A stretch of 64,000 bases of DNA. Source: Microbulbifer salipaludis. GTDB lineage: Bacteria; Pseudomonadota; Gammaproteobacteria; Pseudomonadales; Cellvibrionaceae. Below, piece by piece: positions 1-64,000 of the stretch. The position numbers and the translations under genes are program-made. The notes under the pieces were generated by a model that was not told the origin of the DNA, searched no databases, and worked only from the letters and a program-made list of their open reading frames with translations. The stretch's first letter is position 1, and each line of letters opens with the position of its first letter. The stretch is taken from assembly GCF_017303155.1 (NCBI RefSeq), contig NZ_JAEKJR010000002.1:682001-746000 (forward strand). Reading direction: 5' to 3'.

Positions 1-196
1 GCTGCGGGTTTGCGCACATTTCGCTGTCTGGCGGTGGAATTATTTAAACAGAAGGGTTTGGCGTCAAAGCTGTGCAAAAGTTCCACAAGTGAAGATTTTT
101 TTTGGTTGTTTTTTCTACAGCTGGTTATTTCCGTGTCTAGACTGACAGTGATTGGGTTAATTGCTGTTTGATTTGCCGAATACGATGGAGTTCTCA

Positions 197-958
197 ATGA
201 AAAAGACACGCGTTCTGACACCGCTTGCAATCGCTGTAGCCGCTCTGATGAGTGCACAATACGCTGCTGCGGATATGTGGAGTGATGGTGATTTTGTTGT
301 CCGTGTTGGTGCCAGCTGGGTAGACCCGGACGATAATGATGACAACCTGAGACTGAATGATGGTTGGTTCAAGGAAGGCTATGACATCGATAGCGATACC
401 ACCTGGAATATCTCCGGTGCTTGGCTGCCGGTAGAGCACTGGGGTGTAGAGCTGATGTACATCGGGTCTACCAAACACGATATGGACCTGAAGAGTGTTT
501 CCCGTGGCAATGTGACCATCGACGATATTGGCTATAGGGTAGGTAGCTTCGATGCCAGCTACTCCAATGCTTACGTTAACTGGTATCCGCTGAGCCGCGA
601 CTGCATGGGGCAGCCTTACGTTGGTATTGGTGTGAACTACACCGACTTTAGCGATGAAGGTTTTTCCCGCCGCTTCAACGACGATCTCATCAATGATGGT
701 GTGATTGTCACCGATGCAGATGTGGGCTTCCAGCACTCGTGGGGCTTCACCGGCCAGCTGGGTGTGGACTTCCGTTTTGGTCGCGATAGCGCCTTCTTGG
801 TAAACGCTGCGGTTCTGTACATCGATGCAGATACGGATATCAACGTTTACTACAAAGACGCTCAGTCCAACGACCCGTCCATCACTCGTCGCGCAACGGC
901 GACCGATGTGGATTACAGCCCCTGGGTATTCAACCTGGGTGTTGGTTACTCTTTCTGA
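197..958 (+). CDS. ompW: OmpW family outer membrane protein
   Basis: This is a predicted small eight-stranded beta-barrel of the OmpW family, located in the outer membrane and associated in the family with passage of small hydrophobic molecules. The protein is 253 aa. A Sec signal peptide occupies residues 1 to about 25 (MKKTRV, a hydrophobic core, then AAA before DMWSDG). The rest alternates in barrel fashion, and the chain ends in Phe after GVGYS, the usual outer-membrane-protein C-terminal signature. I chose the third in-frame ATG because GGAG lies 6 bases upstream and the signal peptide begins there; ATGs at 161 and 185 would add unlikely residues. A strong terminator follows. The family is clear; the substrate is unknown. 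Confidence 0.85.
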   Translation: MKKTRVLTPLAIAVAALMSAQYAAADMWSDGDFVVRVGASWVDPDDNDDNLRLNDGWFKEGYDIDSDTTWNISGAWLPVEHWGVELMYIGSTKHDMDLKSVSRGNVTIDDIGYRVGSFDASYSNAYVNWYPLSRDCMGQPYVGIGVNYTDFSDEGFSRRFNDDLINDGVIVTDADVGFQHSWGFTGQLGVDFRFGRDSAFLVNAAVLYIDADTDINVYYKDAQSNDPSITRRATATDVDYSPWVFNLGVGYSF

Positions 959-1000
959 TCACCTTCGTGGTGTAAAGAGTAGCGTTCACGGATGAACGGA

Positions 1001-1024
1001 AAGGCACCTTCGGGTGCCTTTTTC
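1001..1024 (+). terminator. Rho-independent terminator after ompW
   Basis: The stem AAGGCACC / GGTGCCTT with a TTCG tetraloop is followed by a run of T. It closes the ompW transcript before cbpA. Confidence 0.85.
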
Positions 1025-1088
1025 ATTGCCGTCATTTCACTTCTGCAGGACTTCTTCAGGGCTTTTTCTTAGGGATATTGGTCTGCCC

Positions 1089-2045
1089 ATGGAATATCGC
1101 GATTACTACCAGATTCTGGGTGTTGAGCGCAGTGCGGGACAGGATGAGATCAAGCGGGCCTACCGCAAGCTCGCGCGAAAATATCACCCGGATGTGAGCA
1201 AAGAGGGCGACGCGGAAGATCGCTTCAAGGAAGTGAGCGAAGCCTATGAAGTGCTGAAGGACCCGGAAAAGCGCGCTGCGTACGATCAGCTGGGGAGCAA
1301 CTGGAACAGCGGCCAGGACTTTAACCCACCACCCAACTGGGATCAGGGGTTCGAGTTTCACGGTGGCGGTTATACCGAAGCGGACCCGGAGGCATTCAGT
1401 GATTTCTTTGAGAGCCTGTTCGGGCGCGGGGGATTCCACCGCGGCGGTTTTCAGCAAGGTGGCCGGCAGTTTCACGCCCAGGGCGAAAATACCTACGCGC
1501 GTATCGCAATTGATATAGAAGACAGTTACCGCGGAAGCAAGCGGCAGATTACGCTGAAGCATTCCGAGCTGGGTGCGGATGGGCGCCCTGTGGTGAAAGA
1601 GCGCACCCTGAATGTCACCATTCCCAAAGGTGTTACCGAGGGGCAGCAGATTCGGCTGGCGGGGCAGGGGCAGCCCGGAATGGGGCAAGGCAAGGCCGGT
1701 GACCTGTTTCTGGAAATCCACTTCAACCCGCATGCGCGATTCAGCGTGGAGGGCAAGACGGTCTATCTGGACTTGCCGGTGGCGCCGTGGGAGGCAGCCC
1801 TGGGTGACAAAGTGCGGGTGCACACCCCCGATGGGCCGGTCAACCTGACACTGCCTGCGAACAGCAAGAGCGGCAGCAAACTGCGGCTCAAAGGGCGCGG
1901 CTTGCCCGCCAAAGAGCCGGGTGACCTGTATGTGGTGGTGGACATCGTTACACCGCCGGCAACCAACGATGCGGAAAAGGCGGCCTATCGCCAGTTTCGC
2001 GATGCCTTCAAATTCGATCCCCGCGGTGACGCGGGTGGCGTCTGA
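1089..2045 (+). CDS. cbpA: DnaJ-class curved-DNA-binding co-chaperone CbpA
   Basis: This is a cytoplasmic J-domain co-chaperone that stimulates the DnaK ATPase; CbpA also binds curved DNA as a nucleoid protein. The 318-aa chain has an N-terminal J domain (about residues 3-70) with the HPD motif in KYHPDVSK. A Gly/Phe-rich region with [12 protein letters not shown] repeats follows, then the two beta-sandwich C-terminal domains. There are no CxxCxGxG zinc motifs, which separates it from DnaJ. The start MEYRDYY matches the family N-terminus; a longer reading frame begins inside the upstream terminator and is rejected. It is followed after 29 bases by cbpM, its modulator, the standard pairing. 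Confidence 0.93.
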
Positions 2046-2074
2046 CTCGGAATCGGAATCGGGAGTTCATGCTT

Positions 2075-2389
2075 ATGCCAACGGAATATGAGCCCAGCGA
2101 AGCGGCGGTGATTCTGGATGAAGACAGCCTGCTCACCCTGCGAGAATTGTGTATTGCCTGCTCCCTGTCGGCGGAGCAAGTGATGGCGCTGATGGACGAG
2201 GGGGTGATCGAGCCGCATCGCGCCAGTCGTTCGCTGGCGTTCAGTGGCGTGTGTGTGCGGCGAGTCAGGCGTGTGGTGCGTCTGGAGCAGGACCTGGGCG
2301 TCAATCACGCCGGTGCGGCGCTGGCACTGGAACTGCTGGAAGAGATCGAGCAGCTCCGTGCACGTATTCGTCGTCTGGAGCGGCGCTAG
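2075..2389 (+). CDS. cbpM: Chaperone modulator CbpM
   Basis: CbpM is a MerR-like winged-helix protein that binds the CbpA J domain and inhibits its co-chaperone and DNA-binding activity. The 104-aa chain shows the expected pattern: an N-terminal LTLRELCIAC helix, a turn leading to MDEGVIEP, an RRVRRVVRLEQDLG stretch, and a C-terminal helix rich in Leu/Glu/Arg. I take the second of two ATGs (MPTEYE) because GGGAG is 9 bases upstream of it but only 3 upstream of the first. It is co-transcribed with cbpA and converges on the exchanger gene downstream. Confidence 0.85.
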   Translation: MPTEYEPSEAAVILDEDSLLTLRELCIACSLSAEQVMALMDEGVIEPHRASRSLAFSGVCVRRVRRVVRLEQDLGVNHAGAALALELLEEIEQLRARIRRLERR

Positions 2390-2426
2390 CGTTCCTGTTG
2401 ATTGCTAATGGTTCTTGGCCAGGCGC

Positions 2427-3410
2427 CTAGAGCGCCGCACTGGTGATTTCGTAAATCAGATAGCCGGTATACGCCACATACGCGGCGAGCAGCGCGGCAC
2501 CCTCAAAGCGGTTGATGCGCCCCTGTCGACCGCGGAAGCCGTAGCCAAAAATAAACAGGGCAATGGTGAGCCCCACGACCATTGGCCAGTCGCGGGTGAT
2601 GAGCTCTGCGGGCACGGTGTCCATGGGGGCGATCGCACCGGCGATACCCACAACCGCCAGCAGGTTGAACATGTTTGAACCCACCACATTGCCGATGGCG
2701 ATATCGTGCTCGCCCTTGCGCGCGGCGGCAACGGTCGCCGCCAGCTCGGGCAGTGAGGTGCCGAGAGCAACAATGGTGAGGCCGATGATCAGGTCGCTGA
2801 CCCCCAATTGATGGGCGATGGTCACCGCCCCCCACACCAGTATTCGTGAGCTCACGATCAATAAAATCAGGCCGGCGCCCACCCAGAACAAGGCCGTGCC
2901 CAGCGGCATGTCGTGCTGCTCCAGCTCCGTATCCATTTCTCCTTCAATCGCATCGCCCTTGCCGCGCAAGGCGGAGAAAATAGACCAGCCGATCAAGCCG
3001 AAGAAGCCCGCCAGCAGAATGAGAGACTCGAGACGGCTGAGCCCCCCGTTCCAGAAAAATGCCGCAGTCAAACAGGTGATCGCCAGCAGCAGCGGAAGCT
3101 CCTTGCGGATGATCTTACTGTTGACGGTCAGGGGGATGAGGATCGCGGTGGCGCCGAGGATCAGGCCGGTATTGGCAATATTCGAGCCGTAGGCATTGCC
3201 CAGCGCCAGCCCCGGGCTGCCGTCCAGCGCGGCCATTGCCGACACCACCATTTCCGGCGCAGACGTGCCGAACCCCACGATGACCATGCCGATCAGCAGC
3301 GACGGCATACCCGCATGCTTGGCGGTGGCTGCCGCGCCATCGACGAAGCGGTCAGCGCTCCACATCAGCAGGACAAATCCGGCGAGAATGGCGAGCAGGG
3401 CAAGAGTCAT
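2427..3410 (-). CDS. Calcium/sodium antiporter (CaCA family, YrbG-like)
   Basis: This inner-membrane cation exchanger belongs to the K+-dependent Na+/Ca2+ exchanger-like bacterial group. The 327-aa length and roughly ten hydrophobic segments fit the family. Both alpha-repeat signatures are visible: GNAYGSNIANTGL in the first half and GNVVGSNMFNLL in the second, each preceded by a GTSAPEM / GTSLPEL element carrying the ion-binding acidic residue. The start MTLALLAIL has AAAGGATC just upstream; an extension to 3767 would add a basic non-membrane stretch that does not fit. The acidic loop between the halves (around EGEMDTELEQHD) is typical. Confidence 0.9.
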   Translation of the reverse strand: MTLALLAILAGFVLLMWSADRFVDGAAATAKHAGMPSLLIGMVIVGFGTSAPEMVVSAMAALDGSPGLALGNAYGSNIANTGLILGATAILIPLTVNSKIIRKELPLLLAITCLTAAFFWNGGLSRLESLILLAGFFGLIGWSIFSALRGKGDAIEGEMDTELEQHDMPLGTALFWVGAGLILLIVSSRILVWGAVTIAHQLGVSDLIIGLTIVALGTSLPELAATVAAARKGEHDIAIGNVVGSNMFNLLAVVGIAGAIAPMDTVPAELITRDWPMVVGLTIALFIFGYGFRGRQGRINRFEGAALLAAYVAYTGYLIYEITSAAL

Positions 3411-3653
3411 GGGGATCCTTTCTTTCTGGTGTGCGCTTTTCGTGTGCGCTTGCTGATGAGTGCCTGAAAATTGGGCGCGCCAGTGGCGGCGCGCAATCGG
3501 GGGCCGATTGTAACGACTCTTCCGCAGCCTTGCAGTGCCGATTGCGCCAGGGTGCTTGATCACTGCGCAAGACGCCACAGACAGCGTTGGTGGTGCCTGG
3601 CCTCGGACCCTAAAGTTTGGGCTGATTCTGATACTGGCAGAGGCCATGGGTTT

Positions 3654-4574
3654 ATGAACAAAAAATTGCTTCTGGGTGCGCTGATCGGCGCCGGAATGTC
3701 CATGCTCAACAAGAAAATCCGCCAGCAATCGGCGCCTGCACCGGGCCGGCCGCCTGCCGATTTCCACCGGCCGGACTTCAGCAAGGTGCCATCCCCCAAT
3801 GCGTCCGACGGCCCCAGTCTGGACGATATTCTAGCCCGGGCCGGCCAGCCCGGTGGCCTGAATTCCGGCGGTAGTCCTGCCGGGGGCGGCGCGCAGCGTC
3901 CTGATGGGGATATTTTCGGTGGCGCCATTCCCGCCGGCGCCGGTGCCGGGGGCGCTGCGGTATTGATGGAGATCGCGCGGCGTATCTTTGCCCAGATGCA
4001 GCAGTCCGGCGGCAGCGGCGGCGCGATGCCTGGCGGTGCCGGGGGTGGTCTGGGCGGCGGTCTCGGCGATGTGCTCGGGCAGATCTTTGGCCGTGCCGGC
4101 GGCAAGTTTGGTCAGCAGGGACCGCAGGGGCCGCAGAGTAATCCGGGCAACTGGCAGAATACGTCACCGCGTGGCAATGGCGGCCTGTTCGGGTTTGTGA
4201 ATACGGCAGACGACGCAGATTCCGGCGATGGCGAGGCCCAGGCGGATGTGATGCTGAAGGCGATGGTGGCCGCTGCCCAGGCGGATGGCACCATTGACGA
4301 GGCGGAGCAGCAAAATATTTTGCAGGCGCTCGACGGCCAGCTGGATGCTTCTGACCTGGAGGCGTTCCGGCACTACCTGACCCAGCCGGTGAGCATGGAC
4401 GACGTGGTCTCGGCCGCAAGCGATCCGGCCACCGCATTTAACCTGTACCTGGTGTCCGCCATGTCGATCAATCCGGACAACCCCCGGGAAAAACAGTACC
4501 TGGATACGCTGGCGGAAAAGCTCGGGGTATCCGAGCAGGCGGTAGAGGCGATCGAGCAGCAGTTGCCGCGCTAG
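3654..4574 (+). CDS. Gly-rich membrane-anchored protein with C-terminal TerB-like domain
   Basis: This 306-aa protein has three parts. A short hydrophobic N-terminus (MNKKLLLGALIGAGMSML) could be a membrane anchor. A long low-complexity Gly/Pro/Ala region (about residues 25-195) is rich in GGAGGG-like runs. The C-terminal helical domain (about 200-305) resembles TerB / DUF533 folds, with DVMLKAMVAAAQADG followed by TIDEAEQQ and a late EKQYLDTLAEKLG helix. This layout matches the YebE-type DUF533 proteins of gammaproteobacteria, whose function is not established. The start was chosen because the family begins with MNKKLL-type residues; upstream sequence lacks family character. Confidence 0.7.
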   Translation: MNKKLLLGALIGAGMSMLNKKIRQQSAPAPGRPPADFHRPDFSKVPSPNASDGPSLDDILARAGQPGGLNSGGSPAGGGAQRPDGDIFGGAIPAGAGAGGAAVLMEIARRIFAQMQQSGGSGGAMPGGAGGGLGGGLGDVLGQIFGRAGGKFGQQGPQGPQSNPGNWQNTSPRGNGGLFGFVNTADDADSGDGEAQADVMLKAMVAAAQADGTIDEAEQQNILQALDGQLDASDLEAFRHYLTQPVSMDDVVSAASDPATAFNLYLVSAMSINPDNPREKQYLDTLAEKLGVSEQAVEAIEQQLPR

Positions 4575-4603
4575 CGCGCCAGCCGCTGCCGGCCTGCCGG
4601 TAG

Positions 4604-5971
4604 TCAGCTTTGTGGCAGTAGCTGCGCGAAGTTCTGGCCGGTGGGATAGTCCCCCGCGCTCCAGCCCAGGCGCACAATCACGGTGCCGGTGGTGGGGGAG
4701 ATCATCACCACCTGCTTGCGGTTGCCGAGCATAAAGTAGCTGTCTTCCGGCAGCTCGGGAAAGCGCAGGGTTTCCCCGCCGCGGTTCAGCCAGAACTGGT
4801 AGCCGTAAGCCGGGTCATTTTCACTGTGGTTGCGGCGTCTCGCTGCGGCCACCCATCCTTCGGGCAGCAGGCGCTGCTCGTCCCATACGCCGTCATTCAA
4901 CATCAACAGGCCGAGCCGCGCCCAGTCGCGGGCGGAGGCATAGATATAGGAACTGCCGACAAATACGCCGCTGGCGTCCACCTCGAAGGTGGTGTGACGC
5001 ATACCCAGTGGCACCATGATCTGGCGTTGCAAAAAATCGAGGCTGGCTTGCGGGCTGCCGCCAAGCTGGTTGTGCAGCCAGCGCGCCAGCAGGTTGGTGG
5101 TGCCGGAAGAGTAGGAAAAGTGCGTGCCCGGCGTGTGCGCAAGCGTACTCTGCAGCGCAACCTCGGACGCGCTGCGGGCGCTAAACAGCATGCGGGTGGC
5201 ATCGCTGCCCGGCGCATAGGTCTCGTCGAAATCCAGCCCCGAAGTCATCTGCAGCAGGTTCTGCAGGCTGATCTGGCGGCGCGCGTCGGACCACTCCGGA
5301 AACAGGGGGGAGGATGTGTCCTGTTGTGGCTGTAACGCCTGTAATCTGCCCACCATCATCGCCGTCAGGCTCTTGCCCATGGACCAGCCGAGCAGCGGCG
5401 TTTGCGCCGTGATGCCGTCTGCGTATGACTCAGCAACCAGCTTGCCATCTTGCACCACCAGCAACGCGCGGGTTTGCAGCCCGGATTGATTGTCTCGGGC
5501 CAGTATCTGGTCGAGAGTCTGCTGTAGTTTGGGGGCGATATGTGGCGCGGCGCTACCCTGCGGCCATTCACCGGTCGCGCTGTGCCATTGCCCGGGATTT
5601 ACTGGCTCGAGCTTTACCTGATCGAGGGCGCGTGTGTCGCCGATGTCGAGGGTGCAGCCCAGCCCGGGGCGGTAGCTTGCACTGGTCTTGCCCAGGCCAA
5701 ACAGCGACGCGGTAACACGCTGGTTGGCGTATTCCAGATTCAGCAGGCGGTTGGCGGCAGAGTAAGAGGCGAGGTCGTCGAGATTGCGGGCCGGATCAAA
5801 CCCGGACACATAATGGCCGGAGCAGGCCAGTTTTGCGCCCATCCCCGTAGCTACCCGCACAGCGTTGCCGGCCTGGGTGATGGAAAAACCCAGCAGGGAG
5901 GGTGCGAGCAGCGCCAGTAGCAGAAGCAGGCCTGCGAGCGTGGCCGCTGCAGAGAGAAGGATTTTTTTCAT
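4604..5971 (-). CDS. Serine hydrolase of the beta-lactamase / class C family
   Basis: This is a predicted periplasmic or membrane-anchored penicillin-binding-like serine hydrolase (esterase, peptidase or beta-lactamase-related). The 455-aa chain starts with a signal peptide or anchor (MKKILLSAAATLAGLLLLL). The family SxxK motif is S197-M-G-K200 in LGWSMGKSL. A YSS motif (FSYSSGTTN) stands in for YxN further on. The N-terminal 150 residues before the catalytic fold are less conserved. It lies alone, convergent with the TerB-like gene. The actual substrate cannot be told from sequence, and these proteins are usually not resistance enzymes. Confidence 0.8.
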   Translation of the reverse strand: MKKILLSAAATLAGLLLLLALLAPSLLGFSITQAGNAVRVATGMGAKLACSGHYVSGFDPARNLDDLASYSAANRLLNLEYANQRVTASLFGLGKTSASYRPGLGCTLDIGDTRALDQVKLEPVNPGQWHSATGEWPQGSAAPHIAPKLQQTLDQILARDNQSGLQTRALLVVQDGKLVAESYADGITAQTPLLGWSMGKSLTAMMVGRLQALQPQQDTSSPLFPEWSDARRQISLQNLLQMTSGLDFDETYAPGSDATRMLFSARSASEVALQSTLAHTPGTHFSYSSGTTNLLARWLHNQLGGSPQASLDFLQRQIMVPLGMRHTTFEVDASGVFVGSSYIYASARDWARLGLLMLNDGVWDEQRLLPEGWVAAARRRNHSENDPAYGYQFWLNRGGETLRFPELPEDSYFMLGNRKQVVMISPTTGTVIVRLGWSAGDYPTGQNFAQLLPQS

Positions 5972-6101
5972 GGAAACACGGCTCGAATCGATCGCTTGAT
6001 CGGGGATTCTAACAACCGGTTTGCCGCGGGCGGGAGGTTATCCGAGGCCACAGAAAGGGCCGGGGCAAATAGGGCAGGGGTAAAAAGGGCCGGTACAGAA
6101 A

Positions 6102-6131
6102 GCCAGTGCCCGCAATTTCTGGGGCACTGGC
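6102..6131 (-). terminator. Hairpin downstream of mmsA, probable weak terminator
   Basis: A perfect 10-bp stem (GCCAGTGCCC / GGGCACTGGC) with a 10-nt loop lies just past the mmsA stop. On the minus strand it is followed by only three T, so intrinsic termination may be partial. Confidence 0.5.
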
Positions 6132-6155
6132 CGGGCTGTTATCGCCAGGTAACAA

Positions 6156-7652
6156 TCAGCCGTTGCTGGGGAAGGTAAACTGCGCACCTTCACGCACACC
6201 GCTGGCAGGCCAGCGCTGGGTGATGGTTTTACGCTTGCTGTAGAAGCGTACGGCGTCCGGGCCGTAGGCGTGCAGGTCGCCAAACAGGGACTGTTTCCAG
6301 CCGCCGAAGCTGTGGTAGGCCACCGGCACTGGCAGGGGCACATTGATGCCCACCATGCCCACCAGAATGTTGTCGGCAAAGTAGCGTGCGGCCTCGCCGT
6401 CGCGGGTGAAAATACAGGTGCCGTTGCCGTATTCGTGCGCGTTGATGATGTCCATGGCTTCCTGCATGGTATCTACACGCATGACGCACAGAACCGGGCC
6501 GAAGATCTCGTCGCTGTGAATGACCATGCCTTCCTTGACCCGATCAAACAGGCTTGCACCCAGGTAGTTGCCATTTTCAAATCCGGCGACTTTGAGGCCG
6601 CGGCCGTCCACCACCAGGTCTGCACCTTCTTCCACGCCCTTGGCGATATAGCCTTCGATTTTTTCCAGCTGCGCCTTGGTCACCACGGGGCCCATGTCGT
6701 TGCTGTTGTCCATGCCGTCCCCCACCTTGAGGTCGGCAATCTGTGCCTTGAGCTTTTCCACCAGCGCGTCGGCGGTAGCGTCGCCCACCGCAACGGCGAC
6801 GGAAATGGCCATGCAGCGTTCGCCGCAGGAGCCGTAGGCGGCGCCCATGAGTGCGCTGACGGCGTTATCCAGGTCGGCATCCGGCATGACGATGGCGTGG
6901 TTCTTGGCTCCGCCAAACGCCTGTACCCGCTTGCCATTACGACAGCCGGTTTCATACACGTACTTGGCAATGGGGGTGGAGCCCACAAAGCTCACCGCAT
7001 GTACCCGGTTATCCGACAGCAGCGTATCGACCGCTTCTTTATCCCCGTTGACCACGTTGAGCACGCCCGCGGGCAGGCCCGCTTCCAGTGCCAGTTGCGC
7101 AATCAGCAGTGCGGAGCTGGGGTCGCGTTCGGAGGGCTTTAAGATAAAAGTGTTGCCGCAGGCAACGGCCATCGGCCACATCCACAGGGGCACCATGGCC
7201 GGGAAATTGAACGGTGTAATGCCTGCGCAAACGCCCAGCGGCTGGAACTCGCTCCAGGAATCAATGGCGGGGCCGACATTTTTGCTGTGCTCGCCTTTCA
7301 ACAGCTCAGGTACGCTACACGCGTATTCCACATTTTCGATGCCGCGCTGCAATTCGCCCATGGCATCGTTCAGTACCTTGCCGTGTTCGCGGGTAATCAG
7401 CTCGCAGATTTTGTCGGCGTTCTGCTCCAGCAGGTCTTTGAAACGGAACATGATGCGTGCACGCTTGATCGGCGGCGTGTTGCGCCAGGCCGGATAGGCG
7501 GCCTGCGCCACGGCAATCGCTTCCTCAACGGTAGCCTTGCTGGCGAGTGCGACTTTACTTTCTACCAGATTGGTAGACGGATTGATGATGTCCTGCTGGC
7601 GATCACTGCGGGTGTGCATTTCGCCATTAATCAGGTGGCCGATGGTATTCAT
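6156..7652 (-). CDS. mmsA: CoA-acylating methylmalonate-semialdehyde dehydrogenase
   Basis: The enzyme oxidises malonate semialdehyde or methylmalonate semialdehyde with NAD+ and CoA, giving acetyl-CoA or propionyl-CoA plus CO2, in beta-alanine, valine and inositol breakdown. The 498-aa chain has the aldehyde dehydrogenase fold with FNFPAMVPLWMWP near the NAD site and the MMSDH-specific GERCMA signature carrying the catalytic C280. The start MNTIGHLING has GGGAG 7 bases upstream; a longer reading frame to 7691 has no such site. It lies 70 bp downstream of the omega-amino-acid transaminase, which makes its substrate, so the two form a beta-alanine to acetyl-CoA module. Confidence 0.93.
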   Translation of the reverse strand: MNTIGHLINGEMHTRSDRQQDIINPSTNLVESKVALASKATVEEAIAVAQAAYPAWRNTPPIKRARIMFRFKDLLEQNADKICELITREHGKVLNDAMGELQRGIENVEYACSVPELLKGEHSKNVGPAIDSWSEFQPLGVCAGITPFNFPAMVPLWMWPMAVACGNTFILKPSERDPSSALLIAQLALEAGLPAGVLNVVNGDKEAVDTLLSDNRVHAVSFVGSTPIAKYVYETGCRNGKRVQAFGGAKNHAIVMPDADLDNAVSALMGAAYGSCGERCMAISVAVAVGDATADALVEKLKAQIADLKVGDGMDNSNDMGPVVTKAQLEKIEGYIAKGVEEGADLVVDGRGLKVAGFENGNYLGASLFDRVKEGMVIHSDEIFGPVLCVMRVDTMQEAMDIINAHEYGNGTCIFTRDGEAARYFADNILVGMVGINVPLPVPVAYHSFGGWKQSLFGDLHAYGPDAVRFYSKRKTITQRWPASGVREGAQFTFPSNG

Positions 7653-7722
7653 GGTGTTTCTCCCGAGGGATTGCTCCCTATTCGAAATCATTGTTCGAGC
7701 GCGTTGGCTGTAACGAATGGGT

Positions 7723-9057
7723 TTACTGGGTGTCTTGCAGGATGTCCCGCAGGGTTTCCGCGATCTGGGTAATCTGATTGCGCTCGATAATAAACGGCGG
7801 TGCTACCGCAATCGTATCACCGGTCCAGCGCAGCAGGATGCCCCGGCGGTAGGCCTCGAGCACCACTTCCATCGCACGCCTGCCCGGTTCGCCGTCACGT
7901 GGCTGTAACTGGATCGCGCCGGCGAGGCCGTAGTTGCGAATGTCCACCACATGCGCAACGCCCTTCAGGCTGTGCAGCGCCTCTTCAAAATACGGTGCCA
8001 TTTCATTGACACGATCGAACAGTTTTTCGTTTTCGTAAATGTCGAGGGTCGCCATGGCGGCCGCGCAGGCCACCGGGTGGGCGGAATAGGTATACCCGTG
8101 TGCCAGCTCCGGAATATGTTCCGGGCCCTGCATGAAGGTTGCGTAGATGTCTTCGCTGGCAAAAACCGCACCCATGGGGATGGCGCCGTTGGTGATGCCT
8201 TTGGCGGTGGTAATGATGTCTGGCTGTACCTCAAACTCCTGCGCCGCAAACGCGGAGCCAGTGCGTCCGAAACCGGTGATGACTTCGTCGAAAATCAGCA
8301 GGATGTCGTGCGCACTGCACAGCTCGCGCAGTTTCTTCAGGTAACCCTTGGGCGGCAGAATCACGCCCGCGGAACCGGCGAAGGGTTCCACCATGACCGC
8401 GGCAATATTTTCGGCACCCTGCAGGTTGATGATATCCAGCAGGCGATTGGCCATGGCTTCACCGCCGTGTTCCGGCAGGCCGCGGGAGAAAGCGTTTTCC
8501 GGCAGCAGGGTATGCGGCAGGTGATCGACATCGAGCGCCGGGCCGAAGGTTTTGCGATTGCCCACCATGCCGCCGACGGAGATGCCGCCGAAGTTGACCC
8601 CGTGGTAGCCCTGGGCGCGGCCCACCAGGCGAATTTTTTCCGGACGGCCCTTTGCTCGCCAGTAGGCGCGCGCAATCTTGAGCGCGGTGTCCGCGGCTTC
8701 CGAGCCGGAGTTACAGAAGAACACCCGGTTCAGGTCGCCCGGTGCCATATCCGCGAGGCGCTTGGCGAGCTTGAAGGCGGTGGGGTGGCCGAATTGGAAG
8801 GCGGGCGAATAGTCGAGGCCGGTGAGCTGGCTGGAAACCGCATCGGCGATCTCCTTGCGGCCGTGGCCCAGATTGCTGCACCAGAGACCGGAGAAAGCAT
8901 CCAGCACGGAGCGGCCGTCGGCTGTGGTGTAGTGCATACCTTCCGCTGCGACGAACAGGCGCGGGTCGGACTTGAAATGGCGGTTGCCGGTAAACGGCAT
9001 CCAGTGGGCTTCGAGCTCTGCGGGGCTCAGGCCGGCGAGGCTGTTCAGTTCAGCCAT
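7723..9057 (-). CDS. bauA: Beta-alanine / omega-amino acid:pyruvate aminotransferase
   Basis: This class III PLP-dependent aminotransferase is predicted to convert beta-alanine and pyruvate to malonate semialdehyde and alanine. The 444-aa length is typical. FCNSGSEAADTALK is the phosphate-binding region, the catalytic Lys is K286 in TTAKGITNG, and HWMPFTGNRHFK is the N-terminal signature of the omega-amino acid:pyruvate group. GAGG lies 6 bases before the ATG. It is the first gene of a two-gene unit with mmsA; the product of one is the substrate of the other, which supports beta-alanine over other amines. No regulator gene is adjacent, unlike many loci of this type. Confidence 0.88.
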   Translation of the reverse strand: MAELNSLAGLSPAELEAHWMPFTGNRHFKSDPRLFVAAEGMHYTTADGRSVLDAFSGLWCSNLGHGRKEIADAVSSQLTGLDYSPAFQFGHPTAFKLAKRLADMAPGDLNRVFFCNSGSEAADTALKIARAYWRAKGRPEKIRLVGRAQGYHGVNFGGISVGGMVGNRKTFGPALDVDHLPHTLLPENAFSRGLPEHGGEAMANRLLDIINLQGAENIAAVMVEPFAGSAGVILPPKGYLKKLRELCSAHDILLIFDEVITGFGRTGSAFAAQEFEVQPDIITTAKGITNGAIPMGAVFASEDIYATFMQGPEHIPELAHGYTYSAHPVACAAAMATLDIYENEKLFDRVNEMAPYFEEALHSLKGVAHVVDIRNYGLAGAIQLQPRDGEPGRRAMEVVLEAYRRGILLRWTGDTIAVAPPFIIERNQITQIAETLRDILQDTQ

Positions 9058-9286
9058 GGTTCACCTCGTGACATCAACGGGTTTTATTGTGGATCAGTTA
9101 TTGCGATCGGTTGAATGTCGACGAGTTTAGGGGCGATTAATAAACTTTACAATAGTTGAATAATGCTTCGGTTATAGTGGCCGGGCAGGCTTATCTGGGT
9201 GTTTGGTGAGCGAGAATAGGGGCTGCCAGTTTTTTTGCGGTCCGAGTGTTAAATATATTAACCGGTAATCTGGTGGCGCGCCGGTC

Positions 9287-11122
9287 TCAGGCAGGGGCCT
9301 GGTCAAATTCTCGGATCAGCTCGAAAAACGGTGCACCAAACCGCGCCAGCTTGCTGTCGCCGATACCGGAAATCGCCAGCATTTCCGCGTCATTGCGCGG
9401 GCGGGCGGTCAGCATTTCGCGCAGGGTAGCATCGTGAAACACCACATAGGGCGGCACACCGCGCTCTTCCGCCAGGGACTTGCGCAGCGCCCGCAAGGCG
9501 TCCCACAGCGGCAGATCGTGGTCCGCGATCTCCACCGCTGCGCGTGCGCCAGCGGACTCCCGTGTAGCCCTGGCGGGCGCCTTGGGCAGGGTGCGCAGCT
9601 GTAGTGTCTCTTCTCCGCGCAGCACCGGACGGCACTGTTCGGTGAGTTGCAGCGCATTGAAGGCTTCCGCATTGACCTGCAGGTAGCCGCGCACCACCAG
9701 TTGGCGGGTCACCGCGCGCCATTCGTTGGCGCTCAGGTCACTGCCGATACCGTAGGTGGAGAGCTGGTTGTGGTTGAACTGGCGGATCTTCTCGGTGTCG
9801 GCGCCGCGCAGTACATCAATGACGTGGGCGGCGCCGAAGCGCTGTCCGGTGCGGTAGATGCTCGACATCAGCTTGCGCGCGGCGTCGCTGGCATCCCAGG
9901 TGGCGGGCGGCTCCAGGCAGGTATCGCAGTTGCCGCAATCAGCTTCCAGTGTCTCATTGAAGTAGCGCAGCAGCGCACGACGGCGGCAGCTGGTGATCTC
10001 GCAGAGGCCCAGCATGGCATCCAGCCGTTGCCGCTCCTGGCGCTTGTGCTCTTCATTGCCTTCCGAGGTGGCGGCCATCTGGCTGAGTTTCACCACATCT
10101 TCCAGCCCGTAGAGCAGCAGGGCGGTAGCCGGGTCGCCATCGCGGCCGGCGCGGCCGGTCTCCTGATAGTAGGCCTCGACGCTTTTGGGCAGGTCCAGGT
10201 GGGCGACGAAGCGCACATCGGGTTTGTCGATACCCATGCCAAAGGCAATGGTGGCCACCATTACCACGCCTTCCTCGCGCAGGAAGCGGCGCTGGTGCTC
10301 GGCGCGCACCTCGGACGGCAGGCCCGCGTGATAGGGCAGGGCGTTGAACCCCTGCTGCTGCAGCCATTCGGCGGTGGACTCCACCTTGTTGCGAGACAGG
10401 CAGTAAATCACCCCGGCATGCCCCTGCTGCTCGGTGTTCAAAAACTGCAGCAGCTGGCGTTTGGGATTGTTCTTGGGGGCAATGCGGTACTGGATGTTGG
10501 GGCGGTCGAAGCTGCTGATGAAGTGTCGCGCATCACTCAGGTCGAGGCGCTGGGCGATTTCCTGCCGGGTGCGCTGGTCCGCGGTCGCGGTCAGGGCCAC
10601 CCGCGGTACCTGAGGAAAACGCTGGTGCAGGCAGGAGAGCTGCAGGTAGTCCGCGCGGAAGTCGTGTCCCCACTGGCTGACACAGTGCGCCTCATCGATG
10701 GCAAACAGGGCTACTTCGGCCTGTGCCAACAGTTCCAGGGTGCGCGGCTGCAGCAGGCGCTCGGGTGCCAGGTACAGCAGTTTCAGCTCGCCACCCAGCA
10801 ATTGCTGCTCGATCTCCTGTGCGCTGCGGAAGTCCAGGGAAGAGTTCAGAAAGGCCGCCGACACACCCGCGGCCCGCAGTGCTTCTACCTGGTCCTGCAT
10901 CAGTGCGATCAGCGGAGAGATCACGATACCGCAGCCGGGGCGGGCCAGGGCGGGGATCTGATAACACAGGGACTTGCCGCCACCGGTGGGCATGAGTACC
11001 AAGGCGTCTTCGCCGCGTACCAGGGATTCAATAATGTCCTGCTGGTCACCTCGAAAGCCGGTGTAGCCAAAGGTGTGTTCGAGGATGTAGTGGGGGCTTT
11101 GCGCGTCGGGTGTCTCTGTCAT
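9287..11122 (-). CDS. recQ: ATP-dependent DNA helicase RecQ
   Basis: RecQ is a 3'-5' DNA helicase acting in RecF-pathway recombination and fork repair. The 611-aa chain shows all parts: Walker A in [10 protein letters not shown], the DEAH-type motif [14 protein letters not shown] including the RecQ aromatic loop, motif VI GRAGRDG, the RQC zinc-binding cysteines ([12 protein letters not shown] and CGNCDTC), a winged helix, and a C-terminal HRDC domain (about residues 525-600). Length and order match Escherichia coli RecQ. It starts divergently from a lipoprotein gene. About 229 bp between its stop and bauA hold no recognisable gene. Confidence 0.96.
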
Positions 11123-11264
11123 GGGGCGGAGTATACCCCCTGGGCCTCACCAGCGGCGAACCAGGCATGGCAATCTGTTGTCCAACATTTGGCGCACCTT
11201 ACCTCATAATTTTGTGACGATGATCTATAATCCTCGCAACGCCGACATAGACAGGGATAAAGCT

Positions 11265-11726
11265 ATGCGTGCAATGAGAACCATAAAATCTACGCTTGTT
11301 CCGGGGGCACTTACCGCAGTCGTCTTTCTGGCCGGTTGCATCTCGCAGGCTCCCGAACCCATCAACCCGCGCAACCTCGCGCAGTCCGCGGTGGCGGATA
11401 CCCACCTCGGCTGGAAACCGGCACCGGCCAACCAGCTCAATTACTCGATGGCGACCTCGTCCGGTATCGCCAGCATGCAGCTGCGTGCGTTGCCGGGACA
11501 CCTGCAGGCGGTGACCATCGAGCTGCCCGGGATGCGCAATATCGAAGGCATCCAGTGGCGCGGGGCCGAGGGTGATAACGCCATGCTGTTTGACGGCGCC
11601 GAGGGGATGGACGGAGTGACCGTGGAGCGCCAGTACCGAGGATACCGGCTGAGTGTGCGCGGGCCCGCGCTGGAATCCATCCGCAGCGGTGGCTATCTGA
11701 CGGTAATCGATTATTTCCGGAACTGA
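11265..11726 (+). CDS. Small lipoprotein of unknown function
   Basis: This is a 153-aa predicted lipoprotein. The N-terminal signal (MRAMRTIKSTL with a hydrophobic core) ends in a lipobox FLAGC with C25 as the acylated residue; the following Ile-Ser does not carry an inner-membrane retention Asp. The mature part has no motif I recognise. The start has AGGGA 7 bases upstream. It is divergent from recQ and convergent with the cyclotransferase gene. Two hairpins without U-tracts (11729-11748 and 11757-11777) lie in the convergent gap and may end both transcripts weakly. Confidence 0.65.
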   Translation: MRAMRTIKSTLVPGALTAVVFLAGCISQAPEPINPRNLAQSAVADTHLGWKPAPANQLNYSMATSSGIASMQLRALPGHLQAVTIELPGMRNIEGIQWRGAEGDNAMLFDGAEGMDGVTVERQYRGYRLSVRGPALESIRSGGYLTVIDYFRN

Positions 11727-11786
11727 GTCGCGTTCATTGGTGAACGCGGTGCGTGTCCGGCGCGGTAACGGCGCCGGGCACCACGG

Positions 11787-12584
11787 CTATTCGAACCCCA
11801 GCCCCCTTGGCCGAATCAGGTAGAGCGCCGGCCAGTATTTACCGGTTACCCAGAGTCCATTGTGCGCCTGGTCCCAGGCGATGCCGTTGGCTACCGCATC
11901 AATGTGGCGCCTGCCCTGCAGGCTGTCGCGCTGCAATGCTTCCAGATTCACCACCCCTTTGACTTCTCCACTCGCGGGATCGATGGCGATGATCCGCGGG
12001 TCCTGCCAGATATTGGCCCAGATCAGGCCGTGCACATACTCCAGTTCGTTCAGCTGCGCCCAGGTTTGTCCGCCGCCATGGACCTGTACCCGCCGGGTAA
12101 CCTCAAAGGTTTCCGGGTCGCGAAATACCAGGGTGTCACTGCCGTTGCTCATGATCAGCTGCTGGCCATCGGTGGTCAGGCCCCAGCCTTCACCCCGGTA
12201 GCGCAGCACCTGCTCGAGGGCAAAGGACGCACGGTTGTAGATCTGCACTTCTCCCGCCCGGTAGGTCAGCAGGTACAGTTTGTTCCCCAGCACAGCGAGC
12301 CCTTCGGCAAAGCGGTTGCCGGCCAGCCATTTGCGCCTTAGAGGATTGCTGCCCGGGTCGGTATACTCCGCGAGCCAGGAGCGGCCGTAGAGACCGCTGC
12401 TTTCCAGCCAGCGCTCGCCATCGAAATACAGCCCCTGGGTGAAGTGGTCAGCGGGCCGGGCCTTGCTCTCGAGCAGTGTGTACTCGACCGGCTCGGCCCC
12501 GTGGCTGTGGCTGCTCAGCACCAGCAGCAAGGCGGCGGCCCGGTTGGCGGCTTGCCGGATGACAGATTTCAATGCGGCGCGCAT
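11787..12584 (-). CDS. Glutaminyl-peptide cyclotransferase (beta-propeller type)
   Basis: The protein belongs to the plant/bacterial-type glutamine cyclotransferase family, which forms pyroglutamate at N-terminal Gln of exported peptides or proteins. The 265-aa chain has an N-terminal signal peptide ending near SHGAEP, followed by a five-bladed propeller pattern. Characteristic elements are FTQGLYFDGERWLESSGLYG, EGWGLTTDGQQLIMSNGSD and LNELEYVHGLIWAN. Length fits the family. It is divergent from the DUF502 gene. The start is the ATG before the only signal peptide; the Shine-Dalgarno is weak. Confidence 0.85.
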   Translation of the reverse strand: MRAALKSVIRQAANRAAALLLVLSSHSHGAEPVEYTLLESKARPADHFTQGLYFDGERWLESSGLYGRSWLAEYTDPGSNPLRRKWLAGNRFAEGLAVLGNKLYLLTYRAGEVQIYNRASFALEQVLRYRGEGWGLTTDGQQLIMSNGSDTLVFRDPETFEVTRRVQVHGGGQTWAQLNELEYVHGLIWANIWQDPRIIAIDPASGEVKGVVNLEALQRDSLQGRRHIDAVANGIAWDQAHNGLWVTGKYWPALYLIRPRGLGFE

Positions 12585-12635
12585 AGTGCGTAAGTTGATC
12601 CCTGTTTAACGATTTCCAGTTCAGTACTGTAATTT

Positions 12636-13250
12636 ATGACCAGAATAAAAACATTTGTGACCCTGACCCTGCTGGGCGGCCTGGCGGTGGTCTTGCCGAT
12701 TGCCATATTTGTGATGCTGTTCCAGTGGCTGTTTGGCCAGATCAGCGAAATGGTGGCGCCGGCAGCGGAGTGGATGCAGGCGCACACGCGCTTCAAGGAT
12801 AACTTCGCACGCCTGCTGGTGATAGCGCTGATTCTCGGCTTGTGCTTTGTGATTGGCCTGCTGGTAAAGACCAGTGTTGGGCGCTGGGCGCACCGGCATC
12901 TGGACTACTGGCTGGGCAAGGTGGCACCGGGTTACAGCACCATCAAGGAGCTAGTACTGCAGTTTATTGGCGGTGGTGGCAGTGAAGGCGTGTTGTCCGG
13001 GCCGGTGGCGCGGGCGCGGATTCACGGTGCCGGTAATCCCCTGTCGGTTACGGCTATCGTGACCTCGCAACATGCCAATGGCGACTTCACGGTGTACGTG
13101 CCCACCGCGCCGGTCCCCACCTCCGGGTTTGTCTACCATCTGCCCCCGGAATGCGTTGAGATCCTGCCTCATGTCACCGTGGAGGCGGCGATGAAATCCA
13201 TCGTTGCCTGCGGTTCGGGCAGCGGTCCGTTGCTGGCGCCTCCGGAGTGA
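12636..13250 (+). CDS. DUF502 family inner-membrane protein
   Basis: This 204-aa protein has two strong transmembrane segments near the N-terminus (FVTLTLLGGLAVVLPIAIFV and LLVIALILGLCFVIGLLV), with a short soluble loop between them. A conserved C-terminal soluble domain (about residues 85-204) contains PGYSTIKELV and the late VYVPTAPVPTSGFVY stretch. This is the DUF502 pattern; no biochemical role is established. The family is common in proteobacteria and often lies near aspartyl-tRNA synthetase genes, which is not the case here. The start codon has no clear Shine-Dalgarno but no better start exists. Confidence 0.8.
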   Translation: MTRIKTFVTLTLLGGLAVVLPIAIFVMLFQWLFGQISEMVAPAAEWMQAHTRFKDNFARLLVIALILGLCFVIGLLVKTSVGRWAHRHLDYWLGKVAPGYSTIKELVLQFIGGGGSEGVLSGPVARARIHGAGNPLSVTAIVTSQHANGDFTVYVPTAPVPTSGFVYHLPPECVEILPHVTVEAAMKSIVACGSGSGPLLAPPE

Positions 13251-13302
13251 CCAATCATTGGCGAATAGCGCCGCCATTCCTCTCGGCTGAATCTTTGCGT
13301 TA

Positions 13303-15372
13303 CTAGTCGTGTAGTGGCCGGTTTTTACCCAGTGCGCGAATCGCAAAGCGCATTGGGTGCAACGCCTTCACCAGTTCCTGTGATACTGGCATTACCCCCC
13401 CGCTTATCCAGCCCGCCAGCACTTCCGCCGCCAGCGGCGCGTAGGTAAATCCACGAGACCCGAGACCGGCCATCACGTACAGGTTTGGCTGATACGGCGT
13501 GCGCTGGTCAATGCGCTGTTTGCGGTTTTTGCGCAGCGGGTGATAGGTGGCTTCGAGCGCTTCCCACTCCGCCACCGGGCCGGCCATGGGCAGGTAGTCC
13601 GGTGTGGCCGCGCGCAGCGCAGCGCGGCCACGCAAAGGCTGCGAGCGGAACTCGTCGGCGATATCCGGGAGCAGGGTGGCCAGCGTGCGCAGGTTGTCCT
13701 CGTGTTCTTCCGCGCGAATATCGGTGTCGGTCTGCTTCAGTTTAAAGGTGGCGCCAAAACTGTGGCTCGACTGGCCCTGGCCCGGATTCTCAGGGGCGAT
13801 GTAGCCCTCGGCGCACAGCGCCAGTTTCAGTTTTTGCGAGGTGTCCGTTGCCGCGGCAAAGGACACCTGGCCGCGTATGGGCTGCAGGGGCAGGGGCGCG
13901 GTTTGCGCAAACTGCCGGTTGCTGTTGGCGGTACACAGCACCAGGGCGTCGAAGGCGTGAGGCTCCGGGTCTTGCTGCACGCCTAGTTGCCACTGGCCAT
14001 CGCGATGGTTGGCGTCTGTCACCCGTGTGTTGCAGCGGGTTTCGATATTCGGGTGGTCGAGCAGCGCGGCACAGACCCGGCTCGGGCGGAGCCAGCCCGC
14101 GCGGAGGAAGTAGAGGCCGGGCGCCGTCAGGGGAACGCCGGCAAGTACGCTCGCCTCGCTGGCCGTGACCGGCTGCGCGAGCGGTGTGTGGCGGTCGAGG
14201 CCAAGCTGCGCGACCACTTGTTGCTGCAGTTGCTGCTCTTTTTCTGTCTGTGCCAACTGCAGCAAGCCGTCAAAGTGCACCGCGTGCGGACACAGGGTCG
14301 GGTAGAAGCGCTGGGCAAATTGCAGGGCGAGCAGGTTGAAGTCGCCATTGGGGCCGGGCTTGGGGGAGAGCTTTGCGTACAGGATGCCCTGGTCATTGCC
14401 CGACGCGCCGCTGCCGGGGGCCGGCCCCTGCTCGAACACAGTGACGTTCAGGTTGCGCTCCGCCAGCGCGCGCGCCGCTGCGGCCCCGGCAATACCGGCA
14501 CCGATAATGGCCACCGATTGCGGCGCGGCAGGTTCTGTTGCCTGGTCTGCTAGGTGGTCTGCTAAAAGGTTTGACGGGGGCAGGTGCCAGGGGGTGGCTG
14601 CGTGGCTGTGCGGTGCCTCGTTTGCCGGCGGCGCAAAGTCTCCGCGCAGCATTTCCCGCTTGCGCCCAAAACCGGGCACCTTGTGCAGGGAAAAGCCCGC
14701 GGACTTCAAGCCCCGCTTGACGATGCCGGCGCAGGTGAAGGTGGCAAAGGTGGCGTGGGGCGCGCTCAGGTTGGCGATCGCCTGAAACAGTGCCTCACTC
14801 CACATGTCCGGATTCTTCGCGGGCGCAAAGCCATCCAGGAACCAGGCATCGACCACCCGATCCCTGCCCGGGTCGTCCAGTCGCAGTTGCTCGAAACCTT
14901 GGCTGGCTTCGTCGATGATCAGGGTCAGGTAGACCCCGTGGGGAAACCTCAGGCGGTGCACGCCGGCGGCGAGGAAGTCCGGGTACTGCGCAATGAGCTG
15001 GTCGCTGAGGTCTGCAAGCTCCGGCCACATGGCCAGTGCCCGGGCCAGATCCTCGGGGTGCAGGGGAAATTTTTCCACACTGACAAAGTGCAATTGCCCG
15101 TTGGTAGGTGCCAGCTGTCGCCACAGTTGCCAGGCAGCGAGAAAATTGAGCCCGGTGCCGAAGCCGGTCTCGCCAATGGTGAAGCGTGCGCCGCTTTCCA
15201 GTGCGCTCCAGCGCTGTGCCAGCTGGTTTTGTGCGAGGAAAACGTGGCGGGTTTCCTCCAGGCCGGAAGCGGTAGAGAAATAAATATCGTCAAACGCGGT
15301 GGATGCCGGCTGGCCGTTTTCGCGCCACTCCAGCTGAGCGTGGTGCACCGGTGGCTTGCTGTTGTCAGGCAT
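13303..15372 (-). CDS. mnmC: Bifunctional tRNA wobble-uridine enzyme MnmC (methyltransferase / FAD oxidoreductase)
   Basis: MnmC finishes the mnm5s2U34 modification. The C-terminal FAD domain removes the carboxymethyl group from cmnm5U34 and the N-terminal domain methylates nm5U34 using SAM. The 689-aa chain carries both: the MnmD methyltransferase domain (about residues 1-265, with GETGFGTGLNFLAAW) and the FAD oxidoreductase domain (about 285-680, with the dinucleotide motif GAGIAGAAAARALAE). Length matches E. coli MnmC. The linker between domains is Ala/Pro/Ser-rich. Its start is 9 bp downstream of the flavodoxin stop, so mnmC, the flavodoxin and trmL probably form one transcript; both RNA enzymes act at position 34. 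Confidence 0.95.
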   Translation of the reverse strand: MPDNSKPPVHHAQLEWRENGQPASTAFDDIYFSTASGLEETRHVFLAQNQLAQRWSALESGARFTIGETGFGTGLNFLAAWQLWRQLAPTNGQLHFVSVEKFPLHPEDLARALAMWPELADLSDQLIAQYPDFLAAGVHRLRFPHGVYLTLIIDEASQGFEQLRLDDPGRDRVVDAWFLDGFAPAKNPDMWSEALFQAIANLSAPHATFATFTCAGIVKRGLKSAGFSLHKVPGFGRKREMLRGDFAPPANEAPHSHAATPWHLPPSNLLADHLADQATEPAAPQSVAIIGAGIAGAAAARALAERNLNVTVFEQGPAPGSGASGNDQGILYAKLSPKPGPNGDFNLLALQFAQRFYPTLCPHAVHFDGLLQLAQTEKEQQLQQQVVAQLGLDRHTPLAQPVTASEASVLAGVPLTAPGLYFLRAGWLRPSRVCAALLDHPNIETRCNTRVTDANHRDGQWQLGVQQDPEPHAFDALVLCTANSNRQFAQTAPLPLQPIRGQVSFAAATDTSQKLKLALCAEGYIAPENPGQGQSSHSFGATFKLKQTDTDIRAEEHEDNLRTLATLLPDIADEFRSQPLRGRAALRAATPDYLPMAGPVAEWEALEATYHPLRKNRKQRIDQRTPYQPNLYVMAGLGSRGFTYAPLAAEVLAGWISGGVMPVSQELVKALHPMRFAIRALGKNRPLHD

Positions 15373-15381
15373 GGGTGGCGG

Positions 15382-15903
15382 TCACTGCAGGCCGAATTCG
15401 CGCATGACCTGAGCACACCACTGGTCGAGGCGCTCGTCACTGCGGTCAAACTCGTTTTCCTCGTCCAGGGCAAGGCCCACAAAGTGGCTGCCGTCCGGGG
15501 TCAGCCCTTTGGATTCCTCAAACTGGTAACCCTCAACGGGCCAGTAACCGACGGCCTTGGCGCCAATGGCAACCACCTGTGCATGCAGGTAGCCCAGGGC
15601 ATCCTGGTACCACTGGGGATAGCCTTCCTGGTCGCCCAGGCCGTACAGGGCCACGGTTTTACCGCTCAGGTCCAGCTGTGCCAGCTGATCCCAGCAGTTT
15701 TCCCAGTCTTCCTGCAGTTCACCATAGTCCCAGGTGGGAATGCCGAGGATCAGGAAGTCGTAGTCCTGCATCTGCGCAATATCGTCATCCGCCACATTGT
15801 GCAGATCGATCCACTCCTCGCCGAGGCGGTCGCGAATTTTCTCCGCCGCCATCTCCGTGTAACAGGTGCTTGAGCCGTAAAAAAGTCCGATAGGTGCGCG
15901 CAT
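15382..15903 (-). CDS. fldB: Flavodoxin (FldB-like)
   Basis: This is a 173-aa long-chain flavodoxin, a cytoplasmic FMN electron carrier. The FMN phosphate loop is [12 protein letters not shown]. The isoalloxazine-stacking region is [15 protein letters not shown], and the second is [17 protein letters not shown], the standard flavodoxin pattern with the long-chain insertion. It sits between trmL and mnmC in a probable operon. The FldB assignment rests on overall similarity to gammaproteobacterial FldB and could be FldA. The electron acceptor is not shown by sequence; a role in maturing the neighbouring tRNA enzymes is not implied. Confidence 0.85.
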
Positions 15904-15939
15904 AAAACTCTGGTTGTTGGTTCAGCCTGAGCGGATCGC

Positions 15940-16407
15940 TCAGCCCTGGGCGTTGATGTAGCCCAGCTGGCGCCAGGCCTCATAAATGACAATGGCCGCC
16001 GCATTGGAAAGATTGATACTGCGGCTGTTTGCGCACATGGGGATGCGCAGGGTGTGCTCAGGACCGGTCGCCGCCAGAAATTCGGCGGGCAGACCGCGGG
16101 TCTCCGGGCCGAACACAATAGCGTCGTCAGCGCGGAACTCGATCTCCGAGTGCGGACGACTGCCCTTGGTGGAGAGCGCCAATACCCGCTTCGGCTGCTC
16201 CGATTTCACGAAGGCTTCCCAGTCGCGGTGGCGCACCACGCGGCTGTATTCCGCATAGTCCAGCCCCGCCCGGCGCAGGCGCTTGTCGTCCATGGCGAAC
16301 CCCAGGGGTTCGATCAGGTGCAGCTCGGCACCGGTATTGGCACACAGGCGGATGATATTGCCGGTATTGGGCGCAATTTCCGGCTGGTAGAGCACGATTT
16401 TGAACAT
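15940..16407 (-). CDS. trmL: tRNA (cytidine/uridine-34-2'-O)-methyltransferase TrmL
   Basis: TrmL is a SPOUT-class SAM methyltransferase that methylates the ribose of the wobble base of tRNA-Leu isoacceptors. The 155-aa length is exactly family size. Motifs are the N-terminal [21 protein letters not shown], the trefoil-knot segment FGPETRGLP and the C-terminal [19 protein letters not shown]. It heads the trmL-flavodoxin-mnmC run, a grouping of tRNA wobble-position enzymes. The start MFKIVLYQ fits homologues. Confidence 0.94.
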
Positions 16408-16556
16408 GGTTAGAGGCGCTTAGGCGTTGGCAACTATGCCAGCACCGGATTATCTAGTGATGGTTCGCCGTAGGTACCGCTACCGGGTGCTGCCACGAGA
16501 CCATCTTCAAGGCCACCCGAGACGTGGCCATGGCTATTGGCGATGATTGGCGGGGA

Positions 16557-17087
16557 TTATAGCGCGGAGGAGGTTTCTTCGCAGTCGATCTCGACTCCCA
16601 ACTCGTCGGCGATCTCATCCAGCTCGTCGTGCAGACCGTCGATGCTCACATCCTCGGCAACGCTGATGGTGCACTCGGCGGTAAACAGCGGCTCGCCACT
16701 CCAGGGCGTGCTGCCGTAGCGGGTGTCCAGTGTTTCCATATTGATCTTGCGCGCGGCCAGGGCGCGGGAAATCTCTTTGACGATACCCGGGCGGTCGTTG
16801 CCCACCAGCTTCAGTTGCAGGGTCTGGCGGGAATCGGCAGCCACCGCAAGAGCGTCCTCGATCTGCAGTTTGAAGTCATCTCCCGCCAGATTCTGCAGAG
16901 CGTCCTTCAGGGCCGCACTATCGCCCGCCGCCACACTGACCCGCAGGATACCGGCAAACTTGCCGGCAAAGTGCGCCATCCGGCTGTCTTCCCAGTTGCC
17001 GCCATTTTCCGCTACCGCGGAGGAGAGCATTTCCACCACACCGGGTTTGTCGTCGCTGATGATGGAAATGACAAGGTGCTGTTGCAT
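16557..17087 (-). CDS. Tandem ACT-domain protein (GcvR-like)
   Basis: The 176-aa cytoplasmic protein is made of two ACT domains (about residues 4-75 and 90-170). The first begins LVISIISDDKPGVVEMLS and the second LKLVGNDRPGIVKEISRAL, both with the DxPG ligand-loop pattern. This is the layout of GcvR, the regulator that restrains GcvA at the glycine cleavage operon, and of related ACT regulators. No gcv genes are nearby, so the GcvR role is not supported by context. The ATG has AAGGA about 7 bases upstream; the reading frame upstream of it has no family similarity. Confidence 0.8.
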   Translation of the reverse strand: MQQHLVISIISDDKPGVVEMLSSAVAENGGNWEDSRMAHFAGKFAGILRVSVAAGDSAALKDALQNLAGDDFKLQIEDALAVAADSRQTLQLKLVGNDRPGIVKEISRALAARKINMETLDTRYGSTPWSGEPLFTAECTISVAEDVSIDGLHDELDEIADELGVEIDCEETSSAL

Positions 17088-17275
17088 GAGGGTTTCCTTA
17101 CTGGCACTGCTAAATCGATTAACTTGGTGAATTGTAGCCAGTGTGACCCCCGGTGGGCAAAGTTCTGCCAATCACTCGCCGGGGAACTGGCAACGCAGGG
17201 CACTGTCTTTACAAGGGGCCGCCAGCAGTGTTGAATCAGCGGCCGTGGGAAGAATAATTTACAGGAGAGTCTTGG

Positions 17276-18082
17276 ATGAAACTGATTCATTGGGTGGCCG
17301 GTATGGCCTGTGCGGTATCCATGGCGGGCGCGGCGCAAGCCAATCCGCTGCAACAGGCGATTGACGGCGAGCATCGCACCGCGAAGTACGCCGCGCGTGA
17401 CGAGTACCGGCACCCCGCGGAAACCCTGGAATTCTTCCAGGTGAAGCCGGACATGGCGGTTGTCGAGATCTGGCCGGGCGGCGGCTGGTACACGGAGATT
17501 CTGGCCCCCGCACTGAAAGACGAAGGCACTTTCTATGCGGCGCATTTCCCCAAGGACACCCAGGTTGGCTACTTCAAGCGCTCCCGCGAAGCCTTTGAAA
17601 AGCGCATGGCGGAAAAGAAAGACATGTACGGCGCGGTAAAATTGACCGAGTTTGCACCGGGTGGCGACAGCGAGATTGCGCCGGCGGGCTCCGCAGACGC
17701 CGTACTGACCTTCCGCAACGTGCACAACTGGATGGGTGGCAACAATGAACAGGCGGCCTTCAAGACCTTTTACAAGGCGCTGAAGCCGGGTGGTGTGCTA
17801 GGTGTTGTGGAGCACCGTGCTAAGCCGGGCACCAGCCGCGAAGACATGAAAAAGAGCGGCTATGTAACACAGGATTACGTGATCGAGCTGGCGAAAAATG
17901 CCGGCTTTGAGCTGGAAGAAGCCAGCGAGATCAATGCAAATCCGAAAGACACCGCGGACCATCCGAAAGGTGTCTGGACCCTGCCGCCCTCTCTGCGCCT
18001 GGGCGATGAAGACAAAGACAAGTATCTGGCGATCGGCGAAAGTGATCGTATGACCTTGAGGTTCCGCAAGCCCAAGTCCTGA
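17276..18082 (+). CDS. Exported class I SAM-methyltransferase-like protein
   Basis: This 268-aa protein has a methyltransferase fold preceded by a clear Sec signal peptide (MKLIHWVAGMACAVSMAG, cleaved near AQA). Motif I is VVEIWPGGGWYTEIL; the later DAVLTFRNVHNWMG and LKPGGVLGVVEHR segments match motifs IV-V of class I enzymes. Exported methyltransferase-like proteins of this type (COG4798) are known in proteobacteria, but SAM is not expected in the periplasm, so the activity is uncertain. AGGAG lies about 7 bases before the ATG, and a terminator follows, making it a single-gene unit. Confidence 0.75.
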   Translation: MKLIHWVAGMACAVSMAGAAQANPLQQAIDGEHRTAKYAARDEYRHPAETLEFFQVKPDMAVVEIWPGGGWYTEILAPALKDEGTFYAAHFPKDTQVGYFKRSREAFEKRMAEKKDMYGAVKLTEFAPGGDSEIAPAGSADAVLTFRNVHNWMGGNNEQAAFKTFYKALKPGGVLGVVEHRAKPGTSREDMKKSGYVTQDYVIELAKNAGFELEEASEINANPKDTADHPKGVWTLPPSLRLGDEDKDKYLAIGESDRMTLRFRKPKS

Positions 18083-18104
18083 TACCTCTTTTGGATTGAA
18101 GCTA

Positions 18105-18135
18105 AAATGCCCCGGAACCCCGGGGCATTTTTTTA
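18105..18135 (+). terminator. Rho-independent terminator
   Basis: The stem AATGCCCCGG / CCGGGGCATT with a short loop is followed by seven T. It separates the exported methyltransferase-like gene from yheU. Confidence 0.9.
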
Positions 18136-18156
18136 TCAGTAATTGACAGGTAGCCA

Positions 18157-18387
18157 ATGATTATTCCGCACCATCAACTCGACCCGGAAACCCTGCAGAA
18201 CCTGCTGGAGGAATACGCCACCCGTGACGGTACCGATTACGGCGAGCGCGAGGTGAGCCTGGCCGACAAGGTGGCCAACCTGCGGCGGCAGTTGCACAAC
18301 AAGTCTGTGGTGATCTGGTTTGAGCCCGGTGAGGAGTCGATCAATTTAATTCTTGCCGAAGACATCCCCGCAGGCGGAGCTTCCTGA
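18157..18387 (+). CDS. yheU: YheU family protein (UPF0270)
   Basis: This 76-aa protein has the UPF0270 signature: an N-terminal MIIPHHQLDPETLQNLLEE and the central TRDGTDYGEREVSL. The function is unknown. Its stop codon overlaps the next start (TGATG), so translation is coupled to the downstream alpha/beta hydrolase. The same neighbour pair is seen in gammaproteobacteria, where yheT/yheU adjoin a hydrolase. Confidence 0.9.
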   Translation: MIIPHHQLDPETLQNLLEEYATRDGTDYGEREVSLADKVANLRRQLHNKSVVIWFEPGEESINLILAEDIPAGGAS

Positions 18388-19037
18388 TGTCGGCTGACTG
18401 GCTGCTGGATAAACCTACGCAAAGTCCCTCTGCCTGGTTTCTGTTTGCCCACGGTGCCGGTGCGCCGATGGACAGCGATTTCATGCAGGCGTTGGCACAC
18501 ATGCTCGCGATGCAGGGTATCGGTGTGGTGCGGTTTGAGTTTCCGTATATGGCAGAGCGGCGTGTGACGGGTAAGCGCCGTCCGCCCAACAAAATGGATG
18601 TGCTGCTGGAGGCATTTCAGGTGCACATCGCGCGGGTAGCGGAGGAGTTACCCGCAGCGCCACTGTTTATCGGTGGTAAATCCATGGGCGGCCGGGTGGC
18701 CAGCATGTTGGCGCAGGAGAATTATCAGCGGGGCGCCGTGGCCGGTGCCGTGTGCCTGGGCTACCCCTTTCATCCGCCGGGCAAGCCGGAAAAGCTGCGC
18801 ACCGAGCACCTGCAAACACTTACCTGCCCGACACTGATTGTGCAGGGCACGCGGGATAAGTTGGGGAGCCGTGAGGAGGTGGCGGATTACGGGTTGTCTT
18901 CCGCCATTGCGCTGGCCTGGCTGGAAGATGGGGACCACGACTTCAAGCCGCGCAAGGCCAGCGGTTTTACCCAGCAGCAGCACTGGCAGGCTACTGCGGA
19001 TTATGCGGCGGCGTTTATGCGCGCTCGAGAATCGTAA
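18387..19037 (+). CDS. Alpha/beta hydrolase of the KANL3/Tex30 type
   Basis: This 216-aa cytoplasmic protein has an alpha/beta hydrolase core. Visible elements are the oxyanion region FLFAHGAGAPMDS, the nucleophile elbow GGKSMGGRVAS with the Ser in KSMG, and the terminal DGDHDFKP with the likely catalytic His. The family (dienelactone hydrolase-like, KANL3/Tex30) has no agreed substrate. Its start overlaps the yheU stop by one base. The 3' end overlaps a convergent monooxygenase gene by 23 bp, so the two transcripts run into each other. Confidence 0.82.
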   Translation: MSADWLLDKPTQSPSAWFLFAHGAGAPMDSDFMQALAHMLAMQGIGVVRFEFPYMAERRVTGKRRPPNKMDVLLEAFQVHIARVAEELPAAPLFIGGKSMGGRVASMLAQENYQRGAVAGAVCLGYPFHPPGKPEKLRTEHLQTLTCPTLIVQGTRDKLGSREEVADYGLSSAIALAWLEDGDHDFKPRKASGFTQQQHWQATADYAAAFMRARES

Positions 19038-19299
19038 TCTTTTCCTCGTGCGCCAGCATGGGGGCCAGTTGTGCCAGCTGTTCCCGGCGCTCTTCGCTGT
19101 TGTACCACTGCTGCCAGTGCAGCACTGATTTCCACTGGGACAGGGTGAAGCGGCGGCGGGGGTTGTCCAGTTCCGTATAGGTGTGGCCGTCGACGAAACC
19201 GGTGGTCTGATACGCATTGGTCAGCAGTCGGCGGGCGGCTTCCTCGTAGGTGGATTCCAGGTCTTCGGCCACTTCCCGTTCGATCAAAACATAAATCAT
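19015..19299 (-). CDS. Antibiotic biosynthesis monooxygenase (ABM) domain protein
   Basis: This 94-aa single-domain protein has a ferredoxin-like ABM fold. It starts with MIYVLIEREVAEDLE and carries the typical YTELDNPRRRFTLSQWKS strand-helix element. Such proteins include cofactor-free quinol monooxygenases and heme-degrading enzymes; the exact role is not visible. It overlaps the 3' end of the convergent hydrolase gene. Confidence 0.75.
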   Translation of the reverse strand: MIYVLIEREVAEDLESTYEEAARRLLTNAYQTTGFVDGHTYTELDNPRRRFTLSQWKSVLHWQQWYNSEERREQLAQLAPMLAHEEKITILERA

Positions 19300-19482
19300 G
19301 ACTGCGCTCTCGTCCTCACTGCAATGTCGTGTGTGCGAATCGCCGGGTGGCGATTCGGATGGCTGCAGTTTAGTCTTTTTCGGTGCCGCTCGGCGAGGGG
19401 CTTAGCGGATATGACCAGACGTTCTGGCCAGTCAGGCAGGGCTGCAGGTGACGCGCTGGCGTAAATCCCGGACAATAGGTAC

Positions 19483-19713
19483 ATGAAGTCACAACACACA
19501 CTCGATGCCCGTGGCCTGCTGTGCCCGGAACCCGTCATGATGCTCCACGCCGCAGTCCGCAAGGTGGCGGCCGGTGAAGTATTGCAGATGCTCGCCACCG
19601 ACCCGTCCACCCAGCGGGACGTACCCAAGTTTTGCCAGTTTCTCGGTTACGAGCTGGTAAGGCATGAAGAAGACAATGATGAATTTGTCTACTGGATAAA
19701 GAAGGCCGATTAG
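19483..19713 (+). CDS. tusA: Sulfur carrier protein TusA
   Basis: TusA accepts persulfide sulfur from IscS and passes it along for tRNA 2-thiouridine formation and molybdenum cofactor synthesis. The 76-aa chain has the family CPEP motif with active C14 in GLLCPEPVMML and the late FCQFLGYEL strand. It stands alone, ending in a bidirectional terminator. The 2-thio pathway is linked to the same wobble uridine treated by the mnmC product in this window. Confidence 0.92.
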   Translation: MKSQHTLDARGLLCPEPVMMLHAAVRKVAAGEVLQMLATDPSTQRDVPKFCQFLGYELVRHEEDNDEFVYWIKKAD

Positions 19714-19770
19714 TGCAGCTTGGCCTCCACAATAGAGCGAAATAATCCAAGAGCGAAAGAAGCCGGAAAT

Positions 19771-19800
19771 AACAAGGGCGACCACTGGTCGCCCTTGTTT
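19771..19800. terminator. Bidirectional rho-independent terminator
   Basis: The near-perfect inverted repeat AACAAGGGCGACC / GGTCGCCCTTGTT ends in T-runs on both strands. It serves tusA from the left and the unknown 228-aa gene from the right. Confidence 0.85.
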
Positions 19801-19823
19801 TACATGTGTGAGAGGGAAGTAAG

Positions 19824-20510
19824 TTAGGGCGAAGTGACAAGCGCCGCAATCGCAGCCAGGGCCTCTGGGTCCTCGGATTTGATCTTGTTGGCGATGTGGT
19901 GTTGGAAGAAGTAGCGGAAACACTCGGACTCCTGCGCCGCGTACAGGCAGTCATCCCCGGGCAGAACCGGCGTGGTCTCCACGCTGTCGTGATCAATCAG
20001 CATGCCGTGGATCTCACCGCTGGCAAAAAGACGCCAGCTCACCACTTCGGTAAGGGTCAGGTTCTCTTTACCGGCATCCATGAATACCGCATGGGTACCA
20101 ATGGTGTCGGGGATCTCCTGCACAACCTCATCCGCCTGATTGCTTTCGTACTCGAAGTATTCCGCCGCAGTCTCCAGCTCGACGATTTTGTGGATGGGAG
20201 CTTCGTGGAAAATTTCCTCGATGCCCGGGTCATAGTAGCCTTCAAACCGTCCATCCAGGGGATCCTGGATATCCGGGCAGGCGACAATGGCGTTCAGCCA
20301 GGGAACCAGTCCGACAATCTCGCCGTTGGCACGCAGGCCCCAGCAAAGAATTTTCAGGCTGTAGAGGTCCGTTCCACTGGAATTGTTGGAGTAGAGCATT
20401 TCCAAGCCGTCCAGCTCCGGAGAAAGGCGAATAAACCGCAAATTCTCAGAAGTCTCGATGGGCTTGCCGGTGAAGAGGTCAACCACGTTATTGGTTCTGT
20501 GGTCGGTCAT
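19824..20510 (-). CDS. Conserved acidic protein of unknown function
   Basis: I do not recognise this 228-aa protein. It is acidic and probably cytoplasmic, with no signal peptide or membrane segment. Features seen are an N-terminal NNVVDLFTGKPIE, the repeated phrase (GLRANGEIVGL and RLFASGEIHGM) suggesting two halves of similar fold, and an Ala-rich C-terminal helix. The ATG has GGAGG about 6 bases upstream, which fixes the start. It is divergent from the epmC group and terminated by a shared terminator. Confidence 0.65.
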   Translation of the reverse strand: MTDHRTNNVVDLFTGKPIETSENLRFIRLSPELDGLEMLYSNNSSGTDLYSLKILCWGLRANGEIVGLVPWLNAIVACPDIQDPLDGRFEGYYDPGIEEIFHEAPIHKIVELETAAEYFEYESNQADEVVQEIPDTIGTHAVFMDAGKENLTLTEVVSWRLFASGEIHGMLIDHDSVETTPVLPGDDCLYAAQESECFRYFFQHHIANKIKSEDPEALAAIAALVTSP

Positions 20511-20913
20511 AGCGCACCTCCTAGCAGGGCCGGTAGTAGGGCGGGAAGGTCTTGTACTACTTATTAGATGCAGCCGGCGTACGGATAACGTGCGAGGGCC
20601 GGGCGGCCAATCGCCGAATCCTGACTCCGGGAGCGCCTTTTTGCCCCCCTGGGAAGCCGGTACCGCAACCGTAAACAACCACTCGACACCGTCGTGAAGA
20701 TTGCGTTGAGTAGCCGCTGGTTTCCGGTATCCCTATGTTCAAAGGTATATTCTGATCCGCAGAAATACAACCAGCGGAAGTGTGTTCTTTTGGTTTGATT
20801 ATCCTCCTGTGGTTGCGGGTGGGTGTATGGAGCGGATGTGCTCGTGGTGAACAGTTTGGGCCCACTGTGGGCCGGGGCGGAAAACCGGCGCGGCACGTCA
20901 GGCGGATCCGCGC
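20511..20913. other. Gene-free divergent intergenic stretch
   Basis: This segment lies between the unknown acidic gene and epmC. I see no credible gene, repeat or RNA fold; it presumably holds the leftward promoter, which I could not place. Confidence 0.5.
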
Positions 20914-20941
20914 TTGATCCCGCGGTGCCCGCTGCTATAGT
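20914..20941 (+). promoter_or_regulatory. Predicted sigma-70 promoter of the epmC run
   Basis: TTGATC and TATAGT are spaced by 16 bp and followed by a GC-rich start region. The transcript would have a leader of about 80 nt before the epmC ATG. Confidence 0.5.
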
Positions 20942-21030
20942 CCGCGCCATCCGGGCATCGGGACCCTGCCACGCGCTGGCGTGACCCGTTCGCCGTACTT
21001 GAGTTGCCAGGAGCCGATTGTCAGGAGTCC

Positions 21031-21669
21031 ATGTTGTCACAAGCCGCGCCGGTTACAGTTTTGGATGAGCAAGTTCCGTACCACCACGATCGTGTTGCGG
21101 CTAAAACCCGGTGTGAACCGCGCTTTTCTGTGACTGAACAGATAGTCATGGTCTTTAATGGTTGTTTCTCTGCGCCAGATGGTCTCAATACGCGCCTGAT
21201 CGGTGGATTCCAGGAGCCGTTCTACCGGCCGGCCGGTATCGATTCTCAGGAAACCCACCAGGTGGAGTTCACACTGGACTACGCCGCCAGTGCCTTGCAT
21301 GAAGCGGCGCACTGGTGTGTGGCGGGGGCGGAGCGCCGTTTACAGCCGGATTACGGCTACTGGTACGCGCCGGATGGGCGCAGCGCCGAGCAGCAGGCGG
21401 AATTCGAGCGTGTCGAGGTAAAGCCCCAGGCGCTGGAGTGGATCTTTTCTGTGGCCTGCGGCCTCAAGTTCCGCGTGAGTGCGGACAATCTGGACGCGGG
21501 GTTGGGTCCCAGCGAGCGCTTCAAGCGGGATGTCTGGCAGCAGGCCCAGCGTTTTTGTGTAGAGGGTGCCAACTCGCGGGCCACCCGGTTTGCCCGCGCG
21601 CTGGCCTCGGCATTTGCCCGCCCAGACCCGTTGCAGGCGGAGCGCTACCGTCTGGAGGATCTGGCATGA
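21031..21669 (+). CDS. epmC: Elongation factor P hydroxylase EpmC
   Basis: EpmC hydroxylates the beta-lysylated lysine of elongation factor P, the last step of the EF-P modification that helps translate polyproline. The 212-aa chain has the family metal-binding element HEAAHWCVAGAERR and the later YWYAPDGRS and EVKPQALEWIF segments. The ATG has AGGAG only three bases upstream; a TTG start nine codons earlier is possible. epmA, epmB and efp are not in the window. The stop overlaps the start of the exonuclease gene (ATGA), so translation is coupled. Confidence 0.88.
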   Translation: MLSQAAPVTVLDEQVPYHHDRVAAKTRCEPRFSVTEQIVMVFNGCFSAPDGLNTRLIGGFQEPFYRPAGIDSQETHQVEFTLDYAASALHEAAHWCVAGAERRLQPDYGYWYAPDGRSAEQQAEFERVEVKPQALEWIFSVACGLKFRVSADNLDAGLGPSERFKRDVWQQAQRFCVEGANSRATRFARALASAFARPDPLQAERYRLEDLA

Positions 21670-22592
21670 GCCAAGCCTACCTGGTGGATGCCTCGGTCTA
21701 TATTTTCCGCTACTACTTTGCCCTGCCGCCCAACTGGGAGAGCCGCAGTGGTTACACCACCGAAGCGGTGTACGGCTTCAGCAACTTCCTGCTCGATCTG
21801 CTTGCCCGCAAGCCGGCGTACATGGCGTGCGCGTTCGATGAATCCCTCGGCAGCTGCTTTCGCAACGATATCTACCCGGAGTACAAATGTAGCCGCGTTT
21901 TGCCGGATGAGGCGCTGGCCTTCCAGCTGGCGGCCTGCCGTGAAATGGCCGAGGTGCTGGGAATTGCCAGTTTTGCCAGTGACCGTTACGAGGCCGACGA
22001 CATTCTGGCAACCCTCACCCGCACATGTGTGGATGGCGGATGTGCGCCACTGATCGTCACCCGGGACAAAGACCTGGGGCAGTTGCTCGACCGTGGTGCC
22101 GCCAGCCTGTGGGACTTTGCTGCCGATCAATATCTCGGGCGAGAGGCGATTGAGCACAAGTTTGGGGTGCGCCCCGCGCAGATTGCAGACTATCTGGCCC
22201 TGGTGGGCGATGCGATCGACGATATACCGGGAGTGCCGGGAATCGGCGCCAAGACCGCCGCGCATCTGCTGGCGGCGTTTGAGGGGGTCGATGCACTGAT
22301 CGCCAATGTGGACCAGGTGGCAACCCTGAAGATTCGCGGCGCCGCCGGTGTCGCGGCAAAAATTGCGGCGCACGCGGAGCAAATCCGCATGGCCCACCAG
22401 CTGGCCACGCTGGAATATGCCGTGCCGCTGCAATCCGGGGCGGACCTGGCCGGCCTGGCCTACCGGGCGCCACAACCGGAGCTGGCCGTGGCGGTGGCCG
22501 AGGAATTTGGCATCGGTGGCCTGGCCCGGAAAATACACCGCGTTTTGGGCGCGGCGTCCGAACCCGTTGCGGCAGGTGCGGTGCCCTCATGA
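21666..22592 (+). CDS. 5'-3' exonuclease / flap endonuclease (Xni-like)
   Basis: This 308-aa protein has the fold of the 5'-nuclease domain found in DNA polymerase I and in Xni. Elements in order are LVDASVYIFRYYFALP at the N-terminus, FDESLGSCFRNDIYPEYK, the metal-binding SDRYEADDILAT, TRDKDLGQLL, and the helix-3-turn-helix region ALVGDAIDDIPGVPGIGAKTA. It is longer than E. coli Xni, with an Ala-rich tail. It would remove RNA primers or flaps. It sits in the same run as epmC and pdxB with overlapping start and stop codons. Confidence 0.85.
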   Translation: MSQAYLVDASVYIFRYYFALPPNWESRSGYTTEAVYGFSNFLLDLLARKPAYMACAFDESLGSCFRNDIYPEYKCSRVLPDEALAFQLAACREMAEVLGIASFASDRYEADDILATLTRTCVDGGCAPLIVTRDKDLGQLLDRGAASLWDFAADQYLGREAIEHKFGVRPAQIADYLALVGDAIDDIPGVPGIGAKTAAHLLAAFEGVDALIANVDQVATLKIRGAAGVAAKIAAHAEQIRMAHQLATLEYAVPLQSGADLAGLAYRAPQPELAVAVAEEFGIGGLARKIHRVLGAASEPVAAGAVPS

Positions 22593-22614
22593 CGGCCATA
22601 TTGAAGTGACTTCT

Positions 22615-22644
22615 ATGCACGATCAACCAATGCAAGATCAACCA
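22615..22644 (+). repeat. 15-bp tandem duplication at the pdxB start
   Basis: ATGCACGATCAACCA is followed by ATGCAAGATCAACCA, one base different, and then the ATG of MRIVADE. The duplication adds two extra in-frame start codons. Confidence 0.75.
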
Positions 22645-23757
22645 ATGCGCATTGTTGCCGACGAAAATATCCCCGGCCTCGAAACCTGGTTTGCCGACCT
22701 GGGCACCATTACCCGGGTGCCCGGTCGCAACATGACCCGTGCGCAACTGGCCGACGCGGATATTCTGCTGGTGCGCTCGGTGACCCGGGTGGACAAAGCG
22801 CTACTTGAGGGTACGCCGGTGCGTTTCGTGGGGAGCTGCACCATCGGCACCGACCACCTGGATACCGTATGGCTGGAGCAGCAGGGTATTCACTGGAGCG
22901 CTGCGCCGGGGTGCAACGCGAACTCGGTGGTGGAATACGTCTTCTGTGTCTTGGCGGCACTGGATGTGGACTGGCGTGATCGCAGCTTCGGTATTGTCGG
23001 CTGTGGCAATGTGGGCGGTTCGCTGCAGCGGAAACTGCGCGCGCTGGGCGTCGCCTGCAAAATTTATGACCCCTGGCTCGCCAATAATCCCGATGCGGCA
23101 GAACTGGCAACGGTGCTGCAGCAGGATGTGATCTGCCTGCACGCGCCGCTGGTCGGGGACGGTGCACATCCGAGCCTGCACCTGCTGGATGACCAGGCGC
23201 TGGCGTCGATCAAACCCGGCGCGGTACTGATCAGTGCCGGTCGCGGCGCGGTGATTGATAACGCCGCGCTGTCCGCGCTGCTGGCGCAGGCAAGACCGTT
23301 TACCTGTGTGCTGGATGTCTGGGATAACGAACCGGACATTGACCTCGACCTGTTGTCGCGGGTGGATCTGGGCAGTCCCCACATAGCGGGCTATAGCCAC
23401 GACGGCAAACTGGCCGGCACGCACATGGTGCGCGAGGCCCTGTGCCGTGCGCTTGCGCTGCCCGCAGTGCAGGTGCAGGCCGGCTCCACCGCTTCACCGC
23501 GGGTGATTGGCACCAGAGAGACCGGCTTTGCGGCGATCCGCGCACTGTTATTGGCAATGTACGACCCCCGTGGCGACGACCAGCGGTTGCGCGCGGCCGC
23601 GCAAGCCGCACAGGCCGGTGGCCCTTCGATGGCGAGCGCCTTCGACCAGCTGCGCAAGCAATACCCCAAGCGGCTGGAGTTCTCCCACTATCGGCTGGAG
23701 GCGCCACACCTGGACGCGTCCACACGCGAGCAACTGGAAATACTGGGGTTAAAGTGA
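22615..23757 (+). CDS. pdxB: 4-phosphoerythronate dehydrogenase PdxB
   Basis: PdxB oxidises 4-phospho-D-erythronate to 2-oxo-3-hydroxy-4-phosphobutanoate with NAD in the vitamin B6 pathway. The 380-aa chain (370 aa from the third ATG) shows the D-2-hydroxyacid dehydrogenase layout: RIVADENIPGLETWF, the Rossmann loop GIVGCGNVGGSL, the catalytic region LISAGRGAVIDNAAL, PHIAGYSHDGK with the catalytic His, and the PdxB-specific C-terminal dimerisation domain. Family members begin at the third ATG (22645), but the only weak Shine-Dalgarno (GAAG) precedes the first (22615). The stop overlaps the next gene's GTG by four bases. Confidence 0.92.
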   Translation: MHDQPMQDQPMRIVADENIPGLETWFADLGTITRVPGRNMTRAQLADADILLVRSVTRVDKALLEGTPVRFVGSCTIGTDHLDTVWLEQQGIHWSAAPGCNANSVVEYVFCVLAALDVDWRDRSFGIVGCGNVGGSLQRKLRALGVACKIYDPWLANNPDAAELATVLQQDVICLHAPLVGDGAHPSLHLLDDQALASIKPGAVLISAGRGAVIDNAALSALLAQARPFTCVLDVWDNEPDIDLDLLSRVDLGSPHIAGYSHDGKLAGTHMVREALCRALALPAVQVQAGSTASPRVIGTRETGFAAIRALLLAMYDPRGDDQRLRAAAQAAQAGGPSMASAFDQLRKQYPKRLEFSHYRLEAPHLDASTREQLEILGLK

Positions 23758-24926
23758 AACTGAAAAAACTTGGACTGATCATCAACCCCTGGGCTGGTAT
23801 TGGCGGCCCGGCGGGCCTGAAGGGCAGCGATGGTGTGGACACCGTTGCGCGTGCGCTGCAGGCCGGCATTCAACCGCAGTCGCACAAGCGCGCCGAGATC
23901 GCCCTGCAGGCGCTGCGGCCATTTGCGGACGCACTGGAAATCGTTACCTACGCCGGAGACATGGGCGAGACGCTGGCGCGTGCACTGGGATTTTCCGTGG
24001 CCGTTGTGGGCGCCGCCGAGTCCGGTCGCTCTACCCCGGAGGACAGCGAGGCTGCGGCCAGGGCCATTCGCGCAGCGGGTGCCGACCTGATTGTGTTTGC
24101 CGGTGGCGATGGCACCGCGCGCAATATGGTCAATGCCCTGGGGGACAACTTCCCGGTACTGGGTATTCCCGCCGGAGTGAAAATGCATTCCGCCTGCTTC
24201 GCCATTTCCCCCAAAGCCGGTGGCGAAGTGCTGAGACGGCTGATGGCCGGGGAGCTGGTGGACCTGCACCAGCGGGAAGTGCGCGATATTGATGAAAAGT
24301 CGTTCCGCGAAGGGCGGGTGAGTACCCGCTACTACGGCGAGCTGCTGGTGCCGGAAGAAGGGCACTTTCTGCAGGCGGTAAAAAATGCGGGGCGCGAAGT
24401 AGAAGAGCTGGCGGTGGCGGACATCGCCGCTGGAATTATCGAGCAAATGGACGAGCAGGACCCCAACACCCTGTACATTTTTGGCCCGGGCTCTACCACG
24501 CTGGCGGTGTTGTCCGAGCTGGGTGCCGAGGGCACGCTGCTGGGGGTGGATCTATGGCAGGGGGGCAACCTGTTGGCTGCAGACGTCAACGCGCTGCAGA
24601 TAGAAGACGCCATCCGCCGCCACCGCGAAGAGAATGCGGAAAATCCGGTAAAGATTGTTCTTACCGCCATCGGTGGCCAGGGGCACCTGATCGGGCGGGG
24701 CAACCAGCAGCTGTCGCCCGCGGTGCTACAGGCGGTGGGACGGGACCATTTAATGGTGGTCGCTACCAAAACCAAGATCACCGAACTCGGCGGCCGTCCA
24801 TTACTGATCGACAGTGGCAACCCATCCCTGGATGAAGCCTGGAGCGGTTTTATTCCCGTGGTTACCGGCTACCGCGATGAAATCCTTTACCCGCTGTCGG
24901 GGGACGGCAGCGGCGAGATGGTGTGA
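23754..24926 (+). CDS. ATP-NAD kinase family protein
   Basis: This 390-aa protein belongs to the COG3199 branch of the NAD kinase / diacylglycerol kinase superfamily. The nucleotide-binding GGDGT motif is in VFAGGDGTARNMVNAL, and the N-terminal LIINPWAGIGGPAGLKGSDG matches the branch signature. It is distinct from the shorter canonical NadK. The substrate is uncertain. The start is GTG within the pdxB stop (GTGA), giving translational coupling; an upstream extension in this frame would lie wholly inside pdxB. The protein ends 43 bp before the next gene. Confidence 0.82.
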   Translation: MKLKKLGLIINPWAGIGGPAGLKGSDGVDTVARALQAGIQPQSHKRAEIALQALRPFADALEIVTYAGDMGETLARALGFSVAVVGAAESGRSTPEDSEAAARAIRAAGADLIVFAGGDGTARNMVNALGDNFPVLGIPAGVKMHSACFAISPKAGGEVLRRLMAGELVDLHQREVRDIDEKSFREGRVSTRYYGELLVPEEGHFLQAVKNAGREVEELAVADIAAGIIEQMDEQDPNTLYIFGPGSTTLAVLSELGAEGTLLGVDLWQGGNLLAADVNALQIEDAIRRHREENAENPVKIVLTAIGGQGHLIGRGNQQLSPAVLQAVGRDHLMVVATKTKITELGGRPLLIDSGNPSLDEAWSGFIPVVTGYRDEILYPLSGDGSGEMV

Positions 24927-24969
24927 ATCTTACCTATTCCAACCGGCATCAAAACAGGCAAGCATTACC

Positions 24970-25920
24970 GTGAACTGGGAACCCCTGCTGCAGGAAGTGC
25001 GCAGCAAGCTCGAACAATCGCGCCCGACCGAAAACGCGCTGGACAGCCGTCGTCTGTTTCACGGCCGCGGCAATAGCTATCCGGGATTCGAGCGTGTGTG
25101 TGTCGACGGCTATCACCCGGCAATCCTGGTGACTCTGTTTGAGGCATACGAGGGTGAGGATGTGCTTGCGCAGCAGCTGTGGGCGCTGGTGCAGCCGTTC
25201 GGGTATAGCGGGCTGGCGGTGCAGCGCCGTTACCAGCCGCGTGCGCCCATCCAGTGGGAATGGGGCGAGCCTGTCGAGGCGCCGCTGGCCCGTCGCGGGC
25301 CACTAAAGTTTCCGCTCACCTTTGAGCGCCAGAATGTCGGCTTCTTTCTGGATATTGAGCCGGGTCGCGCGTGGCTGGAGCGGCAGGTGCGTGCGCTGGT
25401 GGAGCAGGGCGAGGATTTCAAACTACTGAACCTGTTTGCGTTTACCTGTGCCTTTTCCGTGGTGGCGCGGGCGGCGGGTGCACCGGAGGTTCTGAATATC
25501 GACCTGAACAAGGGCGTACTGAAACGCGGCCAGGCGAACCACCAGTACAACCGGTTGCCGTTGAAGGCTATTCGGTTTGTGGCGAGGGACGCATTGCGGG
25601 ACTTCAAGCGCTACGATCGCAGCGGCCCCTTCCGCCTGGCGGTTGTGGATCCGCCGACGCGACAGCGGGGTGCCTTTGAGGTTGAGAGTAATTACGCGAA
25701 GTTGCTGGAAAAGCTGCCGGCCTGCCTCGCAGACGAAGCCGATCTGCTGCTGGTGCTGAATTCCCCGGCGCACAGCGAAGCGTATTTTCGCGAACTGATC
25801 AGTGCTGCGGACCCCGGTTATTCCGTGGTGGAACGCTTGCCGCAAAACCCCGATTTCCCGGACAGCGACCCCGATGCCGCATTAAAAATGCTGCATGTCC
25901 GCTTCACCCGGACGGTTTAA
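24970..25920 (+). CDS. Class I SAM-dependent methyltransferase, RlmI-like
   Basis: This 316-aa protein resembles the catalytic part of the RlmI/RlmK rRNA methyltransferase group. Motif I is NLFAFTCAFSVVARAAGA, the acidic end of the next strand is LNIDLNKGVLK, and the DPPT motif (VVDPPTRQRG) sits where RlmI has DPPxF. It lacks the PUA domain found at the RlmI N-terminus and is shorter than E. coli RlmI. The start is a GTG (VNWEPLLQEV). It may modify rRNA, but the target is not proven. Its last four bases overlap the convergent 131-aa gene. Confidence 0.75.
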   Translation: MNWEPLLQEVRSKLEQSRPTENALDSRRLFHGRGNSYPGFERVCVDGYHPAILVTLFEAYEGEDVLAQQLWALVQPFGYSGLAVQRRYQPRAPIQWEWGEPVEAPLARRGPLKFPLTFERQNVGFFLDIEPGRAWLERQVRALVEQGEDFKLLNLFAFTCAFSVVARAAGAPEVLNIDLNKGVLKRGQANHQYNRLPLKAIRFVARDALRDFKRYDRSGPFRLAVVDPPTRQRGAFEVESNYAKLLEKLPACLADEADLLLVLNSPAHSEAYFRELISAADPGYSVVERLPQNPDFPDSDPDAALKMLHVRFTRTV

Positions 25921-26312
25921 CGCTGCAGGCGCTGCATCAGCGCCACCATCAATTCTTCAAGTTGGGGTGAAGAACCGCCCCGCACGACCTGATCGAGCTT
26001 TGCCGCATTACTGATGCCATCTTCCCCGCGGCTGACCAGCAGCAGAAAGCTGTGGTGGGTGAGGGTGGCTTCCTCTACCGCTTCCTGGCGCACCACCTGG
26101 GAAAAATGGATGTAGCCGCATTCCTTCAGCCAGGTCATGGCCCCCAGGCAGGCCAGGTGGCGGGGGGAATGGAGGCCGAACTCATCGGGCGTGTCCGGGC
26201 CCGCAATGTCTTCCACATAAATTGTGGCCGGGGCGGGGAATTGCTGGAACAGCGCCAGCAGAATCCGCCCCGCATCGCGGTAGAAATCGTGGATATGTAA
26301 ATCGTCCAGCAT
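25917..26312 (-). CDS. Conserved hypothetical protein, possibly winged-helix
   Basis: I do not recognise this 131-aa cytoplasmic protein with certainty. The pattern LACLGAMTWLKECGYIHFSQ followed by a polar turn and LTHHSFLLLVS resembles a winged-helix or small adaptor fold. It has no membrane segment. It converges on the methyltransferase gene with a four-base overlap, and lies 48 bp downstream of alaA on the other side. Confidence 0.55.
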   Translation of the reverse strand: MLDDLHIHDFYRDAGRILLALFQQFPAPATIYVEDIAGPDTPDEFGLHSPRHLACLGAMTWLKECGYIHFSQVVRQEAVEEATLTHHSFLLLVSRGEDGISNAAKLDQVVRGGSSPQLEELMVALMQRLQR

Positions 26313-26360
26313 CGGTTCTTCTCGTACCTGTTCTTCCTGCTCTAAACCTGTTGCCCGTAT

Positions 26361-27575
26361 TTACGTTGAGTAACGCTCGAGAAAATGGCCGAGGCGTTGG
26401 ATCGCGTGGGAAAGGTCGTCGGCGCGGGGTAAAAACACGATGCGCAGATGATCGGGCGTGTCCCAGTGGAAGGCGCTGCCCTGTACCAGCAGGATTTTTT
26501 CCTGGCGCAGGAAATCGAGCACAAGCTTTTCGTCGTTGTCGATCTTGTGTTGGTTCAGGTCAATGCGCGGAAACAGATAAATGGCGCCCTGCGGCTTCAC
26601 GCAGCTGACCCCGGGGATATCGTTCAGCATCCGGTAGGCGAGGTCACGCTGTTGGCGCAGGCGACCGCCGGGCAACACCAGGTCCTTGATACTTTGATAG
26701 CCGCCAAGCGCCGTCTGCACCGCGAACATTGCCGGTACATTGCCGCACAGACGCATGGAGGACAGGATGTCCATGCCCTCGATGAACCCGCGCGCGCGGT
26801 GCTTGGCGCCGCTGATGATCATCCAGCCAGAGCGGAACCCGGCCAGCCGGTAGGATTTGGAAAGGCCGTTGAAGCTCAGGCACAGTACATCCTCGGCGAG
26901 AGTGCCCATGGGGGTGAACTCGGCATCGTCGTACAGGATTTTGCTGTAGATCTCGTCGGCAAAAATGACCAGGTTGTGCTGGCGCGCAACTTCAACGATC
27001 TGTTCCAGCAGGGCTTTCGGGTAGACCGCACCGGTGGGGTTATTCGGGTTGATCACCACAATGCCGCGCGTGCGCGGGGTAATCTTGGACTTGATGTCAT
27101 CAATATCCGGCAGCCAGCCCGCCTGCTCGTCACAGCGGTACAGCACTGGCTTGGCGCCGGTGAGGTTGGTGGCCGCCATCCACAGCGGATAGTTGGGCAT
27201 CGGCAACAGCATTTCGTCGCCGGTATTCAGCAGCGCCTGGGTAGACATGGAGATCAGTTCGGAAACACCGTTGCCGAGGTAGATATCGTCGATGTCCACA
27301 CCGGGGATGCCCAGGTTCTGGCACTCGTGCATGATGGCCTTGCGTGCCGCAAACAGGCCCTTGGATTCCACGTAGCCCTGCGCCTGGGAGAGGTTGTAGA
27401 TCACATCCTGGAGGATCTCGTCCGGTGCGTCGAAGCCGAAGGGGGCCGGGTTGCCGATGTTCAGCTTCATGATCCGGTGGCCTTCTTCTTCCAGGCGCGA
27501 GGCCTGCTCCATAACGGGACCGCGTATTTCGTAGCAGACACCGTGGAGTTTTTCCGACTTGTGAATATCCTTCAT
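26361..27575 (-). CDS. alaA: Alanine transaminase AlaA
   Basis: AlaA is a class I PLP-dependent aminotransferase making L-alanine from pyruvate and glutamate. The 404-aa chain has the family N-terminus (KLHGVCYEIRGPV), the NPNNPTGAVYP motif, and the PLP-binding K240 in NGLSKSYRLAGFR, the same position as in E. coli AlaA. Length matches. It is divergent from msrB across about 270 bp that hold no gene. A role in valine or other amino acid pathways cannot be excluded, but overall similarity favours AlaA. Confidence 0.92.
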   Translation of the reverse strand: MKDIHKSEKLHGVCYEIRGPVMEQASRLEEEGHRIMKLNIGNPAPFGFDAPDEILQDVIYNLSQAQGYVESKGLFAARKAIMHECQNLGIPGVDIDDIYLGNGVSELISMSTQALLNTGDEMLLPMPNYPLWMAATNLTGAKPVLYRCDEQAGWLPDIDDIKSKITPRTRGIVVINPNNPTGAVYPKALLEQIVEVARQHNLVIFADEIYSKILYDDAEFTPMGTLAEDVLCLSFNGLSKSYRLAGFRSGWMIISGAKHRARGFIEGMDILSSMRLCGNVPAMFAVQTALGGYQSIKDLVLPGGRLRQQRDLAYRMLNDIPGVSCVKPQGAIYLFPRIDLNQHKIDNDEKLVLDFLRQEKILLVQGSAFHWDTPDHLRIVFLPRADDLSHAIQRLGHFLERYST

Positions 27576-27844
27576 TGCTGTGTTCTTTAAATAGGCATTT
27601 CAACAGTACACCGGATCGTCGCGCAGCGGCGCTCCGGCGGGCAAATTCTTCTAACTGGGGCCTGATGTTAAGCAGGCTTTTCTGCCAGTTTTGGAATCGG
27701 TTTGTAGCCACCGGACGTGGTTGGGTGAACCGGGCGCGATGGGGAAAACACCAGTGATAGAGTAAGGTGTTGCCGCTAAGTGTTGGGCCGGGCTGGGTAC
27801 TGCCGCTGGATACTGACTTATCAGGCAAAAAAAGGAGTCACAGT

Positions 27845-28282
27845 ATGTCAAAAGAAAAAGACGATAACTACTGGCGCGAGCGCCTGAGCGAAGAAGAATT
27901 TCGCGTTTGTCGCGAGGCGGGGACTGAGCGGCCATTTACCGGCGAGTACTGGGATACCTTTGAGGACGGCAAGTACCGCTGCCGTTGCTGCAAGGAGGTA
28001 TTGTTCCACGCGGAGTCCAAGTTTGATGCGGGCTGCGGCTGGCCAAGCTTTGATGCGGCGGCGAAGAGCGGCGTCGTTGAGGAGCGCGTGGACAACAGCC
28101 TGGGCATGCAGCGCACCGAGATCTTGTGTGCCAACTGTGGCTGTCACCTCGGTCATGTTTTCCCGGATGGGCCGACCGCCACCGGCTTGCGCTATTGTGT
28201 TAATTCACTGTCGGTAAAACACGACCCTGAGCAGGACCCGGAGCGCGACCCGGAGCACGACCCGCAGACAGGCGCGGAGTGA
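27845..28282 (+). CDS. msrB: Peptide-methionine (R)-S-oxide reductase MsrB
   Basis: MsrB reduces R-methionine sulfoxide in oxidised proteins. The 145-aa chain carries the two zinc CxxC pairs (CRCC near residue 42 and CANCGCHLG), the core GCGWPSFDAA, and the catalytic Cys in RYCVNSLSV. AAGGAG lies 8 bases before the ATG. The C-terminus is unusual: after the conserved domain it runs into a short acidic DPE[QRH] repeat encoded by near-identical 12-bp units. There is no signal peptide, so it acts in the cytoplasm. Confidence 0.93.
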   Translation: MSKEKDDNYWRERLSEEEFRVCREAGTERPFTGEYWDTFEDGKYRCRCCKEVLFHAESKFDAGCGWPSFDAAAKSGVVEERVDNSLGMQRTEILCANCGCHLGHVFPDGPTATGLRYCVNSLSVKHDPEQDPERDPEHDPQTGAE

Positions 28283-28386
28283 CCGAGCCGGCCCCGACCG
28301 TCGAAGGGTAGTTCTGCGGCCTGCGTGACTGGGGTAAGCCCTCGCTTACCGTGTCGGTATTGGCCGCTGCAGCGTGGAGAACGGAG

Positions 28387-29292
28387 ATGATTCGATCAGG
28401 CCGCCCGCGCCACTGGGGACGCTGGCTGTACCGCATTCAATGGACACTGCTGGCCGGCATTGGCCTGGGTGTGGTGGGCGTGCGCACCGGTGTGCTGGGG
28501 CTGGAGTCTGCCCTGAAGCTATTTGGCGGTCTGGGGCTCGCTATGGTGGCGGTGGCGCTCTTCTCCATGCTGGTGTTCCTGTGGGGGCTGATTCGCCGCC
28601 ACAGCGAGGCGCGCACGGCGGCCCTGTGGGCCATGGTGCTGGGCCTGGTTCCCGTTGCGCTGCCGCTGTATACGGTGGGGCAGCAGAGCCTGAATGCGCC
28701 GGCGCTTTACGACATTACCACCGACCTGCAGGACCCTCCCCAGTTTGACCTGTTGCTGTCCGCGCGTGAAAAGGGCGATCACAGTCCCGACTACCCGGGC
28801 GCGGCCGCGGCAGCGGTGCAGAAAGAAACGCCCGCCTACCGTGATATTCAGACGCTGGTGGTGCCGGCCTCCACGGCCGATGTCATGGCCGCCGCAGAAC
28901 TGGTGGCACGGGAGCTCGGCTGGCGGGTCATTGCGGTGAGAGCGGGGCAGGGGCGCCTGGAGGCAGTGGCGCGCACACCGATCCTGGGGATCACCCAGGA
29001 TATTGTGGTGCGCATCCGCCCGGAGGGGGCGTCCACCGAGACCAAGAAGGATGAAAATAAGCCCTCAGAGAAGATATCAAGTGGCGACCCGAAAACCGCG
29101 GCGGGTGGCTCGGACGCGGGTAAGGATGCCGGCACGGGTGTCGTCGCTACCCCTGCGACGAAAACCGAGGTGGACATGCGGTCGGCCTCTCGCACCGGCG
29201 AGCGGGATTTTGGCAGCAACGCCGCACGAATTCGCGAGTTCCTGCGGCGGCTCGAGGAGCGCCTGGGCGCAGGCAGGGAGGTGGCGCCTTAA
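28387..29292 (+). CDS. DUF1499 family membrane protein
   Basis: This 301-aa protein begins with three hydrophobic segments (around WTLLAGIGLGVVGV, LGLAMVAVALFSMLVFLWG and ALWAMVLGLVPVALPLY) and then carries a soluble DUF1499 domain (about residues 110-215) with ALYDITTDLQDPPQF and YPGAAAAAVQKETPAYRDIQT. A Lys/Ser/Asp-rich linker and a C-terminal SRTGERDFGSNAARIREF complete the domain. The function is unknown. The ATG has GGAGA 6 bases upstream. It lies between msrB and the tRNA operon. Confidence 0.75.
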   Translation: MIRSGRPRHWGRWLYRIQWTLLAGIGLGVVGVRTGVLGLESALKLFGGLGLAMVAVALFSMLVFLWGLIRRHSEARTAALWAMVLGLVPVALPLYTVGQQSLNAPALYDITTDLQDPPQFDLLLSAREKGDHSPDYPGAAAAAVQKETPAYRDIQTLVVPASTADVMAAAELVARELGWRVIAVRAGQGRLEAVARTPILGITQDIVVRIRPEGASTETKKDENKPSEKISSGDPKTAAGGSDAGKDAGTGVVATPATKTEVDMRSASRTGERDFGSNAARIREFLRRLEERLGAGREVAP

Positions 29293-29440
29293 TCACTTTA
29301 TGGGCCGCCCGGTGGTCACCGTGGCGCGGTGCCCGGTCAATCCAGGCAGGCGGCGGGCCAGTTTGCGGGCCCTTGTGCGGGTGGTTATGTAAGTCCCTGT
29401 ATGGAAAGGAAAAATTTACAGAAAAGTTTTCAATCGGGTG

Positions 29441-29469
29441 TTGACAGCCCCCCGGGCTGTCCATAGAAT
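29441..29469 (+). promoter_or_regulatory. Strong sigma-70 promoter of the tRNA-Glu/Gly operon
   Basis: A perfect -35 TTGACA and -10 TAGAAT with an optimal 17-bp spacer are followed by the GC-rich discriminator GCGCCCC, typical of stable-RNA promoters under stringent control. It drives the four tRNA genes that start about 60 bp downstream. Confidence 0.85.
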
Positions 29470-29535
29470 GCGCCCCACTTCTGACGCACAGCTGAACTTT
29501 CACAAGCACTCAGCGACGCCGATGAAGGATTCTGG

Positions 29536-29611
29536 GTCCCCATCGTCTAGAGGCCTAGGACACCGCCCTTTCACGGCGGTAACAGGGGTTCGACTCCCCT
29601 TGGGGATGCCA
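29536..29611 (+). tRNA. tRNA-Glu (TTC), copy 1
   Basis: The 76-nt sequence folds as a tRNA with an encoded CCA. The anticodon loop is CTTTCAC with TTC, and the T arm contains GGTTCGACTCC. It is identical to the second copy 162 bp downstream. Confidence 0.96.
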
Positions 29612-29613
29612 CT

Positions 29614-29689
29614 GCGGGAATAGCTCAGTTGGTAGAGCGCAACCTTGCCAAGGTTGAGGTCGCCGGTTCGAACCCGGTTTCCCGCTCCA
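29614..29689 (+). tRNA. tRNA-Gly (GCC), copy 1
   Basis: The 76-nt tRNA with encoded CCA has anticodon loop TTGCCAA, with GCC. It is two bases after tRNA-Glu and identical to the second copy. Confidence 0.96.
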
Positions 29690-29697
29690 GTTCCTAT

Positions 29698-29773
29698 GTC
29701 CCCATCGTCTAGAGGCCTAGGACACCGCCCTTTCACGGCGGTAACAGGGGTTCGACTCCCCTTGGGGATGCCA
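29698..29773 (+). tRNA. tRNA-Glu (TTC), copy 2
   Basis: This is an exact copy of the first tRNA-Glu, in the same operon. Before the next tRNA-Gly lies a 77-bp spacer holding two hairpins (29779-29807 imperfect; 29811-29843 with a 9-bp stem), likely processing structures. Confidence 0.96.
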
Positions 29774-29850
29774 ATACTGCGAGGTCGCAACGCAACGACG
29801 ACCTTGCATTACTGGACCGGGAGATTTAATTTTTCGGTCCAGTCAAATTC

Positions 29851-29926
29851 GCGGGAATAGCTCAGTTGGTAGAGCGCAACCTTGCCAAGGTTGAGGTCGC
29901 CGGTTCGAACCCGGTTTCCCGCTCCA
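29851..29926 (+). tRNA. tRNA-Gly (GCC), copy 2
   Basis: This is an exact copy of the first tRNA-Gly and ends the operon immediately before a terminator. Confidence 0.96.
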
Positions 29927-29930
29927 AAAT

Positions 29931-29958
29931 AAAAGCCGCTCAATGAGCGGCTTTTTTT
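29931..29958 (+). terminator. Rho-independent terminator of the tRNA operon
   Basis: The stem AAAGCCGCT / AGCGGCTTT with a five-base loop is followed by eight T, five bases after the last CCA. Confidence 0.92.
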
Positions 29959-30138
29959 TGCCTGCACGTTTTTGGCCAGATGTTTTTGCCGGGTCTGTTG
30001 CCGGCCGCGGTGGTCCGGGCAGGCCTGCTTCATTCTCCCCCATGGCGACTGCAGGGCGCTGCCCGTTCGGCCTCGGGTTGAAATGTGCCTCGCATGGGCG
30101 TTGAATAGCGCCTTCTCTTCGAAAATACAGTTGGTAGC

Positions 30139-31104
30139 ATGACAGCCGCACTCTCCATTCGCGACCTGCAGAAAACGTACGACAATGGCTTTCAGGCCCT
30201 GAAGGGCATCAGCTTTGATGTGCAGCCGGGGGACTTTTTTGCCCTGCTGGGGCCGAACGGCGCCGGCAAGTCCACCACGATTGGCATCCTCTGCTCACTG
30301 GTGCGCAAGACCGGTGGCAGCGTGTCTATCTTCGGTGTCGATATCGACAAAGACTTCCCCAGGGCCAAGCAGCAGCTCGGCGTGGTGCCCCAGGAGTTCA
30401 ATTTCAGCCAGTTTGAAAAGGTGTTCGACATCGTCTGCACCCAGGGTGGCTTTTATGGCATGCCGCGCAAGCTCGCCGAGGAGCGCACCGAGAAGTACCT
30501 GCGCAAATTGGGGCTGTGGGACAAGCGCAGCACCCAGGCCCGTATGCTGTCGGGCGGTATGAAGCGCAGGCTGATGATCGCGCGCGCGCTGATCCACGAG
30601 CCGAAGCTCCTGATTCTCGACGAGCCCACCGCCGGCGTGGACATCGAGTTGCGCCGTTCCATGTGGGAGTTCCTGCAGGAGATCAACCAGCGGGGCACCA
30701 CCATTATCCTGACCACCCACTACCTGGAAGAGGCGGAGAGCCTTTGCCGCAATATCGCCATCATCGACAAGGGCGATATCGTTGAAAACACCTCGATGAA
30801 ATCCCTGATCAAAACCCTCAGTCGCGAAGTGTTTATCCTGGATACGCACGAATCCCTGAGCGAGGCGCCGGACTTCGGTCACTTTGAGGGTCGCCTGGTG
30901 GACGAGCACAGCCTGGAGGTGACGGTGCACAAGGGGCAGTCCCTGAGCGAGCTGTTTACCCTGCTGACTGCGCAGAACATTTCGGTAACCAGTATGCGCA
31001 ACCGCGCCAACCGGCTGGAAGAGCTTTTCGTCTCACTGCTCGCGGACAACAAGCAGCAAAACGCCGGCGATGACCAGGGTGAAAGCAAGGAGGTGCAGTC
31101 ATGA
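30139..31104 (+). CDS. ABC-2 type exporter ATP-binding protein (YadG-like)
   Basis: This 321-aa ATPase pairs with the next gene to form an ABC-2 exporter. Walker A is GPNGAGKST, the signature is LSGGMKRRLMIARAL, Walker B is LLILDEPTAGVD, and the switch His lies in TTHYLEEAE. A C-terminal extension of about 100 aa is typical of the YadG/CcmA group. The stop overlaps the permease start (ATGA). The exported substrate is unknown; the closest characterised context is the yadGH pair. Confidence 0.9.
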   Translation: MTAALSIRDLQKTYDNGFQALKGISFDVQPGDFFALLGPNGAGKSTTIGILCSLVRKTGGSVSIFGVDIDKDFPRAKQQLGVVPQEFNFSQFEKVFDIVCTQGGFYGMPRKLAEERTEKYLRKLGLWDKRSTQARMLSGGMKRRLMIARALIHEPKLLILDEPTAGVDIELRRSMWEFLQEINQRGTTIILTTHYLEEAESLCRNIAIIDKGDIVENTSMKSLIKTLSREVFILDTHESLSEAPDFGHFEGRLVDEHSLEVTVHKGQSLSELFTLLTAQNISVTSMRNRANRLEELFVSLLADNKQQNAGDDQGESKEVQS

Positions 31105-31874
31105 GCCTGTCGTTAATCTGGACCGCGTTTTCCACCATTTTTCGCCGGGAAGTGCGCCGGTTTATCCGTATCTGGCCACAGACACTGGTGCCGCCGGTGA
31201 TCACCATGTCGCTGTACTTTGTGATCTTCGGTTCCCTGATTGGCAGCCGCATCGGTGAAATGGGCGGCTACTCCTATATGGAGTTTGTGGTACCGGGGCT
31301 GATCATGATGGCGGTGATCACCAACTCTTACGGCAATGTGGTCTCTTCGTTTTACAGTGCCAAGTTTCAGCGCAGTGTGGAGGAGTTGCTGGTGTCGCCC
31401 ACGCCCAACTGGGTGGTGATGGCGGGTTACGTGCTCGGTGGGGTCGCGCGCGGCCTGATCGTGGGGGCGGTGGTCACCCTGATCGCGCTGCTGTTCACCT
31501 CGCTGTCGGTGCAGCATATCGGCCTCACGATACTGATCGTGTTCCTGACCTCGGTTCTGTTTTCACTGGCGGGGTTTATCAATGCGATCTTCGCCAATAG
31601 CTTCGATGACATCTCGATTATTCCCACCTTCGTGCTAACGCCGCTGACCTATCTGGGTGGGGTGTTCTATTCCATCGAGCTGCTGTCGCCATTCTGGCAG
31701 GGTTTGTCCAAGCTCAATCCGATTCTGTATATGGTCAATGCCTTCCGCTACGGCGTGCTCGGTGTTTCCGATATCAGCGTGGGCTGGGCCTTTGTCGGTG
31801 TGCTGGCCTTTATTGCGCTGCTGTCTGCCTGGGCTCTGCACCTGATGAGTCACGGCAAGCGGCTGCGTCATTAA
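31101..31874 (+). CDS. ABC-2 type exporter permease (YadH-like)
   Basis: This 257-aa inner-membrane protein has six predicted transmembrane segments. The ABC-2 signature region FVVPGLIMMAVITNSYGNVV follows the first pair of segments, and LTPLTYLGGVFYSIELL is the conserved late motif. It is translationally coupled to the ATPase. An ABC-2 permease of this size probably functions as a dimer. Confidence 0.9.
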   Translation: MSLSLIWTAFSTIFRREVRRFIRIWPQTLVPPVITMSLYFVIFGSLIGSRIGEMGGYSYMEFVVPGLIMMAVITNSYGNVVSSFYSAKFQRSVEELLVSPTPNWVVMAGYVLGGVARGLIVGAVVTLIALLFTSLSVQHIGLTILIVFLTSVLFSLAGFINAIFANSFDDISIIPTFVLTPLTYLGGVFYSIELLSPFWQGLSKLNPILYMVNAFRYGVLGVSDISVGWAFVGVLAFIALLSAWALHLMSHGKRLRH

Positions 31875-31913
31875 TCGTACGTCATTGATAGATCGAGGTT
31901 ACTGGAGCTGACG

Positions 31914-32741
31914 ATGCAACGCGAAGACTGGCAGAACCTGCCGCTGGGGCAGGAGACCCGTTACGAGTCCACCTACAACCCGCAGCTGCTGCACCCGATT
32001 CCCCGCTCGGTATCGCGCGCGCAACTGGGGATTGATGGGGCCGCGCTCCCGTTTACCGGCGCCGACGAGTGGTGGGGGTTCGAGCTTTCCTGGCTGAATC
32101 ACAGGGGCGTGCCGCAAGTGGCGGTGGCCCGTTTCCGCTTTGCCGCCTCCAGCCCGTCGATGATCGAATCCAAGTCGTTCAAGCTGTATTTGAATTCGTT
32201 CAACCAGACGGAATTCGATTCTGCCGAAGCGGTGCGCGCAACGCTGGAAAAAGATCTGAGTGCGGCCGCCGGCAGTGATGTGGCGGTGACCCTGTTTGAT
32301 GTAGAGGACCCGGTGTTGGCGGTGCAGGCTCCAGCGGGAACCTGCGTGGACAAGCTCGACCTGGAGACACGGGTCTATCAGCCGGATGCCGGTTTGTTGA
32401 AGCTGGCACCGGGCGCGGCGACTGAGGAGACGCTATACAGCCACCTGCTGCGCAGCAACTGTCCCGTAACCGGGCAGCCCGACTGGGCCACCGTTTCCAT
32501 CACCTACCGCGGTCCGCAGCTCGACCATGCCTCGGTACTGGCTTACGTGGTTTCTTTTCGTGAGCATCAGGATTTCCACGAACACTGTGTGGAGCGTATC
32601 TACTGCGACCTGCAGCAGCTGGCGGATTTTGCACAGCTGACGGTGTGCGCCCGCTATACCCGTCGCGGCGGGCTGGATATCAATCCGCTGCGGACGTCTA
32701 CGGGCGAGATTGTGTTTCCGGGGCGTTTTGCCCGGCAGTGA
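31914..32741 (+). CDS. queF: NADPH-dependent 7-cyano-7-deazaguanine reductase QueF
   Basis: QueF reduces preQ0 to preQ1 in queuosine biosynthesis, a tRNA wobble modification. The 275-aa chain is of the long, two-module E. coli type. The substrate-binding ESKSFKLYLNSFN motif is in the first half, and the catalytic Cys and Asp are in SNCPVTGQPDW in the second. EHQDFHEHCVERI is another conserved element. GGAG precedes the ATG. It follows the ABC exporter by 39 bp and converges with the cyclase gene. Confidence 0.95.
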   Translation: MQREDWQNLPLGQETRYESTYNPQLLHPIPRSVSRAQLGIDGAALPFTGADEWWGFELSWLNHRGVPQVAVARFRFAASSPSMIESKSFKLYLNSFNQTEFDSAEAVRATLEKDLSAAAGSDVAVTLFDVEDPVLAVQAPAGTCVDKLDLETRVYQPDAGLLKLAPGAATEETLYSHLLRSNCPVTGQPDWATVSITYRGPQLDHASVLAYVVSFREHQDFHEHCVERIYCDLQQLADFAQLTVCARYTRRGGLDINPLRTSTGEIVFPGRFARQ

Positions 32742-32770
32742 TGCTGCCGGGACTGGCGTAGGGCGGGGCG

Positions 32771-34165
32771 TTAGATGATGACCTTGCTCTTGAGGCGGGC
32801 CTGCGCCTTTTGCAGCGCCTGCAGCACTTTTTCCTTGTCGTAATTGCGCACCTTGTCCAGGTCCAGGTGCATGGCAAAGCCCGGGGCGTGTTCTTCCAGG
32901 TAGCTCTGCTGGCCGCCCAGGTTCTTGCGCAGGTCGGTGACGGAGTACACCTTCACCGGCGTGCTGAAACCTTTCACAGTGACATGGCCCTTGTCGCGAC
33001 ACATGACCGTCTGCTTGATCATGGCCCAGGTTTCATGGCTGATCAGCACCTCACCGGGGTCGGCGGCGCTTTCCAGGCGCGCGGCCAGGTTTACGTGGGT
33101 GCCCATCACCGTGTAGGTCTGGTGGTCGGCGGTACCGAATACCCCCACCGTACAGTAACCGGTATTGATCCCCATGCGGATCTGCAGCGGGTGCGAGATA
33201 CCCTGGTCGTACCACTCCTGCATCATTTCCCGCACGCGTTTACGCATCGCCAGCGCCATGGCCACACAGCGCAGCGCATCGGACTTGGGACCTTTGCTCT
33301 GGTCGTCCCCAAACACCACCATCACCGCATCACCGATGAATTTATCGATGGTGCCCCCGTAATGGGCGACGATGCGGGACATTTCCGTCAGATAGCTATT
33401 CAGCAGGCGGGTGAGCGTTTCCGCCTCCATCTCCTCGGTGAGCTGGCTGAAATCCTTGATATCGGAAAAGAACACCGTCAGCAGTTTGCGTTCGGTGACG
33501 ATCTCTTTTTCCTTGCCGGTCGTCACGGCGCGCCACAAACGCTTGGGTAGATAGCGGGACAGCTTGTAGCTGGCCAGGTTGGCGGTGCGCTGCTCTTTGT
33601 GTAGCTGCAGATTGTCGGCCTTCAGGCGGGCTATCTGCTTGTGGGTGTAGAAGGCGTAGCAGCAGAAGTATGTGAATACGCCGATCAGGCTGGCAGCGCT
33701 GATGTTGAGGTCGGCGTTGACCACCAAAGTCGGGCGGTGCAACAGGTAGCCCGCCCCCATGCCGATCAGCATCGCCGTATTGTGCTCAAACCAGCTGCGA
33801 CCACCACCCTGGGTCAGGGCGTTGAACTGCACCATGGTGATGAAGAGCAAGCTGGGCAGCAGGCTGAAGTTGGCCATGGCCATCGCCATGCCAATCAAGA
33901 GGGCATCGGTAAATGCAAGCCAGCGGCGAATCTTGGCCGAATTTTCTGGAATGCTGCGCCGCGCAATATGGTGGGCAACGGGAATATAGGCCAGCAGCAG
34001 CGCCGCCATGGCGAGCTGAAGCAGCGCACCTTTCGAGAGCTGTGCGGACCAGTTGACACTACTTAACAGGGTGCCGGAGGCCGCAAAACAGATCAGGGCA
34101 CGGAAATAGATTGGATAGCGGGAGTCTTGCGGGCGCCCGCCGGTTTCTTCTGGCTGATTCTGCAT
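32771..34165 (-). CDS. Membrane-bound class III adenylate cyclase with MASE2-like sensor
   Basis: This 464-aa protein has an N-terminal six-helix membrane domain (about residues 18-180) of the MASE2 type, a helical linker, and a class III cyclase domain (about 225-405). The catalytic domain shows FFSDIKDFSQLTEEM with the metal-binding aspartates, IGDAVMVVFGD, GINTGYCTVGVFG and GTHVNLAARLES. This is the CyaB-like layout of Pseudomonas. It would make cAMP in the cytoplasm. The C-terminal tail after VYSVTD is extra. No partner gene is adjacent. The upstream gap to the nitroreductase gene holds its promoter, not located. Confidence 0.9.
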   Translation of the reverse strand: MQNQPEETGGRPQDSRYPIYFRALICFAASGTLLSSVNWSAQLSKGALLQLAMAALLLAYIPVAHHIARRSIPENSAKIRRWLAFTDALLIGMAMAMANFSLLPSLLFITMVQFNALTQGGGRSWFEHNTAMLIGMGAGYLLHRPTLVVNADLNISAASLIGVFTYFCCYAFYTHKQIARLKADNLQLHKEQRTANLASYKLSRYLPKRLWRAVTTGKEKEIVTERKLLTVFFSDIKDFSQLTEEMEAETLTRLLNSYLTEMSRIVAHYGGTIDKFIGDAVMVVFGDDQSKGPKSDALRCVAMALAMRKRVREMMQEWYDQGISHPLQIRMGINTGYCTVGVFGTADHQTYTVMGTHVNLAARLESAADPGEVLISHETWAMIKQTVMCRDKGHVTVKGFSTPVKVYSVTDLRKNLGGQQSYLEEHAPGFAMHLDLDKVRNYDKEKVLQALQKAQARLKSKVII

Positions 34166-34477
34166 GAACGCTGGGTCTTATCGGTAACGGTGTGGATCCG
34201 GGAGCATGTTGTTTTCTTCTCGTCCCCATCAGTCACTGGTGTACGGCGCACTTGCTCTGGCTGCGTACGACAGTGCCTCAGAAGTTTTTTATTATAACGA
34301 GGCTTGGATCACTGACAGGCGCAAAGTTTACCCTCATGTTGGGGTGAATGCGACGGCTAGAGAGGACGCAATTTCAAATTGAACGGTCGTACCACAATAT
34401 TCGTTCCAAGATTTGCGGTAGAATTCCACGTCCCTGAAAGGGAGTTCTAAAGGCTGCTTATTAACTGGAGAAGATCT
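34166..34477. other. Divergent intergenic region without genes
   Basis: This stretch separates the cyclase and the nitroreductase. Near its right end is a TAGAAT hexamer (34419) that may be the -10 of the nitroreductase promoter, but no good -35 is paired with it. No gene or RNA fold was seen. Confidence 0.4.
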
Positions 34478-35038
34478 ATGGACGCGCTGGAGGCTCTGCA
34501 CAACCGGGTATCTGTCGGCGGGTTGACGGAACCTGCCCCAAGCCGCCAGCAACGGGAGGCCATTTTCCGCGCTGCACTGCGTGCCGCCGACCACGGCAAC
34601 CTGCGCCCCTGGCGCTTCCTAGTGGTGGAGGGCGAGGCCCGCAACCGGATTGGAGAAATCTACCTTCAGGCCAGCGAGGCCGATGCCCCCCTGAGTGGCC
34701 CCCAACGTGAGCGCACACTCGCCATGCCCCTGCGGGCCCCACTGATCCTCGTGGCCATCACCCGTCTGCAAGAGCACCCCAAGGTGCCTTTTGAGGAGCA
34801 GCGCATGTCCACCGCTGGTGCCGTTCAGGCCATGCTGACCGCAGCGTTTGCCGAAGGCGTGGGCGCCTACTGGCGTACGGGGGCGCTCGCCGAAAACCGG
34901 GTGGTCGCAAACGCTCTGGGGCTGGCCGGCAACGAAGAAATCAGCGGCTTCATCTACATGGGCACCCCGAAAAAGCCCCCCCGCCCGGCACCGGAGCTGG
35001 CAGTGGGGGATTTCTTTGCGGAATGGACAGGCGACTGA
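34478..35038 (+). CDS. Nitroreductase family protein, YdjA-like
   Basis: This 186-aa flavoprotein belongs to the small, YdjA branch of NAD(P)H-dependent nitroreductases. ALRAADHGNLRPWRFLVVEG is the FMN-binding N-terminal region, QRMSTAGAVQAMLTAAFAEG the dimer helix, and GFIYMGTPKKPPRP the conserved C-terminal strand. GGAG lies 8 bases before the ATG. The physiological substrate of this branch is not known. Confidence 0.87.
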   Translation: MDALEALHNRVSVGGLTEPAPSRQQREAIFRAALRAADHGNLRPWRFLVVEGEARNRIGEIYLQASEADAPLSGPQRERTLAMPLRAPLILVAITRLQEHPKVPFEEQRMSTAGAVQAMLTAAFAEGVGAYWRTGALAENRVVANALGLAGNEEISGFIYMGTPKKPPRPAPELAVGDFFAEWTGD

Positions 35039-35082
35039 TCGCTGCACATTGGGCGCAAGTGGCGGAAAATTCCGAAATATAC

Positions 35083-35111
35083 TTGCACCCACCGCCACCT
35101 TTCTGTAAAGT
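35083..35111 (+). promoter_or_regulatory. Predicted promoter of tRNA-Ser
   Basis: TTGCAC and TAAAGT are spaced by 17 bp and followed by the GC-rich GCGCGCTCG discriminator, about 40 bp before the tRNA-Ser gene. Confidence 0.6.
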
Positions 35112-35158
35112 GCGCGCTCGCTGATTGGGAGCTATGTTACTGATTAGCAAGACAATTT

Positions 35159-35246
35159 GGTGAGGTGTCCGAGTGGCCGAAGGAGCACGCCTGGAAAGTG
35201 TGTATGTCGAAAGGCATCGAGGGTTCGAATCCCTCCCTCACCGCCA
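35159..35246 (+). tRNA. tRNA-Ser (GGA)
   Basis: The 88-nt class II tRNA has acceptor GGTGAGG / CCTCACC, anticodon loop CTGGAAA with GGA, a long variable arm, and an encoded CCA. Confidence 0.96.
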
Positions 35247-35251
35247 TATAC

Positions 35252-35288
35252 AAAAAAAGCCCCATGCGAAAGCATGGGGCTTTTTTTG
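35252..35288. terminator. Terminator after tRNA-Ser
   Basis: The stem AGCCCCATGC / GCATGGGGCT with a GAAA tetraloop is flanked by A7 and T7, so it can work in both directions. Confidence 0.93.
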
Positions 35289-35291
35289 TAT

Positions 35292-35421
35292 ACGACGCTG
35301 AGGTCGGGTGAGAACCCTCCGGTTCGATTAACTCGCGCATGCGAGTTAAGACCGAGGCAAAGCCGAGCCCGCAGGGTTGAAACACGCCATAGCGTGTTTC
35401 AAGTCCATCCCGACCGGAGTC
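35292..35421. repeat. 130-bp structured direct repeat, copy 1
   Basis: This is the first of two 130-bp copies that differ at only four bases. The sequence folds into nested helices: an outer GGTCGGG / CCCGACC, an inner AACCCT / AGGGTT, a hairpin TTAACTCGC-GCAT-GCGAGTTAA extended by CGGT / ACCG, and a hairpin TTGAAACACGC-CATA-GCGTGTTTCAA. It starts just after the tRNA-Ser terminator and is followed by another terminator. It contains no convincing gene. Confidence 0.85.
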
Positions 35422-35459
35422 AAAAGCCCGCTCAATAACGGTTATAAGCCGGGCTTTTT
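35422..35459 (+). terminator. Terminator-like hairpin between the two repeats
   Basis: AAAAGCCCG and CGGGCTTTT form a 9-bp stem with a 19-nt loop, ending in five T. It would end a transcript of repeat copy 1. Confidence 0.6.
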
Positions 35460-35465
35460 CGTTAA

Positions 35466-35595
35466 ACGACGCTGAGGTCGGGTGAGAACCCTCCGGTTCG
35501 ATCAACTCGCGCCAGCGAGTTGAGACCGAGGCAAAGCCGAGCCCGCAGGGTTGAAACACGCCATAGCGTGTTTCAAGTCCATCCCGACCGGAGTC
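35466..35595. repeat. 130-bp structured direct repeat, copy 2
   Basis: This copy matches copy 1 except at one base pair in the first hairpin stem, where T-A becomes C-G, and at two loop bases (AT to CA). The pair change keeps the stem TCAACTCGC / GCGAGTTGA intact, a compensatory substitution. No terminator follows it directly. Confidence 0.85.
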
Positions 35596-35893
35596 TGGAG
35601 CATCTTCTTCATCTCAAAAAGCCGGTTCTGGAGGAGTGGCTGATTCAATCGTTGCTGTGCGGCTGGCCCGACTGCAAAGCAACGCTAATGAGTGTGTGCA
35701 TACTCGGCAGCGAGTAGTTAAGAAACTGGCGATCAAGCACGCGCCGGTTGATCTAGATCAGTAAAGCGACACTTAAGCGATATTTGGCCTGTCAGTAGCC
35801 TTCCTCTCCAGAGCCTTTGCAGTATGCTGGCAGTAGGTGTTTTAAAAGTTGTATTGATTCCAATATCAACCGCGAAATGGCCGGGAGGCGGCT
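35596..35893. other. Gene-free stretch after the repeats
   Basis: This segment precedes the GCS2-like gene. It contains a 42-codon open frame from a GTG at 35636 to 35764 with no recognised similarity, which I do not call as a gene. The promoter of the GCS2-like gene presumably lies here. Confidence 0.4.
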
Positions 35894-37339
35894 ATGGGCC
35901 AGGAAATTACCAGCACCGAATTCAGCGATGCGGACGAAAAGGAATTTCGGCGCCGTCTGCGTACGGAGACCAACATCCTCAACCGCTGGTTCCAGCAGGA
36001 GCGTTTCGAGGTGCCGGAGAGTCCCATGTGTGGGCTCGAACTGGAGGGCTGGCTTACAGACAGTGATTTCGTCCCTGCGCCGGCGAGTGAGGGGTTTCTT
36101 GCGCAGGTCAACGATGAGCTGGTGGTGCCGGAGATCTCGCGCTTCAACTTCGAGCTGAACAGTATTCCGGCGCCGATCCGGAAAACGGTTTTCAGCGATC
36201 TGAACCGGAGCCTGTCCACACTCTGGCAGACCTGCACCCGGCAGGCCGAGTCCATGGGGCTTCGCGCCATCGCCATCGGCTCTCTACCCACCATCCGCGC
36301 CAATATGCTTACGCTAGAGCATATCTATCCCAGCAAGCGCTACTTTGCGCTGAACAACCGGGTGATGGAACTGCGGCGTAATCAACCGGCGGTACTGTCC
36401 CTGGAAGGCAAGGAAGTGCTGAGGGTTTCCCACCCGGACATCATGCTCGAGGCGGCGGCGACTTCGGTACAGGTGCACCTGCAGGTGGCGCTTGCCGAGG
36501 GCAAGCGTTTTTTCAATGCCTCCACCATTGCCTCACCGTTTATGGCGGCGATCGCAGCCAACTCTCCGTTTCTTTACGGCAAGGCGCTCTGGAGCGAAAC
36601 CCGAATTCCGATCTTCGAGCAGGCGGTCAACCTCGGGAGCTTCCGCAATCTGGATGGCTCCGTGGCCAAGCGGGTCTCCCTAGGTAACGGTTATGTTCGC
36701 GAGTCGCTGCTGGAGCTGTTTCTGGAAAACCTGGACGGCTACCCGGTACTGCTACCAGACAACTACGATCGCACCCCGGAGGAGCTCAGCCACCTACGTC
36801 TGCATAACGGCACTATCTGGCGCTGGAACCGGCCGCTGATTGGCATCGACAGTGACGGTACGCCGCACCTGCGTATCGAGCACCGGGTTCCATCATCTGG
36901 GCCCTCCATGCCAGATGTTGTCGCCAATACCGCGTTTTTCCTCGGGCTGGCAACCTATCTCGCACGGATTCCCGAGGTGCCTGAAGACCGGTTGTCGTTT
37001 GCCGCCGTGAAACGGAATTTCTTCCAGGCCTGCAAGTACGGCCTGAATGCCGAGATCGAATGGATCGATGGCAAAGTGTGGAACCTGCAGCGGCTGGTGC
37101 TGGACGAATTGATCGGTCCCACGGAAGAGGCGCTGGAATCCCTCGGTGTCGACCGAGACGATATCTACAAGTACATCACGAGAATTATCCGCCCGCGGGT
37201 ACTGACGGGTCAGAACGGCTCTAACTGGCAGCGGGCCTACATCAATACGCACGGCGCCAATTTCCAACGCCTGCTGGAAGAGTATTACCAACACCAGAAA
37301 CAGGATATTCCGGTGCATGAATGGAAGAGTGAAGCTTAA
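35894..37339 (+). CDS. Glutamate-cysteine ligase family (GCS2-like) protein
   Basis: This 481-aa protein has the fold of carboxylate-amine ligases related to gamma-glutamylcysteine synthetase. Supporting elements are the N-terminal GLELEGWLTDSD with paired acidic residues, RFNFELNSIPAP, the middle AATSVQVHLQVAL with its HxQ, and the C-terminal LRIEHRVPSSGPSM with an Arg-rich ATP/acidic substrate region. The true product is unknown; it may ligate glutamate to an amine other than cysteine. GGGAGG lies about 6 bases before the ATG. Its 3' end overlaps the next gene by 23 bp, linking it to an amide-cleaving enzyme. Confidence 0.75.
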   Translation: MGQEITSTEFSDADEKEFRRRLRTETNILNRWFQQERFEVPESPMCGLELEGWLTDSDFVPAPASEGFLAQVNDELVVPEISRFNFELNSIPAPIRKTVFSDLNRSLSTLWQTCTRQAESMGLRAIAIGSLPTIRANMLTLEHIYPSKRYFALNNRVMELRRNQPAVLSLEGKEVLRVSHPDIMLEAAATSVQVHLQVALAEGKRFFNASTIASPFMAAIAANSPFLYGKALWSETRIPIFEQAVNLGSFRNLDGSVAKRVSLGNGYVRESLLELFLENLDGYPVLLPDNYDRTPEELSHLRLHNGTIWRWNRPLIGIDSDGTPHLRIEHRVPSSGPSMPDVVANTAFFLGLATYLARIPEVPEDRLSFAAVKRNFFQACKYGLNAEIEWIDGKVWNLQRLVLDELIGPTEEALESLGVDRDDIYKYITRIIRPRVLTGQNGSNWQRAYINTHGANFQRLLEEYYQHQKQDIPVHEWKSEA

Positions 37340-38333
37340 TTTTCTCGAGGCTCTGCCGGATTCTTTTTTCGATATTGACCACCCGAGCAGATTGCGGGAA
37401 GTGTTTGACGGGCCGACGCTGCTCGCGTTGAAAGGGGATGTCCGCGAGCCACTGATGATCAGCACCTTGCTGCACGGTAACGAAACCACCGGTTTCTTCG
37501 CACTGCAGCGGCTGTTGAAAGAATACCGCAGCCGGTTGCCGCGTTCCTTACTGGTTTTTTTTGGCAATATTGAGGCTGCCGCAGTGGGTGTCAGGCATCT
37601 TCCCGGCCAGCCAGATTTCAACCGCATCTGGGGTGGGGGCGAGAGTCCGGAGGCGCGTATGGCTCGGGAAGTGCTGGGCTATGCACGCGAGCAGGGCGTG
37701 ATCGCCAATGTCGACATTCACAACACCACCGGACGCAACCCATATTACGCCTGCGTTAATCGGACTTCGCCGGAATTTCTGCGGCTGGCGGAAGGGTTTA
37801 CCGATATCGTGATTTACTTTACCGAGCCCCATGAGGTGAATTCGAACGCGTTTGCCAAGGTTTGCCCGTCTGTCACGCTGGAGTGCGGGCTGCCGGGGTT
37901 ACCCGAGGGAATAACGCATCTCTACCACTATCTGGAGAGGCTGCTGCTGAACGTGGGGGGAGGCGAATCGTCGACGCAAGATTGCCGCATTTACCAGACG
38001 GTTGCTCGCCTGAAAGTGCCTTATTACTGCGACTTCGACTTCGAGTTTGAGGCGCACTCCGGGAAGGATTTCTCTTTTATGCGCGCGTTTGATCACTTCA
38101 ACTTCCAGCGCATCGAGCGCGGCAGTGTGATCGCCTATGCCCGCCGCGATGGACCCCAGCTCGCGGTGCTGGATAACAACGACAGGCTGGTAACCGAGAA
38201 ATACCTGGGTTTTCAGGGTGGCAAGGTGATCGCATTGCAGGATTTGATTCCGTCCATGTTTACCACGGTCCGGGAAGTGGCGCGTGAGGATTCCCTTGGA
38301 TATCTGATGGAGCCCTATAACGGAGCCCTATAA
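37317..38333 (+). CDS. Succinylglutamate desuccinylase/aspartoacylase-type zinc hydrolase (M14 family)
   Basis: This 338-aa zinc hydrolase belongs to the AstE/AspA branch of the M14 carboxypeptidase fold, which cleaves amide bonds of N-acyl amino acids. The zinc-binding HGNET (His, Glu) is in STLLHGNETTGFF, the second His is in VDIHNTTGRNP, and the catalytic Glu is in TLECGLPGLP. It overlaps the GCS2-like gene, so the two products likely act on the same small molecule. The last residues (EPYNGAL) are encoded inside a 13-bp tandem repeat, so the C-terminus depends on repeat number. Confidence 0.78.
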   Translation: MNGRVKLNFLEALPDSFFDIDHPSRLREVFDGPTLLALKGDVREPLMISTLLHGNETTGFFALQRLLKEYRSRLPRSLLVFFGNIEAAAVGVRHLPGQPDFNRIWGGGESPEARMAREVLGYAREQGVIANVDIHNTTGRNPYYACVNRTSPEFLRLAEGFTDIVIYFTEPHEVNSNAFAKVCPSVTLECGLPGLPEGITHLYHYLERLLLNVGGGESSTQDCRIYQTVARLKVPYYCDFDFEFEAHSGKDFSFMRAFDHFNFQRIERGSVIAYARRDGPQLAVLDNNDRLVTEKYLGFQGGKVIALQDLIPSMFTTVREVAREDSLGYLMEPYNGAL

Positions 38334-38373
38334 CGGAGCCCTATAACGAAACCATATGACGGAGCCCTATGAC
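38309..38373 (+). repeat. 13-bp tandem repeat spanning a stop codon
   Basis: There are three exact copies of GGAGCCCTATAAC followed by two diverged ones (GAAACCATATGAC, GGAGCCCTATGAC). The unit length is not a multiple of three, and the stop codon of the zinc hydrolase lies in the second copy. Confidence 0.9.
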
Positions 38374-38415
38374 GGAGCTCCGGGTGGAGTCTAGGGCCGA
38401 TGTTCAGCCCTAAAT

Positions 38416-38802
38416 TCAAAAGCGGTTCAATTCGTCTCGCAGGTCCTGCTCCAGGTCGGCCGGCTCGGTAATCCACACACTGTCGTCTGCGCCGGGAAAC
38501 ACACCCACTTCGATACCATCCTTTTTCAATCCGGGAAGCCATCGGTTCAGGAACTGGGGCAGGGCAACGCTGCGTGGCTGCAGGTCGCTATCCTCGGTAG
38601 CAAATGCCTCGGCAAACTCGGTACTGGGCCAGATCGGCAGGTATTCAAAGCCGCCCTGATCTTCGGAGTGTAGTTTCAGGAAGTGCTCATCACTGTTGAC
38701 CAGAATCCAGATCTCGCGCTCTTCACCCACCAGGTCCAGGAAGTATTCGTAGCGGGCTTCACAGTCCAGGTCGAGGATTGCTTTCAGGTCGTCGGTACTC
38801 AT
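38416..38802 (-). CDS. DUF2750 domain protein
   Basis: This is a 128-aa acidic cytoplasmic protein. YEYFLDLVGEEREIWILVNSDEHFL and the following GFEYLPIWPSTEFAEAF match the DUF2750 pattern; a late PQFLNRWLPGLKKDGIEVGVFPG completes it. The function is unknown. Similar domains occur in immunity-like small proteins, but no toxin or secretion gene is adjacent. Confidence 0.75.
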   Translation of the reverse strand: MSTDDLKAILDLDCEARYEYFLDLVGEEREIWILVNSDEHFLKLHSEDQGGFEYLPIWPSTEFAEAFATEDSDLQPRSVALPQFLNRWLPGLKKDGIEVGVFPGADDSVWITEPADLEQDLRDELNRF

Positions 38803-39037
38803 GGTTCAGCTCGCTATCTTGAGGAGGACTAGAGTGACCATTTTACGTGTTTTTTAACCGGGTGTTTGACCTTTGTGATGTCCTGGCGGTCGAGTGAACC
38901 GCGGGGAAGTGCGGCGCCATGGCGCACGTTGATACTCTGGTATTCTTATTGAGGGTGTGCTGTGCGATACGCTGCCCGAGCTGGCCGCCTGCACACCAAC
39001 CCGAACCCGCCCCCAACGCAATCGGTAAAGATCTTTT

Positions 39038-40879
39038 ATGGAACCCTTCCTCTCGAATCCCATGGCAGTTCTGGTCATGGTTGGGATCGTCTCGATTGCG
39101 TGCCGGTTTGCGGCCTTCAAGCTCCGGCTGCCGGCGATCCTGCCCCTGTTGTTGGCAGGGCTGCTGCTGGGGCCCATCACCGGGGTTCTCGATCCGGATG
39201 CGCTATTCGGCGATTTACTGTTCCCGTTGGTTTCGCTGGCCGTGGCCATCATCCTGTTCGAGGGTGCGCTTACCCTCAAGCTATCCGATCTCGCCGGGCA
39301 CGGCAGCATGGTGCGTAACCTGTGTACTTTGGGTGCCCTGGTTACCTGGTTGATCGCCACCCCGGCCGCCTATTACGTGCTCGGTATGCCCCTGCAACTG
39401 GCGGCACTGTTTGGCGCGATTGTTACGGTGACCGGGCCTACGGTGATTGTCCCCATGTTGCGCACCGTGCGCCCGAATGCTCGCATCTCCAACATACTGC
39501 GCTGGGAAGGTATCGTCATTGACCCCATTGGCGCGCTGCTCGCGGTGCTGGTCTACGAATATATCGTTGCGGCACAAAATCCGTTTGAGCATTCGCTCAT
39601 TCTGTTGCTGAAGGTGGTGCTAATCGGGTTTGGCCTCGGTGCCCTGATGGGGCATTTCCTCGGCACCCTGTTGCGCAATAACTGGGTGCCGCACTACCTG
39701 CGCAATACTGCCGTACTCACATTAATGCTGGGGGCGTACGCGGCCTCCGACTTGATGGCCTACGAATCCGGTCTGCTCACGGTCACTGTGATGGGCATCT
39801 GGATGGCCAATATGAAAGACCTGGATGTGGACGACATCCTTGAGTTCAAGGAAACCCTCAGCGTCCTGTTGATTTCCGCCCTGTTCATATTACTGGCGGC
39901 GCGGGTGGAGCTGTTCACCCTGGGCCAGTTGGGGTGGGGCGCGTTGCTGGTCCTTGGGGCCATTATGTACATCGCCCGCCCGCTCTCGGTGTTTCTGTCG
40001 GCGCCGGGCTCTGGGTTGAACTGGCGTGAGCTGGCCATGTTGAGCTGGATTGCGCCGCGCGGGATTGTGGCCGCGGCAGTTTCCGCGCTGTTTGCCCTGA
40101 AGATGGAATCCTTTGGTTTACCCAAGTCGGAATTGCTGGTGCCGATGGTGTTTCTCGTCATCATTGCCACCGTGGTGGTTCAGAGCCTGACGTCGAAAAC
40201 CGTCGCAAAATTGCTGGACGTGCGGGCGCCTTACCCCAACGGGTTTCTGATTTTCGGCGGAGGCCGGTTCGCCCGCTTGTTGGCGAAAGACCTGTTGGAC
40301 AAGGGGGTGCCCGTGCGTGTTGCCGATACCAACTGGGATGCCATCCGTGAAGCGCGCATGGCAAATATACCGACTTATTACGGTAACCCCATCTCGGAGC
40401 ACGCCAGCCTGACCATGGATTTATCTAGCACCGGCAAGGTGCTCATGCTCTCGCCGTACCGACAGCTGAATCCGCTGGTGGCCTACCACTTTGAGCATGT
40501 GCTGGGGGATGGCTCGGTACTCGGGTTAAGCGACAGTACGCAGGAGGGCCGGGCCAGCCATAAAGTATCGGAAGAGTATGCGAAGAAGCTGGAACTATTC
40601 TCCGAAAACGCCACTTACGGCCGTCTCGCGAGCCTGGTGGCCAAGGGCGCAACCATCCGCACCACGCGCCTGACCGATGAATTCACCATTGACGATTACA
40701 AAGAAACCTATGGCAACCGCGCAACGCGCCTGTATGCGGTCGATCCACGGGGCAAGATTCATATCAATACCGTTTCCCATGAGTTTGAGCTCGGTGCGGA
40801 TTGGCAGGTTGTGAGCCTGATTGCGCCAGAGGCGCCGCAGATGCCGTCCTCCGGCACGGAGGTGGGTGCGGCGGGCTAA
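39038..40879 (+). CDS. CPA1-type cation:proton antiporter with C-terminal TrkA-N domain
   Basis: This 613-aa inner-membrane antiporter is of the NhaP/KefB-like CPA1 class. About twelve hydrophobic segments occupy residues 1-390, with ILPLLLAGLLLGPITG and the ion-path region TVTGPTVIVPMLR and EGIVIDPIGALLAV carrying the conserved acidic residue. The C-terminal 200 residues contain a TrkA-N / RCK-type nucleotide-binding domain with FLIFGGGRFARLLAKDLL, which often gates transport in response to NAD(H). It precedes the BLUF gene by 104 bp with no clear terminator. Confidence 0.88.
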   Translation: MEPFLSNPMAVLVMVGIVSIACRFAAFKLRLPAILPLLLAGLLLGPITGVLDPDALFGDLLFPLVSLAVAIILFEGALTLKLSDLAGHGSMVRNLCTLGALVTWLIATPAAYYVLGMPLQLAALFGAIVTVTGPTVIVPMLRTVRPNARISNILRWEGIVIDPIGALLAVLVYEYIVAAQNPFEHSLILLLKVVLIGFGLGALMGHFLGTLLRNNWVPHYLRNTAVLTLMLGAYAASDLMAYESGLLTVTVMGIWMANMKDLDVDDILEFKETLSVLLISALFILLAARVELFTLGQLGWGALLVLGAIMYIARPLSVFLSAPGSGLNWRELAMLSWIAPRGIVAAAVSALFALKMESFGLPKSELLVPMVFLVIIATVVVQSLTSKTVAKLLDVRAPYPNGFLIFGGGRFARLLAKDLLDKGVPVRVADTNWDAIREARMANIPTYYGNPISEHASLTMDLSSTGKVLMLSPYRQLNPLVAYHFEHVLGDGSVLGLSDSTQEGRASHKVSEEYAKKLELFSENATYGRLASLVAKGATIRTTRLTDEFTIDDYKETYGNRATRLYAVDPRGKIHINTVSHEFELGADWQVVSLIAPEAPQMPSSGTEVGAAG

Positions 40880-40983
40880 GTTCGTAATAGATCAAGTTTG
40901 TATGGATAGGCGGCGCCATTGATCCAGATGGTTGATTGGTGCGTACTCATTGCGAATAACAACAGCTGCAGTGACCTATTGAT

Positions 40984-41475
40984 ATGAGTGAATTGATTCG
41001 ACTGGTGTATGCCAGCCGCGCCGCATTTGAGCCAGCACCGGTTCAGCAGGGGGTTGAGCCATCGGTTGGCCGCATCCTGATGCAAAGCCGGAAAAACAAT
41101 ACCGAAGCCAATATTGGCGGGGTGTTGTATTTTGGCGATGGCTATTTCTTCCAGGCCCTGGAGGGCGATCGCGTCGCAGTAAACCGGACCTATCAGCGGA
41201 TCACGGCAGATTCCCGCCACAGTGAAGTCACCATTCTTTCACTGAAAACCGTACCCAAGCGCCTGTTTGCCGACTGGTCGATGAAATACGTTCCCGCGGA
41301 AGAGGCGGTGCGGCAGTTTATCCGCGCGCGCGGTTACCAGCGCTTTGAGCCGCTCAAGTTTCAGGAAGAAGAAGCGGAGGCCCTGGTCGCATTGTTTCAG
41401 CAGCAGGGCGATGTGGGTGGGCAGGTGCAAAAAACCGGTTTTGGGCCACTCTGGTTGCGCAGATTATTTGGTTGA
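40984..41475 (+). CDS. BLUF-domain blue-light photosensor
   Basis: This 163-aa protein is a BLUF (blue-light using FAD) sensor. The flavin-contact residues known from AppA/YcgF are present: Y9 in IRLVYAS, N43 in ANIGGVLYF, Q57 in FFQALEG and W98 in DWSM. A C-terminal extension of about 50 residues after VPAEEAVRQF has no recognised output domain, so it is a short BLUF with signalling partner unknown. It lies downstream of the antiporter and converges on a methyltransferase gene. Confidence 0.9.
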   Translation: MSELIRLVYASRAAFEPAPVQQGVEPSVGRILMQSRKNNTEANIGGVLYFGDGYFFQALEGDRVAVNRTYQRITADSRHSEVTILSLKTVPKRLFADWSMKYVPAEEAVRQFIRARGYQRFEPLKFQEEEAEALVALFQQQGDVGGQVQKTGFGPLWLRRLFG

Positions 41476-41518
41476 TTGTTCGGCCGGGAGCAGGGGGGGG
41501 GTAAGGCCCGGCCGCACT

Positions 41519-42118
41519 TCAGCGACGGTTTATGCCCACAGCCATCACCACCGGCAGACGGGTGCCTTCCATTTGCATACTGAAAGGCCGGGTTACCTGA
41601 ATGTCGGTGAGTTGCGCTAGCTCAAAGGAGGTGTGCAGCTCTGCTTCGGTAAACCCCGGGCCCGTGTCCCCATCTTCCAGTAGCCAGTCCCATTGCACCA
41701 GGTAGCCATTGTCCTTGAGCAGGGACGCCAGCAAGTGGACGGTGTGCGGGTAGTCCGGCACAAAGGCGAGCGCGGAAGAGGCAACAATCAGGTCGAACCG
41801 ATTGTGCAATCGCGCATTGGTGCTAATGAGGTCTGGCGATAGCAGGGATGTAATCGTCTCAACATTGGCCAGCTGTTTGGCCTCCAGTACGGCGATCATC
41901 TTTTCGGAGGGATCGAGCGCAAAGATAGTGCCGACTCGCGGTGAGAGCTTCTCCGTCAGCAGTCCGGTGCCGCAACCAAAATCCAGTACCCGGGCCGTGC
42001 CATCATCGATGGCTGCCAGCAACGGTGCCAGCGACTCAAAGGCATGTTGCGCATAGTCGATCGCCGCGTCATTACTGTCCCAGCTCTCGGCATAATCGCC
42101 CCATGTTTTCTCAGGCAT
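41519..42118 (-). CDS. Class I SAM-dependent methyltransferase
   Basis: This 199-aa protein has motif I VLDFGCGTGLLTEKLSP, an acidic residue ending the next strand in FALDPSEKM, and FDLIVASSALAFVPD as the post-motif region. It begins MPEKTWGDYAESW, typical of small-molecule methyltransferases. GGAG lies 5 bases before this ATG; a GTG upstream would add 12 residues and is less likely. The substrate is unknown. Its 3' end faces the BLUF gene across a short gap that holds an 8-bp inverted repeat and a run of nine G. Confidence 0.8.
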   Translation of the reverse strand: MPEKTWGDYAESWDSNDAAIDYAQHAFESLAPLLAAIDDGTARVLDFGCGTGLLTEKLSPRVGTIFALDPSEKMIAVLEAKQLANVETITSLLSPDLISTNARLHNRFDLIVASSALAFVPDYPHTVHLLASLLKDNGYLVQWDWLLEDGDTGPGFTEAELHTSFELAQLTDIQVTRPFSMQMEGTRLPVVMAVGINRR

Positions 42119-42190
42119 TCCCGCTCCATTTTTTATTGCATCGCCAAGGGGCACCAGGCCAGCCGAATGTATTGGGATGGAGGCTTGGCG

Positions 42191-42814
42191 TTATTGCGGC
42201 TGATATTGCACCATGATTTCATTCCTGCGCAAGAAAGGCAGTGTCCATGGCGGGTTGTAGCGGGCAAGTTCTGGTGCGCTGGTTGCGCGCAGCCCTTTTT
42301 CCTGCAGCCAGGCCTGCAAGTCTGCCGTTTTTTCTGCAACCCGTTTCGCACCCGCCAGTCCGGAGAAGCGGATAACCGCGTAGCTTGTTTCGGGAATCTC
42401 GCGAATGGAAACCGCGGCATTATTCGGGCGGGGCAGGGAATCCATGGTGTAACTGCTGGGCATGACGAACGAAACACGCCATTGGCCGTCGTTCTCCTGC
42501 ATGCTGACCGGTGCCGTCATGCTGATCTTTTCTGACTGTGGCTCCATACCCACCGGCGCGGTCATGTCAATCTTCTGGCTGCCGCCACTGCGCGCCGTAT
42601 TATTGCCAAAGATGTAGTTTGCCAGCAGGCGAAACCCCCTGCTCGACGCCTCGTCCATGGCGCCGCTCACCACCACTTCCGCCACAATGCGTGGTTGGTA
42701 GGTGCGCAGCTCGAACGGTTCAGCCTGCTCGGTGACCGTGTATTGCGGTTCCTCTGTCGCCATTACATACCCCGCAAACAATGTCAGCCACAGTCCCAGA
42801 AAACGTATAGCCAT
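42191..42814 (-). CDS. SOUL heme-binding family protein, exported
   Basis: This 207-aa protein has a signal peptide (MAIRFLGLWLTLFAGYVMA) and a SOUL domain. The phrase IDMTAPVGME and the repeated ISMTAPVSMQ, the N-terminal FELRTYQPRIVAEV and the C-terminal YNPPWTLPFLRRNEIMV are signatures of the family, known for heme binding in animals. The bacterial function is unknown; periplasmic location is predicted. It follows the PhoD-like gene by 91 bp on the same strand. Confidence 0.85.
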   Translation of the reverse strand: MAIRFLGLWLTLFAGYVMATEEPQYTVTEQAEPFELRTYQPRIVAEVVVSGAMDEASSRGFRLLANYIFGNNTARSGGSQKIDMTAPVGMEPQSEKISMTAPVSMQENDGQWRVSFVMPSSYTMDSLPRPNNAAVSIREIPETSYAVIRFSGLAGAKRVAEKTADLQAWLQEKGLRATSAPELARYNPPWTLPFLRRNEIMVQYQPQ

Positions 42815-42905
42815 TGGTGGTTCTGCCAGTTTTTCCCGTGTTTAATCCAGAGTATAGAGTTTGCTGCTGGAGTGCGAGCTGACGGACAGGGCTGCGCCTT
42901 TTGAG

Positions 42906-45287
42906 TTAACTTCTCAATACTTCAATCGGATGCTTTTGCGGCCAACCGGCAAACTGCCGGTCCCGCGCCGGGTTTGCATTCCACGGCCAGCATTCCAATC
43001 GATACTGCCCCTCTGCGTGATCCACCACCGCAATTCCGTATCCCTCACTCTTCAGATTGCGGTCGGCGACAAATTTGCCCCAAGTCGTATTGTCATCGCT
43101 GAATTCTGCATGGGTAATCTTCGGATTCGCTGTCGCCAATACGCGCATGTTGTTGCCGAATGGATCGGTAAAGTGTCCCGTATTGGGATCGTCTCCCATG
43201 GCGTTTTCGAGTTTTCCCAAGCCTTCAAACCAGCGTTGCCAGAACGCCGCCGATGCCGGCCCGGAGAAAAACAGCGCACCCGCATTTTCATCGCCCACCG
43301 GAAAAGCGCCACTGTATTGCCGCGCCACCAGCCCGAGGTGCTGGTCACCCGCAAGCACCAGCGCTTTGGCATCCTCCACCAACTGCACTGCGCGGGTGCG
43401 GCCATCGGGCGGATAACAGTTCGCGTCGTAGTCAACCAATCCATTGCCTTCCTCATCCGTCTGCGGTGAACCCCAGATAGAGGCCGTCAGGCAGATTTTT
43501 GGCAGGCCCGGGTCCATACTCGCCCAGTCCCGCAGGAATTGCTCCTGCCGGCGGCCCAGTAACTCGCCCGTAACCGTCAACCGGTCCGCCTCGTAGTCGG
43601 GCGCGGATTTGAATTTTCGGTCCTCGACCATCGCAAAACTGGTGCCGCCGTAAACAAAGTGCGCATAGGTCACCGGGATCCCGTGGCGAATAGGCGTTGG
43701 GTCGTAGGCGTCCGGCGTATGGCTGCTTTGAATGCGGTACACCATTTTCACCAGTTCGATGTCGTGCTTGAAACCACCATCCTCCTCGCGGGGGCCGCCG
43801 GTGGCATCGCCCTTGTTGCCCCACAGGTTCCCCTGCAGGACATCGTGGTCATCCACCAGCAAAATCGATGGACGGTTGCGCACGGATTCACGGAAGGTCC
43901 AGTACCACAGGTACCAGCGGTACAGGGTATCCAGCTTGGCCTGGGGTGTATCGCGGCCGTAGCGGGTGGGGTACGTTTCGTAGTACTGATCCCCGGCGAA
44001 TACATACAGGTCGGGTTGGTGGGTGTCGCAATGGGAAACCAGCGTATTGTGGGGAAAGAAAATGTTGTCTTCGGTGTAGCGACCGAGGATTCGCTCTTCG
44101 GGAATCAGCTTGGTGTAGGCCGGCTCGTCGAGGCTTTTTGCCGTAGGGATAATGCAGGAGTAGAGCGCGATCTTGAGCGGGCGAGACTGGCTTGGATCGC
44201 GAGCAATGGTTCCAGAGTAAAGCGCTTGTGCACTACCTGCGAAGCGGACGCGATATTCGTGATCTTTACTGGCGTCCCAGCCGGCAATGCGGAACGCGGC
44301 AACATAACCATCCTTGATCGGGCGCTCGGCACCTGTCTGCCATTGTTGTTGGCCTACTGCGCGGTATTCCAGAACCGCGTTGGAATTGGCCGCGAGATCA
44401 ATCGGCATGAACTGGGTGGAGAGTTTCAGCACCGCCTGTTTGCCGCTGCAGTTCAGGCTGTGCATACAGCCCATTACCGGGCCGAGTTTACGGTCCGGAT
44501 GGGCTGTGACCTTGTCGCCACCGGTTTCGATATCACTGAACCACCAGCGGGCACCGGCGGCATCGGTAGGTGGAGAAGAAACCAGCATGATGCCGCCGGT
44601 CAATTGTTCTGCCGGCACCTCGGTGCGCACCGCAAAGCCGAACTCCTCGCCACTTTGTGCATCGCTCGCCACCAGTCGCACATCAAAGCGGCCGTTTTCC
44701 ACCGGGTCGATATGGCAGTCCAGCTGGATTTTCCGCTGGCCGACTTGCGAGATACTCACACTGTCTTCCCGCTCCAGGCGGGTAAATCCCATGCTGTTGT
44801 CCTGGTCGGAAAAATCCTGGAAGCCGAGATTACCGCTTTCATCCAGTACCGCCATAAAACCGCCATTGGTGCCGCCCGCACGCTGTGCCAGCGCCGCCCC
44901 CCGGTAATCCAGTTTGCCGGCGCCAACACCCAACAGGAAGCCGCAGAAACCCCTGGTATTGGGTGTCAGTAAACCCACGCGAGCGCGAATACGACCAGGC
45001 TTGTGCGTGTTCGCCAGTTCCCGCGTCAGGATCGCGGCAGTTCGCACCTCATAGGTTTTGTCGCCCTGCAGGCACTCCAGGCGCCCGTTGTTGCAATGCC
45101 AATCCTGCAGGCGGTTGCCCCACAGGTGGCCGCCCAGCCAGTGTTGGGTGCCACTTGGCAGACGGCCAAGCGGTGTGGTCTCCACCAGCTTCGGGCGCGC
45201 CGCCGCCATGGCTACGGCAAGGGAAGGGGAGATGGCTGGTGCGAGGGCGGCACTGGAGCCGAGTTTCAGAAAGCTTCTTCTTTTCAT
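42906..45287 (-). CDS. PhoD-like alkaline phosphatase/phosphodiesterase with N-terminal beta-sandwich
   Basis: This 793-aa exported enzyme begins with a Tat-type signal (MKRRSFLKLGSSAALAPA). About 240 residues follow that look like a laminin-G/concanavalin-type beta-sandwich (FCGFLLGVGAGKLDYRGA). A PhoD-like metallophosphoesterase domain occupies about residues 355-780: PDLYVFAGDQYYETYP, ILLVDDHDVLQGNLWG and KALVLAGDQHLGLVARQYSG carry the metal-binding Asp and His. It would cleave phosphate esters or diesters in the periplasm. It starts 29 bp after the sugar kinase, on the same strand, so it belongs to the agar locus transcript. Confidence 0.8.
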   Translation of the reverse strand: MKRRSFLKLGSSAALAPAISPSLAVAMAAARPKLVETTPLGRLPSGTQHWLGGHLWGNRLQDWHCNNGRLECLQGDKTYEVRTAAILTRELANTHKPGRIRARVGLLTPNTRGFCGFLLGVGAGKLDYRGAALAQRAGGTNGGFMAVLDESGNLGFQDFSDQDNSMGFTRLEREDSVSISQVGQRKIQLDCHIDPVENGRFDVRLVASDAQSGEEFGFAVRTEVPAEQLTGGIMLVSSPPTDAAGARWWFSDIETGGDKVTAHPDRKLGPVMGCMHSLNCSGKQAVLKLSTQFMPIDLAANSNAVLEYRAVGQQQWQTGAERPIKDGYVAAFRIAGWDASKDHEYRVRFAGSAQALYSGTIARDPSQSRPLKIALYSCIIPTAKSLDEPAYTKLIPEERILGRYTEDNIFFPHNTLVSHCDTHQPDLYVFAGDQYYETYPTRYGRDTPQAKLDTLYRWYLWYWTFRESVRNRPSILLVDDHDVLQGNLWGNKGDATGGPREEDGGFKHDIELVKMVYRIQSSHTPDAYDPTPIRHGIPVTYAHFVYGGTSFAMVEDRKFKSAPDYEADRLTVTGELLGRRQEQFLRDWASMDPGLPKICLTASIWGSPQTDEEGNGLVDYDANCYPPDGRTRAVQLVEDAKALVLAGDQHLGLVARQYSGAFPVGDENAGALFFSGPASAAFWQRWFEGLGKLENAMGDDPNTGHFTDPFGNNMRVLATANPKITHAEFSDDNTTWGKFVADRNLKSEGYGIAVVDHAEGQYRLECWPWNANPARDRQFAGWPQKHPIEVLRS

Positions 45288-45316
45288 TGGCCAGGATTCC
45301 GTCTATCTGAATGGGT

Positions 45317-46309
45317 TTACTGTCCGATGAGTTCGGGGGTGGCCCGTGTGGTCCGTTTGACCAAGGCGCGATTGAATACCGCGGAATCCATTAACGCCCC
45401 TTGGTGTTGAATGACCAGCGCAGAGACCTTGGCCGCCCGGGCAATGGCGGCACGCGGGCTCAAGCCCTGGCTGCGATAGGCGAGATAGGAGCCATTGAAC
45501 GAATCCCCAGCGGCCGTGGTATCCACCACCCGTTCAACCGGCGTAATCGGTTCCACAAAGCGCTCAAAAGGGCCGCGATAGCAGACGCCATTGGGGCCGT
45601 CTTTGATGACCAGCTCCTCAATATCAAACCCTTGCAGGAAGTCACACGCACCCCTAAAGTCTTTTACCCCGTACAGCACCTCAAGATCCTCGATACCCGG
45701 TAGTGCCAGGTGTGCGTACTCAAATGCCCGCGCATACTCCGTTCGGGTCTCTTTGGCCGAGGTCCACAGCTTGGGACGATAGTTGGGGTCAAATACGATG
45801 CGGGTGCCTGCGCTGTGCAGTTGCTCCACAAGCTCCCAGAAGGCGGGGCGCGTACCGGGGCTCAAAACGGCCAGCGAAATCCCGCTGAAAAAGAACAGGT
45901 CCGGGCCAGGAGCGATACCGCAGGGCAGGTACCCGCCATCGCCGGCTACGTGCGTGGACTCGCGAAATAGTGGCATCACCTCGCGGGCCGCAGAGTCTGA
46001 GCGCCAGTAGCTGAAGCCGCGCTCGCCCTCGCTATCGGTGTTCACCATATAGAGACCCAGCTGGCGGGTAGGGTGGCGGAATACCAGTGAGGTATCGATG
46101 GATTCTTGCTTCAGGGCAGCCACCAACCCAAGGCTTGCCGCATCGTGGCCCACCGCCGTCATCAGGCGCACCCGGTCACCGGGACTGGCCAGCCTCTTGA
46201 AGTACACCGCCACGCTGTGTACATCGCCCGCAAACGACTGCTGGAACAACCCGGGCCCACGCTGGCTGAACTCCACCATGCTCTCTCCCAGAATTACCAG
46301 ATCTGTCAT
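45317..46309 (-). CDS. kdgK: PfkB-type sugar kinase, 2-keto-3-deoxygluconate/galactonate kinase-like
   Basis: This 330-aa ribokinase-family enzyme is closest in pattern to KDG kinases, which phosphorylate 2-keto-3-deoxy sugar acids at O6. Evidence is the N-terminal DLVILGESMVEFSQ, GDVHSVAVYFKRL, the family signature with the catalytic Asp DTTAAGDSFNGSYLA, and LVIKDGPNGV before it. In agar degraders, 3,6-anhydrogalactose and galactose breakdown yields 2-keto-3-deoxygalactonate, which needs this kinase. AGGTGA lies 5 bases before the ATG. It is divergent from the TonB receptor and carries an operator-like palindrome upstream. The exact stereo-substrate is inferred from context. Confidence 0.78.
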   Translation of the reverse strand: MTDLVILGESMVEFSQRGPGLFQQSFAGDVHSVAVYFKRLASPGDRVRLMTAVGHDAASLGLVAALKQESIDTSLVFRHPTRQLGLYMVNTDSEGERGFSYWRSDSAAREVMPLFRESTHVAGDGGYLPCGIAPGPDLFFFSGISLAVLSPGTRPAFWELVEQLHSAGTRIVFDPNYRPKLWTSAKETRTEYARAFEYAHLALPGIEDLEVLYGVKDFRGACDFLQGFDIEELVIKDGPNGVCYRGPFERFVEPITPVERVVDTTAAGDSFNGSYLAYRSQGLSPRAAIARAAKVSALVIQHQGALMDSAVFNRALVKRTTRATPELIGQ

Positions 46310-46459
46310 ATCAGTCACCTTTATACGTTGCCTTATACCCGCCATCTGGGACAATTTGTGCCATTAAATGAAGTAATGACAGAAAGGTCAGGTCTTGTCT
46401 GCGGCGAGTGCCCGGGAGGAGGGGGCTTGCACCTTTACTCCCTCAGAGTGACCTTGTAA

Positions 46460-46471
46460 ATTGTCAACAAC
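46460..46471. promoter_or_regulatory. Operator-like site upstream of the sugar kinase
   Basis: ATTGTCAACAAC matches the shared palindrome ATTGTTAACAAT at 10 of 12 bases. On the minus strand it abuts a TTTACA that may be the -35 of the kinase promoter. Confidence 0.45.
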
Positions 46472-46598
46472 GGGCTGCGAAAAAAGTAGTGGTTCGTAAA
46501 AAAATCATTACAAAACAATAATTTAAAAGATCGACGCTCGGATCGGCGCGATCGGACGGCTGACGCCCCTTTCACCACACATTAAACAACGGATTAAA

Positions 46599-46610
46599 AT
46601 TGTTAACAAT
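46599..46610. promoter_or_regulatory. Operator-like palindrome upstream of the TonB receptor
   Basis: ATTGTTAACAAT is a perfect 12-bp palindrome. It ends 6 bp before the receptor -35 box. Confidence 0.65.
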
Positions 46611-46616
46611 CAACAG

Positions 46617-46646
46617 TTGACATGGTTTCCGGGGTTGGTGGATGAT
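46617..46646 (+). promoter_or_regulatory. Predicted promoter of the TonB receptor
   Basis: A perfect TTGACA and a GATGAT (4 of 6) are separated by 18 bp. The leader would be about 125 nt. Confidence 0.5.
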
Positions 46647-46778
46647 TGAGCCATCGATGGAAGAAACCCCACAACCTAACAATTGGGTCTTCTTTCGAAA
46701 TCTAGGGGCGGCGCCACTAGCGGTATTGGTGAATGCCGAATTGATAATAAAAATGCGATCCGATGGAGAGAGATAGCC

Positions 46779-49700
46779 ATGTCTACGTCCACTGTACGTA
46801 ATCGCTTCCGTATGTCTGCACTGTCAGTTGCTGTATTGTCCGTTTGCAGCGGCCAGGCAATGGCGCAGGAAACAGAAGACCAAAGCCAATACGAAGCACT
46901 TGAAGAAGTTCAGGTGACTGGTATTCGCGCGAGTATCGAGAAGTCTATTGATGACAAGCGCTACGGCGGCAACATCAAAGACACGATCAATGCCGAAGAC
47001 ATCGGCAAAACCACCGACCAGAACATCGCAGAAGCGCTGTCCCGTGTGACCGGGGTTTCCGCACAGACTTCTGACGGTGAGGGCACCACCATTACCGTGC
47101 GTGGCGCCAATGCGCAGCAGAACAACATCAGTCTGAACGGTGTGCAGCTTGGCTCTACCGGATTCAGCCAGGCGGTGGACCTGTCTGCCTACTCTGCGGA
47201 CATTCTTTCCAAGATCGAAGTCGTCAAGACACCCAGTGCGGACCATGACGAAGGTTCTCTGGGCGCGAACGTGAATCTGGTCAGCGCCAAGCCGCTGGAA
47301 GTCAACGAAGGTCTGAATCTCACTGGTCAGGGGCGTTACAACGACCTCTCCGAAAAAGAAGATCACAAGGCCTCCGTTTCTTACTCGGGCAAGTTCCTGA
47401 ACAACACCTTCGGCGTACTGGTTACCGCATTTGACGAGACCAACTCGGTTCGTAAAGACCAGTTCGTCCAGGAAAACTGGATTTCCCGAACCTCCCAGCG
47501 TGCCACCGACCAAAATGGCAATATCGTTAATGATGTTACCGGCTTGGTGCCGTACAACACGAAGATGCAGCTGCATCAGAATGACCGCGACCGCCAGGGT
47601 GTGAATGTTGGCCTGCAGTGGGCGGCAACCGACGCGACAGAAGTAAACGCCAACTTGAGCTGGAACAAGCAGGACATCGACAGCACCATGCACGAGGTCA
47701 AGACCCGTGCCGGCGATTTCTGGACGTACAACAATATGGTGGAAGGGGAGGACTACCTCTGGACTGGCCCGGCTTCCTGGACCGACCCCCAAGAGGAATG
47801 GCACACTTATAACTCTGACACCCGCACGTTTACCAAATACCTGAACCGCAGTGCCCTGGGTGACCTGTCGCAGGCGGAAAATAAATTCACCAATGAAAAC
47901 CGTATTTTCTCATTGGATGTGAATCATGAGCTGAATGATTCCGTTGTGGTCAGCGGTGGTGTGAATTATTCGAAAGCAGAAGAAATTCCGGATCAGGCAC
48001 TGTATGTAAACATGCAGAACTATCGCCGCGTTAATGCGTGGTTGACTCGCTTCGCGCCTCCCGGAGAAGCCGAGCCTGTCGGCTACGATTGTACTTCCGG
48101 TAAATGTAATCTGGTTGCTGGTGAAGGCTTTGTAGACTACGGTGCCGTACTGCACCCTGACCCCAACGCGCTGTGGGACAACTCTTCGACCACGGGTTTC
48201 AACCCGGATGACCTTGCCGCGCAACATGTTTCTTTCCTTTCTCGTACCGTGCGCGAGGTTTCAGACACCCAGCAGGCCGCCTACTTTGATGTGGACTGGG
48301 ATGTAGATTTCGCCGGTGTGCACAAGCTTGAATTTGGTGCTAAAGCGTCGTCCCGGGAAAAGTACGTCGACAACCAGGCAGGTCAGTTCAACTCCATCGG
48401 CGAAGGTGTCATTGTTACCGACCCTGAGACCGGACAGACCTATACCATTGTTGAGGGTATTACTGATATCGACGGTACCTTTATCACCAATGGTGACCTT
48501 GGTGTTGACGATTTCATGAGCTCCCTGGGCTATGACCGCAACAATGTGACCGACGGCTGGCAAACTATTTCCGCGGAGCGTGCGTTTGAAGTTGCGTTGA
48601 ACAATCCGGCGGCGGAATTCATCCCCGACGATACCGAAACCCGCTCAGCAGAGCTGGATACGCAAGCGCTGTACTTCAAAGCCAACTTCTCGTTCCTGGA
48701 TGAAGCGCTGAGCGGTGACATTGGTCTGCGCTACGTGAATACCACCGTGGACACCAGCGGCTATTCCGGTGTGAATTTCCATAGTAGTACCGGCAACCTC
48801 GGCCGAGTTATGGATGTGTTTACCCTGCGTGATCTGCGAGACAGCTCTAACCCAGCTTGTGCGCCAGTACTCGACTACGGCAACCCGATCATTCTGGATG
48901 ATCCTTCGACTCCGGATATCGATGAGGGCAACGTTGGTGGTGACCCGCAGAACCAGGAAGAGCTGCGCTGGTCACGTGTAGACGGCTTGGGTTGGGATAC
49001 CAAAGGTACTGCAGACCGCTCTGATGACACACCCATCGCTGCGCAGGGCCCGTGTTACGACGAGTTTGCGGTGCGTGGCAACATGAACGAATACATGTTG
49101 TGGCGTCATTCCGATGTATCGACCGAGTCCAACTATATCTACGGTGCTCGCGACGCCGATGGCAACCCAATTGCAGAAGATCGTAGCTTGCGCTCCTTCG
49201 CGGTAACCGGCGAACATGATTACAACGTGTTGCTGCCGAGCCTGAACCTGAACTACGTAATCAACGATGAGATGGTTGGCCGCTTCGCGGTGTCCAGAAC
49301 CATGTCACGCCCGCAGATCGACTCACTGCGCCCGGGCTTCAAAGTTCGGGAAACCGTTTGGACCGACGAAAACGGTACCGGCAACGCGATTACTTTGACC
49401 AACACCAAGCTTGATCCTCTCGAGTCCAATAACCTGGATCTGTCGTTTGAGTGGTACTTCGCAGAAAACTCCATGCTCGCCGCGGGTCTGTTCTATAAGG
49501 ATATGACCAACTTCGAGGAGTCGCAGACTATCGTGACCTACATGGACGATCTGCGTGAGTTGGGTCTGGACGAGAATGCCCAGCCTTACGATACGGCGGA
49601 CTTGGTCAAGACCGCCGGTGATCTTGAAGGCTGTATGCCCCGCCGTATCGAGGGTGTTGCGGAATACGATGAAGACTGGCTGCACTCCGACGACTTGACG

Positions 49701-50303
49701 GACCTCTGTGCCAAGTTCCAGACCACCAGCGTCACCAACGGTAAGGGTGCCGAAATTAGAGGTGTAGAGCTGCAGTACACCCAAACCTACGACATGCTTC
49801 CGGGCGTATTCGCAGGGCTGGGTACTATGTTTAACTACACCTATCAGGATAGTGCCTACGATCAGGAAGTTTCTTCCCTGGATCCCAGCCTGATTTTGCC
49901 TGAACTGCCGGTAGCCTACACGCCGGAGCACAGCTATAACGCGACCGTGTTCTGGGAGATGAATGGCCACCAGTTGCGCCTGGCTTATCAGGGCACTTCT
50001 GACCAGTTAGCTCGACGTGTGTGGGACAATGGCTCGCTGTGGCAGGAAGGTCGCGGCACGCTGGATCTTTCCGCAAGCTACGCGCTGACGGATAATGTAA
50101 CCCTGTCTTTCAACGCAGTTAACCTGACCGATGAGAAGGTTCGCCACTACTACACCAGCCGCTTTATCCAGCTTCCGGATGAAAACGGTAACCTGATTGC
50201 CTTTGACGAGGGGAACCCGCTTGATGGTGGTTACAAAGGACGCACCGCGGAAGAGTACAAAACCGGCACTTTCTACCGCTTTGGTATCCAGGCGCGCTTC
50301 TAA
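46779..50303 (+). CDS. TonB-dependent receptor (TIGR01782 type), likely agar-oligosaccharide uptake
   Basis: This 1174-aa outer-membrane receptor has a signal peptide (about residues 1-30, ending GQAMAQE), a plug domain with LEEVQVTGIRASIEKSID and VRGANAQQNNISLNG, then a large barrel ending FYRFGIQARF with terminal Phe. It belongs to the large Xanthomonas/Caulobacter-type receptors that import plant and algal sugars. Its place between a KDG-type kinase and GH86 genes indicates a galactan oligosaccharide as ligand. GGAGAGAG lies before the ATG. A strong terminator follows directly, so the downstream genes may be reached only by readthrough. Confidence 0.9.
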   Translation: MSTSTVRNRFRMSALSVAVLSVCSGQAMAQETEDQSQYEALEEVQVTGIRASIEKSIDDKRYGGNIKDTINAEDIGKTTDQNIAEALSRVTGVSAQTSDGEGTTITVRGANAQQNNISLNGVQLGSTGFSQAVDLSAYSADILSKIEVVKTPSADHDEGSLGANVNLVSAKPLEVNEGLNLTGQGRYNDLSEKEDHKASVSYSGKFLNNTFGVLVTAFDETNSVRKDQFVQENWISRTSQRATDQNGNIVNDVTGLVPYNTKMQLHQNDRDRQGVNVGLQWAATDATEVNANLSWNKQDIDSTMHEVKTRAGDFWTYNNMVEGEDYLWTGPASWTDPQEEWHTYNSDTRTFTKYLNRSALGDLSQAENKFTNENRIFSLDVNHELNDSVVVSGGVNYSKAEEIPDQALYVNMQNYRRVNAWLTRFAPPGEAEPVGYDCTSGKCNLVAGEGFVDYGAVLHPDPNALWDNSSTTGFNPDDLAAQHVSFLSRTVREVSDTQQAAYFDVDWDVDFAGVHKLEFGAKASSREKYVDNQAGQFNSIGEGVIVTDPETGQTYTIVEGITDIDGTFITNGDLGVDDFMSSLGYDRNNVTDGWQTISAERAFEVALNNPAAEFIPDDTETRSAELDTQALYFKANFSFLDEALSGDIGLRYVNTTVDTSGYSGVNFHSSTGNLGRVMDVFTLRDLRDSSNPACAPVLDYGNPIILDDPSTPDIDEGNVGGDPQNQEELRWSRVDGLGWDTKGTADRSDDTPIAAQGPCYDEFAVRGNMNEYMLWRHSDVSTESNYIYGARDADGNPIAEDRSLRSFAVTGEHDYNVLLPSLNLNYVINDEMVGRFAVSRTMSRPQIDSLRPGFKVRETVWTDENGTGNAITLTNTKLDPLESNNLDLSFEWYFAENSMLAAGLFYKDMTNFEESQTIVTYMDDLRELGLDENAQPYDTADLVKTAGDLEGCMPRRIEGVAEYDEDWLHSDDLTDLCAKFQTTSVTNGKGAEIRGVELQYTQTYDMLPGVFAGLGTMFNYTYQDSAYDQEVSSLDPSLILPELPVAYTPEHSYNATVFWEMNGHQLRLAYQGTSDQLARRVWDNGSLWQEGRGTLDLSASYALTDNVTLSFNAVNLTDEKVRHYYTSRFIQLPDENGNLIAFDEGNPLDGGYKGRTAEEYKTGTFYRFGIQARF

Positions 50304-50337
50304 CTCTCTCACAGTTGTACATTTGTCATCTTGATTG

Positions 50338-50368
50338 GGCCGCGCCTGGAAACAGGCGCGGCTTTTTT
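50338..50368 (+). terminator. Terminator between the TonB receptor and the halogenase-like gene
   Basis: CCGCGCCTG-GAAA-CAGGCGCGG is a perfect stem with a GAAA loop followed by six T. It ends only four bases before the next ATG. Confidence 0.88.
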
Positions 50369-50372
50369 GCTT

Positions 50373-51896
50373 ATGAAAAAAAAGAAATTGATCATTGTTG
50401 GCGGCGGTACCGCTGGCTGGATGTCCGCGCTGATGCTGCAAAAAGCAATGGGAGATACCTGGTCTATCGAATTAATCGAGTCCAGTAAGCGCGGAATCAT
50501 TGGCGTCGGTGAGGGATCTACCCCGGCATTGAAGACATTTTTCGATGACGTGGATATTGCCGAATCAGACTGGATGCCCGCGTGCAGTGCGACCTATAAA
50601 ACCGGGATTACCTTTGACCGCTGGTCTGAGAAGCCGGGGTATGAAAGTTACTTTCATCCATTTTTCAGCCATTTTGACCGCGACCACGCCAAAGCACTCA
50701 TCCACAATTCGCACCTGCGACGCGCAGGTAAAGATGTTCATGCGCACCCGGATGTCTTCGCCTACAACCACTATCTTGCCGAACGGAAGCTTTCACCGGT
50801 TACGCCCTACCACTTTCCGTTTGAGGTGCAGTACGGATATCACTTCGATGCCGGGTTGCTTGCCAAATTCCTGAAGCGAACAGCCCTAGAACGGGGAGTG
50901 CTGCACCAGGATGCGTTGATCCTTGAAGCGGAGCGGACCCCGGAGGGAGAGATCGCGGCAGTCATCGATGAGGCAGGTCAACGCTTTGCGGGTGACTGGT
51001 TTATTGATTGTTCCGGTTTTGCTGCGTTGTTAATTGGTGATGCATTGGATACGCCGTTTTTGAGTTATGCACAAACTCTCTGGAATGACAGTGCAGTCAC
51101 GCTGGCCATGCCAGCAGAACGAGAGCCATCCTGTGAGACGGTGTCGACGGCGTTGAGTTGCGGCTGGGCATGGCGAATACCACTGCAAAGCCGTGTTGGG
51201 TACGGCTACGTATACAGTAGCCGGTATCAGAGCCGTGAGGATGCTGAGGAAGAGCTGCGTGCTCATGCGGGGGCAGGTTTGTCCGTAGAGGCCCGGCATC
51301 TGGAAATGCGGATCGGTCGGCGGCAGGCACACTGGGTAAAGAACTGCGTGGCTGTTGGTTTATCGCAAGGGTTCATTGAGCCACTGGAGGCGACGTCACT
51401 TGCATTAACGCAGCAGACGCTGACGCGGTTTATTCACGCGTTTAAGGATGGGAATACGGGTGACGAGTTCCGGGAGATTTTCAATCGTGCGGTGAATAAG
51501 AGTTACGATGATGTCAGGGATTACATCTCGGTGCACTTCCTAACGAATAGTCGTAGTGATTCGGATTACTGGATCGATAACCGGGAAAAGCCCGGACCTG
51601 CGAGTAAAGCAGTCAGTGCGGTATTTAATTGCTGGTTTGATAACGGGGATCTTCCCGGTTTGCTGAAACACTTGAAAATCGACGGTGCCTACAGCAACCA
51701 TTCATGGCACTACATTCTTTGCGGAATGGGACTGTTCCCCCATTCAGACTCCTTGAGCCAGCCGACCGCCGAAGAGATTTCGAAAATTGACCTCGATAAG
51801 TTCAGGGGCTTTTTTAGTCGATGTGCGTTAAACCATGCGTCGCATGGCGAGGCACTCGAAGCTATGGCACGCAATGACGAGCATCTATCGGTGTGA
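50373..51896 (+). CDS. Flavin-dependent tryptophan halogenase-like protein
   Basis: This 507-aa protein has the fold of FAD-dependent tryptophan halogenases. The FAD loop is IIVGGGTAGW. The diagnostic WxWxIP motif is at W265-A-W267-R-I-P. The Lys for the haloamine (K79 of PrnA) aligns with K76 in YKTGITF, and the Glu of PrnA (E346) with E339 in EPLEATS. Halogenase-like proteins next to large TonB receptors are common in sugar loci of marine bacteria, but their substrates are unknown. The start MKKKKLI directly follows a terminator and has no Shine-Dalgarno; a TTG at 50331 is an alternative. Confidence 0.85.
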   Translation: MKKKKLIIVGGGTAGWMSALMLQKAMGDTWSIELIESSKRGIIGVGEGSTPALKTFFDDVDIAESDWMPACSATYKTGITFDRWSEKPGYESYFHPFFSHFDRDHAKALIHNSHLRRAGKDVHAHPDVFAYNHYLAERKLSPVTPYHFPFEVQYGYHFDAGLLAKFLKRTALERGVLHQDALILEAERTPEGEIAAVIDEAGQRFAGDWFIDCSGFAALLIGDALDTPFLSYAQTLWNDSAVTLAMPAEREPSCETVSTALSCGWAWRIPLQSRVGYGYVYSSRYQSREDAEEELRAHAGAGLSVEARHLEMRIGRRQAHWVKNCVAVGLSQGFIEPLEATSLALTQQTLTRFIHAFKDGNTGDEFREIFNRAVNKSYDDVRDYISVHFLTNSRSDSDYWIDNREKPGPASKAVSAVFNCWFDNGDLPGLLKHLKIDGAYSNHSWHYILCGMGLFPHSDSLSQPTAEEISKIDLDKFRGFFSRCALNHASHGEALEAMARNDEHLSV

Positions 51897-51899
51897 ACA

Positions 51900-52427
51900 A
51901 TGGATAGAAGAGATTTCCTGCTGGGTATGTCCGCTATTCTCGGGTGTAGTGTCCCATCACTAGATGTGGCCGCCCTGGAGAGCGCTCTGAAATTTAGTGG
52001 CCAGTCAACCGGGTTCCTAAGGGATATTGAACTGAGCTATGTGAGCAGAATTGCGGATACCATCATTCCAGAAACTGATACGCCGTCGGCAAGTCAAGTA
52101 GGTGTGGCCGACTACATCGATTTCTATCTACACGATTTTCTGCCGGCAAGGCAAGCTCAACAGTTCGTTCTGGGGCTGCATGGTATGACGGGCTCCATGC
52201 AGGAATTCCTGACGCTTTCGGTCGATCGACAACTTGCCGTGATTCAGGATCTGGATGATCGACTTGATACGGACCAAGAGAATTCCACGTTTAAGAAGCT
52301 GAAGGAATTGGTAGTGATTGGCTATTATACCTCTCAGGCCGGCGCTACCCAGGCTCTAGGTTACGACCCTATTCCAGGACCTTATAAAGAAATAAAGCTG
52401 GCGGAAGTTGGCCGAGCCTGGCTGTAA
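51900..52427 (+). CDS. Gluconate 2-dehydrogenase subunit 3-like small subunit, Tat-exported
   Basis: This 175-aa protein matches the small subunit found with GMC-type sugar dehydrogenases. A Tat-like signal with RRDFLLGMSAILG begins the chain, and the core SYVSRIADTIIPETDTPSASQVGVADYID is the family signature. In characterised complexes this subunit carries the flavoprotein across the inner membrane. The gene starts 3 bp after the halogenase-like stop and ends 10 bp before the GMC gene, so the three are co-translated. Confidence 0.88.
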   Translation: MDRRDFLLGMSAILGCSVPSLDVAALESALKFSGQSTGFLRDIELSYVSRIADTIIPETDTPSASQVGVADYIDFYLHDFLPARQAQQFVLGLHGMTGSMQEFLTLSVDRQLAVIQDLDDRLDTDQENSTFKKLKELVVIGYYTSQAGATQALGYDPIPGPYKEIKLAEVGRAWL

Positions 52428-52437
52428 GAAAGCTGAT

Positions 52438-54126
52438 ATGCGTAATCGTGAATTTGATGTCATCGTCGTTGGCTCCGGTATGAGCGGTGGGTACGCGGCC
52501 AAGCAATTCTGCGAGAAGGGATATCGCACCCTGGTGCTGGACCGCGGCGAGATGGTCAAGCATGGTCAGTACAAAACGGAAGGGAAGGCGCCCTGGCAAA
52601 TGCCGTTCCGTGGTGATGTGCCAGAGGAGCTTAAGGCCGAGCAGTATATTCAGAAGGATGTCTACATCTACAGTGACTACACTCGGCATCACTTGATCAA
52701 CGATCAGGATCACCCGTACGAGCAGAAGAGGCCCTTTGTTTGGTATCGCGGCAGCAAAGTTGGCGGCAAGTCCCTGATCTGGGGCCGGCAGAGTTACCGC
52801 TGGAGCAGGCTGGACTTTGAGGCGAACAAGCTCGACGGCAATGGCGTTGACTGGCCAGTAAGGTATGAAGACATTGAACCCTGGTATGACCAGGTTGAAC
52901 CCTTCGTTGGTATCTCCGGGAGCTATGAGGGCCTGGATGTACTGCCCGATGGCAAGTTTCTACCGGCGCAGCCGCTCAATATTGTCGAGCGGGATATGAA
53001 GCAGAGAATCGAACGGGCATTCCCGGATCGCCATTTTATTCCTGCGCGGGTTGCCAACCTTACCCAGCCAGCAAAGCAACACCTGGAACTGGGCAGGGTA
53101 CAGTGCCAGGCCCGCAGTGAGTGTCCGCGGGGCTGCTCTTTTGGTGCCTATTATTCTTCGAACTCGGCGGCCCTGCCGGCGGCTGAGCGCACCGGTAACC
53201 TGACATTGGTTGCGAATGCCCAGGTACAGGAAGTGATCTACGATGAGGCAAGTGGCCGAGCCAGCGGTGTCGCCTATGTGGATATGCGGTCTGGGGAGCG
53301 CAAGAGGGTACGGGCGCGGGTGGTCTTTATGTGTGCCTCCACACTGGCCTCCGTCCAGATATTGCTGAACTCCAAATCGAAAGTGTTTCCCTACGGGATC
53401 GGCAACCGATTCGATGTCCTCGGCCGCTACATTATGGATCACTGCGGTGGTGGTGGGGCATCCGGTATGATGCCCGGTTATCTTGGAGATTATTACAAGG
53501 GGCGCCGCCCTGGTGGTATTTATATTCCGCGCTTCCGCAATATCAACGAAACGCACGGTGCGTTTGAACGGGGCTACGGATTTCAGGGCGCTGCGAGCCG
53601 CGCGAGCTGGCAGTGGGCCAAGTCGGCCAAAGGTATCGGTAAGGCATTCAAGGCGCGGGTGCGTCAGCCGGGAAACTGGTACTTCAGTATGTGGGGGTTT
53701 GGGGAAAGTCTGCCCAAGCGGGATAATCGCGTCTATCTGCATGAGAGTAAGAGAGATCAGTGGGGAATGCCGTTGCTGGTGATGGATGTGGCTTACACCA
53801 GTAATGAACAAGCGATGATCCGGGATATGAGTGAGACTGCCGCGGAAATGCTCAAGGTGGCGGGGCTGGTCGATATCCGGCCATTTGAGGGCGAGGCACT
53901 ACCTGGCTCTGCCATTCACGAAATGGGTGGCGCCTGTATGGGGCGGGCGGTGGAGACCTCTTACCTGAATAAGTGGAATCAGTGTCACGATGTGAAAAAC
54001 CTGTTTGTGACCGATGGCTCAGCGTTTTCTTCCGGCTCCTGTGTGAATCCTTCCGTTACATTTATGGCGTTTACCGCAAGGGCTGTGGACTTTGCAGACC
54101 AACAGTTGAAGCAAGGATATCTTTAA
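52438..54126 (+). CDS. GMC family FAD oxidoreductase, candidate periplasmic sugar dehydrogenase
   Basis: This 562-aa flavoprotein is the large subunit of a GMC-type dehydrogenase. The FAD motif is VIVVGSGMSGGYAAK, the middle GSKVGGKSLIWGRQSYRW is the group signature, and the active site region is SAIHEMGGACMG with the His and SGSCVNPSVTFMAF with the Asn. It has no signal peptide of its own; the small subunit's Tat signal would export it. The pattern resembles glucoside 3-dehydrogenases, which oxidise sugars at C3. No cytochrome c gene follows. The substrate may be an agar-derived sugar, by context only. Confidence 0.88.
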   Translation: MRNREFDVIVVGSGMSGGYAAKQFCEKGYRTLVLDRGEMVKHGQYKTEGKAPWQMPFRGDVPEELKAEQYIQKDVYIYSDYTRHHLINDQDHPYEQKRPFVWYRGSKVGGKSLIWGRQSYRWSRLDFEANKLDGNGVDWPVRYEDIEPWYDQVEPFVGISGSYEGLDVLPDGKFLPAQPLNIVERDMKQRIERAFPDRHFIPARVANLTQPAKQHLELGRVQCQARSECPRGCSFGAYYSSNSAALPAAERTGNLTLVANAQVQEVIYDEASGRASGVAYVDMRSGERKRVRARVVFMCASTLASVQILLNSKSKVFPYGIGNRFDVLGRYIMDHCGGGGASGMMPGYLGDYYKGRRPGGIYIPRFRNINETHGAFERGYGFQGAASRASWQWAKSAKGIGKAFKARVRQPGNWYFSMWGFGESLPKRDNRVYLHESKRDQWGMPLLVMDVAYTSNEQAMIRDMSETAAEMLKVAGLVDIRPFEGEALPGSAIHEMGGACMGRAVETSYLNKWNQCHDVKNLFVTDGSAFSSGSCVNPSVTFMAFTARAVDFADQQLKQGYL

Positions 54127-54142
54127 AGAAGTTTGGATCACT

Positions 54143-54907
54143 ATGAATACATCATCATTGAAGTGTGCTCTTCCGTTGCTGGCGGCCATGACAATGGAAT
54201 CGGCATCGGCGGCCCAGTTCAAGGCGTTGCTGTTTACCAAAACTGCAGGCTGGCAGCATGAGAGCATTCCTGCAGCAATATCGGCAACTCGGCGGTTATC
54301 TGAGTTGCATGATTTTGCAGTGGTACATTCGGACAGTGCAGACGTATTTACTCCAGAGAACCTGAAGCAGTTCGATGTTGTGGTCTTCCTGCTGACCACG
54401 GGGGATGTGTTGAATGAACGGCAGCAGGATGCATTTCAGGCGTTTATCCGTTCCGGAAAGGGTTATGTGGGGATACATTCGGCTGCCGATACTGAGTACG
54501 ACTGGTCTTGGTACCGGGGACTGGTCGGGCGGAATTTTTTGATTCACCCCGCGGTGCAGTCTGCGAAGTTGAATGTTCTGGAAGCGGGTTTTCCCGGTTT
54601 GGAATTCATGCCAGCTCGGTTCACGTGGACCGAGGAGTATTACACTTACGGGGCTGAGCACAGCGAATCGCTGAATTATCTGCTGTCGGTGGATGAATCG
54701 ACCTATCAGCCACAGGCGATGTGGGGCGAAATCAAGTCCAATGGAATGGGTGAGTTTCATCCCATCGCATGGTACCAGCAGTACGATGGCGGCCGCGCTT
54801 TCTATACCGGCCTGGGCCATTTACCAGCATCCTATGACAGCGCCATGTTCCTTTCGCACTTGTACGGCGGCATTTACTGGGCTGCTACCGGGAAAGGTAT
54901 CGAATAA
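54143..54907 (+). CDS. ThuA-like domain protein, exported
   Basis: This 254-aa protein has a signal peptide (MNTSSLKCALPLLAAM, cleaved near ASA) and a ThuA-like fold. KALLFTKTAGWQHESIPAA, VVVFLLTTGDVLNERQQ and GYVGIHSAADTEYDWSWY are the family signatures, with the late GRAFYTGLGHLPASY. ThuA was described in trehalose/maltitol use, where 3-keto sugars are formed. Its position after a GMC dehydrogenase suggests handling of a 3-keto product in the periplasm. It is last in the run, followed by a bidirectional terminator. Confidence 0.85.
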   Translation: MNTSSLKCALPLLAAMTMESASAAQFKALLFTKTAGWQHESIPAAISATRRLSELHDFAVVHSDSADVFTPENLKQFDVVVFLLTTGDVLNERQQDAFQAFIRSGKGYVGIHSAADTEYDWSWYRGLVGRNFLIHPAVQSAKLNVLEAGFPGLEFMPARFTWTEEYYTYGAEHSESLNYLLSVDESTYQPQAMWGEIKSNGMGEFHPIAWYQQYDGGRAFYTGLGHLPASYDSAMFLSHLYGGIYWAATGKGIE

Positions 54908-54971
54908 TTGCAGCTGGGTGAAGTGCTCGACTAGCCTCTGCAGAACCCGCTTTTTACACGTTACTGATCGA

Positions 54972-55006
54972 TAAAAAACCCGCCCTGTTGCCAGGGCGGG
55001 TTTTTC
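54972..55006. terminator. Bidirectional terminator between ThuA-like and GH86 genes
   Basis: AAAAACCCGCCCTG and CAGGGCGGGTTTTT form a 14-bp stem with a TTGC loop. It ends transcripts from both sides. Confidence 0.92.
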
Positions 55007-55030
55007 GTATTTACCTGATTTTAATGAGAC

Positions 55031-58000
55031 TTAGTTGCGCACAGGTACGGTACTGAAGTCTTTGACCACCAGATTGGCGACCGTCAACTGACCATCATGG
55101 CGGAAGTCCACGGTGATGGTGTTGTTGGCCTGCAGCAGTTGTGCCGGCACTGGAATTTCCAGGGTATTGAAGTAACGCTCGGCATTGTTTGCTCGACGTC
55201 CGCGCCAGTCGACCGGGGTCTCAACCACTTCACCATTGATGGTCAGTGAGGTGATTCCCAGGTTGCTGTCCGGCTTGTCATCAACGTCCGGATAGAGTGC
55301 CACGGTCAGGCGAAGCTGTGCCTCGGCGTAACCTGCTGGCACCGCCACATTGTTAACGGTCAGTGTCTTGGCGCCACCGGCAACGGCGATACGGTGCGGT
55401 ACACTGCCGCCGCTTACGCTGTTGCCGAAGTACTTCTTCTCATCCACGGACTGGTTGACTGCGATGTTGTTACCTAGCGTGTAGCGCAGAACCACCGTTG
55501 CATCGGCACCCAGGGTCAATGTGCTTGGGGCTTGCTGCATGTGGTGACGATCCGTCACGGTGTCGTAGCTGCTGTCATAGCGCAGGTTGCGCATTTCAAC
55601 ATTCTGTACCGCGGCTCCACCGAGGCCTGCCACATTCAGGTTGATGGTGGTGGCGACGGTTTCCAGGTTGTTGAGAATGACGAACAGTTCGTTGCCATTC
55701 ACGTAGGACTGTACCTGCACATCGGGATCAGTAGAAACACTATCGACGCGAGTACCGTCGACATCCGCCCACAACTCATAGAACTGGATGTAGTCAGACC
55801 ACTTCCATTCGTCGCTATTGAGTACGGTCTCTTTCATCAGACTGTAGTGGTAAGGCGCAGTGCAGTTGCGTACGTCCTCGTAACCGCAGCCGAATGGTTT
55901 GTAGCCCCACAACGGCTTGGCTGGAGTGAACGGCATCGACTTGATGACGTAATCCGGACGCTCCAGAATCTGCATGAACATGGCGTTGAACGACTTCATC
56001 ACCTCAGATTCGTAGCGGTTGTTGTGTGTCAGGTAGTCCCAGCCGCCCTGTACCGCTCCGTACTCGGAGAGCACGATCGGCTTGCGGTTGGCTTTGCCAT
56101 TCTGATAAACGTCGTACCATTCCATCATGTCCAGCATGGCGTGGAGGTGACCGTTACGGCGCAGCACGGACATGTTGTCACTATCAACGCCCGGCCAGTC
56201 ATACACATGTACCGCGTAGAAGTCCATGTTGTGACCGGCGGCATCCATAAAGCCTTTCCACATCACGTCCCATTGGTACCAGTCCTGATCGCGGGTGTCG
56301 TCCACCGTGGTAGCCATGGCATTCTCAAAGAAGGCTTCGGCTTGGGCTTCGACTACTGGATCTTCGTCGGTAATCCATTGTGCGTAGTTGTCGTCTGCAA
56401 AGCGGGAGATGCCATCGCGGCGGTAGAAGTCGTGCTGACCCCAGGTCATACCACCGATCATCGGTGCTTCGTTACCCAGCTTCGCGCGAATTTCCTGCGC
56501 CACGAGGTTGTGGTATTCCCATAGCGCTTCCTGGTTGGTGACCATGAACTTGCCGGTTTTCATTTCCATGTCCGGTTCGTTGATCACTTCCCAGTATTTC
56601 GGCATCGGGTCCCCTACATGGCCGTTACTGCTGTTGGCATAGTAGTGCTTCAGGTACTGACCCATCCAGGCGGCAGAGGTTTGGATATCCATCGGCTGCC
56701 AGTTGTGCCACGTTTTCCCGTTGTCGTACCAGCTCAGCGTCGGGTAGGTGGGGTGGGGGTTGGTTCCGGCAATCAGCTCCGTGCTCGCTGGGCTGAAGCG
56801 CTTATAGAACGCATTGGCTTCATAGTTTTCACGCAGCTCCTGACCGCGAGTCACCATGTAGTCCATGTCCGGCCAGTTTGCCTTGTTTGGATCTTCCTTG
56901 GTGTCCGAGAACTTCCAGGTGGCGGTACCGTTGTCGCGCCCGAGGGTTACGTCGAGGGTGTTTACCAGGTAGTTCAGCTTGTCGGAGTGGCCGACCCAGT
57001 CCTGTTCATAGATGGTGGTGTGAGCGGTGATGTGGCGCGCACGGCCGAAATCGGAAACACCATTGACGCTGTGCGCGATATTGGCATTTACGGTAACGGT
57101 TGCAGTGTGTGCGTTGCCGACCTGAGCCGCAGAACAGCCTGATTCATCGGCAAATGCGCCCGCAGCAGTCGACGGGCAGTTGTCTGCACTGTCGGCAACG
57201 CCATCGCTATCGCTGTCGGAGAAACCGGTGCAGCCGGACGGATCAACGTTCTGGCCATACGGGGTGTTGGGGCACTGATCCGCGGTGTTTAGTACACCAT
57301 CGAAATCGTCATCGTCACCACCGGGGCTGGCACAGCCTACGGCGTTTACAAACTCGCCTGCACTGGTTGTCGGGCACTGATCCAGGTTGTCGGTGATACC
57401 GTCGTTGTCGGTATCCAACTGAGAAGGTGCGCAGCCTACACTGTTGGCCGTCTCCGCCGGGTCGGTGCTCGGGCACTGGTCACTGACATCGGGTGTGCCG
57501 TCTCCGTCGCCATCCAGGTTCAGGTCCGCATCGCCTACGCGCTCAAAAATGGCGTAATCGATGTTGAACTGGAAGTCCTCGCTGCCTGCGCCATAAATAC
57601 GGATCGTCAGGTCGCCGGCAAATAGGTTGACCTCACTGGAACCGTTAACCAGATAGAAGGTGTCCCAGTCACCCTGACTTTGCACGTCGGTAATGTTCTT
57701 GATCACCAGAGCGCCTTCGTGATCGGTCGCCATCAGACCAACAGCGGTTCCGGAGGTGTTCCCGGTGCCCACGTAGAATTTGGGCTGATACAGGCCGGAT
57801 TGATCCAGGCTCAGGTTGTATTCGAGGTAGTCGCCACTGTTGAAGTAGTTGACCGCCGTTCCACCATTGATGGGGTAGGTGTCGATGTCACCACCCACCA
57901 CGTGAGCACTTTCCGCCTGCAGGGTGAAAGTACCGGAAACCGGGCTGCCGTTACCGGGGCTGCTGCCACCGGAGCTAGTGCCACCGGAGCTTGAGGAGGA

Positions 58001-59146
58001 AGATGAGCTCGATGAGCTGGAGGAGGAGCTCGAACTGCTACCGCCCGATGAGCTCGAGCTGCTGGACGAGCTGGAGCTGGAAGACGAGGAAGAGCTGGAC
58101 GAAGAACTGGATGAGCTTGAGGAGCTGGAAGACGAGCCTCCGCTAGAGCCGGAGCCTGCGCCATCGTAGCTCAGTTCGAATCGATCCAGGTTCCACTGCC
58201 AGTCGTTAGTGCCACCACCGTAAACGCGAATTTGCTGTGTACCTGCTGGTAAGTAAACGCTACCTCCAGCCAATGCCGGGAAGTTGTCCCAACCGACATT
58301 CGGCACACTGGTTTGTGCCAGAGTTTGCCAGCTGCCGCCGTTGTTGTGCTGAAAATCAATGCGGCCGCCGTTAATCGCGGTGCCAGCGAAATAGGTCAGG
58401 TCGTAATTGCCCGCCTGGGGAACGGAAATCGTGTATTCGGCATAGTCGGCTTTGTTGACGTAGTTGATTGCCGTCGCACCATTTACCGAGTAAACGCTGA
58501 TTTTTTGCGGTTGGCCGTCGGCGTAGGTACCGCCTACCTGGGTGAAGCTCTCCGCTTCTACCGTGAAGTCGGTGCTGCCACCGCCACTGCTGCTGGAGCT
58601 GCTGCCACCGCTACTGGAGCTGCTGCTGGAGCCCCCACTGGAGCTGATTAGCGTGAGTTCCAGTGCATCCAGGTTCCATTGCCAATCGTTGCTGCCGGAG
58701 CCAACCACACGCAGATTTACGGTGCCGGCGGGGAGGGAAATATTACCGGCATCCAGCAGTTGGAAATTATCCCAGTTACCTGCCGGAACGGCTTTTTTGG
58801 CCAGTGATGTCCAGCTGGAACCACCACCGACCTGGAAATCGATTTCCGCACCATTGGTCACGCTGGTCCCAATGAGATACTGCAGATTGTAAGTGCCCGC
58901 TTCTGCTACCTGCAGAGAGTACTCGGCGTAGTCGCCACGGTTGACGTAGTTGATCGCGGTAACGCCATTGACACTGTAGACGCTGATTTTTTGCGGCTGA
59001 CCATCGGCATAGGTGCCGCCTACGCTGCTGAAGGATTCCGCTTCAATGCGGTAGTCTGCCGCGGTTGCCGCCGTACTAAAGGCGAGGCCAGCAGCCAGCA
59101 CAGACTGTGCCAGCGCCAGGGGACGCCTGGAATAGGGGTGTTTCAT
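55031..59146 (-). CDS. Secreted multidomain GH86 beta-agarase/porphyranase with three CBM6 domains
   Basis: This 1371-aa enzyme hydrolyses agar-type galactans outside the cell. In order: signal peptide (1-29); CBM6 (about 31-167); Ser/Gly linker; CBM6 (about 193-327); a long polyserine linker (about 331-402); a third CBM6 (about 404-535); calcium-binding type-3 thrombospondin repeats (about 537-675, [15 protein letters not shown] and relatives); and a GH86 catalytic domain from about 677. The likely acid/base is E857 in VINEPDM and nucleophile E1028 in LSEYGAV. A C-terminal beta-sandwich ends the chain. The first two CBMs are nearly the same. GGAG lies 6 bases before the ATG. Agarose versus porphyran cannot be told apart. 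Confidence 0.92.
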
Positions 59147-59321
59147 CGCTTGCTCCGAGATTGAGACACGGTACATCGGGTGTCGTTATTATTTTTTTGA
59201 GCCGCTCCGGTGATCCGCCGGTACCTCGGAATGGCGGAGCGCACGCTGAGTGGCTCCAGGTGGACGGCAGTGACCGCAAAAACCGTTTTCGTTACGGGGT
59301 TAGAGGTGCGGCGTTATTAGC

Positions 59322-59351
59322 ATTATCTCTACCATCGACCGCATTAAACAA
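59322..59351 (-). promoter_or_regulatory. Predicted promoter of the multidomain GH86 gene
   Basis: On the minus strand TTGTTT and GATAAT (5 of 6) are separated by 18 bp. The leader would be about 170 nt. Confidence 0.5.
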
Positions 59352-59354
59352 TAA

Positions 59355-59366
59355 ACTGTTAACAAT
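59355..59366. promoter_or_regulatory. Operator-like palindrome upstream of the multidomain GH86 gene
   Basis: ACTGTTAACAAT differs from ATTGTTAACAAT at one base. It lies 3 bp upstream of the predicted -35. Confidence 0.6.
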
Positions 59367-59561
59367 TTACAATATGGGTGGCGGGGATTGTCGTGGGTTT
59401 TGCCCTTGTTTTTGCGGGGATGAGAACTGTTTCCAGTTCCAAGTGCGCTCTCGAATGAGCGGGGGCGTGGGTAATAAGCAGGCCGGGGTCAATACCGCCG
59501 GCCTGAAGAGGTGTGCAAGAATATTTGAAAGGAAAGTCTTGTTGCTGACCTGAAAGGCTCT

Positions 59562-61991
59562 TTAATCGCGCGTCCCGCGAGAAAGTGCTGCGGTGCTATT
59601 GAGCACCTGCAGCGTTGCGGTGCTTACGAAGCCTCCGTCGTCTTCAAACACGACTTCAACGGTATTGTCTTGGGTCAGATAGCCGATATCCACGGGGATT
59701 TCGAGTACACCAAAGTATTGTGCGCGCCCTTTGCCGCCGTAATACTGGTCATAACCCTGATAGTCCTCCGGCACCGTGACTGCGTTGCCGTTGACGGTAA
59801 CGGTTGGGGTGAGGGATCTATCGTGAGCGCGGCCGACCCCCAGGCGCAATACCGCCTCGCCATGCTCACCCACAACCACATCGTTCATCGCAAATGCCAG
59901 CTTGCCGCCGGCACTGATGGGCTGCTTGTATTTGTCGGCGTAGTACTTGGTTTCTATGACATCGTCATCGATTGCTATCGTGTCTGTGTACGTCAATTGC
60001 AGAACGGTGGTGGCTTCTGACTTCAGCGTGTACACCTCTGGCAGTTCTGTTGTGTCACGCTCGTCCAGTACCGGCTTTCCATCGCTGCCGTAATGTAGTT
60101 CCTTGATGGTCACACTTTGCAGGCTGTTTCCATCGACACCCAACGTAGCCAGGCTTAGCTCGGTGTCTTCCTGTTCCAGATTATTGAGCACCAGGTATGC
60201 AGTATCGCCATCGACATAAGCATTTACCTGGATGTCCAGATCGCTCGCCCAGCTGTCGATCCGAGTGCCCTTGACGTCTGACCAGAGTTGGTAGAACTTC
60301 ACGAACTCGGTATATACCCAGGCGTCACCAGTCTCGCCAGAGGCCTCTTTTCTCTGGCGCATCAGGCGGTTGGTGTAGGGAACGGTATCCGACTGGCGGC
60401 CCCACTCAGCTTTGATTGTGACAAACGGGATGGATTTAAGAATCTGATCCGGCCGCTCGAGCATATTCATGGTCAGTCCGTTCAAGGCGCGCAGCTTGTA
60501 GCCGTCCCGCTCCGGTGACCAGGGGCCATTCATCATGCTGTGTACGGTTGCGCCGATTTCCGAAACCATAAACGGCATGCGCTCGCCGGTGGCCATCAGG
60601 CTGTACTGCTCGAGCATGTCGAAGGTGGCTTCCACATTGCTGCCGCGACGCAACTGGCGGGTGCCATTGAAGGCCGGAAAGTCATAAAAGTGCACGGACA
60701 GAAAGTCCATATTTGCACCGGCAATATCGATAAACAGCTTGTCGCGGTCTTCCCAGCGGTTGAAATTATCTTTTTCAAAGTCCGGAAAGGCGACCGTGTA
60801 ACCACCGATCAAAACATTCTCGTGAGAGGCGAGGCCCCACTGGTCGCGGTACCCGCGGACCTCGTTAGCTACCGCGTTATGAAACTCGAATACTTTGGCG
60901 GGGGTGGTCGCGGTCTCCGTATTTTTGGGGTAATCGACAAGCTCATAGAGAGGCTCGTTCATTACCTCCAGATAGACTGGCTTGGGCTGACCAAAATCAT
61001 CATTTTCACCGCGATTAAAATACTCGTAGAGGAAGTTCGCCATATAGTGGCCCACCGCGGTGCCGAAGGGCTCATCTTCGGTATCGGTCGTGGAGAAGCT
61101 CCAACCCATACCCACGTCGTCCCCATTCGGCCAGTAGGGGTGTTGCTGGCCACCCACAATCATGTCCGTTGCGCGGTGCTCATGCTTGCGTATGAGCTCT
61201 CCCTTGGGGGACGTGTCGGTGGTGTAATTCCAGCGCATACCGCCACCGTTGGCCACTGCTGTAGCTACGTCGATGTATCCCGGTCGTTCACCATCTTCCG
61301 GCAACTGGCTCAGCTGCCACTTCATGCCACCAGTATCACGACCGAGATAGACATCATAACCTTCGAGAAAATTGGTCATCAGCTCCGGGTCCTCATTCGG
61401 AGCACCGGCACTTTGGGGATTGCCTTCGAACCAGTCATTTTCGGTGTTGGAGGCATGTACATTGATAAATTTCCGCCGGTCAAACGTCGATTCCCCTCCC
61501 ACTGAGTGTCGCAGGTTCAGGTTGAAGTCTACTTTGACGGCTTCGCCTGCGGGCGGGGCAGGTTCGGCGGGTTCCGCCATGGTCGTCACCGAGTAGTCGG
61601 CGCTCACCCCGCCAATACTGAGCGAGGCGATAACGACAGTGCTGTATTCGGTGCTGGAGGTGACTCGAACGGAAACGCTATCTCCGCTTTCTACCGTGCT
61701 CGCATCCCCGGTATAGGCCCCATCGTTTACCGAATACTCGCCGCCGCTGATGCTGATATCTGCTGCGGCATTGATACCGGAAATGGTGATCGCATTGGAG
61801 GTGTACTCGGTGTTCCTCTCAGCATCGGCTACCGCGGTGAAGGAAAAAGCATCTGGGCGTGTGTCCTGTTGCTCCTCGCCACCGTTTTGTGGTGGTTGGT
61901 CGTTATTAGAGCCACCGCCTCCACCACAGGCAACCAGGGCGGCGGTCAGGGTCAGTAGGGCAAATCGGGCGGGCAGGGAATAGGACTTCAT
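59562..61991 (-). CDS. GH86 family beta-agarase-like lipoprotein
   Basis: This 809-aa enzyme is a second GH86 member. It starts with a lipoprotein signal (MKSYSLPARFALLTLTAAL, lipobox LVAC) and a Gly/Asn/Gln-rich tether, so it is anchored to the membrane. An Ig-like or CalX-like domain occupies about residues 45-150 (AFSFTAVADAERNTEYTSN). The catalytic domain (about 160-640) has the acid/base E346 in EVMNEPLYEL and nucleophile E478 in MVSEIGATVHS. C-terminal beta domains follow. It lacks CBM6 modules. GGAGA lies before the ATG. It probably trims oligosaccharides at the cell surface, complementing the secreted enzyme. Confidence 0.9.
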   Translation of the reverse strand: MKSYSLPARFALLTLTAALVACGGGGGSNNDQPPQNGGEEQQDTRPDAFSFTAVADAERNTEYTSNAITISGINAAADISISGGEYSVNDGAYTGDASTVESGDSVSVRVTSSTEYSTVVIASLSIGGVSADYSVTTMAEPAEPAPPAGEAVKVDFNLNLRHSVGGESTFDRRKFINVHASNTENDWFEGNPQSAGAPNEDPELMTNFLEGYDVYLGRDTGGMKWQLSQLPEDGERPGYIDVATAVANGGGMRWNYTTDTSPKGELIRKHEHRATDMIVGGQQHPYWPNGDDVGMGWSFSTTDTEDEPFGTAVGHYMANFLYEYFNRGENDDFGQPKPVYLEVMNEPLYELVDYPKNTETATTPAKVFEFHNAVANEVRGYRDQWGLASHENVLIGGYTVAFPDFEKDNFNRWEDRDKLFIDIAGANMDFLSVHFYDFPAFNGTRQLRRGSNVEATFDMLEQYSLMATGERMPFMVSEIGATVHSMMNGPWSPERDGYKLRALNGLTMNMLERPDQILKSIPFVTIKAEWGRQSDTVPYTNRLMRQRKEASGETGDAWVYTEFVKFYQLWSDVKGTRIDSWASDLDIQVNAYVDGDTAYLVLNNLEQEDTELSLATLGVDGNSLQSVTIKELHYGSDGKPVLDERDTTELPEVYTLKSEATTVLQLTYTDTIAIDDDVIETKYYADKYKQPISAGGKLAFAMNDVVVGEHGEAVLRLGVGRAHDRSLTPTVTVNGNAVTVPEDYQGYDQYYGGKGRAQYFGVLEIPVDIGYLTQDNTVEVVFEDDGGFVSTATLQVLNSTAALSRGTRD

Positions 61992-62032
61992 CCGTTCTCT
62001 CCAGTCTCGTTTTATGTTTTTTGTGGAGGAGG

Positions 62033-62062
62033 ATGCTAAAGGCGTGGAGCTCCATTTGTAAA
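62033..62062 (-). promoter_or_regulatory. Predicted promoter of the GH86 lipoprotein gene
   Basis: On the minus strand TTTACA and TAGCAT (4 of 6) are separated by 18 bp. Confidence 0.4.
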
Positions 62063-62068
62063 TAGTAG

Positions 62069-62080
62069 ATTGTTTACAAT
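62069..62080. promoter_or_regulatory. Operator-like site upstream of the GH86 lipoprotein gene
   Basis: ATTGTTTACAAT differs from ATTGTTAACAAT at one central base. It lies 6 bp upstream of the predicted -35. Confidence 0.58.
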
Positions 62081-62181
62081 GTGTGAGGCTGCAGTGCATT
62101 CGTGTCAAACATGACTTTCATTCTCGCCTCCGACGCCAAGCGATGAAACCGCAGACGCTTTCTAGAGATAACCTGTTGTCG

Positions 62182-62193
62182 ATTGTTAACAAA
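62182..62193. promoter_or_regulatory. Operator-like site upstream of the aldehyde dehydrogenase gene
   Basis: ATTGTTAACAAA differs from ATTGTTAACAAT at the last base. It is about 50 bp before the start codon; a clear -35/-10 pair could not be read here. Confidence 0.5.
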
Positions 62194-62243
62194 AAGGTTA
62201 GTGTCGGGCCAGTAGTCCCACCTTTAGTCAATAATCGAAAATA

Positions 62244-63740
62244 ATGGGTAAAGTGATGATTGAAACTACCGCGAAAGTCCGGGCATTCCTTGGGCAATCC
62301 CCCGTTCCTTTCTATTCCAATGGCGCCTGGGTAACCGGCGACACCGGTAAATCCCTGGCGGTGGAGAACCCCGCTGACAAATCTCCCCTGGCCACCATTG
62401 CGGAAGCGGTCGCCAATGACGCAGAGCAGGCCATTGAAGCTGCACATGCGGCGTTCCAGTCCTGGCAAGACACCGCGCCTGCCGAGCGCGCTGCGCTATT
62501 GCGCAAGCTGGCGGACCTGTGTGAGCGCGATGCGGAAGAGCTCTCCCAGCTCGAAGCGCTGGACGTGGGCAAGCCGGTAGAAAATGCCCGCGGCTTCGAT
62601 GTGCCCTTTGGTATCGAGTGCCTGCGTTACTTCGCCGACCTGTGTGAAAAAGAAGAATTCGAAACCCCGCTGACCCTGGCCGGTATGAAGCAGGCCCGTA
62701 AGGTACGTCTTCCCTACGGCGTAGTGGGCTTTATCTTTCCCTGGAACTTCCCGCTGACCCTGTGCCAGTGGGGCATTGCACCGGCATTGGCAGCGGGTAA
62801 TACCGTGTTGGTAAAACCGTCGGAAGTCACTCCACTGTCTACTCTGTACCTCGCCAAATTGGCTGAGGAAGCGGGCTTCCCCGCCGGTGTAATCAATGTG
62901 CTGCCCGGCGAAGGCCCGGAAGTGGGCACCGTGTTCACCCGGCACCCGAAAGTGCGTTTTGTCTCCTTTACCGGTTCCTCCCGGGTTGGCCGCCTGATTG
63001 GCGAAGCCTGTGGCGCGAACCTGAAACCAGTGAAATTGGAACTGGGTGGCAAGGGTGCCTCCATTATCTGTGACGATGCCAATATCAGCGCGGCGGCCGC
63101 CGGCCTTGCCGGCGCCATTACCCTGAATACCGGGCAGGTGTGCTGCACCGCGACCCGCTGGATTGTGCACGAGAGTGTCGCCTCTGAATTTATCGAAAAG
63201 GTAAAAGTGGAGTTGGACAAGATACTGATCAAGGCGGGTATGAATGAGGACAGCCAGATGGGCCCGCTGGTGAGCGAGCGCCAACTGAATACTGTCAAGG
63301 GCTATATTGAGCAGGGCCAGGAGCAGGGCGCCGAAGTGGTCTACGGCGGCAAGAATATTTCCGATGCGGAGCGCTCCGGCTATTACGTCAGTCCCACGCT
63401 GCTGATGGGTTCAGAAGAAAATATCTGCTTCCGCGAAGAAATCTTCGGCCCGGTCGCCTATATCACCACCTTCAAAGACGATGCGGATGCACTGCGTCAG
63501 GTGAACAGCCTGGACTACGGCCTGGCCAACAGTGTTTGGACCGGTAACAACGATCGCGCCATCGCGATCGCCAAGAAAATGGTTTCCGGCAACAGCTGGG
63601 TTAATGCCCACAACGTATTCGCCTACGGACTGCCCTACGGCGCCTGCAGCGCCAGTGGTATGGGCGGTGGCGTGAACAGCCGTGAAACCATGCTGGACTA
63701 CACGCGCAATCTGTCCATCGCCGAACCCGAAGAGGAATAA
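62244..63740 (+). CDS. NAD(P)+-dependent aldehyde dehydrogenase
   Basis: This 498-aa enzyme has the aldehyde dehydrogenase fold: FIFPWNFPLTLCQWG in the coenzyme-binding region, SFTGSSRVGRLIG, the general-base Glu in LELGGKGASI, and the catalytic Cys in NTGQVCCTATRW. Overall it resembles betaine aldehyde / gamma-aminobutyraldehyde-type dehydrogenases. Given the operator upstream and the agar genes beside it, an anhydrogalactose or other sugar-derived aldehyde is possible, but a different substrate cannot be excluded. Two starts are possible (62244 or MIETTAK at 62256). It is followed after two bases by a phosphotransferase gene. Confidence 0.85.
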   Translation: MGKVMIETTAKVRAFLGQSPVPFYSNGAWVTGDTGKSLAVENPADKSPLATIAEAVANDAEQAIEAAHAAFQSWQDTAPAERAALLRKLADLCERDAEELSQLEALDVGKPVENARGFDVPFGIECLRYFADLCEKEEFETPLTLAGMKQARKVRLPYGVVGFIFPWNFPLTLCQWGIAPALAAGNTVLVKPSEVTPLSTLYLAKLAEEAGFPAGVINVLPGEGPEVGTVFTRHPKVRFVSFTGSSRVGRLIGEACGANLKPVKLELGGKGASIICDDANISAAAAGLAGAITLNTGQVCCTATRWIVHESVASEFIEKVKVELDKILIKAGMNEDSQMGPLVSERQLNTVKGYIEQGQEQGAEVVYGGKNISDAERSGYYVSPTLLMGSEENICFREEIFGPVAYITTFKDDADALRQVNSLDYGLANSVWTGNNDRAIAIAKKMVSGNSWVNAHNVFAYGLPYGACSASGMGGGVNSRETMLDYTRNLSIAEPEEE

Positions 63741-63742
63741 CT

Positions 63743-64000
63743 GTGGATCAGGTAGCATTATGTCATTACCTGATCGACAAAGGTCTTCTGCACTCACAGG
63801 ATGCAACCTTTACCCCGCTCTCTGGCGGGGTTTCTTGTGAAATCCTGCTGATAGACGACGGCCGGTCGCGCTTCGTGGTGAAGCGCGCACTGGACAAGCT
63901 CAAGGTAAAAGACGATTGGTTTGCGGATATCAAACGCAACATCACCGAACAGGAATATCTCCGTTACGTTGGTGAATTCCTTCCCCAATCCGTACCCACC
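63743..64000 (+). CDS. Phosphotransferase (APH / MtnK-like kinase), cut by window end
   Basis: Only the first 86 codons are present. The GTG start gives VDQVALCHYLIDKG, then LSGGVSCEILLID, which is the glycine loop of aminoglycoside phosphotransferase-fold kinases, and FVVKRALDKLKVK, with the ATP-binding Lys. EQEYLRYVGE follows. The family phosphorylates small molecules such as choline, methylthioribose or sugars. The start is two bases after the dehydrogenase stop, so the two are co-translated and probably act on related substrates. Confidence 0.75.
   Translation, partial: MDQVALCHYLIDKGLLHSQDATFTPLSGGVSCEILLIDDGRSRFVVKRALDKLKVKDDWFADIKRNITEQEYLRYVGEFLPQSVPT

Follow-up and report, generated by a model that had tools for sequence, protein, structure and literature searches.

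What kind of element stands twice in tandem behind a tRNA-Ser gene of Microbulbifer salipaludis, and what could maintain its fold? The pair lies in a stretch of 64,000 nucleotides, the whole of which is called the window here. A first-pass annotation of the window had noticed two near-identical copies behind tRNA-Ser; both are present, each 129 bp long, and the gene is tRNA-Ser(GGA). The locus is laid out as follows (TLR, tRNA-linked repeat; R1, a profile model described below).

34478-35038: nitroreductase gene, flanking the tRNA-Ser(GGA)/repeat region
35159-35246, plus strand: tRNA-Ser(GGA), found by ARAGORN and by Rfam RF00005; the elements lie behind it
35247-35292, no strand: T1, a perfect 21-bp palindrome with A/T runs, read from the sequence and beginning directly after the tRNA CCA
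35293-35421, plus strand: TLR-like element, copy 1 (R1 match G000:C2:717300-717417)
35422-35458, plus strand: T2, a terminator-like repeat between the copies (78% inverted repeat and consensus scan)
35467-35595, plus strand: TLR-like element, copy 2 (R1 match G000:C2:717474-717591)
35894-37339: GCS2-family ligase gene, the other flank of the region

The copies start 174 nt apart and differ at four positions over 129 nt (35293-35421 against 35467-35595), base 130 differing as well. Two of these differences, 35329 T/C and 35348 A/G, are partners in one stem, where a U-A pair in one copy is a C-G pair in the other, and the remaining two change the loop of the same stem (35339-35340, AT/CA), just as the annotation had reported. 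It had also placed terminators before and between the copies. The T1 palindrome (35247-35292) is there and can be read as a bidirectional terminator, but the terminator consensus scan does not list it, its T-run sitting within its stem, and the site that the scan does list between the copies (35439-35451 on the plus strand, 35441-35428 on the minus strand) compares with 1.2 expected in shuffles. T1 is extended at 86% complementarity (37 nt) by the inverted repeat I1 (35231-35267/35272-35308), which reaches the 3′ end of the tRNA on one side and the 5′ arm of the element on the other. A scan of 35040-35900 found no promoter-like site. The two long reading frames that cross the array have no Pfam match, and a protein-coding array was rejected on that ground. 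BLAST of the window's own genome returned no copies of this type beyond the two in the window; in the flanks of the tRNA genes retrieved from it, elements of similar build can be recognized by eye behind Ser(TGA), Asp(GTC), Phe, Arg(CCG) and tmRNA genes too.

The fold consists of an outer helix, P1, around a core of five hairpins, given here for copy 1 on the plus strand.

35302-35308, plus strand: P1 5′ strand, GGTCGGG, a degenerate inverted copy of the tRNA 3′ end
35312-35325, plus strand: P2 hairpin, GAACC/GGTTC, with GA next, so that the T-arm motif GGTTCGA is present
35328-35349, plus strand: P3 hairpin, 9 bp, carrying the U-A to C-G exchange
35356-35364, plus strand: P4 hairpin, GGC/GCC, its length varying among species
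35368-35376, plus strand: P5 hairpin, CCCGCAGGG, the RtT equivalent being CCCGAAGGG
35377-35402, plus strand: P6 hairpin, 11 bp, from the covariation alignment
35409-35415, plus strand: P1 3′ strand, CCCGACC; the tRNA 3′ end copy of other members is lost here

The outer GGTCGGG/CCCGACC helix (35302-35308/35409-35415) and the hairpins of 9 and 11 bp (35328-35336/35341-35349 and 35377-35387/35392-35402) are as the annotation had described them. Its inner AACCCT/AGGGTT helix is possible in both window copies but pairs at shuffle level in the relatives (72.7% against 72.7%, 43 copies), and GAACC/GGTTC, our P2, fits better. Folded as plus-strand RNA, the two copies reach z scores of -5.8 and -5.9, with 0/200 shuffles as good; the minus strand gives -5.1 and -5.0.

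Covariation was assessed in an alignment, A1, of 43 distinct copies drawn from 27 loci and the window, 28 sources in all, from which the partial copy L032 was dropped, in which BLAST places without a retrieved locus are absent, and whose rows L013, L019, L023 and L029 are without a proper 5′ part. Against shuffles that ignore relatedness, two of the five measures stay at shuffle level, namely pairs with a double change (13 against 11.1; 79/500 shuffles) and pair types (38 against 38.1), while in the same 43 copies P1-P6 pairs 89.3% of cells, above all 500 shuffles (84.6%, sd 0.4), the covariation score is 0.175 against 0.093, and double-change cells number 95 against 33. Slid versions of the structure pair at most 48% of cells. 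The double changes fall in P1, P3, P4, P6 and one P2 pair; pairing reaches 76% of cells in P1 and, within P2, 91% in the outer and 69% in the inner half. RNAalifold alone, run on the alignment, predicted neither P1 nor P2.

That the fold is under selection had been proposed from the paired exchange in the window. The covarying fold of the 43 copies, tied to tRNA genes, speaks for selection; the exchange between the two copies alone is no proof of it, because template switching can make such paired changes in a single step (PMC8794818). Motifs held in common with E. coli, together with exchanges across species, are stronger evidence of selection than the pair's own exchange. The annotation had also suggested a covariance-model search, in which numerous covarying copies after tRNA genes would count as support; that search has been carried out, with a positive result.

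The annotation could name no matching family. A distant match is now found from both search directions, and the window pair are, on profile evidence, diverged relatives of the tRNA-linked repeats (TLR; Rfam RtT, RF00391). R1, a profile model built from type-1 copies of Microbulbifer and a sister genus with E. coli left out, recovers 4/4 of the E. coli tyrT TLRs (E 9e-6 to 4e-4 in 48 kb). Run on 20 sources with TLR-like elements recognized by eye or by RtT, it matches in 17 and finds nothing in L086, L102 and L167; in L049 and L158 its matches are placed elsewhere than those of RtT. The L158 match (E 0.02) is probably a chance hit, and the L049 match is the tRNA-Lys case treated below. From the other direction, the RtT model picks up two type-1 copies weakly (E 0.46 and 0.72). 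On the window stretch itself RtT gives no match at its gathering threshold (45 bits) nor at E<=10, and an Rfam scan of the stretch lists tRNAs only at gathering and, up to E 10, weak scattered matches among which RtT is absent. The four E. coli tyrT repeats, which RtT matches above the gathering threshold, are similar in build to the window element, and TGAGAACC, GGTTCGA and CCCG[CA]AGGG are common to both.

According to PMC8144298, the hallmark of a TLR is that its last 18-19 bp are identical to the 3′ end of the upstream gene. Such a tail occurs in 27/50 of the order- and class-wide loci considered below, and the window copies lack it, the longest exact match of either copy to the tRNA end being the 7 nt of GGTTCGA. 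The position of the array is that of a TLR, directly behind a tRNA gene on the same strand (the tRNA ends at 35246 and copy 1 starts at 35293). Its 5′ arm leans to its own tRNA-Ser, with 2/33 other tRNA ends fitting as well; its 3′ end is not own-matched, since 24/33 fit as well or better. As the array keeps fold and place and has lost the tail copy, we call it a diverged TLR-like element: by Rfam's rule it is no RtT member and by the published hallmark no TLR, and its homology is read from the profile.

The nearest known system is the TLR/RtT of E. coli tyrT (rttR, tyrT-tyrV), which likewise stands behind a tRNA gene in tandem (178 nt in E. coli, 174 in the window), has by our reading the same order of helices, and has the motifs TGAGAAcC..GGTTCGA and CCCG[AC]AGGG. 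Unlike it, the window copies are without the 18-19 nt tail, have a longer P6 and are preceded by a palindromic terminator; Rfam's RtT structure also pairs the middle differently from P1-P6. REP/BIME sequences resemble the window element as short intergenic palindromic repeats and differ from it in length, five-hairpin core and tRNA/tmRNA placement. Integron attC sites share a folded site and imperfect outer arms; the window has no cassette array, unlike an integron, and the attC core-site motif would presumably fit just the flank of copy 2. On grounds of placement and anatomy, attC, REP and insertion-sequence ends were set aside.

How far do such elements reach? BLAST with a window copy hits 29/96 genomes, 28 of them of the same genus (its own included) and one of a sister genus, and in an exact-pattern scan of named genomes the core was found in 14 stretches, all Microbulbifer. 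R1 matches in 32/48 Microbulbifer genomes and, across the order, in 59/194 genomes and 35/96 genera. With RtT, elements are found at E<=1 in 34/96 relatives, five of them above the cut-off, and at E<=0.001 in 66/369 genomes and 57/272 genera of the class, 23 genomes being above the cut-off; the order of Microbulbifer is not Enterobacterales, and the class sample may include some Enterobacterales. Among 14 named control genomes, RtT found E. coli only. TLR-like elements form tandem arrays in relatives as well.

A tRNA or tmRNA gene accompanies most of them. Of 28 loci read for tRNA genes, 21 had one (15 Ser(GGA), 1 Ser(GCT) and 5 Arg(ACG)), and three of the other seven (L005, L012, L026) begin in a 3′ fragment of tRNA-Ser. 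The class-wide RtT search returned 30 loci, and in 27 the end of a tRNA or tmRNA gene falls in the interval from 80 nt ahead of the match to 12 nt within it (Gln 10, Tyr 8, Ser 8, tmRNA 1). Order-wide, such a gene lies within 900 nt of 23/29 returned R1 loci, within 64 nt for 21 of the 23 (Ser 6, Met 6, Arg 7, Phe 2, Val 1, Leu 1); among the other six, three lie near a contig start, of which L214 and L215 end like a tRNA-Arg gene. The 30 RtT loci in relatives have a tRNA gene upstream in 12 cases and a tmRNA gene in 9, the latter being 9/18 of those without a tRNA gene, and one class-wide locus, L182, carries a 19-nt exact copy of the tmRNA end. Among the tRNA and tmRNA genes looked at, the common factor is a tRNA-like 3′ end and no particular amino acid.

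Eight loci (L155, L156, L157, L159, L160, L162, L172, L178) have an element behind tRNA-Tyr, with a co-oriented tRNA-Gly further on. These elements seem to belong to a Thr-Tyr-Gly-Thr tRNA cluster and may therefore be co-transcribed without read-through. At L078 (G012:C2:305800-307500; L057 is the same place) only a 3′ piece of tmRNA stands before the two elements; the site may be the distal end of an island that entered ssrA.

The ends of the elements follow the upstream gene. In 50 loci with a gene found (27/30 class-wide RtT loci and 23/29 order-wide R1 loci), the element's 3′ end has its best match in its own gene, above the ends of all other isotypes, in 43/50, and the inverted 5′ arm fits its own gene best in 26/50, another isotype being as good in 24/50; in a permutation test, 0/10000 reached the observed mean for either end. 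An exact tail of 19 nt is found in 21 loci and one of 18 nt in 6, a longer one in none, and exact copies of at least 15 nt of the gene's 3′ end occur in 21/27 class-wide and nine of 23 order-wide loci. Where fewer than 12 tail bases are exact, in 19 loci, both ends still favour the own gene (9.5 against 6.7 for the arm, 10.8 against 6.1 for the 3′ end). A separate test of 27 loci, chosen by hand and with four tmRNA loci left out, agrees, giving own matches in 18 and 17 of 27, compared with 2 and 4 of 38 element-free control tRNAs.

The copying has a sharp limit. In 48 of the 50 loci, 19 full tails were found, and all 19 are preceded by G in the tRNA, by T (17) or C (2) in the element; in the same 48, the left T-arm half, GGTTCGA, comes after the gene in 44, although in five of the 44 an A comes next and a few of these may be the T-arm of a following tRNA. 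The direct 3′ copy starts at T-loop base 58, a constant break. A full element is therefore made up of an inverted tRNA end, a left T-arm half, a folded core, and a right T-arm half with acceptor strand and CCA. With the 5′ arm an inverted and the 3′ end a direct copy of the gene's end, as in many relatives, P1 imitates the T-stem/acceptor helix of its neighbour: GGTTCGA forms its left side, AATCC...CCA its right, and the core, folded, takes the place of the T-loop.

The same core can wear different ends. In 31 type-1 copies, AACCCTC, the inverted Ser T-stem, is found in 20/24 Ser-linked and 0/7 Arg-linked copies, AACCTCC, the inverted Arg T-stem, in 7/7 Arg-linked and 0/24 Ser-linked copies, and ATCCTCC at the 3′ end in 6/7 and 0/24, respectively; the search pattern missed copies with AAGACC, window copy 1 included, and L012 and L026 were counted as Ser-linked from a tRNA fragment. 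The 5′ strand of P2 matches the neighbouring type of tRNA. A tree of type-1 cores, itself weakly supported, clusters them by tRNA with 3 label changes where 2 is the least possible; moves of cores between genes have thus happened, and the tree does not show them to be frequent.

We give a probability of roughly one half to the reading that the window holds a diverged TLR/RtT pair, producing a read-through RNA processed like a tRNA, with ends kept by local copying and selection. RNA polymerase would pass the terminator T1, or inside tRNA operons simply continue; the transcribed element would fold, the enzymes that trim tRNA ends would cut it out, and the product would probably be a short-lived RNA whose amount follows transcription of the tRNA. 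Duplication, gene conversion or template switching at palindromes, all of them forms of local copying, may preserve the match of the ends together with selection on the helix. For the Microbulbifer element we infer transcription, processing and target by analogy with E. coli, where, according to PMC8144298, the rrA, rrB and rrF TLRs lie between two terminators, as the window element does, are made by read-through and processed, and bind Hfq and CsrA. Unlike the window element they follow 5S rRNA and are predicted CsrA binders, while the same paper has the 19 tRNA-operon TLRs scoring below 0.01 for CsrA binding; it also reports modest effects of deleting rrA/B/F and the withdrawal of a stringent-response role first claimed for a TLR in E. 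coli. The authors of PMC8144298 propose that the copied end serves RNase E, and that logic, carried over to tRNA-linked members, would have the copied end trimmed by tRNA enzymes. In the window array the 3′ copy has decayed, and tRNA-like trimming of these two copies is therefore doubtful.

Two loci bear directly on how the elements arrive. In L049, a tRNA-Lys gene is intact from its first base to GGTTCGA (58/58 positions identical to an intact neighbour), directly after which comes a TLR-like core that finishes in GTCAATCC; in L170 (G357:C141), part of a tRNA-Ser gene likewise runs straight into such a core. These are the only such cases among the retrieved loci, two more rows returned by the script being ordinary elements. 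By their sequence, both place the core at T-loop base 58, the same break as in the tails. The broken tRNA-Lys argues for insertion, and the inverted arm argues against a simple one.

On a wider reading, which we regard as possible and put forward tentatively, TLRs would be a broad gammaproteobacterial class of RNA or DNA elements that enter the T-loop of any gene with a tRNA-like T-arm and acceptor, tmRNA included, and have both ends adapted to that gene, inverted at the left, direct at the right and broken at base 58. If this is true, each element is a tRNA mimic that the host's processing enzymes take for a tRNA end and that has its ends rewritten at every new site.

Less likely than the processed-RNA reading is a miniature mobile element that enters tRNA and tmRNA genes at T-loop base 58, the gene being restored or duplicated and the arrays arising by repeated insertion. 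Many integrative elements insert near that place of tRNA and tmRNA genes, and tRNA and tmRNA genes are the common feature here; the sharp 19-nt limit of the tail and the constant break are consistent with this, as are the unbroken tRNA-Lys of L049 running to GGTTCGA, into the core and on to AATCC, the partial tRNA-Ser of L170, the tandem arrays, and one type of core behind Ser(GGA), Ser(GCT) and Arg(ACG). Against it, a simple insertion yields a direct copy and not an inverted one too, and type-1 cores cluster by tRNA (3 label changes, weak tree). Nor do mobile collections favour it: copy 1 has no match in the plasmid and phage collections, for which reason a phage or plasmid element was rejected, and no viral contig has the exact type-1 pattern. 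The E. coli element is found in 1 record of the phage collection and 27 plasmid records, some of chromosome size and all predicted to be non-mobilizable. No recombinase linked to a TLR-like element was found, and no close pair of empty and filled sites was resolved.

It is improbable that the elements are a by-product of replication, in which template switching at the terminator palindrome and hairpins leaves inverted copies and functionless stems. The palindrome, which links the tRNA 3′ end with the 5′ arm by way of T1 (86% over 37 nt) and is nearly perfect in L029, L136 and L147, would fit such an origin, as would the creation and mending of RNA stems by template switching, of which PMC8794818 says it is capable; mutation alone leaves unexplained the motifs shared with E. 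coli and the recurrence of one fold behind many genes. Very improbable is a 5′ arm acting antisense to its own tRNA end, so that in read-through transcripts it competes with the tRNA fold and marks or regulates the precursor, for although the inverted copy tracks its own gene and the best fold of tRNA, T1 and copy 1 together pairs the arm with the tRNA end (-129.3 kcal/mol, against -33.5 for the tRNA alone and -94.2 for the rest alone), the difference of 1.6 kcal/mol is within method error, and the arm in the window finds a perfect partner in the 3′ strand of its own element.

According to PMC8144298, which deals with E. coli and other Enterobacteriales, the first description of TLRs dates from 1978 and no function was known for them. 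Within the literature searched, to which subscription journals may add, the spread of TLRs outside Enterobacterales and the members linked to tmRNA appear new, as do the inversion of the 5′ arm, the site of the break (T-loop base 58) and the occurrence of a single core behind both Ser and Arg genes, with ends to match each. The result is a much wider set of TLRs with a common anatomy, a forward and often a backward copy of the gene's end, a break at base 58 and variable cores, and the old question of what TLRs are (processing signal, insertion scar or antisense arm) therefore becomes testable. The window array offers a natural decayed case for comparing members with and without the copies.

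Several loci show elements parted from their genes. In L005 (G031), the intact tRNA lies 14.5 kb from the array with an integrase gene beside it, and the fragment at the array is a 32-nt exact repeat; L079 (G031:C2:1760500-1780400) spans a 14.5-kb island in tRNA-Ser(GGA), with the TLR array beyond its far end and genes for an integrase (DUF6538 + Phage_integrase), an impB/mucB-type polymerase and endonuclease I. L005 is thus a case in which an ordinary genomic island used the tRNA end and displaced the array. Two type-1 elements (L241 in G046, L242 in G034, L019, L023) stand about 16.5 kb and 2.7 kb from an intact tRNA-Ser(GGA); in place of the 5′ arm they have 17 and about 11 bases of the left half of the tRNA, with GGTTCGA as the last of them. 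This looks like the outcome of an insertion that recombined at the T-arm half of the element itself; no integrase was identified at either. In L170, the partial tRNA-Ser separates two TLR-like cores, standing after the end of the first and ahead of the second, with intact tRNA-Ser(GCT) and tRNA-Arg(ACG) downstream. A second TLR-like type (GGAGACCAGCGAGC..) stands behind tRNA-Ser(GGA) in other Microbulbifer species (L119, L134, L136, L144, L147), and in L013 (at the L134 site) and L029 this second type is found fused with a type-1 element that lacks the 5′ arm.
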